NCBI GenBank assembly: GCA_021781475.1
Contig: JAJXWT010000001.1
Location: 81,161 to 116,100 of the forward strand
Length of the DNA stretch: 34,940 nt
Source of the DNA: a bacterium
GTDB taxonomy: Bacteria > Patescibacteriota > Saccharimonadia > Saccharimonadales > Saccharimonadaceae
Direction: 5' to 3'
A program made the position numbers and the translations under genes. The notes below the pieces were generated by a model. That model was not told where the DNA came from. It searched no databases and saw nothing but the letters and a program-made list of their open reading frames with translations. Positions 1 through 34,940 of this stretch are shown here, one piece after another (position 1 is the first letter of the stretch; the number at the start of each line of letters is the position of its first letter).

Positions 1-1
1 T

Positions 2-985
2 TTGGCCGATATTTTAACCGCCATGCGGGCAGGGGAGCTGCGTCGCCACCATGCCGAAAAGCTGTTAGAGCGTACAGAGGTGGAGGTGCCCTACGGCGAA
101 CTGATTACCGAGCTCCACACTCTGAATATTGATGTCGATAAGATTAACGAGAATAAGCTGAAAGAACTGGGCGGTGACGAGCTGATTTACACGCAGCACA
201 CAACCGGTGCCGACAACTACGTACAAAATTTGCAACGGAGCGTATTAGCCCCGGCGGTGCTAACCCTAAAGCAGGGCGCCTTGGTAATGGCGGTCAAAAA
301 TGACCCCAACCGGCGCTATGTGAATGGCAGTATCGGCACGGTGGTCGATTTTGAACCGGCAACAGAGTTCCCTGTGGTGCAATTTATGAACGGCAAAGAG
401 GTCACTATGCAGCCAGATACCTGGGAGCTGCGTGACGGTGACAAAAAGCGTGCCAGCATTAGCCAGGTACCGCTGCGGCTCGCGTATGCCATTACCGTGC
501 ACAAAAGCCAGGGCATGACGCTTGACGCCGCCCGGGTTGACCTAAAGCGGGCGTTTGTAGAGGGTATGGGCTATGTGGCGCTCAGCCGTGTGCGGAACCT
601 CGCGAGCTTATATATCAGTGGCATTAACCAAATGGCGCTTAAAATTAGCCCAGTGGCCCAAGAAATCGATGTGAACCTGCGCGACCAGGCAGCCAAAGAC
701 GCCATGCGCTTTGCACACCTAAAAGTGGCCGCCAAAAAACGCGAGGCCGAGCCGGCAAAAGACAAAAAGAACAGTAGCGGCACGGGCTGGCAGGAAAAAA
801 TCGCTAAAATGCGCGAAACCTACCCAAATGCCTACAAACCGTGGGAAAAACAAGATGACGACACGTTAAAATTGGGTTTTACCAATGGCGAAACGGTTAA
901 GCAGCTGAGTAAAAAACTGGGCCGCCACGAGGGCAGTATTACCATGCGGTTGCAAAAACATTACGGCGAAGACATAGTCCAATAA
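2..985 (+). CDS. PIF1-like DNA helicase, C-terminal part (5' end outside window)
   Basis: This is the C-terminal portion of a superfamily 1B helicase of the PIF1/RecD2-like type, which unwinds DNA 5' to 3' using ATP. The frame is open to the left edge, so the Walker A half lies upstream. Visible parts are the segment QGALVMAVKNDPNRRYVNGS (about residues 91-110, the SH3-like region of PIF1 proteins), helicase motif V as AYAITVHKSQGMTLD (about 161-175) and motif VI as GYVALSRVRNLASLYI (about 191-206). After residue 250 a Lys/Glu-rich linker leads to a short C-terminal domain resembling a helix-turn-helix (GETVKQLSKKLGRHEGSITMRL), often seen at the end of PIF1-like proteins in CPR genomes. No plus-strand U-tract follows the stop. 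The family call is secure; the specific role (replication, repair or DNA uptake) is not. Confidence 0.88.
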   Translation: MADILTAMRAGELRRHHAEKLLERTEVEVPYGELITELHTLNIDVDKINENKLKELGGDELIYTQHTTGADNYVQNLQRSVLAPAVLTLKQGALVMAVKNDPNRRYVNGSIGTVVDFEPATEFPVVQFMNGKEVTMQPDTWELRDGDKKRASISQVPLRLAYAITVHKSQGMTLDAARVDLKRAFVEGMGYVALSRVRNLASLYISGINQMALKISPVAQEIDVNLRDQAAKDAMRFAHLKVAAKKREAEPAKDKKNSSGTGWQEKIAKMRETYPNAYKPWEKQDDDTLKLGFTNGETVKQLSKKLGRHEGSITMRLQKHYGEDIVQ

Positions 986-991
986 AAGGCA

Positions 992-1023
992 AGAGCCCCG
1001 ACCCAATTAGGGAGCGGGGCTCT
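992..1023 (-). terminator. Hairpin terminator, best fit for the minus-strand gene at 1044-1427
   Basis: The arms AGAGCCCCG (992-1000) and CGGGGCTCT (1015-1023) are perfectly complementary. On the minus strand the stem is followed by TTGCCTTTTATT, a usable U-rich tract. On the plus strand the tail is A/C-rich, so termination of the helicase transcript would be weaker. Confidence 0.7.
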
Positions 1024-1043
1024 AAACCTTGTTGGTCGGGGCA

Positions 1044-1427
1044 TCACTTGCACAGGACAAGTTGGTACGCATTGCTGTACTGGGCCGCCTGTAGCGGATT
1101 GAGGGCTGGCCTGTGGTGGGAGCGAGCTTTGAGCGTTAAGCTACGATCAATGACGCCCGCCGAGGTGGTCACCGCAGTGACGTAGTCCACAGTGTCTTTC
1201 AGTCTCGTGTGACCGAAAGCTTGGGCGATACGTGCGAAGACGAATGGCTCCAACACGACCCTGCCGTGTACGGCCTCTGCGTCTGTCATCTTGCAGCTCA
1301 TCCAGTCCTCGCGGAACTGGTTGACGGCGCTGGCGATGGAGGTAATGAGTAGCGCCTCGAAGGAGCTCACGAGAGCCGGGATCACCATGACGGAATCGCC
1401 GGTTGCCGTTGCCTCACGGATGGTCAT
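1044..1427 (-). CDS. Orphan small protein, 127 aa
   Basis: I do not recognise this protein. It is preceded by a strong Shine-Dalgarno, AAAGGA, six bases before the ATG, and a 7-bp hairpin lies in the 5' UTR (1448-1465). A promoter TTGCAA-17-CATACT sits at 1487-1515 and a hairpin terminator follows the stop. The N-terminal third is rich in Ala, Ser, Val and Ile (SVMVIPALVSSFEALLITSIASAV, given here in parts: residues 12-23 and 24-35) and could be an amphipathic or membrane-associated helix. The remainder is mixed alpha/beta-like with several Arg and His. It is transcribed alone, opposite to both neighbours. Its upstream signal and isolation match the other orphan genes of this window. Coding status rests on the Shine-Dalgarno, the promoter and the terminator rather than on homology. 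Confidence 0.6.
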   Translation of the reverse strand: MTIREATATGDSVMVIPALVSSFEALLITSIASAVNQFREDWMSCKMTDAEAVHGRVVLEPFVFARIAQAFGHTRLKDTVDYVTAVTTSAGVIDRSLTLKARSHHRPALNPLQAAQYSNAYQLVLCK

Positions 1428-1486
1428 CTTTTGTCCTTTGTTTGTGCGTCCGCGTTCCCGCGGACATGCGGTTTACGGATGGAGAC

Positions 1487-1515
1487 AGTATGGTGTATGG
1501 CAAGGGGGATTGCAA
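1487..1515 (-). promoter_or_regulatory. Promoter of the orphan gene at 1044-1427
   Basis: On the minus strand TTGCAA (1510-1515) is followed after 17 nt by CATACT (1487-1492). A perfect 7-bp hairpin, GTCCGCG/CGCGGAC at 1448-1465, then lies in the leader before the Shine-Dalgarno. Confidence 0.45.
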
Positions 1516-1559
1516 CCATAGGCGGAATATTTGACAACACTTTGGCAAGCGTAATCTGC

Positions 1560-1565
1560 TATATT
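1560..1565 (+). promoter_or_regulatory. -10 element for leaderless transcription of the KwaB-like gene
   Basis: TATATT ends seven bases before the ATG at 1573, so the transcript would begin at or within a base or two of the start codon. There is no Shine-Dalgarno. A TTGACA at 1531-1536 is too far away (23 nt) for this -10. Confidence 0.5.
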
Positions 1566-1572
1566 GGGTAGC

Positions 1573-2604
1573 ATGGATGAAGAAACTATAGAACAGACAG
1601 TAGTGGCCGGGCCTAGTACGGTGGAAACAGAAGCAGCCGAAGAGCAACAAGAGCAAACTGATATATTTTTGTGGGCGAACCAGGCTGACATGAACAAAGA
1701 CAAACTAACGATTGATTTGTTTTTGTTCACCAAGGGCTACACGGTATACGCTACCAATTACGCCAAGGAGCTTAAGGCGCAGCTAAAGGTATTATTTTTG
1801 TACGAAATGATCAGCAACGTACAAACTGGCGCGGCCACCGGCATGATGGTGCGTGATTTTGAAAGCGCCGCCGCCGAAGAAAACGTGCTGGAACGCACAA
1901 GTTTAGATAAAGTGGAGCACGCCCAAGAGGTGATTGAACAGATTGCCTTTGGCGAAGAGGGCCTAGAGGTGTTTACCGAAGGCGACCACGAGTTTAAAAA
2001 AGTAAAAGGTATTATTGCGCGCTTTAGCATTGAGGGTAGTGAGCCATTTTACGTGGTAAAGCAGTTGCCACAAAGCCAGGTGCTTAAGGGCGCCACGGCG
2101 TGGGTGTTTAACGGTAATAACTTTGAGCCGTTTGCCGCCGATGCGGGCCTTAGGATTGCACCAGATAACCAGGTTTTGATTGCAGGCAACGACATTTTTG
2201 CCTTTAGCGAACCAAAGTTTATTAGCTTGTTTGGTTACGATGCCAAAAAGTTTGCCGTGGCCGAAGAAAAAATCGCCGAAATTGAAAAACATTTTAAGCT
2301 CAAGTTCCCCGAGGGCATGACTTTTGACGCGCTTGTGCGTGACAACAAGGCGCTGGTAAACAGGTTACAAAAAGTTGACCCAACACTGGTGACCCAAGAA
2401 CAGGTGATTGAGCAGGCTGAAAATATGGATTTGGAGCTTATGACCGATGATGCGGTTGGCGCGATTATTATTATGGACAGCAAAGACGCCGGTAGGTTTG
2501 TAAATTTGCTTGATGACAGCTATATGACGAGTGACATGACCGGTATCAAGTACGAAATTAAAGGCAAAAAAGAGCTGCATCACGACGATAGCAGCGGGGA
2601 ATGA
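1573..2604 (+). CDS. KwaB-like protein (DUF4868 family)
   Basis: A 343-aa soluble protein. An acidic, low-complexity N-terminus (about 1-28) precedes a mixed alpha/beta body. The order of segments resembles DUF4868, the family of KwaB from the Kiwa anti-phage system: a middle GIIARFSIEGSEPFYVVKQL strand region (about 144-163), a central DIFAFSEPKFISLFGYD, and the C-terminal signature LLDDSYMTSDMTGIKYE (about 312-328), which matches the family's usual 'LnDDyl.S.lTg..Y' ending. The first codon of the open frame is TTG at 1564, but ATG 1573 fits the leaderless -10 and is preferred. The GH1 gene follows after 9 nt, so co-transcription is likely. No KwaA-like membrane partner is adjacent. The family match comes from remembered sequence features, so the anti-phage role is inference. 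Confidence 0.62.
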   Translation: MDEETIEQTVVAGPSTVETEAAEEQQEQTDIFLWANQADMNKDKLTIDLFLFTKGYTVYATNYAKELKAQLKVLFLYEMISNVQTGAATGMMVRDFESAAAEENVLERTSLDKVEHAQEVIEQIAFGEEGLEVFTEGDHEFKKVKGIIARFSIEGSEPFYVVKQLPQSQVLKGATAWVFNGNNFEPFAADAGLRIAPDNQVLIAGNDIFAFSEPKFISLFGYDAKKFAVAEEKIAEIEKHFKLKFPEGMTFDALVRDNKALVNRLQKVDPTLVTQEQVIEQAENMDLELMTDDAVGAIIIMDSKDAGRFVNLLDDSYMTSDMTGIKYEIKGKKELHHDDSSGE

Positions 2605-2613
2605 TAGGAGCGT

Positions 2614-3891
2614 ATGCCAGCAGATAAGGTGAACACAATCTCGCATAGCGTATCGTTCCCAAAGCGGTTTTTGTGGGGCGCGAGTATTAGCGCTCACCAG
2701 GCCGAAGGTGGCAATCATAACCAATGGACAGTATGGGAACTCGAAAATGCAAATAGTTTAGCTGCCCAGGCGCCATACCACTATAACGATTTGGAAAACT
2801 GGCACGACATCAAAAAGCTTGCGGCGACGCCCGCGAACTATATTAGCGGCAACGCCACGTACCACCACAAGCTTTACCCGCAAGATTTTGACATGCTGCG
2901 TCAGCTCAATATGAACGCGTTTCGTTTTAGCATTGAATGGAGTCGTTTAGAGCCCGAAGAGGGGGCGTGGAACCTTGATGCGGTGGAATATTACAAAGAT
3001 TATTTTGCAGAGCTAAAAAGGCGGCACATTGAGCCCGTGGTCACACTATTCCATTTTACGTTGCCGGTGTGGTTTGCGGCGCGTGGCGGTTTTGAGCACC
3101 GTGGCAACATAAAATATTTTGTGCGCTACGCCGAAAAAGTGATTGAGCTATTTGGCCGTGATTTTAAATATATTATTACTGTAAATGAGCCTGACGTGTA
3201 CGCGTACGAAAGCTATTGGCGGGGCAATTGGCCGCCGCAAAAGACCAGCCGCATCGCGATGCTCCGCGTATATAACAATTTAGCTGTCGCACACAATAAG
3301 GTGGCGCGCATGGCGCATGCCAAAGGCCGCAAATACAAGGTATCAGTTGCAAAACACATGAGCTTTGACTACCCGGGTGATGATGCCAAGCTAACGGTGT
3401 GGACAGCGGTGCTGAGCGCGTGGTTTAAAGATACCTACTGGCTAAAAAAAGTCAAAAAACAGTGCGATTTTTTAGGGGTCAATTACTATTTAAGCAACCG
3501 GTATTACGGTTACCGCGTGCACAACCCCGAGGACCGCGTGAATGACTTGGGCTGGGACATGCAGCCCGATAATATCCAACATGTGCTGGAATACGCGTAC
3601 GAGCGCTATGGCCTGCCAATTATGGTGACCGAAAACGGCCTAGCCGATGCCACCGACGCCGATCGCAAGTGGTGGATTGCCCAAACAGTGCTTGGTATGC
3701 AGCGTGCCATGAATAACGGCACCGACCTAATTGGCTACCTGCACTGGAGTTTACTAGATAACTTTGAGTGGGACAAAGGCCGTTGGCCGCGCTTTGGCCT
3801 CGCCGAGGTTGATTACCGCACCATGCGGCGTACTGTTCGCCCAAGCGCCCACTGGTTTGCCGGCGTTATTAAAAAAGCGCGGGGCTTGTAG
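2614..3891 (+). CDS. Glycoside hydrolase family 1 (beta-glucosidase/beta-galactosidase type)
   Basis: A 425-aa retaining beta-glycosidase with a (beta/alpha)8 barrel, near the usual length for GH1. It begins with the N-terminal signature SFPKRFLWGASISAHQAEG (about 14-32). It has FRFSIEWSRLEPEEG (about 103-117), the acid/base glutamate in TVNEP (E192) and the nucleophile in VTENG (E340). The late aglycone-site motif WSLLDNFEWDKG is at about 378-389. No signal peptide is visible, so it is expected in the cytoplasm. The Shine-Dalgarno GGAG lies five bases before the ATG. Its stop overlaps the start of the next gene by one base, indicating translational coupling. The substrate cannot be told from sequence. 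Confidence 0.93.
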   Translation: MPADKVNTISHSVSFPKRFLWGASISAHQAEGGNHNQWTVWELENANSLAAQAPYHYNDLENWHDIKKLAATPANYISGNATYHHKLYPQDFDMLRQLNMNAFRFSIEWSRLEPEEGAWNLDAVEYYKDYFAELKRRHIEPVVTLFHFTLPVWFAARGGFEHRGNIKYFVRYAEKVIELFGRDFKYIITVNEPDVYAYESYWRGNWPPQKTSRIAMLRVYNNLAVAHNKVARMAHAKGRKYKVSVAKHMSFDYPGDDAKLTVWTAVLSAWFKDTYWLKKVKKQCDFLGVNYYLSNRYYGYRVHNPEDRVNDLGWDMQPDNIQHVLEYAYERYGLPIMVTENGLADATDADRKWWIAQTVLGMQRAMNNGTDLIGYLHWSLLDNFEWDKGRWPRFGLAEVDYRTMRRTVRPSAHWFAGVIKKARGL

Positions 3892-4898
3892 TGGCGCGGC
3901 GTGCCTACCCGAACAACAGCCCCCGTGTGGTGGTGATTGGTGGTGGCACAGGTAGCTTTACGTTGCTGAGCGGACTAAAAAATTATGTGCAGGATTTAAC
4001 TGCTCTCGTAAACATGGCAGATAATGGGGGGAGCACTGGCCAACTGCGCGATGAGCTAGGGGTGTTGCCGCCAGGCGACGTGCGGCAATGCTTGGTGGCG
4101 TTAAGTGATAGCCCTAAGGTACGTGATTTATTTACGTACCGCTTTGACGAAGGGGCGCTCAAGGGGCACGCGTTTGGTAACCTCTTTTTGACGGCACTCG
4201 AAAGAATGACTGGGAACTTTGCGGAAGCGGTAGACCTTGCCAGCGAGGTTTTAAATATCACCGGGAACGTGGAGCCAATTACACTCACAAATGTCACCTT
4301 GTGTGCAGAGGGCGCAGGTGGCGAGCCGGTGAAAGGGGAATCGACAATCGCCGAGGCTGCGTTGGCCACAAAGCCCACAGTGTGGTTGGAGCCCCAGGCA
4401 AAAGCCAACCCGGCTGCCATTGCGGCAATTTTACACGCTGATATGGTGGTGATTGCCCCAGGGAACTTATACGGCAGTTTGGCGCCGGCACTTGTAATTA
4501 AGGGGGTCCAGAGGGCACTGCGCGATACAGCGGCCACTTGCGTGTATGTGTGTAACTTGGTGACAAAGCCTGGCCCTACGACAGGCATGCGCGTTCACGA
4601 TTTTGCTGGTGAAATTGAGCGTTTGGCAGGCAGCGGGTTTTTGGACTATGTGGTGTTTAACAAACAAGTGCCAAGCCAGCAACTGCTTGATAAATATGCA
4701 CACGACGGCGAACAGCCGGTGGCGTACGACGAAGCGGCGCTAAGACAGCAGCACTATCGCTACCGGGGCGCCGATTTGGTTGCCGGGTCGGCTTGGGGCG
4801 GCGCGCAGGCGAGCGATCCCCTGGCGGGGGCGCGCAGCCTTATCCGGCACGACCCCGATGCAGTAGCGCGGCAGTTAATGCGGATTTACTTTACGTAA
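3891..4898 (+). CDS. YvcK/CofD-like gluconeogenesis factor
   Basis: A 335-aa Rossmann-fold protein of the YvcK/CofD-like group. It binds UDP-sugars in Bacillus and Mycobacterium relatives and links carbon flux to peptidoglycan synthesis. Visible motifs are the nucleotide loop VVVIGGGTGSFTLLSGLK (about 13-30), NMADNGGSTGQLRDELG (about 41-57) and PPGDVRQCLVALSD (about 60-73). AFGNLFLTAL and a later APGNLYGSLAPAL are also present. The GTG start at 3891 overlaps the TAG of the glycosidase. It stands directly before the dcw promoter, which suits a role in wall precursor supply. The 12-bp inverted repeat after the stop ends the transcript. Confidence 0.9.
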   Translation: MARRAYPNNSPRVVVIGGGTGSFTLLSGLKNYVQDLTALVNMADNGGSTGQLRDELGVLPPGDVRQCLVALSDSPKVRDLFTYRFDEGALKGHAFGNLFLTALERMTGNFAEAVDLASEVLNITGNVEPITLTNVTLCAEGAGGEPVKGESTIAEAALATKPTVWLEPQAKANPAAIAAILHADMVVIAPGNLYGSLAPALVIKGVQRALRDTAATCVYVCNLVTKPGPTTGMRVHDFAGEIERLAGSGFLDYVVFNKQVPSQQLLDKYAHDGEQPVAYDEAALRQQHYRYRGADLVAGSAWGGAQASDPLAGARSLIRHDPDAVARQLMRIYFT

Positions 4899-4922
4899 GG
4901 GTTGGGTGTAAGGTGCAGCTTG

Positions 4923-4955
4923 AACTTTTCCACATTTCTGTGGAAAAGTTTTTCT
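4923..4955 (+). terminator. Intrinsic terminator after the YvcK-like gene
   Basis: A perfect 12-bp stem, AACTTTTCCACA (4923-4934) and TGTGGAAAAGTT (4939-4950), has a four-base loop and is followed by TTTCT. The stem is AT-rich. Confidence 0.7.
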
Positions 4956-4972
4956 AAATGGGGGTCGCCCCA

Positions 4973-5085
4973 AAAAACCACGAAAAAAGTGCTTGCAAGT
5001 GGGTAGTGGTGGGTTGTATAGTGAGTTTAGTGGAAAACACGGAACACCAACCAAAGGTTTCCCGTAAACACAAAAACCACGAAAA
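4973..5085 (+). repeat. 14-nt direct repeat flanking the mraZ promoter
   Basis: AAAAACCACGAAAA occurs at 4973-4986 and again at 5072-5085, 99 nt apart and identical. The two copies bracket the promoter and MraZ-type boxes. They could be a second operator or a remnant of a small duplication. Confidence 0.5.
4993..5022 (+). promoter_or_regulatory. dcw promoter with MraZ-type boxes
   Basis: TTGCAA (4993-4998) and TATAGT (5017-5022) are separated by 18 nt. The spacer holds TGGG at 5000-5003, TGG at 5007-5009 and TGGG at 5010-5013, which resemble the short G-rich direct repeats bound by MraZ in other bacteria. Occupancy would block RNA polymerase, so this reads as an autorepression site for the cluster. 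The mRNA leader to mraZ is about 105 nt. Confidence 0.6.
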
Positions 5086-5135
5086 TATTAAAAATCTAAC
5101 GTATAACGCTGAAAGGTTAGTGAACAGCGCACGCT

Positions 5136-5501
5136 ATGGATTACTTTGAACGCAAGCTTGATGATAAGCGCCGGTTAACGATACCGACGGAGCTTCGTGC
5201 AGAGTTTGCAAGCGGCGTCGTGCTAACACGGGGTTTTGGCGACTATCTCCATATGTATCCACAACAGGTGTGGGACAGGGAAGTTGAACCAGCATTAGCT
5301 GGCGACAATATCTTTGATGAAGAGCTAGCCGACCTCAACGTGCGTTTTCGTAGGGGTAAAATTACGCAAGCACTTGACCAAAAACAGGGTCGGGTCACGG
5401 TTGAGCAGCACCTGCTTGACTATGCGAGTATTACCCATGAAGTTGTGGCGGTACGCGTAGGCCAATATTGGCGCCTAGGTGCCCCCGACAAATTAATGTA
5501 G
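5136..5501 (+). CDS. mraZ: Transcriptional regulator MraZ
   Basis: A 121-aa protein of the AbrB/MraZ fold, slightly short for the family (about 140). The first SpoVT/AbrB-like half contains ERKLDDKRRLTIPTELRAEF (residues 5-24), the typical DNA-binding loop and strand. The second half, with FRRGKITQALDQKQGRVTVEQ, repeats the fold. MraZ forms a multimeric ring and represses its own operon. The G-rich boxes in the promoter at 4993-5022 are its probable target. It has no good Shine-Dalgarno near the ATG; a GAAAGG lies 19 nt upstream. Unusually, rsmH does not follow directly but after 363 nt. Confidence 0.92.
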   Translation: MDYFERKLDDKRRLTIPTELRAEFASGVVLTRGFGDYLHMYPQQVWDREVEPALAGDNIFDEELADLNVRFRRGKITQALDQKQGRVTVEQHLLDYASITHEVVAVRVGQYWRLGAPDKLM

Positions 5502-5550
5502 TTTACCATCCGTTTTGATACAGTCCTTTAAAAATTCATAAAGCGATATC

Positions 5551-5803
5551 CTCGAGATCAACAATCTGGTAGTGAGCCAGTGGTTACTTAGCCCACATTA
5601 AAAATAGCTAAATGTACCTTCCTTAAAACACCTCCCAAAAAACTCCACCTCACACATAAGTCTCTCAATGGCCAAGGCAAATCGGGTTATATGGGTTTGT
5701 TTCAAACTCTCCGTCGGCGCCAACAGCCACACTTATACTACAAAAACAAACATTCCACATTGCGAAAACAAACAGGTCTCATTACCAGTTTGGTGATCTC
5801 GAG
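5551..5803. repeat. 253-nt block bounded by 21-bp inverted repeats, between mraZ and rsmH
   Basis: The arms 5551-5571 and 5783-5803 are complementary at 19 of 21 positions. The outer nine bases, CTCGAGATC and GATCTCGAG, pair perfectly, and so does CTGGTA/TACCAG at the inner end. No ORF of note lies between them. The interior is C/A-rich on plus and contains small hairpins such as GTTTG-ttt-CAAAC. No target-site duplication is obvious at the outer edges. It could be the closing stem of a structured RNA, a MITE-like insertion, or an attenuating structure in the dcw mRNA. This block accounts for most of the gene-free interval 5502-5864. Confidence 0.65.
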
Positions 5804-5851
5804 TTCCTAGGCGACTTGTCGTTTAGGGATAACTCTTTATTGTAGCCATGC

Positions 5852-5857
5852 TAGAAT
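5852..5857 (+). promoter_or_regulatory. Extended -10 promoter before rsmH
   Basis: TGC-TAGAAT, an extended -10, ends seven bases before the ATG at 5865. The intervening AAAGGGG could act as an abutting Shine-Dalgarno, but the spacing favours a leaderless start. It gives rsmH and the downstream genes a promoter independent of the MraZ-controlled one. Confidence 0.55.
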
Positions 5858-5864
5858 AAAGGGG

Positions 5865-6755
5865 ATGAGTAGCAAAGAACATCCACCACTTCATGTTCCA
5901 GTTTTACTAAATGACACGTTGCGGCTCTTAGACCCACGGCAAGGCGAGAATTATCTTGACCTTACCGCAGGCTACGGCGGGCACGCAGCAGCGATTTTAG
6001 AAAGAACTAAAAACTATGAGGACTCGTGTTTGGTAGACCGTGACGAATTTGCAGTAGCGAATTTGGCACATTTACAAGAACGCGGTGTCCGTATTTTGCA
6101 TACCGACTTTTTACAAGCAGCGAAAACACTTGTAACTGAAGGCGCGCAATTTAGCATGATTTTACTTGACTTGGGGGTGTCGTCACCACAGCTCGATAGG
6201 GCTGAGCGAGGATTTTCCTTTACAAATAGTGGTCCACTGGACATGCGCATGGACACTCGCCAAATGCTCACTGCCGAAACGGTAGTGAATACATGGAAAA
6301 AAGACGAGCTTGCGCGCATTATTCGGGAATATGGTGAGGAATCACCACGGGCTGCACATGTATACGCCGATGCAATCGTTAAACATCGGCCGTTACAGAC
6401 AACGGAAGATCTCGCCAATACTATCAAACAAGCCTATCGTGGCCCATGGCGTAAAACCCACCCGGCAACGCGCACCTTTCAAGCCATCCGTATTGCGGTC
6501 AATGATGAGCTCGGCCAAATAGAACGAGTCATGCCGCTGCTGCCACGGCTTTTAAAAGCCGGCGGTAGGGTAGGGGTAATTAGCTTCCATAGCCTAGAAG
6601 ATAGGTTAGTAAAGCGTTACTTCGCGGAACAAAAAGCCAGTGGGTTCGAAGCAGAACTTTCAATTGTCACTGCCCACCCCGTGCTCGGCGAAACATCAGA
6701 TGTTCACAATCCGCGTTCACGCAGCGCAAAGCTGCGGGTCGCCGTGAAAAAATAA
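5865..6755 (+). CDS. rsmH: 16S rRNA (cytosine1402-N4)-methyltransferase
   Basis: A 296-aa RsmH/MraW, near the usual length, which methylates N4 of C1402 in the ribosomal P site using S-adenosylmethionine. The SAM-binding motif is LDLTAGYGGHAAAIL (31-45). DLGVSSPQLDRAERGFSF, MDMR-like LDMRMDTR and VISFHSLEDRLVKRYF (near 240-255) are the family hallmarks. It is the second gene of the dcw cluster and has its own extended -10 promoter. A strong Shine-Dalgarno-like AGAAAGGAG occurs shortly after its stop, before a 21-codon ORF. Confidence 0.96.
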   Translation: MSSKEHPPLHVPVLLNDTLRLLDPRQGENYLDLTAGYGGHAAAILERTKNYEDSCLVDRDEFAVANLAHLQERGVRILHTDFLQAAKTLVTEGAQFSMILLDLGVSSPQLDRAERGFSFTNSGPLDMRMDTRQMLTAETVVNTWKKDELARIIREYGEESPRAAHVYADAIVKHRPLQTTEDLANTIKQAYRGPWRKTHPATRTFQAIRIAVNDELGQIERVMPLLPRLLKAGGRVGVISFHSLEDRLVKRYFAEQKASGFEAELSIVTAHPVLGETSDVHNPRSRSAKLRVAVKK

Positions 6756-6783
6756 AACAAACAGAAAGGAGATGTATAATACT

Positions 6784-6849
6784 ATGCCAGTACGCATCTC
6801 AGTTCAATATCAAGATCAAGAGTCACAAGTCGACGTCCACTTTAAGTAG
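6784..6849 (+). CDS. Candidate 21-aa microprotein or leader peptide upstream of ftsL
   Basis: The ORF runs from ATG 6784 to TAG 6849. AAAGGAG (6765-6771) lies 12 nt before the ATG, a rather long spacing. An in-frame ATG at 6772 abuts that sequence and would give 25 aa. The peptide, MPVRISVQYQDQESQVDVHF plus a final Lys, has an alternating polar/apolar pattern. It is followed 30 nt later by the large hairpin at 6880-6929, so a leader-peptide role is possible. Without comparative data it remains a candidate. Confidence 0.35.
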   Translation: MPVRISVQYQDQESQVDVHFK

Positions 6850-6879
6850 TGAGTCGCCTAAAAACTCTTAATCGATAAG

Positions 6880-6929
6880 CCTGTAGCGGGCGCCTCGCAG
6901 CAAGCAAGCTGTGCGGCGCCCAATACAGG
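6880..6929 (+). other. Long structured hairpin before ftsL
   Basis: Three nested helices align without much interruption: CCTGTA/TACAGG (6880-6885/6924-6929), GGGCGCC/GGCGCCC, and CGCAGC/GCTGTG with one G-U pair. There is no U-tract, so it is not a standard terminator. It may act as an mRNA stability or processing element or as a rho-independent pause. Confidence 0.65.
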
Positions 6930-6967
6930 GCAAACACAATATTATTTAATAAAACACACACCACACT

Positions 6968-7318
6968 ATGCCATACACACAAACACTACAATTTAATAGC
7001 CGGCGCCAAACCAACTGGCAACGAAATCAAAATACAGTTGCTTTTGCCTCTGCTATGAAACTAGGCCCCGTCACCCATACGGTGCTTATCGCCTTAATGA
7101 TAACAATCTTAGGTCTGATATACTTAACACAGGCAACGCGTGCCAGCGGGTACGATTACACGGCTAGCGCGATTCAAAGTAAAATCAGCGACCTGACTGA
7201 CCAAAAGAACGAGCTTGCGGTACAAAATGCACGCCTAATGGCACTGCAAACGATCCAAAACAGCAATGTTGCCAAGGCAATGACAACGCCGACCGATATC
7301 CAAAACGTAACGGAGTAA
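6968..7318 (+). CDS. FtsL/DivIC-like division protein
   Basis: A 116-aa bitopic membrane protein with a basic cytoplasmic N-terminus of about 35 residues and one transmembrane helix at 36-54. A predicted coiled coil follows at about 66-95 (SAIQSKISDLTDQKNELAVQNARL). This layout and the position between rsmH and the division transpeptidase fit FtsL, which forms the FtsQLB complex that activates septal wall synthesis. The sequence is too divergent to distinguish FtsL from FtsB by motif. The stop is 2 nt before the GTG of the next gene. Confidence 0.78.
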   Translation: MPYTQTLQFNSRRQTNWQRNQNTVAFASAMKLGPVTHTVLIALMITILGLIYLTQATRASGYDYTASAIQSKISDLTDQKNELAVQNARLMALQTIQNSNVAKAMTTPTDIQNVTE

Positions 7319-7320
7319 GT

Positions 7321-9057
7321 GTGGAATATATAAAAGGCAAACGAACTCGATTGCTCGCCGGCTTTGTGATGGCAGCCATGGCGGTGTTTTTCGTGCGTCT
7401 TTTTTATATCCAAATTATTCAACACAATTATTATACGGCACAGGCAGATAGTGAATATATTAAGCAGTTTACCTTACATGCTCAGCGTGGTGAGATATAT
7501 GCGCTTGAAGGCGACCAACCGGTACCTTTAGTGATGAATGAAACGGTATACACCGTGTGGGCCGACCCAACAGTGGTAACCGACAAGCAAAAAGTCGTTG
7601 ATGTGATTAATAAAGTCGCCGGCGGCAACACGCAGCCAAATTTTGCGCAGCTCCTAGATGTAAAAAACTCACGCTACCAAGTGCTCGCGACAAAAGTGAC
7701 AAGGGCGCAAGCGGAAATGATAAAAAAGGAAAATCTGGCAGGGGTAGGCTTTGACGCAGTGACGCAGCGCGTGTACCCAGAAGGTCAGCTCGCAAGCCAA
7801 GTTTTGGGTTTTGTAAACAGCAACGGTGACGGACAGTATGGTTTTGAGCAATATAACAACAGTATGCTCAAAGGCAAAGATGGCATGCTAAAAACCGTGA
7901 CCGATATCCGCAACGTGCCACTGACAATCGGCAATGACAACATTAAAACGCCGGCGGTGAATGGCAAAAACGCCGTCCTTACGATTGACCGCGATATACA
8001 GGCTAAGGTGGAACAGGTACTCGCGCAGGGTGCCGCACGCACGCACGCCAAGCAGGTCAGCGCTATTGTGGTGGATCCTAACAACGGCCATGTGCTTGCG
8101 ATGGCCAATATGCCGACGTACGACCCAAACAAAATGAGCAGCGTGACCGATATATCAGTGTTTAATAACGATACGATTAGTAAACCGTACGAGGTTGGTT
8201 CCGTTGCAAAAACACTCACCATGGGCATGGGTATCAACGAAGGCGTCATGACGCCACAGAGCACCTATGACAATTTAGGGTACATTGTGGTAGACGGCAT
8301 TCGGATTAATAACGCTGATCAAACGCGCCTGCTGGGGCGGATTACGATGCAAGATGTTTTAGACTGGTCGCTCAACAGTGGCGTGGTCACAATGACAGAG
8401 TGGCTTGGTGGCGGGTCAATCAACCTAAAGGCACGCAACACGATGTACGAGTATTTCCACAATCGCTACCACCTAGGGCAGCTTACGGGTATTCAGCTGG
8501 CCGGTGAGACGCCAGGCACTATTATCCCACCGACCGATGTACAGGGTAACTCAATACGTTATAGCAATATGGCCTTTGGGCAGGGGATGAGCCTTACAAT
8601 GGTCCAAACTGCGGCGGCATTCAGCTCGGTTATTAACGGCGGCACTTACTACAAGCCGACTATTCTTGCTGGGTTTATGAATAATGGTACCTACGACCCG
8701 TTGCCGGTAAAACCCGAGGACACCAACGTGATTAGCGCACAGGCCTCACAGCAAATGCGAGCAATGATTCACCATGCTCACTACGCCACGTGGCGTCCCA
8801 ACGACCCCGCCGGCTACTACATTGGCGGCAAAACTGGTACCTCACAGACAATCGACCCAAAAACAGGTAAGTACCGCAACACCGATACAATTGGTACTTA
8901 CCTAGGTTTTGGCGGTAACGACCCGAATAAGCCGGCCTACGTAATAATGACAACACTCGCCGGCGGCGGTAACTTTGGCGGGGGTGACGCCAAGGTCATG
9001 TTTAACCAAATATCAGATTGGATGCTTGGCTACTTGAAGCTCCCGCCGAAAGGATAG
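7321..9057 (+). CDS. ftsI: Division transpeptidase, class B PBP (FtsI/PBP2-like)
   Basis: A 578-aa class B penicillin-binding protein that cross-links septal peptidoglycan. A transmembrane anchor lies at about 11-30. The PBP dimerisation region starts with AQRGEIY (54-60). The transpeptidase domain holds SVAK (S294, K297), SLN (S350-N352) and KTG (K504-G506). Start is GTG, 2 nt after ftsL, so coupling is likely. No PASTA domains follow. The product is outside the membrane and a beta-lactam target. FtsI is favoured over an elongation PBP because of its place in the dcw cluster beside ftsL and ftsW. Confidence 0.93.
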   Translation: MEYIKGKRTRLLAGFVMAAMAVFFVRLFYIQIIQHNYYTAQADSEYIKQFTLHAQRGEIYALEGDQPVPLVMNETVYTVWADPTVVTDKQKVVDVINKVAGGNTQPNFAQLLDVKNSRYQVLATKVTRAQAEMIKKENLAGVGFDAVTQRVYPEGQLASQVLGFVNSNGDGQYGFEQYNNSMLKGKDGMLKTVTDIRNVPLTIGNDNIKTPAVNGKNAVLTIDRDIQAKVEQVLAQGAARTHAKQVSAIVVDPNNGHVLAMANMPTYDPNKMSSVTDISVFNNDTISKPYEVGSVAKTLTMGMGINEGVMTPQSTYDNLGYIVVDGIRINNADQTRLLGRITMQDVLDWSLNSGVVTMTEWLGGGSINLKARNTMYEYFHNRYHLGQLTGIQLAGETPGTIIPPTDVQGNSIRYSNMAFGQGMSLTMVQTAAAFSSVINGGTYYKPTILAGFMNNGTYDPLPVKPEDTNVISAQASQQMRAMIHHAHYATWRPNDPAGYYIGGKTGTSQTIDPKTGKYRNTDTIGTYLGFGGNDPNKPAYVIMTTLAGGGNFGGGDAKVMFNQISDWMLGYLKLPPKG

Positions 9058-9069
9058 ATAATACATATT

Positions 9070-10101
9070 ATGAAATTGCATACGTTTACAGGCGAAATGA
9101 GTTCAATGTTTGTGCTTTCGGTAGCGGCCTTCCTTATTGCGATGCTCCTGACCCCTATTTATACAACCATTGCCTACAAATATAAGTTTTGGAAAAAACA
9201 GCGCAGCACAAGTACCACTGGCGAAAAGCTAGAGGTGTTTACAAAGCTCCACGCGCAAAAGTTTACCCGGCACATCCCGACCATGGCAGGGGTGGTTGGG
9301 ATTGTTTCAATCGGCGTTGTCACAGTTACAACAAACTTGGACCGAGCTCAAACGTGGCTTCCGCTTGCTTCACTAGTCGGTGGGGGTATTGTTGGCATGA
9401 TTGATGACATTATTAACATTCGGAGCAACGGTGGTGGGGTGGCGGGGCTACGCAGTAGCGTAAAATTTGCCATGATTACCGCCCTTGGGCTAGTGCTGGG
9501 TTGGTTCTTTTACATAAAGCTTGGCTACAACGCAATCCATATTCCGTTTGCCGGTGATTGGTTTGTGGGGTGGTGGATTATACCGATTTTCGCGTTCGCG
9601 GTTGTTGCAACGGGTAATGCGGTCAATATAAGCGATGGGCTCGATGGCCTAGCCGGTGGGCTGCTTGTTATTAGCTTTACCGTGTTTGGCGTGATTGCGC
9701 TTTTGCAGGGCCATACAAGCCTTGCGGGTTTTTGCTTTACCGTAGTTGGCGCACTGCTGGCTTATCTGTGGTTTAATATTTACCCCGCGCGTTTTTTTAT
9801 GGGTGATGTTGGGAGCTTTGCGCTTGGCACGACGCTTGGCGTAGTGGCAATGCTAACAAACACCCTGTTTTTGCTACCGATTATTGGCATCTTGTTTGTG
9901 GTCGAGGCGGGTTCGAGCCTTGTCCAGATTGTAAGCAAGCGACTGTTCCACCGTAAGGTATTTATTAGCGCGCCAATCCACCAGCACCTTGAAGCAACGG
10001 GGTGGCCCGAAGCAAAAGTGACAATGCGCTTTTGGGTAATTGCCTGCGTCGCCGGTTTTATTGGCTTGCTCTTGGCATTGGCGGGGGGTCACATTGCGTA
10101 G
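9070..10101 (+). CDS. mraY: Phospho-N-acetylmuramoyl-pentapeptide-transferase
   Basis: A 343-aa polytopic enzyme with about ten transmembrane helices. It transfers phospho-MurNAc-pentapeptide from UDP to undecaprenyl phosphate, making lipid I. Diagnostic sites are the DD pair in GMIDDI (D112, D113), NISDGLDGLAGG (186-197), FFMGD (242-246) and HQHLE (304-308) with the downstream GWPEAKVTMRFW. Length is close to the family norm. An 83-residue-scale cytoplasmic loop near residue 40-70 is rich in Lys, Thr and Ser. It lies between the transpeptidase and ftsW and overlaps the latter. Confidence 0.96.
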   Translation: MKLHTFTGEMSSMFVLSVAAFLIAMLLTPIYTTIAYKYKFWKKQRSTSTTGEKLEVFTKLHAQKFTRHIPTMAGVVGIVSIGVVTVTTNLDRAQTWLPLASLVGGGIVGMIDDIINIRSNGGGVAGLRSSVKFAMITALGLVLGWFFYIKLGYNAIHIPFAGDWFVGWWIIPIFAFAVVATGNAVNISDGLDGLAGGLLVISFTVFGVIALLQGHTSLAGFCFTVVGALLAYLWFNIYPARFFMGDVGSFALGTTLGVVAMLTNTLFLLPIIGILFVVEAGSSLVQIVSKRLFHRKVFISAPIHQHLEATGWPEAKVTMRFWVIACVAGFIGLLLALAGGHIA

Positions 10102-11398
10102 CCGGCGACACGCATCCAGCGCGGTCGATACGGGCACGATAGCTCAACGCGCTCACCGGCCCGACTATCAGATTGTTCTATACATTGGTTTATTAATGTT
10201 GATTGGTCTTATTGTCATGTACGCCATTGGTCCGCAGCGCGCCAATGTGATGAATAATGCCTATGGAACAAACTTTTACACCGATACGTATTTTGCGGTC
10301 AAGCAAGTAACAAGCTTGGTGCTGGCCATGGGGGCGTTTGTTCTTGCTGCTAAAATACCGTTTGGATGGTTCACAAAACACGCCGGCAAGTTCTTGGCTA
10401 TTGGCCTGGCATTGTGCGCGGCATTATTTTTGTTTGGTAATGTGCTAAAAATTAACGCCATTGCCACGAATACGCTGGGCGCGTATCGTTGGTTTAACTT
10501 GGGTGCCCTGGGGAGTTTTCAGCCGGCGGAGTTTTTGAAGTTTGGTTTGTTGCTGTATCTTGCGGTATTTTTGAGCAAGCGCGCGAGCCAGGGTTTGTTA
10601 AACAACACGGAAAAAACAATTACACCGGTTGTGGTGATTTCGCTGATTTCACTGTTGTTTGTGGTGATTTTGCAAAATGACCTTGGTACGGGCATTACTG
10701 TTGGTAGCATTGTCGCGACGATTTTGATGGTGAGTGGGATCGATCGAAAAACAGGTGTAAAACTTTTGGTGGCTGTGTTAATTTTGGGTATTGTCGCAAT
10801 TGCGGCGGCGCCACACCGGCGGGATCGCATTATCACGTTCTTTAGCGGTAGTGGAAAAAGTTCGGCCAATGCAACGAGTAACGATTACCAGATTCATAAC
10901 GCCATGATTGCCCTGGGGTCGGGGGGCGCTTTTGGGCTTGGTGTTGGCAATAGTATCCAGGCGTCGGGGTATTTGCCAGAGGCAATCAACGACTCAGTGT
11001 TCGCGATCATTGGCGAAATGTTCGGGTTTGTCGGCGTGAGTGTGATATTGGTGATTTTTGCAGCGCTCCTTATGCGATTACTGCGCATAGCGGACCGCGC
11101 ACCCGATATGACGGCACGGCTTGTCGTTGCAGGTGTCTTTGGGTGGCTTGCTGCCCACGTGATACTGAATGTGGCGTCTATGATTGGTGTTGTACCGCTC
11201 ACGGGCATTACGCTGCCATTGCTTAGTTTTGGCGGTACCAGTATGTTGTTTGTAACGGGCGCCATGGGGCTTGCATTCCAACTTTCCAAATACACCACCC
11301 ATTCGGTTAACGTAAATCAGGGAGGCTCAGCGCATGAAAATATTGGCGGCCGGCGGGGGATCGGGCGGACACGTGTCGCCGGTCGTCGCGCTATTTAA
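10094..11398 (+). CDS. ftsW: Lipid II polymerase/division SEDS protein FtsW
   Basis: A SEDS-family glycosyltransferase of about 434 aa with ten transmembrane segments. Visible family motifs are YRWFNLGALGSFQPAEFLKF, the large extracytoplasmic loop, GSGGAFGLGVGNSIQASGYL, PEAINDSVFAIIGEMFGF and the end GITLPLLSFGGTSMLF. The chosen start is TTG 10094 with GGGGGG five bases upstream. It overlaps the mraY stop by 8 nt. The open frame extends 5' into mraY without a better start. The C-terminus runs 65 nt into murG, giving a basic tail (GGRRGIGRTRVAGRRAI). FtsW rather than RodA is inferred from the dcw location. Confidence 0.92.
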   Translation: MRSRRHASSAVDTGTIAQRAHRPDYQIVLYIGLLMLIGLIVMYAIGPQRANVMNNAYGTNFYTDTYFAVKQVTSLVLAMGAFVLAAKIPFGWFTKHAGKFLAIGLALCAALFLFGNVLKINAIATNTLGAYRWFNLGALGSFQPAEFLKFGLLLYLAVFLSKRASQGLLNNTEKTITPVVVISLISLLFVVILQNDLGTGITVGSIVATILMVSGIDRKTGVKLLVAVLILGIVAIAAAPHRRDRIITFFSGSGKSSANATSNDYQIHNAMIALGSGGAFGLGVGNSIQASGYLPEAINDSVFAIIGEMFGFVGVSVILVIFAALLMRLLRIADRAPDMTARLVVAGVFGWLAAHVILNVASMIGVVPLTGITLPLLSFGGTSMLFVTGAMGLAFQLSKYTTHSVNVNQGGSAHENIGGRRGIGRTRVAGRRAI

Positions 11399-12479
11399 TG
11401 AGCTAGCGGTTCACGATAAGCACCTAGACGCGGTATTTGTGTGCGATAGGGCGTTTGAAACGCAGTCGCACGGGTTAATGCAGGCGGTGAGCGTTCCTGT
11501 GGCGGTGCGGGTAATCCACAGCGGAAAACTCCGTCGCTATGCGCACCTTTCGGCTTTTCAGCATTTGTTGGTGCGTGGTCTTGTGTGGAACAACTTTAAA
11601 GATCTATTTAAAATATTTGCGGGCTTTTTTGAAAGCGTGCGCCTGATGCGGCGTTTTAATCCCGACGTCGTATTCACGAAAGGCGGGTTTGTATGTTTGC
11701 CGGTTGGCTATGCGGCACATGTGCTGCGTATTCCGCTGGTTATTCACGATTCAGATACTCGCCCGGGGCTGACAAACCGCATCCTTGCTCGTTGGGCGAA
11801 TGTCGTTGCCACTGGGTCACCGCTCGAAAACTACCATTACCCAGCAGCAAAAAGCCATTATGTAGGTGTACCAATCAGCCCACGGTTTCGCCCCAAGACA
11901 CCACCGCAACAGGCGGCATATAAACAAAAACTTGGTTTTAACCCAGACAAGTTGCTTGTTGTAGCGGTTGGTGGCGGGCTTGGCGCTGTAAGCATTAACA
12001 CTGCCATGAACCACGCCGCGCCGGCGCTTATTGAACAGGGGATTGGCGCGTTTTTGGTGGCGGGTAAGGCGCATTACGATGAGGCGCTGCAGGCTGCCCC
12101 AAAATCGGAGCTCTACAAGGTAGCGCCTTTTGTGTTCGAACGAATGGACGAAGTGCTGGGTGCTGCCGATATTGTGGTAACACGGGGGAGCGCAACTTTT
12201 TTGCAAGAACTGGCAGGTCTTGGTGTGGCAGCCATTATTGTGCCTGCACATCAATTGGGTGACCAAATTAAAAATGCAAAAGTTTTTCACGAAGCCCAGG
12301 CGGCCTTGGTGGTGCAGAACGAAGGGATCGAACAAGACAATCGCCTTGAGCAGGCTATCATAACGCTTGCTGATGACCCTATGATGCGCAGGGAACTAGG
12401 GGAGCGCCTGCACGCGTTTGCAAAACCCAAGGCGGCACAGCAACTTGCAACACTAATAATGACGGCGGCAAAGCGCTAG
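11334..12479 (+). CDS. murG: Lipid II synthase MurG
   Basis: A 381-aa GT-B glycosyltransferase that adds GlcNAc from UDP-GlcNAc to lipid I at the inner face of the membrane. The N-terminal glycine loop GGGSGGH (7-13) is followed by FTKGGFVCLPVGYAAHVLRIP and HDSDTRPGLTNR. The C-terminal domain has VAVGGGLGAVSIN and the UDP-binding TRGSATFLQELAGLG. A perfect GGAGG (11321-11325) precedes the ATG by eight bases, inside the ftsW frame. Family length is about 360, so it is full length. No murC or murB follows. Confidence 0.95.
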   Translation: MKILAAGGGSGGHVSPVVALFNELAVHDKHLDAVFVCDRAFETQSHGLMQAVSVPVAVRVIHSGKLRRYAHLSAFQHLLVRGLVWNNFKDLFKIFAGFFESVRLMRRFNPDVVFTKGGFVCLPVGYAAHVLRIPLVIHDSDTRPGLTNRILARWANVVATGSPLENYHYPAAKSHYVGVPISPRFRPKTPPQQAAYKQKLGFNPDKLLVVAVGGGLGAVSINTAMNHAAPALIEQGIGAFLVAGKAHYDEALQAAPKSELYKVAPFVFERMDEVLGAADIVVTRGSATFLQELAGLGVAAIIVPAHQLGDQIKNAKVFHEAQAALVVQNEGIEQDNRLEQAIITLADDPMMRRELGERLHAFAKPKAAQQLATLIMTAAKR

Positions 12480-12481
12480 TG

Positions 12482-12487
12482 TATACT
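12482..12487 (+). promoter_or_regulatory. -10 element for a leaderless ftsQ transcript
   Basis: TATACT ends eight bases before the ATG at 12496, overlapping the region just after the murG stop. A weak -35 (ATGACG) is 17 nt upstream. No Shine-Dalgarno is present. Confidence 0.5.
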
Positions 12488-12495
12488 TAGAACAA

Positions 12496-13452
12496 ATGGG
12501 CTTACTACCAAAAAAATCATTGCCGATGCCACACCGGCGTTTGCCTGCTGGTGGCCAGGGTAGGGGGGGTACTCCCCTGCCTAAAGATGACACCCCACCC
12601 CGGCGTTCACCGTTCCAGCGGAATCGTACGCTTGTCGGTAGCCTATCTTCGAATGTGTCCAGTGTGAACGAGCATGGCGCAGAACTACGGTCGCCGCGCG
12701 TGCACGCGCACCACCTGCGGCGGCATAGGCGGCATGCGGGGGCTGCGCTGCTTGCGGTGTTGGCCGTATGTGCGGGGATTACATATTTGATGTATGAATC
12801 GATTATAACCGTGGCGGTAACGACCGACGCCCCGGGTGCGGTGAACAGTAGTATATACGAATCGGCGATCCACGATTACCTGGTAGCTAATCCACTGCAG
12901 CGGTTCCGGTTTAGCTTGAACGTCAATACCCTTACAACCTATTTGCAGGCGCACGGTTACCCCGAAGTTCGTTCGATTGACAGCACGGTGCCCTACGATG
13001 GGATTGGCCGCGCCACGGTGCATATTGCGTTCCGTACGCCCGCTGTTATGTGGCATACTGGAACGTCTACGATGTACGTCGATTCTAAGGGCAACGCATT
13101 TGCGCGTAACTACTATCAGCAGCCGTCTATCGAAGTAGTTGATCAGACTGGAATACCGGCAACCGGCAACCAGGTACTGGTCAGTAACCTGCTGCTGAGC
13201 TTTATTGGTCAAGTGGTGGGACGCATGAGCGAGAATGGCTTTACAGTGACACAGGTGATTTTACCCGCCAATACAACCCACGAAGTACAGGTGTCGCTCC
13301 AGGGCGTTGCCTACCCGATAAAGTTAAGCATTGACCGACCAGTGGGGGAGCAGGCCGAAGACGCCGCACGGGCTATCCGATACCTTGCGAGTAAGGGGAT
13401 AGGCGCGCAATATCTAGACGTACGGGTGAGCGGCGAGGCATTCTATAAATAA
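12496..13452 (+). CDS. ftsQ: FtsQ/DivIB-like division protein
   Basis: A 318-aa bitopic protein. The long cytoplasmic N-terminus (1-80) is rich in Pro, Arg, Gly and His. One transmembrane helix lies at about 81-100, and then a POTRA-like region (about 105-170) and an FtsQ beta domain with TPAVMWHTGTSTMYVDSKGNAF. FtsQ links FtsL/FtsB to the division machinery. The identity rests on architecture and on being last in the dcw cluster; direct sequence similarity is low. The gene appears leaderless, with TATACT eight bases before the ATG. ftsA and ftsZ do not follow in this window. Confidence 0.8.
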   Translation: MGLLPKKSLPMPHRRLPAGGQGRGGTPLPKDDTPPRRSPFQRNRTLVGSLSSNVSSVNEHGAELRSPRVHAHHLRRHRRHAGAALLAVLAVCAGITYLMYESIITVAVTTDAPGAVNSSIYESAIHDYLVANPLQRFRFSLNVNTLTTYLQAHGYPEVRSIDSTVPYDGIGRATVHIAFRTPAVMWHTGTSTMYVDSKGNAFARNYYQQPSIEVVDQTGIPATGNQVLVSNLLLSFIGQVVGRMSENGFTVTQVILPANTTHEVQVSLQGVAYPIKLSIDRPVGEQAEDAARAIRYLASKGIGAQYLDVRVSGEAFYK

Positions 13453-13756
13453 GGGGAGTGTGCAACCAAAAAGGGCAGTGCCCCCCTGTTCTGCTGTAAA
13501 ACGTTCTAAATATGTTCTACCTTTAAAATAAATATATAAAACTATATAAGGCAGGGGAATGCAATAATTGTCAAATATACCAAAAATAAGGTAGGGGAAT
13601 ATAAAAAATAAAAAAAGTCAAACCGTGTACGTAACTGTGGAAAACGTTTGATGGTTGTGGCCGCACGAGCGAGCCACGTATACAAAAATGACAACGAGCT
13701 GAAAAAGTAAACTACCATACTTGTATAACAAAAATAAAACACCGTGAACACATACA
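13453..13756. other. AT-rich gene-free spacer downstream of ftsQ
   Basis: No supported gene is present. The stretch is strongly AT-rich and contains a 13-nt near-repeat (13548-13600) and the first of two GTTCT-N6-GTTCT elements (13503-13518). A minus-strand 71-codon ORF here (13542-13757) has no Shine-Dalgarno and a composition expected of translated AT-rich DNA, so it was not called. The remaining gene-free part up to 14162 holds a candidate RNA and several small palindromes. Confidence 0.6.
13548..13600 (+). repeat. Direct repeat AAGGYAGGGGAAT, two copies
   Basis: AAGGCAGGGGAAT (13548-13560) and AAGGTAGGGGAAT (13588-13600) are 40 nt apart with one difference. They stand out from the AT-rich background by their G-run. 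Confidence 0.5.
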
Positions 13757-13873
13757 CAAAAAATGGTACCCCCCGCTGAGGGGGTTATTTGGTGCTATTA
13801 GCACTCTTTGGGGATGGATGCTTATTCAACTTTGGCTACTATTGCCAATGTCGCAAAAGGTATATTGTGCGAC
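13757..13873 (-). ncRNA. Candidate small structured RNA, about 117 nt
   Basis: Read on the minus strand, four hairpins follow one another: GTCGCA/TGCGAC (13850-13873), TTGGC/GCCAA (13832-13848), GTGCT/AGCAC (13792-13804) and a final ACCCCC/GGGGGT stem (13768-13785), then a T6 run. A promoter TTGATA-18-TATAGA (13880-13909) lies immediately upstream. It contains no sizeable ORF. Alternatively these could be 3' UTR structures of the ATPase gene ending at 14163, or hairpins acting on plus-strand transcripts. The identity with any known RNA family is not apparent. Confidence 0.4.
13768..13785 (-). terminator. Terminator hairpin in the convergent spacer
   Basis: The stem ACCCCC/GGGGGT is followed on the minus strand by ACCATTTTTTG, giving a U-run four bases after the stem. 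On plus the tail is TATTTGG, so it may also work weakly for the dcw transcript. Confidence 0.6.
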
Positions 13874-13879
13874 GTTAAG

Positions 13880-13909
13880 TCTATATTTAAATTATGGTTC
13901 ACCTATCAA
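13880..13909 (-). promoter_or_regulatory. Possible promoter for the candidate small RNA
   Basis: TTGATA (13904-13909 on the minus strand) and TATAGA (13880-13885) are 18 nt apart. The match is moderate. Confidence 0.35.
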
Positions 13910-14162
13910 CCTGTAGTTTACTTTTTTGCTGTGTTTTAAATGTAATTACGTAAAGTCCCCCGTTGTGTATCGCCCGGGTGCCCCGAAGCTTGGCGTGCCA
14001 TATATATGGCTTACTTTTGGCTGTACGCCTTGGCGTTAAGCGATGAATATTTGGTATATTGCGCGCACCACCAGGCTGTATGTGCGCCGCGTTAATGTTC
14101 TAAAAATGTTCTTACTATTCGGGCTAATTGCCTGTATATGGGCGAAGGCCCCACAAAAAGGC

Positions 14163-17045
14163 TTAATGTATGCGCAAGATTGTAGGATCGGCGGGTTTTT
14201 GCGCAGCAACTGGCGGTTGTGTTGGCGCTGCTACGTAAGCCTCCCGGCTTGGGCTTGGCGTGGGGACGGCGTGGCTGACGTTCAGCATAGCTGATGGGTC
14301 AGGAGTGGGCCCTATGGTGACCCCTGGCTGCTCATGGGCTGGCGTGGCGGTATCAGCGCCTGCTTCGCCTGCCGATTTTTTATGCCGCGACCGTGTGCGC
14401 TTTCGCTTGTGCGGTTCGCCACTGGTGTTGTCATTATTTGCGGGAGGGGTAGGGCGTGCCGGCTCACTAGCTGCTGGCTCTGGCCGTTGTGTGCTCTCCC
14501 CTGCTGTGGTGCTGGCGGCCTTTGGCACTGGCTGCTTTTCTTCGTAGGCAATCCCCTGCTCGTCAAGGAACCTTTTTTGGTTAGCGGAATATTCTGGGTT
14601 CCCCTTCCCCTTTGTCTGGAGGGTTTGTGGCGGCAGGATTTTGTCGCTAATCATTTTTTCAACGACTTCGCGGGCTTGCCCATAGTTGGCGCGGGTATTT
14701 GCAATAATTGCGCGCGTATTATCTGTGGTGGCCGTAGGCAGATTAAGGGTGCGTGCGCTAAAGGCAGGGGCCTTTTCGCCGTTAATCACCATATTAATGA
14801 TAAAGTTACGGTTATGCATCTGTAACAGATCGCTTGGCTCAAACTGTGGCTCAAACTGCTTGCTGAGCATTGGCGCGTCGTCGGCGCTGACGCGAAAGCT
14901 GATCATGGTGCCAACGTTGCCGAATACGGCATTGCGCACGGTCTCACTCATTTGACCGATATACTGATTGGCAACCGTTAGGTTAAGGCCGTATTTACGG
15001 GCCTCGCTTAAGATCATGGCAAAGCTATCGGTCGCAAAGTTCTGGAACTCGTCAACGTAGAGGTAGAACGGCCGGCGATCTTCGATATCAGGGATATCAC
15101 TCCGGCTCATGGCGGCAAGCTGGATTTTGGTGACCAAAAAGGCGCCTAAAATACCGGCGTTGTCTTCGCCAATTAGGCCCTTGCTTAAGTTCACAATTAA
15201 AATTTTACCCTCGTCCATAATTTGGCGGATATTAAAGGTGCTGCGTGGCTGGCCAATAATATTACGAATAACCGGGTTAGCGGTAAAGGCGCCGACCTTA
15301 TTAAGCACCGGCGCAATCGCTTCGGACTGGAACTTTTCAGTCCAGCTATCGAATTCTATGTTCCAAAATTGCAGTACAACGGTATCGCGGCAGTAGCTTA
15401 GGGTGTCTTTGCGGAACCTTTTGTCGGTGAGCATGCGCGTGATATCGAGCATAGTGGTGTCGGGGCGATCAAGGAGCGCTAAAATAGTGTAACGCAAAAT
15501 ATATTCCAGGCGCGGGCCCCAACTTTCGCCAAACATGCGCTTGAGCACACCAATCACCTCGGAACTAATGTTGTTTTTTTGCGCCGGGTTAGTGACTTCG
15601 AGCGGGTTAAAGCCCAGCGGATATTCGGTATCGGCCGGGTTAAAGTACACCACGTCTTGCATGCGGGCGCCAGGGATAAACTTCATGTTATTAATTGCAA
15701 AGTCGCCGTGTGGATCAATAATCGCATAGCCTTGGCCGTGGAATATGTCGCTAAGCGCTAATAGTTCGAGGGTGCCCGATTTACCAGCGCCCGTTTGGCC
15801 AATAATATACATATGGCGGCTGCGGTCATAGCGCAGCATCCCAAACTGGTGGTTGATGCCCCGAAAGTTCGTGACTCCAAACGCGCTGATATTTTCGTCT
15901 ACGGCGTCGTTGCCGGTAATAACGGGTAGTTTAGCCGGCGGTTCAGCAGTTTTAGTGCTGGCCCATACAATATTGGGGGTTTCCACGTTGGTGTGTGGCA
16001 AGTGGAACACACTAGCGACCTCTTCGATATTCAAAATAAATCCCCTGTCGGCAAACAGCCGGGATTTATATTTGGCGAGGTCTTCTTTTTTGTAGCTGTC
16101 GTTTGCTATTTTAAAGCCGTTTAGGTTGGTGCTATTAAACTGCTTAAAGGTACCGACAAGTGCCTGCATGCGCAACTTTGCGTTTGTCGGGTTTTCACCC
16201 AGGTAGGCTAAGCGGATTTTTACCTGATAGCCCAGTTTGGTAGCCTTTTTTTCACACTCAGCGATACGGGTTTTGTCGCGATCACTCACCTCTTTAACGG
16301 TCGCGGTGCCATTCGCGCCGGCTTCGGGTGGCCGCCATAGCGACTCAATAATCTGCACGAACCACTTTGCATCGAACGAAAGATCGCCGAACAATCCAGC
16401 GGTCTTGCCGCTGCGGATTTTTTTAATCCAGTTATCGGCCTCTTTTTGCCACGTATCGGCAATTGGGCGCACCAAAATTTGAATCCATAGTTCTTCGCCG
16501 GTGTCTTCGAGCTTGGCAAGTGTGCCGGTAATACCGGCAAGCGGGTCAACTTCGAAACTTTGGAACGTGCGAATCGGCAAAAATTCAATAGCGGTCGGCA
16601 CAATTTCACTCGTGTACACTACGCTGTGCTGCCGCTCATGGCTTACGTAATCTTCCTCGGCTTCGCTAATCTGTACTGTTGGGTATTGGCTATATATTTG
16701 GCCTTCAACAAAGCTTTGGAGCGATTTTGGGGTCCACACGTAAAAACGAATCCGCCCGCCTACGCTCGCGATTTCAAAGCTTAGGTGTTCTTGGTAGCCG
16801 TTGTTCTCTTTTAATTCTTTGGCGTCACGCAAAATACCATGTAGGCTTGCAAACATTTGTTCAGCTGCGAGCTCGCTTTTGTCGTTTGTCTTTGGTATTT
16901 CAAGGACAAGCAGCACGCTTTCAGTGTTCTTGACAACGGCGATGCTTTGGTTGTTCCGCCATGTAAGGTATATAAGCACCAATACAATAGGTATCCATAC
17001 GTACCATTGCAAGAGTGTTGTAATAATCCAGGCTAAAATTTGCAT
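14163..17045 (-). CDS. TraG/VirD4-like membrane ATPase (type IV secretion DNA-binding domain)
   Basis: A 960-aa protein. An N-terminal transmembrane helix (about 11-28, WYVWIPIVLVLIYL) anchors it, followed by a roughly 370-residue domain typical of CPR homologues. The AAA-type motor of the TraG/VirD4/HerA group comes next. Walker A is GQTGAGKS (about 416-423), Walker B is YLYVDEFQNF (about 661-670), with an IIDPHGD motif and a conserved ANQYIGQM stretch. The last 150 residues are Pro/Ala/Ser-rich with a basic cluster (KRKRTRSRHKK). The start is ATG 17045, with a GAGAG Shine-Dalgarno inside the CTCTC/GAGAG hairpin; 63 further codons upstream are judged non-coding. It could move DNA or protein across the membrane. 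No other conjugation genes lie nearby. Confidence 0.82.
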   Translation of the reverse strand: MQILAWIITTLLQWYVWIPIVLVLIYLTWRNNQSIAVVKNTESVLLVLEIPKTNDKSELAAEQMFASLHGILRDAKELKENNGYQEHLSFEIASVGGRIRFYVWTPKSLQSFVEGQIYSQYPTVQISEAEEDYVSHERQHSVVYTSEIVPTAIEFLPIRTFQSFEVDPLAGITGTLAKLEDTGEELWIQILVRPIADTWQKEADNWIKKIRSGKTAGLFGDLSFDAKWFVQIIESLWRPPEAGANGTATVKEVSDRDKTRIAECEKKATKLGYQVKIRLAYLGENPTNAKLRMQALVGTFKQFNSTNLNGFKIANDSYKKEDLAKYKSRLFADRGFILNIEEVASVFHLPHTNVETPNIVWASTKTAEPPAKLPVITGNDAVDENISAFGVTNFRGINHQFGMLRYDRSRHMYIIGQTGAGKSGTLELLALSDIFHGQGYAIIDPHGDFAINNMKFIPGARMQDVVYFNPADTEYPLGFNPLEVTNPAQKNNISSEVIGVLKRMFGESWGPRLEYILRYTILALLDRPDTTMLDITRMLTDKRFRKDTLSYCRDTVVLQFWNIEFDSWTEKFQSEAIAPVLNKVGAFTANPVIRNIIGQPRSTFNIRQIMDEGKILIVNLSKGLIGEDNAGILGAFLVTKIQLAAMSRSDIPDIEDRRPFYLYVDEFQNFATDSFAMILSEARKYGLNLTVANQYIGQMSETVRNAVFGNVGTMISFRVSADDAPMLSKQFEPQFEPSDLLQMHNRNFIINMVINGEKAPAFSARTLNLPTATTDNTRAIIANTRANYGQAREVVEKMISDKILPPQTLQTKGKGNPEYSANQKRFLDEQGIAYEEKQPVPKAASTTAGESTQRPEPAASEPARPTPPANNDNTSGEPHKRKRTRSRHKKSAGEAGADTATPAHEQPGVTIGPTPDPSAMLNVSHAVPTPSPSREAYVAAPTQPPVAAQKPADPTILRIH

Positions 17046-17203
17046 ATTCTCTCTGTTGAGAGTATCACAAACAGAGGTAAAATGCAAGGGTAAGCGGGTT
17101 TGGAAACAGCGGTTATGCAGCAAAAACCGCACGGGAGTGGACGGTGCGCGGAATGATATCCGTGCGGTGTCTGCTCCTGTGCGGTAGCACAGGGTGTTTG
17201 GAA

Positions 17204-17446
17204 TCAGTGGTAACAGCTTGGGTAGTCGCTGCACACACTCTTGCCGCTGGCGAATTCAATCACCGACAGCGGTCTGCCACAGCCGGGAACTGCGTCCCCG
17301 TCGGTGGCGTGGCAGGACCCGTATGGGGCGGCCTGCGCTCTGCTGGTGCGCGCATTGACCTCACGGATGAGCTGCTGGTTTCCCGGCAGAACTTGATCGT
17401 TAAACCGCTTGCCCGCTGCCCAGGCAGCTTCCCGTGTCACCGGCAT
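17204..17446 (-). CDS. Orphan small cysteine-containing protein, 80 aa
   Basis: Not recognised. The N-terminal half (MPVTREAAWAAGKRFNDQVL and on to about residue 35) looks helical. The C-terminal half has four cysteines, C45, C56, C72 and C78, spaced C-x10-C-x15-C-x5-C, which could bind a metal or form disulfides. The Shine-Dalgarno is GAGGGACCAGCC-ATG, nearly the same as in the other orphan genes. No strong promoter is seen. A hairpin CCTGTGC/GCACAGG follows the stop without a U-tract. It lies between the sigma-like gene and the membrane ATPase, same strand. A plus-strand ORF of 119 codons over the same bases lacks a Shine-Dalgarno and was rejected. Confidence 0.5.
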   Translation of the reverse strand: MPVTREAAWAAGKRFNDQVLPGNQQLIREVNARTSRAQAAPYGSCHATDGDAVPGCGRPLSVIEFASGKSVCSDYPSCYH

Positions 17447-17521
17447 GGCTGGTCCCTCTTCCCTGTTGATTCAAAGCACCGTTGCTATGAATGCTCATAT
17501 TAAATCACATTAAAAACAAAA

Positions 17522-17543
17522 CATCCAGGTGTGGACCTGGATG
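17522..17543 (-). terminator. Intrinsic terminator of the sigma-like/HARE-HTH gene
   Basis: Perfect 9-bp stem CATCCAGGT (17522-17530) and ACCTGGATG (17535-17543), followed on the minus strand by TTTTGTTTTT. Confidence 0.85.
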
Positions 17544-17565
17544 CCGTATGGTTACAAGTAGTAGC

Positions 17566-18624
17566 CTATTTTGGCTCTGCCAGGTTGTAGGTCGCTTTGG
17601 CGACCCGTTTGAACTCGCTTTTGCTTTGTAGGTTCAGCAAAATTGTCGTTTCTTTGACCTGGCGGCTTTTTAGCACGCGTTTTACAATTTCGTCGCGGTG
17701 TAATGGCTCGCCTGCTTTACGCAGCACATCGCTAATGACATCACTTACCGTGCCCTTGTTGTAGCCCCAGCTGTCTAGGGCATAAATGCCGCGGCCAATC
17801 AAAACAAAGCGCTTATCTTTGATAAGTTCGTTGTGGATTGCCTGTGTGGTGACATTTTTACGTTTAAATTCACTCTCTTTGATTTTTTCGGCAATTTCGC
17901 TAAAGTGCATCGGCTTGCCGTTGTCGGCCAAAATAACGTAAATTTTGTCGCGGATGTTCTTGGGGTTGACAGTTGGCCACTTTACAAGGCCCCACATGTC
18001 TTTTAGGTGCGCAAGTAGCTTACTAAGGCTTGCAAGTGCCTGAACTTGTGCTGGCGTTTCGTAGCCTTGCACCATATCAAACAATGTTTCAACTGTTACT
18101 GGCTCGCCATGCTTTTTGATAACTTTTGCAATGTCATCAACTTTAGCGCGGATTTGCTTTTCGTCACCGTATTCACCAATGCCGATTGCCTGGTGGTAGT
18201 TGTCGTTTTCGTTAATGGTGGTAAGCCGTGGCGATATTTCACCAATAAATACCAAGTGTGATTTTGTGGCGTTTGTCGCCTTGCTGCCGGTAAGGCGGTC
18301 TGCTAGGTCGGCAACCCGGGCAACACGGCCGTGTTCGCTTAAATCGCGTACAATCAGTTTTTCAATATCTTGTGTGGCGGGGATTTTACCGTCTTCGCTC
18401 GCAATTTTAAGGCGAATGAGAATTGCTTTTTCAAGCTGGCGCACGCGCTCACGGGTAATGCCAAGTAGCTCGCCGATTTGCTCAAGGGTTTCTTTACGCT
18501 CGTACAGGCCGAATCGCCGTGTAATAATCTCCTGCTCACGCTGTTGGTCAATGGTTGCCAAAATATCCTTAACAGCTTGTTGTAAAACGGCGGTTGTATC
18601 TTTTTGTTGTGCGCTTTCGCTCAT
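17566..18624 (-). CDS. Sigma-70 region 4-like/HARE-HTH fusion regulator
   Basis: A 352-aa DNA-binding protein. Residues about 22-75 resemble sigma-70 region 4: QQREQEIITRRFGLYERKE, then the helix-turn-helix TLEQIGELLGITRERVRQLE. Further on is a HARE-HTH-like winged helix, the domain of the RNA polymerase delta subunit and ASXL proteins: RDKIYVILADNGKPMHFSEIAEKI and DVISDVLRKAGEPLHRDEIV. A similar unit (KVIKKHGEPVTVETLF) occurs in the middle. There is no region 2, so it is not a complete sigma factor. It may modulate RNA polymerase or bind methylated or bent DNA. Start ATG 18624 is preferred; a GTG at 18654 would add ten residues. It is driven by a near-consensus promoter. Confidence 0.82.
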   Translation of the reverse strand: MSESAQQKDTTAVLQQAVKDILATIDQQREQEIITRRFGLYERKETLEQIGELLGITRERVRQLEKAILIRLKIASEDGKIPATQDIEKLIVRDLSEHGRVARVADLADRLTGSKATNATKSHLVFIGEISPRLTTINENDNYHQAIGIGEYGDEKQIRAKVDDIAKVIKKHGEPVTVETLFDMVQGYETPAQVQALASLSKLLAHLKDMWGLVKWPTVNPKNIRDKIYVILADNGKPMHFSEIAEKIKESEFKRKNVTTQAIHNELIKDKRFVLIGRGIYALDSWGYNKGTVSDVISDVLRKAGEPLHRDEIVKRVLKSRQVKETTILLNLQSKSEFKRVAKATYNLAEPK

Positions 18625-18691
18625 AGCCGGTACGGTAAATCCCTTCTGCCTCACCTTTATTAGTATGTATTGAATAGGTATCTGACGTTTG

Positions 18692-18721
18692 ATTATACAA
18701 CAAATTGTACTTGTTTGTCAA
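18692..18721 (-). promoter_or_regulatory. Near-consensus promoter of the sigma-like/HARE-HTH gene
   Basis: TTGACA (18716-18721 on minus) and TATAAT (18692-18697) are both perfect and 18 nt apart. The leader is about 60 nt. The rest of the gene-free stretch to 18934 holds a GGTAAA/TTTACC palindrome near 18800 and a TTGACATTTAT identical to the -35 region of the next orphan gene, but no gene. Confidence 0.85.
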
Positions 18722-18934
18722 ACATATTACCCCTACTACTTGCGTAGTGACGTGCTACCTGTTCAAGGTTAAACTAATTATATCACAACTTTGGTGCTTA
18801 TGGTAAATACTTTTTTACCACTATTTATTATGCATACTTATTATTTGGATGGTAATCGTTTTGTATAAATGTCAAATATAACAGATACGCACAGAGTGCC
18901 GTGAAAAGTTTTTGCAATCCATAAAAAAGGCATA

Positions 18935-18964
18935 GCCCGCCCCGACGTCTGTGTCGGGGCGGGC
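18935..18964 (-). terminator. Strong intrinsic terminator of the orphan gene at 18977-19201
   Basis: A perfect 12-bp GC-rich stem, GCCCGCCCCGAC (18935-18946) and GTCGGGGCGGGC (18953-18964), followed on minus by TATGCCTTTTTT. Confidence 0.9.
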
Positions 18965-18976
18965 TTGTGGCGCCGG

Positions 18977-19201
18977 TCAGCTCTCGATGGCGGCCATCCA
19001 CAGCTGCTCGCCCTTGGGGGGCTGGCCGAGGCCGACCGTCCAGGCGGGGACCGTGATGGTGACCATTGGCTGTCCGCCTGCATCGAATGGCTCGCCCGCT
19101 ATGGTCGCGTGCCCAACGCTGCCCGGATTACCTGGCTTCCAGAAGCGGAAGGAGGTACCGGTCGGCAGGTCACGGGCACTACGGACGATTGTGTTGCTCA
19201 T
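18977..19201 (-). CDS. Orphan small protein, 74 aa
   Basis: Not recognised. The sequence is Gly/Pro-rich with alternating hydrophobic residues (GTSFRFWKPGNPGSVGHATI, then PMVTITVPAWTVGLGQPP), which suggests a small beta-rich fold. Upstream are a promoter TTGACA-16-TAGAAT, a short TTCGA/TCGAA hairpin in the leader and the Shine-Dalgarno GAAAGGACCAGC directly before the ATG. A strong terminator follows. Codons look GC-richer than those of the flanking sigma-like gene. The complete and isolated expression unit is the main argument for a real gene. Confidence 0.65.
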   Translation of the reverse strand: MSNTIVRSARDLPTGTSFRFWKPGNPGSVGHATIAGEPFDAGGQPMVTITVPAWTVGLGQPPKGEQLWMAAIES

Positions 19202-19243
19202 GCTGGTCCTTTCGAGGGTCGAATTTTTAAACGCCAAAAAATA

Positions 19244-19271
19244 ATTCTACTCTGTTATACATAAATGTCAA
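19244..19271 (-). promoter_or_regulatory. Promoter of the orphan gene at 18977-19201
   Basis: Perfect TTGACA (19266-19271) and TAGAAT (19244-19249) on the minus strand with a 16-nt spacer. Confidence 0.8.
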
Positions 19272-19291
19272 TAGGTGTGGCGCTGGCGATT

Positions 19292-19346
19292 AAAAAAGCC
19301 CCATATATGGCTAAACCCACCTTCGCGACGAACGCTCGGGTGGGTT
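19292..19346 (-). terminator. Tandem hairpins after the orphan gene at 19372-19770
   Basis: Minus strand: AACCCACC/GGTGGGTT (arms at the ends of about 19313-19346), then AGCC/GGCT and a T6 run. The second is the likely terminator. Confidence 0.7.
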
Positions 19347-19371
19347 CTGCCATGTTGGTGGGTTGCTTGTG

Positions 19372-19770
19372 TCAGGCGCCGGTCTCAATTGAGCACTCGG
19401 TCACGAGCCGCCGAAGGACTTCGGCGGCCGTTGCGTCATCGAATATGAAGCTGTACGGCTTCTCGGACAGGTGGTACAGCTCCTCGCCCAGAAGGTCGCG
19501 CAGAGCAGCGTCGTAGCCCGGGTTGATGGGCTTGAGCGCTATGATGGTCACCGTGTTGGGGTACTCATCGATCTGGTAGAAGACCCGAACCTGGCCGCGG
19601 AAGAAGAAGCACTCCTCATCGTTGTAGAAGTTCTCTCCCACCTTGAGGGGCAGCTCCACTCCCTTCTCGAGGGGAAGGACGATCACCACCCCGAAGCTGA
19701 GCTCGGTGTCGTGGGTATCCATGCGAGTGACGCGAGGCCGCTCGGTGATGTTAACGCTAATTTTGACCAT
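19372..19770 (-). CDS. Orphan small protein, 132 aa
   Basis: Not recognised. It is predicted to be soluble and rich in beta strands. Residues about 57-77, with RGQVRVFYQIDEYPNTVTI, vaguely resemble the core strands of RelE/ParE toxins, but catalytic residues cannot be assigned and no antitoxin gene is adjacent. The promoter TTGACT-16-TATAAT at 19813-19840 starts right at the topA stop. AGGAG abuts the ATG with no spacer, so the true start may be different; ATG at codon 17 is an alternative. Two hairpins follow the gene. GC content looks higher than in topA. Confidence 0.6.
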   Translation of the reverse strand: MVKISVNITERPRVTRMDTHDTELSFGVVIVLPLEKGVELPLKVGENFYNDEECFFFRGQVRVFYQIDEYPNTVTIIALKPINPGYDAALRDLLGEELYHLSEKPYSFIFDDATAAEVLRRLVTECSIETGA

Positions 19771-19812
19771 CTCCTAGATGGGTGATACGCGTGCGCCTTG
19801 CACGATACGCAT

Positions 19813-19840
19813 ATTATACTAAAAATGATAAAAAAGTCAA
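19813..19840 (-). promoter_or_regulatory. Promoter of the orphan gene at 19372-19770
   Basis: Minus strand TTGACT (19835-19840) and TATAAT (19813-19818), 16-nt spacer. The leader contains a CGTGC/GCACG hairpin. Confidence 0.82.
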
Positions 19841-19847
19841 TAGCATG

Positions 19848-22301
19848 CTATTTGGCGGCGCGTTTGCGAGTGGTGGCGCGGTGGCGCGGTTTTTTGGCGG
19901 GTGCTTCGGCGAGCAGGGCCTTGGCCTGCTCTTCGGTAATCGTTTTTGGCTCGGTACCTTTGGGGATTTTCGCATTGGTTTTGCCGTTTGTAATGTAGGG
20001 CCCAAACCGGCCGTTTAGCACCTTAATGGCCCCCCAGTCGGTAATAGTCTTTTCGGCTTCGGCTTGCAGTTTGGCGGCGTATAGCTCGCGTGCCTCGGCT
20101 TCGGTGATTTCGCGCGGGTCGTGGTCTTTTATGCTGACATACAGTTTACCCACTTGAATATACGGCCCAAAGCGGCCAACGTTGGCTTTGATTTCTTGGC
20201 CATCGGCAGTAGTGCCAACCACGCGCGGCAGTTCAAAGGCCTTTAGGGCTTGCTCAAGGCTGATGGTTTGGATTTTGGCACCGCGCGGCATGGGGGCAAA
20301 CTGCGGCTTGTCGGCGCTATCGCTGCTGCCAAGCTGTAGCATGGGGCCAAAACGGCCAAACCGTGCCAAAATTGGTTTGCCAGTTTTGGGGTCAATGCCA
20401 ACCTCGCGTTGCTCGCCCACGGTGCTGCGGTCAATGCCGCCAGATTGTTCAATGAGTTCGTGGAATGGTTTGTAAAAGCTTTGGAGCATTGTATTGCGCT
20501 CAAGTTTGTCGCTTGCTATGCTGTCAAATTCCTTTTCGACATTGGCAGTAAAACTATAATCAACTACTTGTTCAAAGTGGTTGCCTAAAAAGCTGGCAAT
20601 CAGTTCACCGCTTGGGGTTGGCAGCAGCTTGCCTTTAGTTGAGCCGGTTTTTTCGGTTTGGACTTCACGTTCCACGGCGCCATCAACGAGCTGCAGCACA
20701 ATAACATCGCGCGGTTCACCTTCGCCGTCGCCCCTTTCTACATAGCCGCGAGTTTGTATGGTATTAATAATTGTGGCATAGGTGCTTGGGCGGCCAATGC
20801 CGAGTTCTTCGAGCTTTTTGACCAGGTTGCCTTCGGTGTAGCGAGCTGGTGGGCGCGCAAACACTTGGCGGGCCTCAATGTGGTAGGCACGTAGCGCCTC
20901 GCCGCTTTGCACGGCTGGCAAAATATCTTCATTTTTGGTGGCAATGTTGTAAACGCGTAAAAAGCCATCGAATACGATTACCTGGCCTTTGGCGGTGAAT
21001 ACAAGGGTGTCACCGCTCCCGTCGTTGCCGCCTTTGGCGGCACGTAGGTCGCTGCGCGTGGGCCCTGCCCCGGAATTCGCCCCATCCTCGGTGAAATCAG
21101 TAGATTTCACCTCAGTGGGAGCACCCCCTTCCGAGTCACCCACTTTGCGTGTAATCTCGATAGTTACGGTAGTGTTTTCGGTTTTGGCCGGGGCCATTTG
21201 GCTTGCTAGCGTGCGGCGGCGAATCAGGTCGTATAGGCGCTGTTCGTAGCTATCGCCACCGACTTCTTCGCGGGCCATATCAGTTGGGCGAATGGCTTCG
21301 TGGGCTTCTTGGGCGCCGGCCGATTTGGTTTTGAACTTGCGCACTTGGCTGTATTCGTGGCCGTACAAACGCTTAATGTAATCGGCGGCGGCGGCGATTG
21401 CTTGGCCGCTTAAGTTTACACTGTCGGTACGCATGTAGGTGATTTTACCCTCTTGGTACAGCTTTTGGGCGGCGGACATGGTAGCGCGGCTGCCCATGCC
21501 AAGCTTGCTGTTGGCTTCTTGCTGCAGGGTGCTGGTAGTAAATGGCGCAGCGGGGTTGCGCGTGCCAGGGGTGGTGGTAATGTCACTGACGGTAAAATCG
21601 GCCCCTGCTAATGATTCCAAAAAGTCGCGGGCGTCGGCTTCGCTATTAAAGCGCTGGCTTAGCTCGGCCTTAAATTCTTGTTCGTTATGGACAAAAATGG
21701 CGGTGACCTTAAATTCGGCCTTGCCTTCAAACGTATTGATTTCTTGCTCGCGTTCCACAATCAGGCGCACGGCGGGGCTTTGCACGCGACCGGCACTTTT
21801 GCCGCCCGGCACTTTTTGCCATACCACGGGGCTTAGCTCAAAGCCAACAATGCGGTCCAAAATTTGGCGGGCTTGTTGCGCGCGCACTAAGCTCATATCT
21901 ATGGTGCGCGGGTGCCCAATCGCATCGGTGATTGCGGTTTTGGTGATTTCGTGGAATACAATGCGCTTGGTGGTTTTTGGGTCGAGCCCTAACACTTCGC
22001 ACAGGTGCCAGGCAATCGCCTCTCCCTCGCGGTCTTCGTCGGTTGCGAGCCACACATTAGCGGCCCCAACGGCCTTTACGTGCTTTTTTAGCTCGGCGAT
22101 TACCTTCTTTTTTTCGGGGTCGATTTCGTACACGGTTTCAAAGCCGTGTTGCACGTCAATTGGTGGCGTGCCATCTTTGGTCTTTTTGGCAATGCTGCGT
22201 ATGTGCCCCACGCTGCTGAGCACGGTAAAATCACCACCGAGGTATTTTTCGATAGTTTTTGCCTTTGCTGGTGACTCTACAATAACGAGGTTTTTTGCCA
22301 T
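19848..22301 (-). CDS. topA: DNA topoisomerase I
   Basis: An 817-aa type IA topoisomerase that relaxes negative supercoils by passing a strand through a tyrosine-linked break. The TOPRIM domain starts with LVIVESPAKAKTIEKYLG (5-22) and has the metal-binding TDEDREGEA (87-95). The catalytic tyrosine is Y289 in ITYMRTDS. Instead of zinc-ribbon cysteines the C-terminus carries three GRFGP repeats, as in several CPR and actinobacterial enzymes, and ends in a basic tail. A Gly/Ser/Thr-rich stretch at about 388-432 looks like an insertion. The gene appears leaderless: TTGTAA-16-TATAGT ends nine bases before the ATG. Confidence 0.96.
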   Translation of the reverse strand: MAKNLVIVESPAKAKTIEKYLGGDFTVLSSVGHIRSIAKKTKDGTPPIDVQHGFETVYEIDPEKKKVIAELKKHVKAVGAANVWLATDEDREGEAIAWHLCEVLGLDPKTTKRIVFHEITKTAITDAIGHPRTIDMSLVRAQQARQILDRIVGFELSPVVWQKVPGGKSAGRVQSPAVRLIVEREQEINTFEGKAEFKVTAIFVHNEQEFKAELSQRFNSEADARDFLESLAGADFTVSDITTTPGTRNPAAPFTTSTLQQEANSKLGMGSRATMSAAQKLYQEGKITYMRTDSVNLSGQAIAAAADYIKRLYGHEYSQVRKFKTKSAGAQEAHEAIRPTDMAREEVGGDSYEQRLYDLIRRRTLASQMAPAKTENTTVTIEITRKVGDSEGGAPTEVKSTDFTEDGANSGAGPTRSDLRAAKGGNDGSGDTLVFTAKGQVIVFDGFLRVYNIATKNEDILPAVQSGEALRAYHIEARQVFARPPARYTEGNLVKKLEELGIGRPSTYATIINTIQTRGYVERGDGEGEPRDVIVLQLVDGAVEREVQTEKTGSTKGKLLPTPSGELIASFLGNHFEQVVDYSFTANVEKEFDSIASDKLERNTMLQSFYKPFHELIEQSGGIDRSTVGEQREVGIDPKTGKPILARFGRFGPMLQLGSSDSADKPQFAPMPRGAKIQTISLEQALKAFELPRVVGTTADGQEIKANVGRFGPYIQVGKLYVSIKDHDPREITEAEARELYAAKLQAEAEKTITDWGAIKVLNGRFGPYITNGKTNAKIPKGTEPKTITEEQAKALLAEAPAKKPRHRATTRKRAAK
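21027..21111. repeat. Palindrome cluster inside the disordered insertion of topA
   Basis: GCCGCC/GGCGGC (21027-21041) and GGTGAAATC/GATTTCACC (21090-21111) are perfect inverted repeats. They encode part of the low-complexity segment at about residues 397-432 of TopA, which interrupts otherwise conserved sequence in frame. This recalls in-frame palindromic elements known in some bacteria, but no second copy was found in the window. Confidence 0.5.
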
Positions 22302-22310
22302 ACTTGTTTA

Positions 22311-22338
22311 ACTATAAGCCTTTTGATTGGTTTTACAA
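22311..22338 (-). promoter_or_regulatory. Leaderless promoter of topA
   Basis: TTGTAA (22333-22338) and TATAGT (22311-22316) on the minus strand, 16-nt spacer, nine bases to the ATG. Confidence 0.65.
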
Positions 22339-22380
22339 ACAACGGCTTAATATAAAGCATGGGTTTTTAAATTGCAAATA

Positions 22381-22447
22381 AAAATCACCAACCAGTGGTG
22401 ATAAGTAGTGTGGCTGGCGCGGGGGTGAGTGTTGGCCCGCGCCAGCC
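22381..22447 (-). terminator. Double hairpin terminator of the orphan gene at 22465-22614
   Basis: Minus strand: a perfect 12-bp stem GGCTGGCGCGGG/CCCGCGCCAGCC (22412-22447), then CACCA/TGGTG (22386-22400) followed by ATTTTTATTT. Confidence 0.8.
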
Positions 22448-22464
22448 GTTGTGGTGCTGCGTCG

Positions 22465-22614
22465 CTACCAGCGCAATACCGAGCCAAACGTGATCAGCAA
22501 AAAGCCAATCATGACGGCGAATAGTGTGATGGCCAGGAGGACGACACCTCCTGGGCCGCTGTTGAAGCGCTCGAACTTGTTGATGGTCTGCTGTGCGGTG
22601 CGCACGGTGTTCAT
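22465..22614 (-). CDS. Orphan single-span membrane microprotein, 49 aa
   Basis: A short basic/polar N-terminus (MNTVRTAQQTINKFERF, 1-17) is followed by GPGG and one hydrophobic helix (about 24-46), ending in VLRW. It has no recognised relative. The Shine-Dalgarno AAAGGGGAG stands three bases before the ATG. A promoter TTGACT-16-TTAATT lies at 22654-22681, and two hairpins follow. It is between topA and dprA on the same strand but looks separately transcribed. The single span suggests a small membrane regulator or an envelope-stress peptide; this is inference. Confidence 0.6.
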   Translation of the reverse strand: MNTVRTAQQTINKFERFNSGPGGVVLLAITLFAVMIGFLLITFGSVLRW

Positions 22615-22653
22615 CTTCTCCCCTTTGGAGCTCGGTCTTTCGTAGCTAAAATA

Positions 22654-22681
22654 AATTAACATAGAATAATAACAAAGTCAA
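22654..22681 (-). promoter_or_regulatory. Promoter of the orphan gene at 22465-22614
   Basis: Minus strand TTGACT (22676-22681) and TTAATT (22654-22659), 16-nt spacer (17 if TAATTT is used). Confidence 0.6.
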
Positions 22682-22790
22682 TATTGGTGAGCGGGCGCGG
22701 CAGGGGTGTTCCCTGCCGCACGTAAAGTATGACAAGACTATAGATTATAGCATAATTAGCAATATAAATCAACTAAAGGCGCGTCGTTCG

Positions 22791-23651
22791 CTACCGCAAT
22801 GTCCATTGGTTGGCACCAAGGGCACGGACGGTGCCGCTGAGCTCGAGCATGGTGAGCGCGCTGTTGAGCTCTGGCGTTGTAACGCGCAGCTGGTTTTGGA
22901 TTTGATCGCCATCGCGCAGACCACTGTTTAAAAGCTCAATAATATGCGCTTCGAGTGGGCTCGCACCCATGGCGAGCGCCGGTTGTTTTGTTAGTAGACT
23001 CGGCGCAATCACCTGCAAAATATCGGCGGCGCAGGTTACCGGCGTGGCGCCTTGCTTAATTAATGCGTTGCAGCCGGCACTCATGGGGCTGGTGATGTTG
23101 CCCGGTACCACGAACACATCTTTGCCCTGCGCCAAGGCGTGGCTTGCGGTGTTTAGGGTGCCGCTACGGGCACCGGCTTCGGTAATCAAAATGCCGTCGC
23201 TTAAACCGCTCACAATGCGGTTACGCTCAAGCATATTTGATTTGTAACTAGCGGTGCTATTTGGCGGGTATTCGCTGAGTAGTGCCCCACCGTGCTCTAA
23301 AATACTGATAGCGAGGTCGCGGTTGGTGCGTGGCACAATGGTATCAAGCCCGCACGGTAGCACGGCCATGGTAACGCCGCCGGCGCTGAGCGCAGCTTTA
23401 TGGGCTAACGCATCGGTGCCAAGCGCCAGGCCGCTTACAATTACCACCCCCTTGCTGGCAAGTTCGCCTGCTAGTTGGCTCGTCACTTCTACCCCGTAGC
23501 TAGTTGGCTTGCGAGTGCCCACAACCGCAATGGCCGGTACCCTAGTACCTGGCAGCTCGCCAATATAAAATAATATTTTGGGCGGTTTAGGGATATTTAC
23601 CGTTATCTGCAAAAACGGAGATTTATCTGGTGAAATTTTATTGATTTTCAT
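22791..23651 (-). CDS. dprA: DNA-processing protein DprA
   Basis: A 286-aa DprA/Smf protein that binds incoming single-stranded DNA and loads RecA during natural transformation. The Rossmann core has AIAVVGTRKPTSYG, VSGLALGTDALAHKAAL, LPCGLDTIVPRTN, SEYPP and ITEAGARSGTLNTASHALA. GNITSPMSAGCNALIKQGA follows. A winged-helix domain ends the protein (about 225-286). The start is taken as ATG 23651. A perfect TTGACA-type -35 sits 17 nt before a poor GACACA -10 that ends six bases from the ATG, so a leaderless transcript is likely. Gene uptake by naturally competent Saccharibacteria makes this gene relevant. Confidence 0.95.
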   Translation of the reverse strand: MKINKISPDKSPFLQITVNIPKPPKILFYIGELPGTRVPAIAVVGTRKPTSYGVEVTSQLAGELASKGVVIVSGLALGTDALAHKAALSAGGVTMAVLPCGLDTIVPRTNRDLAISILEHGGALLSEYPPNSTASYKSNMLERNRIVSGLSDGILITEAGARSGTLNTASHALAQGKDVFVVPGNITSPMSAGCNALIKQGATPVTCAADILQVIAPSLLTKQPALAMGASPLEAHIIELLNSGLRDGDQIQNQLRVTTPELNSALTMLELSGTVRALGANQWTLR

Positions 23652-23671
23652 AGAATTTGTGTCAGAAAGTG

Positions 23672-23700
23672 TTGACAATGTGTCAAATGTGTGCTAATAT
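23672..23700 (+). promoter_or_regulatory. Consensus promoter of the structured RNA, overlapping the dprA -35
   Basis: TTGACA (23672-23677), a 17-nt spacer and TAATAT (23695-23700) on the plus strand. TTGACA-atg-TGTCAA (23672-23686) is a perfect palindrome, so the -35 boxes of this promoter and of dprA lie back to back and may share an operator. Confidence 0.85.
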
Positions 23701-23706
23701 CAAAAG

Positions 23707-23992
23707 CGATTGATTATCCGGTAACGGATGTCAAGCACCTTATACCCCCTATTCTAACTTATGTTAGGTTGCGCTAAAAGGTGTGTAATGGTAATCTACC
23801 CTCCACTGTTACACCGCTTAGAAAGCTTTTTAGCGTATACTAACCCCTTTGTCCAGCGGATCTCTACGTTTTGTGAGGTGGATCACGTATACCCGGATCG
23901 GGTGGGACGAAGGGCAAACTGGTGTCAGGTGATGCCCACCCTTACCTGGCGCCAGTTTGAAAAATGACCCCTTAACTGGGGTCGTTTTTGTT
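23707..23992 (+). ncRNA. Probable structured non-coding RNA, about 286 nt, family unknown
   Basis: The unit runs from a near-perfect promoter to an intrinsic terminator. Predicted helices in order are: ATCCG/CGGAT with a GUAA tetraloop, CTAAC/GTTAG, CGCTAA/TTAGCG enclosing GGTGT/ACACC, GTATAC/GTATAC enclosing a GATC/GATC arm, CCCG/CGGG, and a 16-bp helix (arms start CAAACTGG and end CCAGTTTG). The 16-bp hairpin loop contains CCCACCC, complementary to GGGTGGG just upstream, so a pseudoknot can form. Hallmarks of RNase P, tmRNA, SRP RNA and T-box leaders were looked for and not found. A 59-codon ORF (23788-23967) lies inside and ends at the terminator; the strong helices favour an RNA role, but a coding or dual role cannot be excluded. 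Confidence 0.68.
23966..23992 (+). terminator. Intrinsic terminator of the structured RNA
   Basis: GACCCC (23966-23971) and GGGGTC (23978-23983) form a stem followed by GTTTTTGTT. An ATTTTT tract on the other side makes it potentially bidirectional. Confidence 0.88.
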
Positions 23993-24007
23993 ATGCGGCA
24001 TAAAAAT

Positions 24008-24020
24008 AGCCCTAGGGGCT
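24008..24020 (-). terminator. Probable terminator of the orphan gene at 24094-24273
   Basis: Minus strand AGCCC/GGGCT with a three-base loop, followed by ATTTTTATG. Confidence 0.6.
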
Positions 24021-24039
24021 TGTGGGCAAAGTAGCTGGG

Positions 24040-24079
24040 CTTGCCCCTGCATGTACACTGTTGTACATGCAGGGGCAAG
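24040..24079. other. Perfect 18-bp hairpin downstream of the orphan gene at 24094
   Basis: Arms 24040-24057 and 24062-24079 pair without mismatch around a four-base loop (outer CTTGCCCC, inner TGTACA). No U-tract follows on either strand, so it may protect the 3' end or pause the polymerase before the terminator at 24008-24020. Confidence 0.75.
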
Positions 24080-24093
24080 GTTGGTGGGTATGG

Positions 24094-24273
24094 TCAGTCG
24101 GGCGCTTGCTCGCTGCTCGTGAATGCCGGGGCTCGAGCCGTGAGTGGCGCCTGAGCCGCGAGCGCACCTGGGCCCCGCACCGCACGCCAACCATCAGGGT
24201 CGTCGTCAAGGCTGGCGGCCGCCTCGCGCTCAACATCTTCGTCTGTCGGCGATTGAAGAGTGTCGTTGCTCAT
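24094..24273 (-). CDS. Orphan small acidic protein, 59 aa
   Basis: Not recognised. The protein is acidic and probably disordered (SPTDEDVEREAAASLDDDP, 8-26), followed by an Ala/Pro-rich tail. The Shine-Dalgarno is GGAAGGACATGCA-ATG, and a CGCGCC/GGCGCG hairpin stands in the leader. A moderate promoter, TTTACT-16-TAAAAC, is possible near 24330-24357. The downstream 18-bp hairpin and terminator complete the unit. It lies convergent to the structured RNA and divergent from the ZIP transporter. The composition gives no functional hint. Confidence 0.5.
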   Translation of the reverse strand: MSNDTLQSPTDEDVEREAAASLDDDPDGWRAVRGPGALAAQAPLTARAPAFTSSEQAPD

Positions 24274-24371
24274 TGCATGTCCTTCCCTGCCAAAACGCGC
24301 CGGGGCGCGCTGACACAGTGGCCTACCGGTTACTTTTAGTTTTAGCACGAAAAACACAAAAGTAAAGGTGG

Positions 24372-24377
24372 TATACT
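24372..24377 (+). promoter_or_regulatory. -10 element for leaderless ZIP transporter gene
   Basis: TATACT ends eight bases before the ATG at 24386. No Shine-Dalgarno is present. Confidence 0.55.
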
Positions 24378-24385
24378 AATAAATA

Positions 24386-25138
24386 ATGACATTTATTATA
24401 ATGCTTGGTGCGATTTTGGCGGGGAGCGCCATTAGTTTAATTGGTGGCGGGCTGTTGCTGCTGACAAAAGCAAGCCGTTCACGGGCAATTCACCTTACCT
24501 TGCCTTTTGGGGCTGGGGCGCTTTTGGCGGCGGCGTTTTTTGACTTGTTGCCCGAAAGCTTTAAGGCGGGCGCGCCACGCGACATGCTGGTGTGGGCATT
24601 GTTTGGGTTTATTTTGTTTTTTATTGCCGAGCGCCTAGCGAGCTGGTTTCACCACCACCACGACCACGAAACAGAGGCTGAACATATTGGCACACACCAG
24701 GGTAACCTAGTGATGATTGGTGACCTTTTGCATAATATGATCGATGGCGTGGCGATTGCTGCGAGTTTTTTGGTCAACCCTGCAACCGGTTTTATTACTA
24801 CCCTTGCGGTAAGCGCGCACGAAATCCCTAAAGAGCTTGGCACCTTTGGTATTTTACTGAGCCGCGGCTGGCGTGACAAAAAGGTGGTGTGGGCAAACAT
24901 TGCTACCGCCTTGGGCACGATTGTTGCCGCCACGCTTACCTATGTTGGCAACAGCGCCTTCCCTATCCCCGAATCGCAGCTGCTTGCCATAACAAGTGGT
25001 ATATTTATTTACATTGCGGCAAGCGATATTATCCCTGATATTCATGGCCAGCCACGGCGCCTTGGCACTATCCAGGCAGCGGTACTGGTGGTTGGCTTGG
25101 TGTTGGTGGCGGTGGTGATACGCTTGCTCGGCGTGTAA
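24386..25138 (+). CDS. ZIP-family metal transporter
   Basis: A 250-aa polytopic protein with about eight transmembrane helices. It belongs to the ZIP (ZupT-like) family that imports Zn2+, Fe2+ or Mn2+. The metal-site helices are GDLLHNMIDGVAIAASF (about 112-128) and SAHEIPKELGTFGILLSRG (about 142-160), with the canonical His and Glu residues. The loop before them is His-rich (WFHHHHDHETEAEH), as is common in ZIPs. It is expected in the cytoplasmic membrane. The metal cannot be told from the sequence. The gene is monocistronic and leaderless. Confidence 0.92.
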   Translation: MTFIIMLGAILAGSAISLIGGGLLLLTKASRSRAIHLTLPFGAGALLAAAFFDLLPESFKAGAPRDMLVWALFGFILFFIAERLASWFHHHHDHETEAEHIGTHQGNLVMIGDLLHNMIDGVAIAASFLVNPATGFITTLAVSAHEIPKELGTFGILLSRGWRDKKVVWANIATALGTIVAATLTYVGNSAFPIPESQLLAITSGIFIYIAASDIIPDIHGQPRRLGTIQAAVLVVGLVLVAVVIRLLGV

Positions 25139-25150
25139 TTGCCTGCGTTA

Positions 25151-25179
25151 TGGACTTTTTATAATAATAATGCTATAAT
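25151..25179 (+). promoter_or_regulatory. Extended -10 promoter of the orphan gene at 25239-25661
   Basis: TGC-TATAAT (-10 at 25174-25179) with TGGACT 17 nt upstream. The leader then carries a GGCCCA/TGGGCC hairpin (25191-25205). Confidence 0.75.
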
Positions 25180-25238
25180 TGCAGATTGTTGGCCCAGCCT
25201 GGGCCCGCGGAAGTTCCAAGACGAGTGAAAGGACGAGC

Positions 25239-25661
25239 ATGGCTCGCATTGTTGCACCGTTTTTTACTACGGTGCTTATGCTCGCGGGTACGACAATGGC
25301 GGCGCGGAGTGTTGACGGCACGTTGCAGCGCATTTTGCTGCTCGCAATGTCACTTGTTACGGCAAGTATGTACTTGCTGCAGTGGCAGGTCTCATCGACG
25401 AGGCCGTTACTGCGGGGCTACATGGCCATGTGCCGTTCCTCGCTTGCACGCCACTCGGCACTTACCATCACGCTCACCGCATGGACGCTGTGGGTGGCGA
25501 TTCACGTTTGGCGCTGGTACAGCCCGCGCGTGCAGTACCCCTGGGTAACCCTGGGTGTGATCGTGGCAATGTTGTTCACCGCCGTATGGGTGGTGCTCGC
25601 ATTCCGCCGCGTCAATCGCGAAAGCCGGGAGCCCGCCGAGAATGAGATCAGCACCAGCTGA
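25239..25661 (+). CDS. Orphan membrane protein, 140 aa
   Basis: Not recognised. Four hydrophobic segments are visible: about 5-21, 31-47 (ILLLAMSLVTASMYLL), 75-90 (ITLTAWTLWVAIHVW) and 102-121 (WVTLGVIVAMLFTAVWVVLA). They are joined by short basic loops, and the tail is polar and acidic. The Shine-Dalgarno GAAAGGACGAGC directly precedes the ATG, and an extended -10 promoter and leader hairpin lie upstream. The 5' arm of its terminator is inside the coding region. It could be a small holin-like or stress membrane protein, but nothing shows this directly. Confidence 0.65.
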   Translation: MARIVAPFFTTVLMLAGTTMAARSVDGTLQRILLLAMSLVTASMYLLQWQVSSTRPLLRGYMAMCRSSLARHSALTITLTAWTLWVAIHVWRWYSPRVQYPWVTLGVIVAMLFTAVWVVLAFRRVNRESREPAENEISTS

Positions 25662-25697
25662 ACCAACTCGGCGGGCTCCGGCCCGTTTTTTATTTTA
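25624..25697 (+). terminator. Long-stem terminator overlapping the end of the orphan membrane gene
   Basis: GCCGGGAGCCCGCCGAG (25624-25640) pairs with CTCGGCGGGCTCCGGC (25667-25682) with one bulge. The stop codon lies in the loop. The stem is followed by CCGTTTTTTATTTT. Confidence 0.9.
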
Positions 25698-25704
25698 GGC
25701 TTAT

Positions 25705-26271
25705 TTATTCAGTAGCGTGGCGGTGGGTGGAATGGTTTATAGTGCCGCTGCAAAAATCGGTAATTATTGTTGTGATTGTTGGCAGCTGTTGCTCAAGAAT
25801 GGCGCGCTCATCGGCATTAAACCTGCCCAGAACAAACTCCACGTCGTCAACCGTATCACGCAATTCGTTATACACCCCAATGCGTAGCCGGTGGGTTTCG
25901 GCGCCACCGTGTGCGTTTACACTTTTAATGCCATTATTGCCCCCACCGCTGCCGCCTATGCGGGTGCGGAGTGTACCAAGGGGTAAAGCTAAATCATCGT
26001 GGATTACTAGTACGTCACTTGGCGCGAGCTTGTAAAAATCAGCAATGGCGCGCATAGCCTGCCCTACCTCGTTATAAAACGTGGTTGGCTTGGCAATGAG
26101 CACTTTTTCGCCAGCGATTGTTACCTCTGCAATATGTGCCTTAAATTTGGGCTTATCGCTAAACGTGGCGCCATGAGCGCCGGCAAGCTGGTCCGCGACA
26201 AAAAACCCCGTATTGTGGCGGGTGCCGGCATAGTGTGGCCCAGGGTTGCCAAGGGCAAGCAGTAACTTCAT
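25705..26271 (-). CDS. pth: Peptidyl-tRNA hydrolase
   Basis: A 188-aa bacterial Pth, which frees tRNA from stalled peptidyl-tRNAs. The GNPG motif (8-11), catalytic histidine H19 in TRHNTGF and HDDLALPLG (91-99, D92 the activating aspartate) are present. The usual KPxTFMN substrate motif reads KPTTFYN (61-67), with Tyr in place of Met. The family length is about 190. ATG 26271 is preferred; a GTG two codons upstream is possible. TACACT seven bases before the ATG suggests a leaderless transcript. Confidence 0.94.
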   Translation of the reverse strand: MKLLLALGNPGPHYAGTRHNTGFFVADQLAGAHGATFSDKPKFKAHIAEVTIAGEKVLIAKPTTFYNEVGQAMRAIADFYKLAPSDVLVIHDDLALPLGTLRTRIGGSGGGNNGIKSVNAHGGAETHRLRIGVYNELRDTVDDVEFVLGRFNADERAILEQQLPTITTIITDFCSGTINHSTHRHATE

Positions 26272-26278
26272 ACTCACC

Positions 26279-26284
26279 AGTGTA
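26279..26284 (-). promoter_or_regulatory. -10 element for leaderless pth
   Basis: Minus-strand TACACT ends seven bases before the ATG at 26271. It sits beside the divergent promoter at 26290-26318. Confidence 0.5.
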
Positions 26285-26289
26285 GCACA

Positions 26290-26318
26290 TTGACTTATTA
26301 TTCAAATAATGATATAAT
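26290..26318 (+). promoter_or_regulatory. Promoter of the orphan membrane gene at 26389
   Basis: TTGACT (26290-26295), a 17-nt spacer and perfect TATAAT (26313-26318). The leader has a hairpin ACAAGGG/CCCTTGT at 26341-26366. Confidence 0.85.
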
Positions 26319-26388
26319 GAAAAGATAACGATTGCGTTCCACAAGGGGCGCAGTCGCGTCCCTTGTCACCCTCGACCGAAAGGCCATC

Positions 26389-26964
26389 ATGTTGCGTTAC
26401 GTCTTGATGTATGTGGCAATCACCACATACATCTACGGTGGCATGTGGGCCACCTCGAAGTTAGAGCCGCGCAAGCACCCCTGGGGCTTGTGGCGTGGTC
26501 AGTACCGCGCCCTGTTCCCGGGTGACCTGGGGCTCGGCTTGGCGCTTGTCGCCGGCGTGGCCTTGATGTGGTCCACCAACGATACCACCCCGTGGTGGTG
26601 GAAGTTGGTCTCGCTCATCCTCGGCATCGCCCTTGGCACTGCGCTGTTCCTGTTCCAAATCTCCCCCGAGGAGAAGGTGGACGGACGGATGTACGCGCCG
26701 ACGCGGATTTGGCACCAGCTGTTCATCTGGGGCCTCATCAGCGCTGGGGCGCTTGCCTATGAGCTCCCAGCCATCGGCTTGGCTGTCCTGGCGCTGGCGT
26801 ATGTCCTACCTGATTTCGCTGCTACTCATGGTGCTCGGTCTGGCCATCTGGATCGGATGCTCCCGTTGGGACGTGGCTCGGGCCAAGGCTGGCACGCTCA
26901 TCGACCCCGAATACCCCATCCACGTGGCGCGAAAGCCGCGCCACTGAAAGAAGGAGCTGGGTGA
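26389..26964 (+). CDS. Orphan polytopic membrane protein, probable frameshift near its 3' end
   Basis: Not recognised. In the starting frame it has hydrophobic segments at about 3-17, 43-62, 65-86 and 100-124. The last 45 codons of this frame (to the stop at 26964) are unlike a membrane protein and rich in Arg, Gly, His and Pro. In the +1 frame from about 26800 to the stop at 26947 the sequence reads YLISLLLMVLGLAIWIG, a fifth transmembrane helix, followed by a natural-looking polar tail. One base too many, a real frameshift, programmed +1 shifting or a second overlapping ORF starting at ATG 26801 would explain this. The Shine-Dalgarno GAAAGGCCATC-ATG and consensus promoter match the other orphan genes. 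Confidence 0.6.
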   Translation: MLRYVLMYVAITTYIYGGMWATSKLEPRKHPWGLWRGQYRALFPGDLGLGLALVAGVALMWSTNDTTPWWWKLVSLILGIALGTALFLFQISPEEKVDGRMYAPTRIWHQLFIWGLISAGALAYELPAIGLAVLALAYVLPDFAATHGARSGHLDRMLPLGRGSGQGWHAHRPRIPHPRGAKAAPLKEGAG

Positions 26965-26971
26965 CAAGAAG

Positions 26972-26998
26972 AACCCGCTGGTTTTTAGCCAGCGGGTT
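26972..26998. terminator. Convergent hairpin between the orphan membrane gene and der
   Basis: AACCCGCTGG (26972-26981) and CCAGCGGGTT (26989-26998) form a 10-bp stem. The T-rich loop and modest tails suggest a bidirectional terminator. Confidence 0.7.
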
Positions 26999-27006
26999 TG
27001 TCATAT

Positions 27007-28452
27007 CTATTGCTCTTTTGCCTTTTGGATTGCTTCGCGTTTTTCGGCTTCTTTTTGCTTTTTGTAGGCCTTGGTGACAGGCGCTAGGCCTTGGGCGACG
27101 CGTTCTTTGTTGGCTTTAATTTGCTTTTCGTCCCTAAAGCTGAATTTTACAGGGGTGCCGGTGTAATCGTACGCCTCGCGCAGGTTACGTTCGAGGTAGC
27201 GTTTGTAGCTCCAGTGCAAAAATTTTAGGTTGCTGCCGTAGATAACAAACCAGGGCGGGTTGTCGTCGGTTTGCACGATGTAGCGGAGTTTGGGGTGCGT
27301 GTTTTTAAGGCCGGCCACCGGGTGGGCGGTAACGGCGCCTTGCAGCATGTCGTTTAGTGTGCGCGTGCTGGTTTTTTGGGCACGTCGAGCCATAATCTGC
27401 ATGGCCAAATCAAATAGTTTGGTCACATTTTGGCCAGTGGTGCTACTGGTAAAGATGAGTGGCGCCCAGGGTACAAAATCAAAATTGTGTTGGATTTTAG
27501 GCGCAATTTCGTCGCGGGTAAAGGCATCCTTGTCTTCGGCGATATCCCACTTGCTCACTACAAGCACCAAACCCTTGCCTTCTTCGGCGATAATGCCGGC
27601 CAGGCGCTGGTCAAGCTGTACGTTCAGCTCGTTTACATCCATTAATAACAAACAAATGTCAGATTCTTGAACGGCCTGCATGGTACGTAGCACGCTGAAT
27701 TTTTCAATTCCGCGCTCTTGCTTGCCCTGGCGGCGGACGCCGGCGGTGTCAATTAGTTCAATCGCCTGCCCCTTAAATGCCACGTTTACGCGGTTTAAAT
27801 CGCGTGTGGTGCCAGCTAGGTTGGCGACAATCGCCTGTTGCTTGCCGGCCAAAGTGTTAAATAGGCTACTTTTGCCGGTGTTCGGGCGGCCAATTAAGGC
27901 GATGCGCAGCACGTCGTCGGGTTCAGTGTCGTGGGCTTCGGGCACTAGTTCGGCAATGCGGTCTAATAGGTCCGAAAGCCCGCTGTTGTGTTCGGCGCTG
28001 GTGCGAATAATGTCTTTAACGCCAAGCCGGCGGAATTCGTCGTCGGGCAGAGATTCTTTTAAATCGGCCTTGTTGGTGATTAAAATGACCGGTTTTTTGC
28101 TTTTTAGGGCTTTTTTGGCCACCATGCGTTCTTCGTCGCCAGGGTAATTAGTGCTGTCAACGACCACTAAAATCACGTCGGCGGCAGTGGCGGCATCTTC
28201 GATTTGGTCTTGAATGCCCGCTTCAAAATCGTCTTCGGCGGTTTTAAGCCCGGCGGTGTCAATCAGCATAAATTCGCCCTCGCCACCCCCGGCGCTGCGC
28301 CGTTGGTACGCCACTTTACCAATTACGTTGTCGCGCGTGGTGCCGGCTTCGCGGGCCACAATTGCTTGCTGTTGTTTGACCAAACGGTTAAAAAGCGAGC
28401 TTTTGCCCGCATTTGCCCGCCCAATAATTGCTACAATAGGTAGTTTTGCCAT
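27007..28452 (-). CDS. der: Ribosome assembly GTPase Der (EngA)
   Basis: A 481-aa double GTPase required for maturation of the 50S subunit. The first G domain has GRANAGKSS (11-19) and DTAGL with NKAD. The second has GRPNTGKSS (188-196), DTAGVRRQGK and SKWD. A KH-like domain follows, with the typical PRLRYIVQTDDNPPWF-like stretch (here KLRYIVQTDDNPPWFVI). The C-terminus is Lys-rich. Length is in the family range. The leaderless promoter TTGTAA-17-TATAAT ends eight bases before the ATG. Confidence 0.96.
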   Translation of the reverse strand: MAKLPIVAIIGRANAGKSSLFNRLVKQQQAIVAREAGTTRDNVIGKVAYQRRSAGGGEGEFMLIDTAGLKTAEDDFEAGIQDQIEDAATAADVILVVVDSTNYPGDEERMVAKKALKSKKPVILITNKADLKESLPDDEFRRLGVKDIIRTSAEHNSGLSDLLDRIAELVPEAHDTEPDDVLRIALIGRPNTGKSSLFNTLAGKQQAIVANLAGTTRDLNRVNVAFKGQAIELIDTAGVRRQGKQERGIEKFSVLRTMQAVQESDICLLLMDVNELNVQLDQRLAGIIAEEGKGLVLVVSKWDIAEDKDAFTRDEIAPKIQHNFDFVPWAPLIFTSSTTGQNVTKLFDLAMQIMARRAQKTSTRTLNDMLQGAVTAHPVAGLKNTHPKLRYIVQTDDNPPWFVIYGSNLKFLHWSYKRYLERNLREAYDYTGTPVKFSFRDEKQIKANKERVAQGLAPVTKAYKKQKEAEKREAIQKAKEQ

Positions 28453-28460
28453 TGCCAGCC

Positions 28461-28489
28461 ATTATAACAGAGGTGCTTAAGTTTTACAA
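28461..28489 (-). promoter_or_regulatory. Leaderless promoter of der
   Basis: Minus strand TTGTAA (28484-28489) and TATAAT (28461-28466), 17-nt spacer; eight bases to the ATG. Confidence 0.75.
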
Positions 28490-28537
28490 GTGCCAAAAAT
28501 TATGCTGGAATAACCACACTTTTTGGGTATATATCAC

Positions 28538-29233
28538 CTACTGAATATCGACGAGTTTGTGCTCGCCGCTTTTTATATCACCAAGTGAATAACCACCAAA
28601 TTGGATGCGGTGGAGTGCGGTGACGGTGTAGCCCAATGCGGCAAAGGTGCGGCGGATTTGCCGGTTGCGGCCTTCGTGCATGGTGACTTGCCACTGGGTT
28701 TTGTCGGTGTCGTTTAAGGGCATAAGGGTCAGGCGCGAGGGGCCATCGGCAAGCTCGACGCCAAAGTCATTGATCATTTGGTGGTGTAGCGGCGCAAGTG
28801 GCGCGCTTAGCTGTAGGTTGTATGCTTTTACCTTGTAAAAACTCGGGTGGGTCATACGTTGGGCAAAATCGCCATCGTTCGTGAGCAAGATTAAGCCACT
28901 GCTGTCTTTGTCGAGGCGACCGACAGTTTTAAGGGAGCGGTATTGCGCGGGCAACAGATCATAAACGGTTGGCGCGCTGCCCTGCGCCCTGCGTGAGCAT
29001 ACGTAACCGGCTGGTTTATTAAATGCAATACAAATATGCTGTGGCGTAGCGGCAAGTGGCTCGCCATGCACTGTTATGGTATCGGCCGCGTTCATACGCG
29101 CCCCAAGTACGGCGGGCGTGCCATTAATAGCGGTTGCCCCACTTGCAATTAAATCGTCTGCCTCGCGGCGTGATACGCCCAATACGAGCGCCAGGTGTTT
29201 GTTCAGCCGCAAAGGGCCACTGTGAGAATCCAT
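28538..29233 (-). CDS. RsuA/RluB-family rRNA pseudouridine synthase
   Basis: A 231-aa enzyme isomerising uridine in rRNA. An N-terminal S4 RNA-binding domain (LRLNKHLALVLGVSRREADDLI, residues 8-27 and following) precedes the catalytic domain. The catalytic aspartate is in VGRLDKDSSGLILLTNDGDF. The C-terminus has MHEGRNRQIRRTFAALGYTV. RsuA, RluB, RluE and RluF cannot be separated here. The open frame begins five codons earlier, but ATG 29233 is six bases after a TATAAT and is preferred. Confidence 0.92.
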   Translation of the reverse strand: MDSHSGPLRLNKHLALVLGVSRREADDLIASGATAINGTPAVLGARMNAADTITVHGEPLAATPQHICIAFNKPAGYVCSRRAQGSAPTVYDLLPAQYRSLKTVGRLDKDSSGLILLTNDGDFAQRMTHPSFYKVKAYNLQLSAPLAPLHHQMINDFGVELADGPSRLTLMPLNDTDKTQWQVTMHEGRNRQIRRTFAALGYTVTALHRIQFGGYSLGDIKSGEHKLVDIQ

Positions 29234-29239
29234 TGTGCT

Positions 29240-29245
29240 ATTATA
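29240..29245 (-). promoter_or_regulatory. -10 element for leaderless pseudouridine synthase gene
   Basis: Perfect TATAAT on the minus strand ends six bases before the ATG at 29233. It lies just after the start-distal end of the response regulator gene. Confidence 0.6.
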
Positions 29246-29250
29246 CACCG

Positions 29251-30258
29251 CTATTGGCGCGGAGGGACCGAGAGTGGCGGCGTGTCGCCTGGGGTTGGTG
29301 GAGTTGTTGGGTTGGGCGCGTATGGTGTTTCTTCGAACGACATGCCTGTTGGTGCAGGCGCTTGTGGCTGTTGTTGCGGCAGTGCTGGACTGGCTGGCGC
29401 GCTTGGGTAGTCAACTGCCCCGCTTGGCGGCCCAGCAGGCATAGGCGCCGGCTGTGGCATGGCTACTGGCTGTGGTGCAGCTGGTGCGGGGGCCTGGGTT
29501 GGTGTTTCGGCGGTGCCTAGTTCGGCGTTTATGAGTGTACTAAAATCTTGCGGTGGTTGGGTTGGCTCGAGCGGGTGGATTACGCGGTCACCAAGGCTCG
29601 CGGGGCGGTTAGTCGAGAATGGGGCCGTTGGCTGCGGCAGTGGGTTGGCACCCTGTGCTGGTGGCGTAGTGAACACCGAAGGCACTGGTTGCTGGGGTTG
29701 GACTAGTACGGGTGGCGCGCTTGGCGCTGGTATAGCAACAGGTTGCGGTATGGGCGCTGGTGCAGGCTGCTGCGGTGCTGCAGGTGCTGGCATGGCCGGT
29801 GCTGCTGGCATAGGTGTTGGCACTGGTGCGGGGGCCGGCATAGCGGCGGGTGTGGCCGGTAAGGGTGCTGCGCCAGAAACCGGGGCGTCGCCCAGGACTT
29901 CGTGCACGGTGCGTACGACATCTTCGATACCGACCTGTGATTTGACTAAGTAGCGGTCGGCGCCTAGGGCTTCGCCGCGCGCGCGTTGGTCTTCGCTGCT
30001 TAGGGCGGTCATCATAATTACCTTGGTGTCCCTGGTTTCACTAGTAGAGCGCAAGATATCAAGCATGTCAAAGCCGCTAATTTTTGGCATCATTACGTCG
30101 CTGATAATCAGCAGGGGGCGTTCCTTAATAGCCAGGGCGAGGGCCTCTTCGCCGTCGCCGGCCGAAATAATGTCGTAGCCCTCTGAATAAAGCCGCACGC
30201 CATAAATTTCGCGCAAACTTTTGTCGTCTTCCACCAATAGAATCTTCGTTTTTACCAT
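29251..30258 (-). CDS. Receiver-only response regulator with a long Pro/Ala-rich tail
   Basis: A 335-aa protein. Residues 1-125 form a CheY-like receiver: LLVEDDKSLREIYG with acidic D11-D12 (approx.), phospho-acceptor D54 in IISDVMMPKISGFD, MMTALSS and the lysine in DRYLVKSQ. Residues about 130-335 are low-complexity, rich in Pro, Ala, Gln, with no DNA-binding or enzymatic domain. It ends in LSVPPRQ. The histidine kinase lies 48 nt upstream on the same strand. TTGGCA-18-TACAAT at 30270-30299 offers a separate promoter. The output may be through protein partners bound by the tail. Confidence 0.88.
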   Translation of the reverse strand: MVKTKILLVEDDKSLREIYGVRLYSEGYDIISAGDGEEALALAIKERPLLIISDVMMPKISGFDMLDILRSTSETRDTKVIMMTALSSEDQRARGEALGADRYLVKSQVGIEDVVRTVHEVLGDAPVSGAAPLPATPAAMPAPAPVPTPMPAAPAMPAPAAPQQPAPAPIPQPVAIPAPSAPPVLVQPQQPVPSVFTTPPAQGANPLPQPTAPFSTNRPASLGDRVIHPLEPTQPPQDFSTLINAELGTAETPTQAPAPAAPQPVAMPQPAPMPAGPPSGAVDYPSAPASPALPQQQPQAPAPTGMSFEETPYAPNPTTPPTPGDTPPLSVPPRQ

Positions 30259-30269
30259 AGTTACTTTAT

Positions 30270-30299
30270 ATTGTACCTTGCTTATGCTTAATTTGCCAA
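30270..30299 (-). promoter_or_regulatory. Promoter of the response regulator gene
   Basis: Minus strand TTGGCA (30294-30299) and TACAAT (30270-30275), 18-nt spacer, 11 bases to the ATG. Nearly leaderless. Confidence 0.55.
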
Positions 30300-30306
30300 T
30301 AATAAG

Positions 30307-32328
30307 TTACGGCTGGCGCGGCGGGATATTGAGCGCCCGGCCTTCGGTCTCGGCAATGTAGCGTGCCGGGTCTTTTTCGATTTCGCTTAAGTTGGTGTTC
30401 GGAAAGTCTTGAATGGGGTGTGGGTATTGCGGCTGCACGGTGGCGGTCCCTGGTATATCTGCGACAGTCGGCGTGGCGGCCGGCGGAGCCTGTATGACGG
30501 GCGCGCTGGTTGGTTGTGGCGCTGGCGCGGTTGGCGGGGCTAGCGGCGCCACAGGCGGTGTGCTGGGGGGTGCCAGGGCTGGCGCGGCTTGCGCAATAGT
30601 GTCCACTAGCTGATCGGGTGGCAGGATACTGATGGGTTGTGCCACTGGCGTTTGCTCAGATTCATGCTCAACTTGTTGAATGATTGTGCTGGCTTCGATA
30701 CTGGACGTGCGTGGTAGTTCTACGTAAAATGTGCTGCCCTTTTGGTAGGTGCTTTCAACCCAAATGCGGCCGTTCATTGCTTCGACCAAGCGGCGGCATA
30801 AGTAAAGCCCAAGGCCGGTGCCACCGATTTCGCGGGTTTCGCTGTTATCAACGCGGTAAAACTTTTGGAACAGGTGCGGAATGTCTTCGCGCGGGATACC
30901 AAGACCGGTGTCGGTCACGCTAATGGTAATGTTTTGGTCGGTACCGGTGATATCAATAACGACTTCGCCAGACGGCGTGTATTTAATTGCGTTTTCAATC
31001 AGGTTGTCGGCCACTTCGCGCAAATGGTCGTTATCGACATTGCTGTAAAACGATGGCACAACGGTACGGCCAATGCCGTGTTCACGGAAATCACCCATGG
31101 CGCCAACTTGTGGCTTAAAAATAAGCTTAAGGCCCTTTTGCTCGGCTTTTGGTCGTAAGCCTTCGGCAATATCACCGACAAATTTTACGACATCAACGAT
31201 TTTGGGGTCACTTTGCATGCGACCGTCTTCGGCCTTGCTGACATCGAGCAAGTCTTGGAACAAGCGGCCAAGGTGCTGCGCGGCTTCGTGTGCTTTTGTA
31301 ATAAAATCGCGGGCTTTGTCGTCAATTTGTGCGGTGTTTGGATTAAGTGCTAAGCCTAGGTAGCCTTCGATTGAGGCAACAGGGGTGCGCATTTCGTGGC
31401 TGGCAGTGCTGATAAATTCGGCTTGCTGGCGTTCTTCGGCGCGTTCGCTTGATATATTACGGAACACAACGATAGCGCCCGAACCCGGTTGACCAATGGG
31501 CGACACAAGCACCGACACCATTATTTTTTTGTCGGATTGCGTGACCAGGGTAAATTCGCCGGGGCCAGTGGCTGAGTTGTTGCTAAATGTGCTCGCAACG
31601 GGGTCGTGGGCAGAGTCGATTTCGGTGCCCTTGCTGTCAACAAGCTTTAAAATCGATTTGTAGTTAAGGCCAATCGCGTCGCTTTTGCCCCACCCTACTA
31701 ATTGCGTCGCCGCTGGGTTTATAAGCTCGATTACCCCTTGCCCATTAACGGCAAGCACGCCTTCGCCGATCGCGTTAATTACTACTTCGGACTTGTTGGA
31801 AATTTGCCCCAGTTCACGCGCGAGTGCTGAATATGAACGGTCTTCTTTGGTGTCGGCGCTATCTGGGTTGGCGGCTGGTTTTACCGTAAACCCAAGTAGT
31901 ACTGGCACGCTTGCCAGGCCTGCAATCGCACCAGCTTGGGCTACGCCAAACTGCCCCGTAAAATAGCCAAAGGCGCCCGTGCCAATGGCAATCAATAGTG
32001 CTGGGACCACTCCCCAGCCACCGAACACTGGGGCAACTAGCGCAATGCCGCCCCACAAAAGCGCAAACGGCGAGCTCGCGGTGCCAGTTTGTGTGATTAA
32101 AATCACGATAGTAATAAGCACAATAATGTAATTAAGCCGCGAATTTTCGTTGATATCTTCGGGGTGCGTGGCAAAAAACGTGTACAGCCCAAGTAGCAGC
32201 GAAATTGCGCCGGCAATGGCCGAATACAGGCCCACGGTAATGATTTGGTAAACAACAGGGGCAAGTTTGATCGGCCACATGTGTGCTGCGAACGACAACC
32301 CGTAGAGCGCAACAACAAGGCCGCCCAC
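30307..32328 (-). CDS. Membrane-bound sensor histidine kinase (PAS-HisKA-HATPase)
   Basis: A protein of at least 673 aa. About six transmembrane helices occupy residues 1-150, and a PAS domain lies at about 180-292. HisKA has the phospho-histidine H311 in FISTASHEMRTPVAS. HATPase motifs are the N box DNLIENAIKYTPSGEV, DTGLGIPREDIPHLFQKFYR and GGTGLGLYLCRRLV. The last 120 residues are Pro/Ala-rich and end in LNIPPRQP. The first standard start is GTG 32328, but the frame stays open upstream as GAPKIKPVAITRFWQRRISLA, a natural positive-then-hydrophobic N-terminus. An AGGGGG lies eight bases before an ATA codon at 32386-32388. The true start is thus doubtful. Confidence 0.9.
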   Translation of the reverse strand: MGGLVVALYGLSFAAHMWPIKLAPVVYQIITVGLYSAIAGAISLLLGLYTFFATHPEDINENSRLNYIIVLITIVILITQTGTASSPFALLWGGIALVAPVFGGWGVVPALLIAIGTGAFGYFTGQFGVAQAGAIAGLASVPVLLGFTVKPAANPDSADTKEDRSYSALARELGQISNKSEVVINAIGEGVLAVNGQGVIELINPAATQLVGWGKSDAIGLNYKSILKLVDSKGTEIDSAHDPVASTFSNNSATGPGEFTLVTQSDKKIMVSVLVSPIGQPGSGAIVVFRNISSERAEERQQAEFISTASHEMRTPVASIEGYLGLALNPNTAQIDDKARDFITKAHEAAQHLGRLFQDLLDVSKAEDGRMQSDPKIVDVVKFVGDIAEGLRPKAEQKGLKLIFKPQVGAMGDFREHGIGRTVVPSFYSNVDNDHLREVADNLIENAIKYTPSGEVVIDITGTDQNITISVTDTGLGIPREDIPHLFQKFYRVDNSETREIGGTGLGLYLCRRLVEAMNGRIWVESTYQKGSTFYVELPRTSSIEASTIIQQVEHESEQTPVAQPISILPPDQLVDTIAQAAPALAPPSTPPVAPLAPPTAPAPQPTSAPVIQAPPAATPTVADIPGTATVQPQYPHPIQDFPNTNLSEIEKDPARYIAETEGRALNIPPRQP

Positions 32329-32421
32329 GACAATAGCTGCAAGCGATATGCGGCGTTGCCAAAAACGTGTGATTGCAACGGGTTTTATTTTGGGTGCCCC
32401 CTAATTGGTTGATATGGGTGT

Positions 32422-32451
32422 ATTATACCAAACCGTAAGCGGTATGTACAA
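32422..32451 (-). promoter_or_regulatory. Promoter of the histidine kinase gene
   Basis: Minus strand TTGTAC (32446-32451) and TATAAT (32422-32427), 18-nt spacer. The -35 lies close to the 3' end of the ABC permease gene. Confidence 0.65.
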
Positions 32452-32455
32452 GTTG

Positions 32456-33253
32456 CTACACCTTAAAATCACGCCGTAGGTAGCGCGCGTAGGACACTGC
32501 AACCACGCTGATACTCACAAGTATGCATAACCACACCCAGCCCTGGTTTAAGCTGCCGGCGGCTAGCATGTCCTTGGCGGCAAAAAACGCGAATGGCGAT
32601 ATATAGTGCATCCAGCTAAACTGGCTGCTCATGCCCCACAGCACATACGCAATATAGCACGCAAACACCACGGCTGCGGTGATGCTAACGGCCTTTTTGG
32701 GCAGCCCGATTGCGGCGCTAGCAAAAATGCCGAGCGCGTAAAACAACAGTTGAATGCACGCAAGGGCCCCGGTAAATAGCACGACAGTATGTTGCGGCAC
32801 CACCCCATGGTTATATGCGGCAATCGCAAGCACCGTCGCCACGTAGGTTGCTATGCCAACGGCGGCAATAATTATGAGCCCAGCGAGCAATTTGGCTGTC
32901 AAAATACGTGCCCGGCTAATGGGCTTTACATACAAAAATTCGGCCGTGTCCAACGTTTCTTCTTTGGCAATGATATCGGCGCCAGTCATGCCGGCCTGAA
33001 TCGCAAGCATAACGGCCAAAAAGATAAAGCACACGCCATAATAGCCGTCGATGGTGGCGACGTTAAGCCCGGTCATGCCAAACACGGCCTGCATGGTCGG
33101 TGGCAGCGCCTTTAAAAGCGCCTGGCTTGCCGCTGCATCGCTTGCCAGTACCTGAAACTTGACCATGCTAATTACCATAAACACGGCGATTACCACCCCC
33201 CACACCAGCACATTTTTCCAGTGGCTTTTGAGTTCGTAAAAAAACAGGTTCAT
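32456..33253 (-). CDS. ABC-2 type transporter permease (second)
   Basis: A 265-aa membrane protein with six predicted helices. It begins MNLFFYELKSHWKNVLVWGVV and has the ABC-2 feature of a cytoplasmic segment AKEETLDTAEFLYVKPISRARIL between helices 2 and 3 (about 95-117). It forms a four-base overlap with the upstream permease gene, so the two are likely translationally coupled and could form a heterodimer. The substrate, perhaps a drug, peptide or lipid, is unknown. Confidence 0.85.
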   Translation of the reverse strand: MNLFFYELKSHWKNVLVWGVVIAVFMVISMVKFQVLASDAAASQALLKALPPTMQAVFGMTGLNVATIDGYYGVCFIFLAVMLAIQAGMTGADIIAKEETLDTAEFLYVKPISRARILTAKLLAGLIIIAAVGIATYVATVLAIAAYNHGVVPQHTVVLFTGALACIQLLFYALGIFASAAIGLPKKAVSITAAVVFACYIAYVLWGMSSQFSWMHYISPFAFFAAKDMLAAGSLNQGWVWLCILVSISVVAVSYARYLRRDFKV

Positions 33254-34053
33254 ACAGCGGCGGGCACGTCCTTTCGCGTGTAGATTATGTAGCTTACGGC
33301 TGTAAATGCTGCTATTAGCACAAGTGCGTACACAATATGGCCCATGTCATATGTTCCGTCTGTGATGATTTTTTTGTAGTCGATAAAACGAAACGGCGTG
33401 AGCCAACGCACGCTATTTTCGCCAATCACGAGCGCGAACAGCGCTAGCAAAAATAATCCAAAGCTGAGGCCCAGCGCTGGTGGCACGGGCGAGCGCAACT
33501 TTTTTACTAATTGACTCAGTAGCACGCACAGTGTGAACATAAAAAATTGTATTAAAACAAATGCGCCCCACAGCATCATAAATTGCCCCATATCGTAGCT
33601 GCCCGCGTTGCTCCAGCGGCTCAATAATATGGCCGCGGCAACCACAACCACTTGGGTGGCCAGCAGCATAATCACAGAGGCACCGGTTTTTTGCCAGTAA
33701 ATGGCGCGCCGGGTTTTTGGCTTGGTGAGTAAAAAATCGGTGGTTTTAGCGATAGATTCTTTGCTTAAAATGCCAAAGCCCAGTACCGCCGCTTCGATAG
33801 CGCCTATAAGGGTAATAAACGGAAAAATATTGGCAAAAAAGCCCAAAAAACTGAACAGTTTCATATCCGCATCGGCGCCAGTGATATTACGCATGGCAGC
33901 GGGCATATTTTTGAATACATTCAGCACTGCGGTGGCGTCGTTTGCGAACGCCGGGTAGATGCTCATAAATAGCGCCACCAAGGCGACAATGGTGCATATC
34001 CACAATATTGCCGACACGCGAGCGGCCCTTAGTTCATAGCGGAGTACGTTCAT
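33250..34053 (-). CDS. ABC-2 type transporter permease (first)
   Basis: A 267-aa protein with six predicted transmembrane helices and the segment SKESIAKTTDFLLTKPKTRRAIY (about 115-137), matching its neighbour's in position and pattern. The start overlaps the ATPase stop in the sequence ATGA. Both permeases share the N-terminal MN-(V/L)-(F/L)-x-YEL motif, so they probably arose by duplication. Confidence 0.85.
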   Translation of the reverse strand: MNVLRYELRAARVSAILWICTIVALVALFMSIYPAFANDATAVLNVFKNMPAAMRNITGADADMKLFSFLGFFANIFPFITLIGAIEAAVLGFGILSKESIAKTTDFLLTKPKTRRAIYWQKTGASVIMLLATQVVVVAAAILLSRWSNAGSYDMGQFMMLWGAFVLIQFFMFTLCVLLSQLVKKLRSPVPPALGLSFGLFLLALFALVIGENSVRWLTPFRFIDYKKIITDGTYDMGHIVYALVLIAAFTAVSYIIYTRKDVPAAV

Positions 34054-34940
34054 TCACTCTCACCTTTTTGGTAGTAGTGCATAAATATCTCTTCCAGCTC
34101 GGGCTCTTCAATCCATGCCGTGCGCAGTTTCATGCTGGCAAGCATTGTGGTAACCACGTTCACGTCACCGCGGAACAAAAAGCTCGCGCTGCTGCCGTTC
34201 ACAATCACGCTGTTAGCACCGGGCAGCTTTAGCTTGTTTGCGTCAATTGGCTTGGTGGCTTCGAGCTTGCAGCGGATATAACTGTTGCTGCGCAGGCCCG
34301 CCATATTTTCAACTGTAATCAGCCGGCCATCTTTTATAATCGCCACCCTGTCGCATATCTTTTGCACCTCACTTAAAATGTGGCTGCTAAACAGTATTGT
34401 GGCACCGCGTTCGTTTTCGCGCCGCAACAGGTCAAAAAATGTCTGCTGCATGAGCGGGTCAAGGCCGCCGGTCGGCTCGTCTAATATAATCAAATCTGGG
34501 CTATGCAACAGCCCCTGTACAATGCCAACTTTCTTTTTGTTGCCATAGCTTAAATCGTCGATTTTACGGTTCAGGTCAAGATCTAGCGCGGCGGCGAGCT
34601 CTTTGATGCGGGCCTGCATAGTAGCTTTTGGCTGGTGGTAAAAACTAGCGCTATAGTTTAGCAGGTCTTTGACACGCATGTTGTCGTAGTAAAAAACTTC
34701 GCTTGGCAAATAGCCAATATGTTCACGGATTGTTGGGCCATTGGTGGCAATATCTTTGCCGAGTATGGTCGCGCTGCCGCTCGTTGGTTTAATTAGGCCC
34801 AGCAATGTGCGGATTGTCGTTGATTTGCCTGCCCCATTGGGGCCAATAAACCCGAATATTTCGCCCTGGTGGATGTCCAGGTTAATGTCGATAATGCCCC
34901 TATCGTTCCCATAGTTTTTGGTCAAATTATGGGTTGTAAT
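34050..34940 (-). CDS. ABC transporter ATP-binding protein (5' end outside window)
   Basis: An ABC ATPase of the drug/multidrug exporter (CcmA-like) type that powers the two following permeases. Walker A is FIGPNGAGKSTTIRTLLGL, the signature is LSYGNKKKVGIVQGLL (an LSYGN variant of LSGGQ), and Walker B is LIILDEPTGGLDP. The H-loop histidine is in ILFSSHILSEV. The frame is open to the window edge; the codons before TTG 34925 read ITTHN, a typical N-terminus, so only a few residues are missing. A C-terminal domain of about 80 residues follows. Confidence 0.92.
   Translation of the reverse strand: MTTHNLTKNYGNDRGIIDINLDIHQGEIFGFIGPNGAGKSTTIRTLLGLIKPTSGSATILGKDIATNGPTIREHIGYLPSEVFYYDNMRVKDLLNYSASFYHQPKATMQARIKELAAALDLDLNRKIDDLSYGNKKKVGIVQGLLHSPDLIILDEPTGGLDPLMQQTFFDLLRRENERGATILFSSHILSEVQKICDRVAIIKDGRLITVENMAGLRSNSYIRCKLEATKPIDANKLKLPGANSVIVNGSSASFLFRGDVNVVTTMLASMKLRTAWIEEPELEEIFMHYYQKGESE

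Follow-up and report, generated by a model that had tools for sequence, protein, structure and literature searches.

Does the plus-strand transcription unit that lies between dprA (minus strand) and a ZIP transporter gene in a Saccharibacteria-type bacterium encode a functional RNA and, if so, of what kind? Saccharibacteria are the best-studied Patescibacteria, and their genomes are very reduced. The window, by which we mean the whole 34,940-nucleotide stretch of DNA that was analysed, comes from a 0.81-Mb assembly (G000, contig C10) in which no 16S gene was found. A sequence-only reading of this DNA had placed at the locus an unassigned structured RNA with its own promoter and terminator, divergent from dprA; the questions addressed here are whether that RNA is real, how widely it occurs, and what it may do.

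A structured RNA gene beside dprA

A genuine noncoding RNA gene occupies positions 23701-23989 of the plus strand. The consensus TTGACA-17-TAATAT promoter and the intrinsic terminator that had been read from the sequence were both confirmed; the -35 box (TTGACA, 23672-23677) is separated by a 17-nt spacer from the -10 box (TAATAT, 23695-23700), which is preceded by TG, and a hairpin followed by a T-run lies at the 3' end (Table 1). Of 148 distinct homologous loci, 143 have a promoter of the same type before the RNA, TG-extended in 142. The -35 box of the window falls inside the palindrome TTGACAATGTGTCAA (23672-23686), and 31 of the 143 promoters have an inverted repeat TTGAC-N5-GTCAA across the -35 box, an arrangement of sequence which hints at a regulator.

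When the segment 23707-23992 was folded, a free energy of -120.5 kcal/mol was obtained, as against a mean of -79.1 (sd 4.6) for dinucleotide-shuffled sequences (z = -9.0); none of 200 shuffles folded as well, and the fold bears out the claim of at least seven helices. Covariation was assessed for P2, P3 and P4 in 64 sequences taken order-wide. In this alignment (A3), which was fitted to the covariance model and hence leans toward the tested structure, pairing-preserving two-sided changes occurred in 25 of 25 pairs (415 such cells), 91.2% of positions were paired, and the covariation score was 0.63, as against 0.20 after shuffling, with 0 of 500 shuffles scoring as high; pairing dropped to 27-43% when the partners were slid. 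The unfitted MAFFT alignments gave two-sided changes in 20 of 25 pairs (A2) and in 14 of 30 pairs (A1, 95.9% paired). Compensatory changes of the kind that had been proposed as a check are thus plentiful among the homologues, beyond both shuffled and slid controls, and the product of the locus is by this measure a structured noncoding RNA.

Two other explanations of the conserved segment were rejected. A conserved small protein, encoded by the internal 68-codon ORF, does not account for it: the frame is unconserved, an ORF of at least 50 codons is kept at only 16 of 148 loci, and the constraint tracks base pairs and loops, so that conservation of the ORF alone, which had been named in advance as the contrary outcome, was not what was found. 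Nor is the RNA a riboswitch or the leader of a gene that follows: it ends in a terminator of its own, and in few loci does the ZIP gene lie downstream.

Table 1. Features of the RNA gene and its divergent neighbour (window coordinates)
Feature	Position	Strand	Basis or remark
Noncoding RNA gene	23707..23989 (~283 nt)	+	fold z -9.0 and homologs; 5' end predicted
Promoter TTGACA-17-TAATAT	23672..23700	+	TG before -10; same type in homologous loci
P1, 5' hairpin	23710..23734	+	stem and loop differ among species
Conserved unpaired block GCACCUUAUACCCCCUAUU, C-rich element 1	23735..23753	+	nearly invariant, 25 species
P2, hairpin CUAAC-UUAU-GUUAG	23754..23767	+	longer hairpins instead in relatives
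P3, long-range helix (23769-23780 with 23826-23837), encloses P4	23769..23837	+	covariation
P4, hairpin	23781..23815	+	two-sided changes in 10/10 pairs
P6, long-range helix, CCCCUUUGUCC (23844-23854) with GGGACGAAGGG (23904-23914)	23844..23914	+	
P7, hairpin	23855..23887	+	92% paired; site of extra domain in some relatives
P8, small hairpin ACCC-GGGU	23891..23903	+	competes with proposed pseudoknot strand GGGUGGG (23900-23906)
P9, hairpin	23916..23958	+	invariant apical UGCCCACCC (23933-23941), C-rich element 3
Additional intrinsic terminator hairpin with T-run	23960..23989	+	sequence and fold
dprA, divergent neighbour	22791..23651	-	first ATG complementary to 23649-23651

Support for the individual helices was as follows. 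P2 was paired in 100% of cells and, order-wide, in 97.8%, with two-sided changes in 5 of 5 pairs; P3 was 97.3% paired in the 64 sequences, with two-sided changes in 10 of 10 pairs; P6 was 99.5% paired and exhibited UA/AU and AU/GC swaps at columns 10-11/83-84; and P9 was 95.7% paired, with two-sided changes present. The ACCC/GGGU stem of P8 is replaced by AUCC/GGAU in one relative (L019). A GUAA-capped hairpin, described earlier, is indeed present as P1 of the window, but its GUAA loop is unconserved in relatives. The 16-bp perfect helix likewise exists and corresponds to P9; in most relatives, however, P9 itself is the RNA's own terminator, with a U-run directly after it, and the extra terminator at 23960-23989 is therefore particular to this genome.

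The stems vary freely, and three unpaired stretches hardly change: GYACCUUAUACCCCC in the block before P2; UACCCUCC, the nearly invariant portion of the P4 loop AAUCUACCCUCC (23793-23804), which constitutes C-rich element 2; and the P9 loop UGCCCACCC. The sequence-only reading had suggested a pseudoknot between GGGTGGG and CCCACCC, which could form in the window but is not obligate. Among 146 loci the G strand reads GGUGGG in 80, GGUG alone in 25 and neither in 41, whereas CCCACCC is unchanged in the 146, even where the G strand is missing. Pairing with the G strand therefore cannot explain why the loop is conserved, and an obligate pseudoknot was rejected as the cause.

Three minor observations concern the same region. 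An insert of ~100 nt at P7 (GAGUNU..AAGUAUUGG..GGCGC..GACGCUUC), conserved in its own right, occurs in L017, L021, L022, L025 and L026 as well as in distant families. The P3 strand of distant families (e.g. L071-L096) reads GUUUUAGAGC...GCUCUAAAAC, letters that match the start of Cas9-type CRISPR repeats; this likeness is probably a coincidence. Just downstream of the RNA, at 24037-24080 of the window, a near-perfect inverted repeat GCTTGCCCCTGCATGTACA...TGTACATGCAGGGGCAAG forms a stand-alone hairpin.

Distribution in the order and comparison with known RNAs

A plain DNA search recovered the RNA from 31 of 60 relatives, among them every one of the other 12 genomes of the genus. Two covariance models that share no helices were derived from these homologs to extend the survey, R1 representing the 3' domain and R2 the 5' domain. 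R1 matched 343 of the 393 genomes of the order and 138 of its 156 genera, nearly always at a single place per genome, and with slower filters the RNA was found in 30 of 30 chosen genomes; R2 landed on the same place as R1 in 62 of 63 loci. The recommended search of other Saccharibacteria thus returned homologs that are near-universal, and a near-universal RNA gene that annotation has missed is likely to be a core component of these cells. An order-wide 5' model, R3, was run over 380 genomes of the phylum and yielded 24 matches, all within the order (24 of the 32 order members sampled), and none among 5 other genomes of the class or 343 genomes of other classes; since the eight order members that R3 missed include several of genera g2 and g12, in which the 5' domain has diverged (L028, L030), this absence outside the order holds only at the sensitivity of the model.

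Of 393 host genomes, 331 contained a 17-mer around the P9 loop (GNGRTGCCCACCCYYNC), nearly always as a single copy; the reversed 17-mer was present in none of the tabulated host genomes. With one copy per genome the motif is not a common host mRNA motif, and a repeated mRNA element was rejected on this ground. The second P9 copy in one genome (G376) lies at a contig end beside topA and resembles an assembly duplicate. When named genomes were scanned with a P9 21-mer, almost only Saccharibacteria records were found among the matches listed. Both halves of the Saccharibacteria RNA are also contained in L107 (SEAL01000024.1), which is labelled as a Chloroflexi MAG and is probably a mis-binned contig.

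The covariance scan against Rfam 15 matched no family. At the gathering score the window RNA had no hit, at E<=10 it gave only chance matches of miRNA or Xist type, far under threshold, and at E<=1 eight homologous loci gave no match; together with the many compensatory changes and the unconserved ORF, this result supports the earlier description of an unnamed structured RNA. No described noncoding RNA of Saccharibacteria was found in the literature searched, where an unnamed earlier prediction is possible (16,482 putative models, PMC8040213). As no Rfam family matched and the literature searched named none, we rate the RNA as the founder of a new family, and not as belonging to, or varying on, a family already described.

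Known housekeeping RNAs were rejected individually, in agreement with the statement that signatures of RNase P, tmRNA and SRP RNA are missing. RNase P RNA (RF00010) and tmRNA (RF00023) had no match in the window, and the copies belonging to this genome are encoded elsewhere, at G000:C21:11324-11676 and G000:C21:8187-8572, respectively. In G000 and 14-19 relatives, neither SRP RNA (RF00169, 0 of 20; RF01854, 0 of 15) nor the Ffh M domain (PF02978, 0 of 15) was detected; PF02978 matched 14 of 14 reference genomes that served as positive controls. SRP subunits are reported to be missing in many CPR bacteria (PMC8080830), so that this loss is not special to the order; genomes without detectable SRP still keep the RNA almost without exception. 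The model for 6S RNA (RF00013) did not match, and the consensus consists of several separate helices rather than one long helix with a central bubble. Matches that resemble 6S but fall under the Rfam cut-off were noted directly next to the RNase P RNA gene in two genomes, at G059:C15:7775-7926 and G037:C51:16563-16716; elsewhere in the order 6S may have diverged.

In general architecture the RNA resembles OLE, raiA/ModT, ROOL and GOLLD, large structured RNAs whose functions are unknown or known in part, all of which are long, multi-helix, conserved intergenic RNAs with their own promoters and a lineage-restricted occurrence. Unlike these it has no Rfam 15 match, its size and domain plan are different, it is found order-wide, and parts of it are copied by viruses.

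Copies of RNA elements in viral contigs

Solitary P9 loops were found in IMG/VR with a strong excess over control patterns. GTGATGCCCACCCTTAC occurred in 38 contigs (38 places), as against 3 for the reversed pattern, and GCGGTGCCCACCCCCTC in 36 contigs (37 places), as against 1; stand-alone P9-loop hairpins are present in about 74 viral contigs in total. At 68 of 75 viral places at least 4, and mostly 7-10, further complementary bases flank the loop on each side, beyond the shared 17-mer, and 69 distinct stems were counted; flanking complementarity was seen in 0 of 4 controls. A chance origin was rejected because the reversed patterns are rare and the flanks complementary, and the presence of one loop on unrelated viral stems is as expected if a hairpin with that loop is selected.

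The viral places are mostly intergenic. Some hairpins have a -10 box before them and a T-run after them, so that a transcript of ~40 nt is predicted, and others occupy the leaders of genes for head scaffold, capsid (Phage_capsid_4), replication initiation, terminase or RecT-like proteins; many precede scaffold, capsid, replication or RecT genes by 60-180 nt, often with a -10 box just before them. The 5' domain has also been copied. The viral contig L221 and the locus L123 both carry a shortened version, in which the block GYACCUUAUACCCCCUAUUCUAAC is followed by P2 and by P4 inside P3, closed by its own U-run at the P3 end. L123 (NZ_JAEMNW010000001.1, labelled Antrihabitans sp. YC2-6; ~4150-4950, minus strand) holds a separate P9 hairpin in addition to this mini 5' domain; the stretch has ~50% GC and phage-type genes (YopX), and its origin may lie in a phage, in an integrated element or in epibiont sequence within the assembly.

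When the viral P9 contigs were searched with R1 and R3, the whole host RNA was not found, except in L290 (IMGVR_UViG_3300049064_000004), which carries a complete RNA with its promoter and, in the leader of a RecT-like operon, a separate P9 hairpin. The RNA gene of L290 lies at 8005-8371, ~70 nt from the end of the stretch examined, with phage genes where dprA is usual; either a provirus has integrated next to the RNA, or the virus itself has the RNA in its genome. Through this complete RNA at least one of these viruses is linked to Saccharibacteria, and the hosts of the other viral contigs, judged solely by the shared motif, would be Saccharibacteria as well.

Racrs are RNA anti-CRISPRs, solitary CRISPR repeats carried by phages which compete for Cas proteins (PMC10651486). 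The present case is alike in that viruses encode solitary copies of a host RNA element. It is unlike Racrs in that the imitated element is part of a noncoding RNA present in one copy, where Racrs imitate a CRISPR repeat, that the viral P9 hairpins share the loop alone while their stems differ, and that competition is here a proposal.

Possible roles of the RNA

We hold with moderate confidence that the RNA is a stable, trans-acting and order-specific molecule which presents C-rich docking loops, and that phage hairpins mimic these loops and compete for the partner that they engage. A strong promoter of its own would drive transcription of the RNA, and hairpin P9 would form its end; helices P2, P3, P4, P6, P7 and P9 would provide a scaffold that displays UACCCCC, the P4 loop UACCCUCC and the P9 loop UGCCCACCC, all three of them C-rich; and these elements would dock a cellular partner, an RNA-binding protein or RNP being likelier than a pairing mRNA. 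Phages of these bacteria would make short RNAs or mRNA leaders in which the P9 loop is set on stems of other sequence or, more rarely, a mini 5' domain is present; such same-sense copies would compete for the docked partner. The RNA is probably a basic cell component with which viruses tamper. A more far-reaching version, in which the whole order depends on a hitherto undescribed core RNP whose RNA displays the C-rich loops, and diverse phages have repeatedly gained minimal decoys of them, is put forward tentatively, as somewhat less likely than not; were it true, the RNP would be either antiviral or a central regulator, which phages would have to disarm or hijack.

Sponge RNAs of the CsrB/CsrC type carry several similar unpaired GGA motifs on one RNA and bind protein. 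The Saccharibacteria RNA is comparable in that several unpaired elements on one molecule could bind one protein, and differs in that its elements are C-rich, not GGA, and that the host genomes yielded no copies of the P9 motif in mRNAs.

The same loops might act by base pairing instead, which would make the RNA a riboregulator, with phages imitating or redirecting the pairing; the unpaired elements are all three C-rich, the CCUCC of the P4 loop is complementary to Shine-Dalgarno sequences of GGAGG type, and the P9 loop (9-13 nt) could pair with RNA. The precedent is the 6C/B11 RNA of Actinobacteria, whose C-rich hairpin loops are reported, in mycobacteria, to pair with G-rich ribosome-binding sites of mRNAs; to repress a target whose 5' UTR contains a G tract, B11 requires one or both of its two C-rich loops (PMC10470900). 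C-rich hairpin loops are the feature in common; the Saccharibacteria RNA is much longer than 6C/B11, bears the loops UACCCUCC and UGCCCACCC, and is unmatched by the 6C/B11 Rfam model. We consider direct pairing unlikely, as the sequence of the P9 loop stays the same throughout practically the whole order, stricter than changing mRNA targets would predict and suggestive of a partner other than that of 6C/B11, and as the three loops differ from one another. Position in the viral genomes raises another possibility, that P9 is a general cis element (an mRNA stabiliser, or a translation or anti-termination signal that a host factor reads) which phages place in leaders. Many viral hairpins lie in 5' leaders or between late genes, among them those at 60-180 nt upstream of scaffold, capsid, replication and RecT genes, and these a cis element would fit equally well; a hairpin in a leader does not separate it from a decoy. 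Such hairpins are, however, found nowhere else in host genomes, and viruses also have the hairpin with a T-run and no attached gene, as well as separate copies of the 5' domain. That P9 is a cis element of this sort seems to us quite unlikely, and equally so its corollary, that the host RNA carries P9 merely as a stable 3' end.

Two further readings turn on the gene itself. The RNA is universal and single-copy with its own promoter, and RF00013 was not detected in 36 genomes of family f1, as might be expected of the order's stand-in for 6S or Ms1, binding RNA polymerase and tuning transcription; phages would then manipulate the polymerase through the loop. Such a role is highly improbable given a fold with no single long helix and central bubble, and given that 6S-like matches lie beside rnpB in G037 and G059, of which G037 has the present RNA too. 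The proximity to a competence gene stressed by the sequence-only reading is genuine: the neighbour is dprA (Pfam DNA_processg_A, PF02481, E 6e-69, plus DprA_WH), and in 132 of 169 loci, which range from the family of the window out to distant ones, the two genes are arranged head-to-head, a strong synteny. The remaining 37 loci, however, keep the RNA without dprA inside the scanned stretch, so that adjacency does not establish a role in competence. Regulation of dprA or competence from the shared divergent promoter region would make sense of the head-to-head arrangement and of the inverted repeat on the -35 box, but is scarcely credible; transcription would point away from dprA and stop at the RNA's own terminator, and two genes can stay adjacent simply because they share promoter space.

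For an RNA that docks a partner through its C-rich loops, the viral loop copies would be a natural probe for that partner. A transposon-insertion data set, from Southlabacter epibionticum, and natural-transformation genetics have been published (PMC10633639), and these resources make essentiality of the RNA directly testable. The P9 hairpin may, in addition, mark the phages of Saccharibacteria, a group hard to assign.
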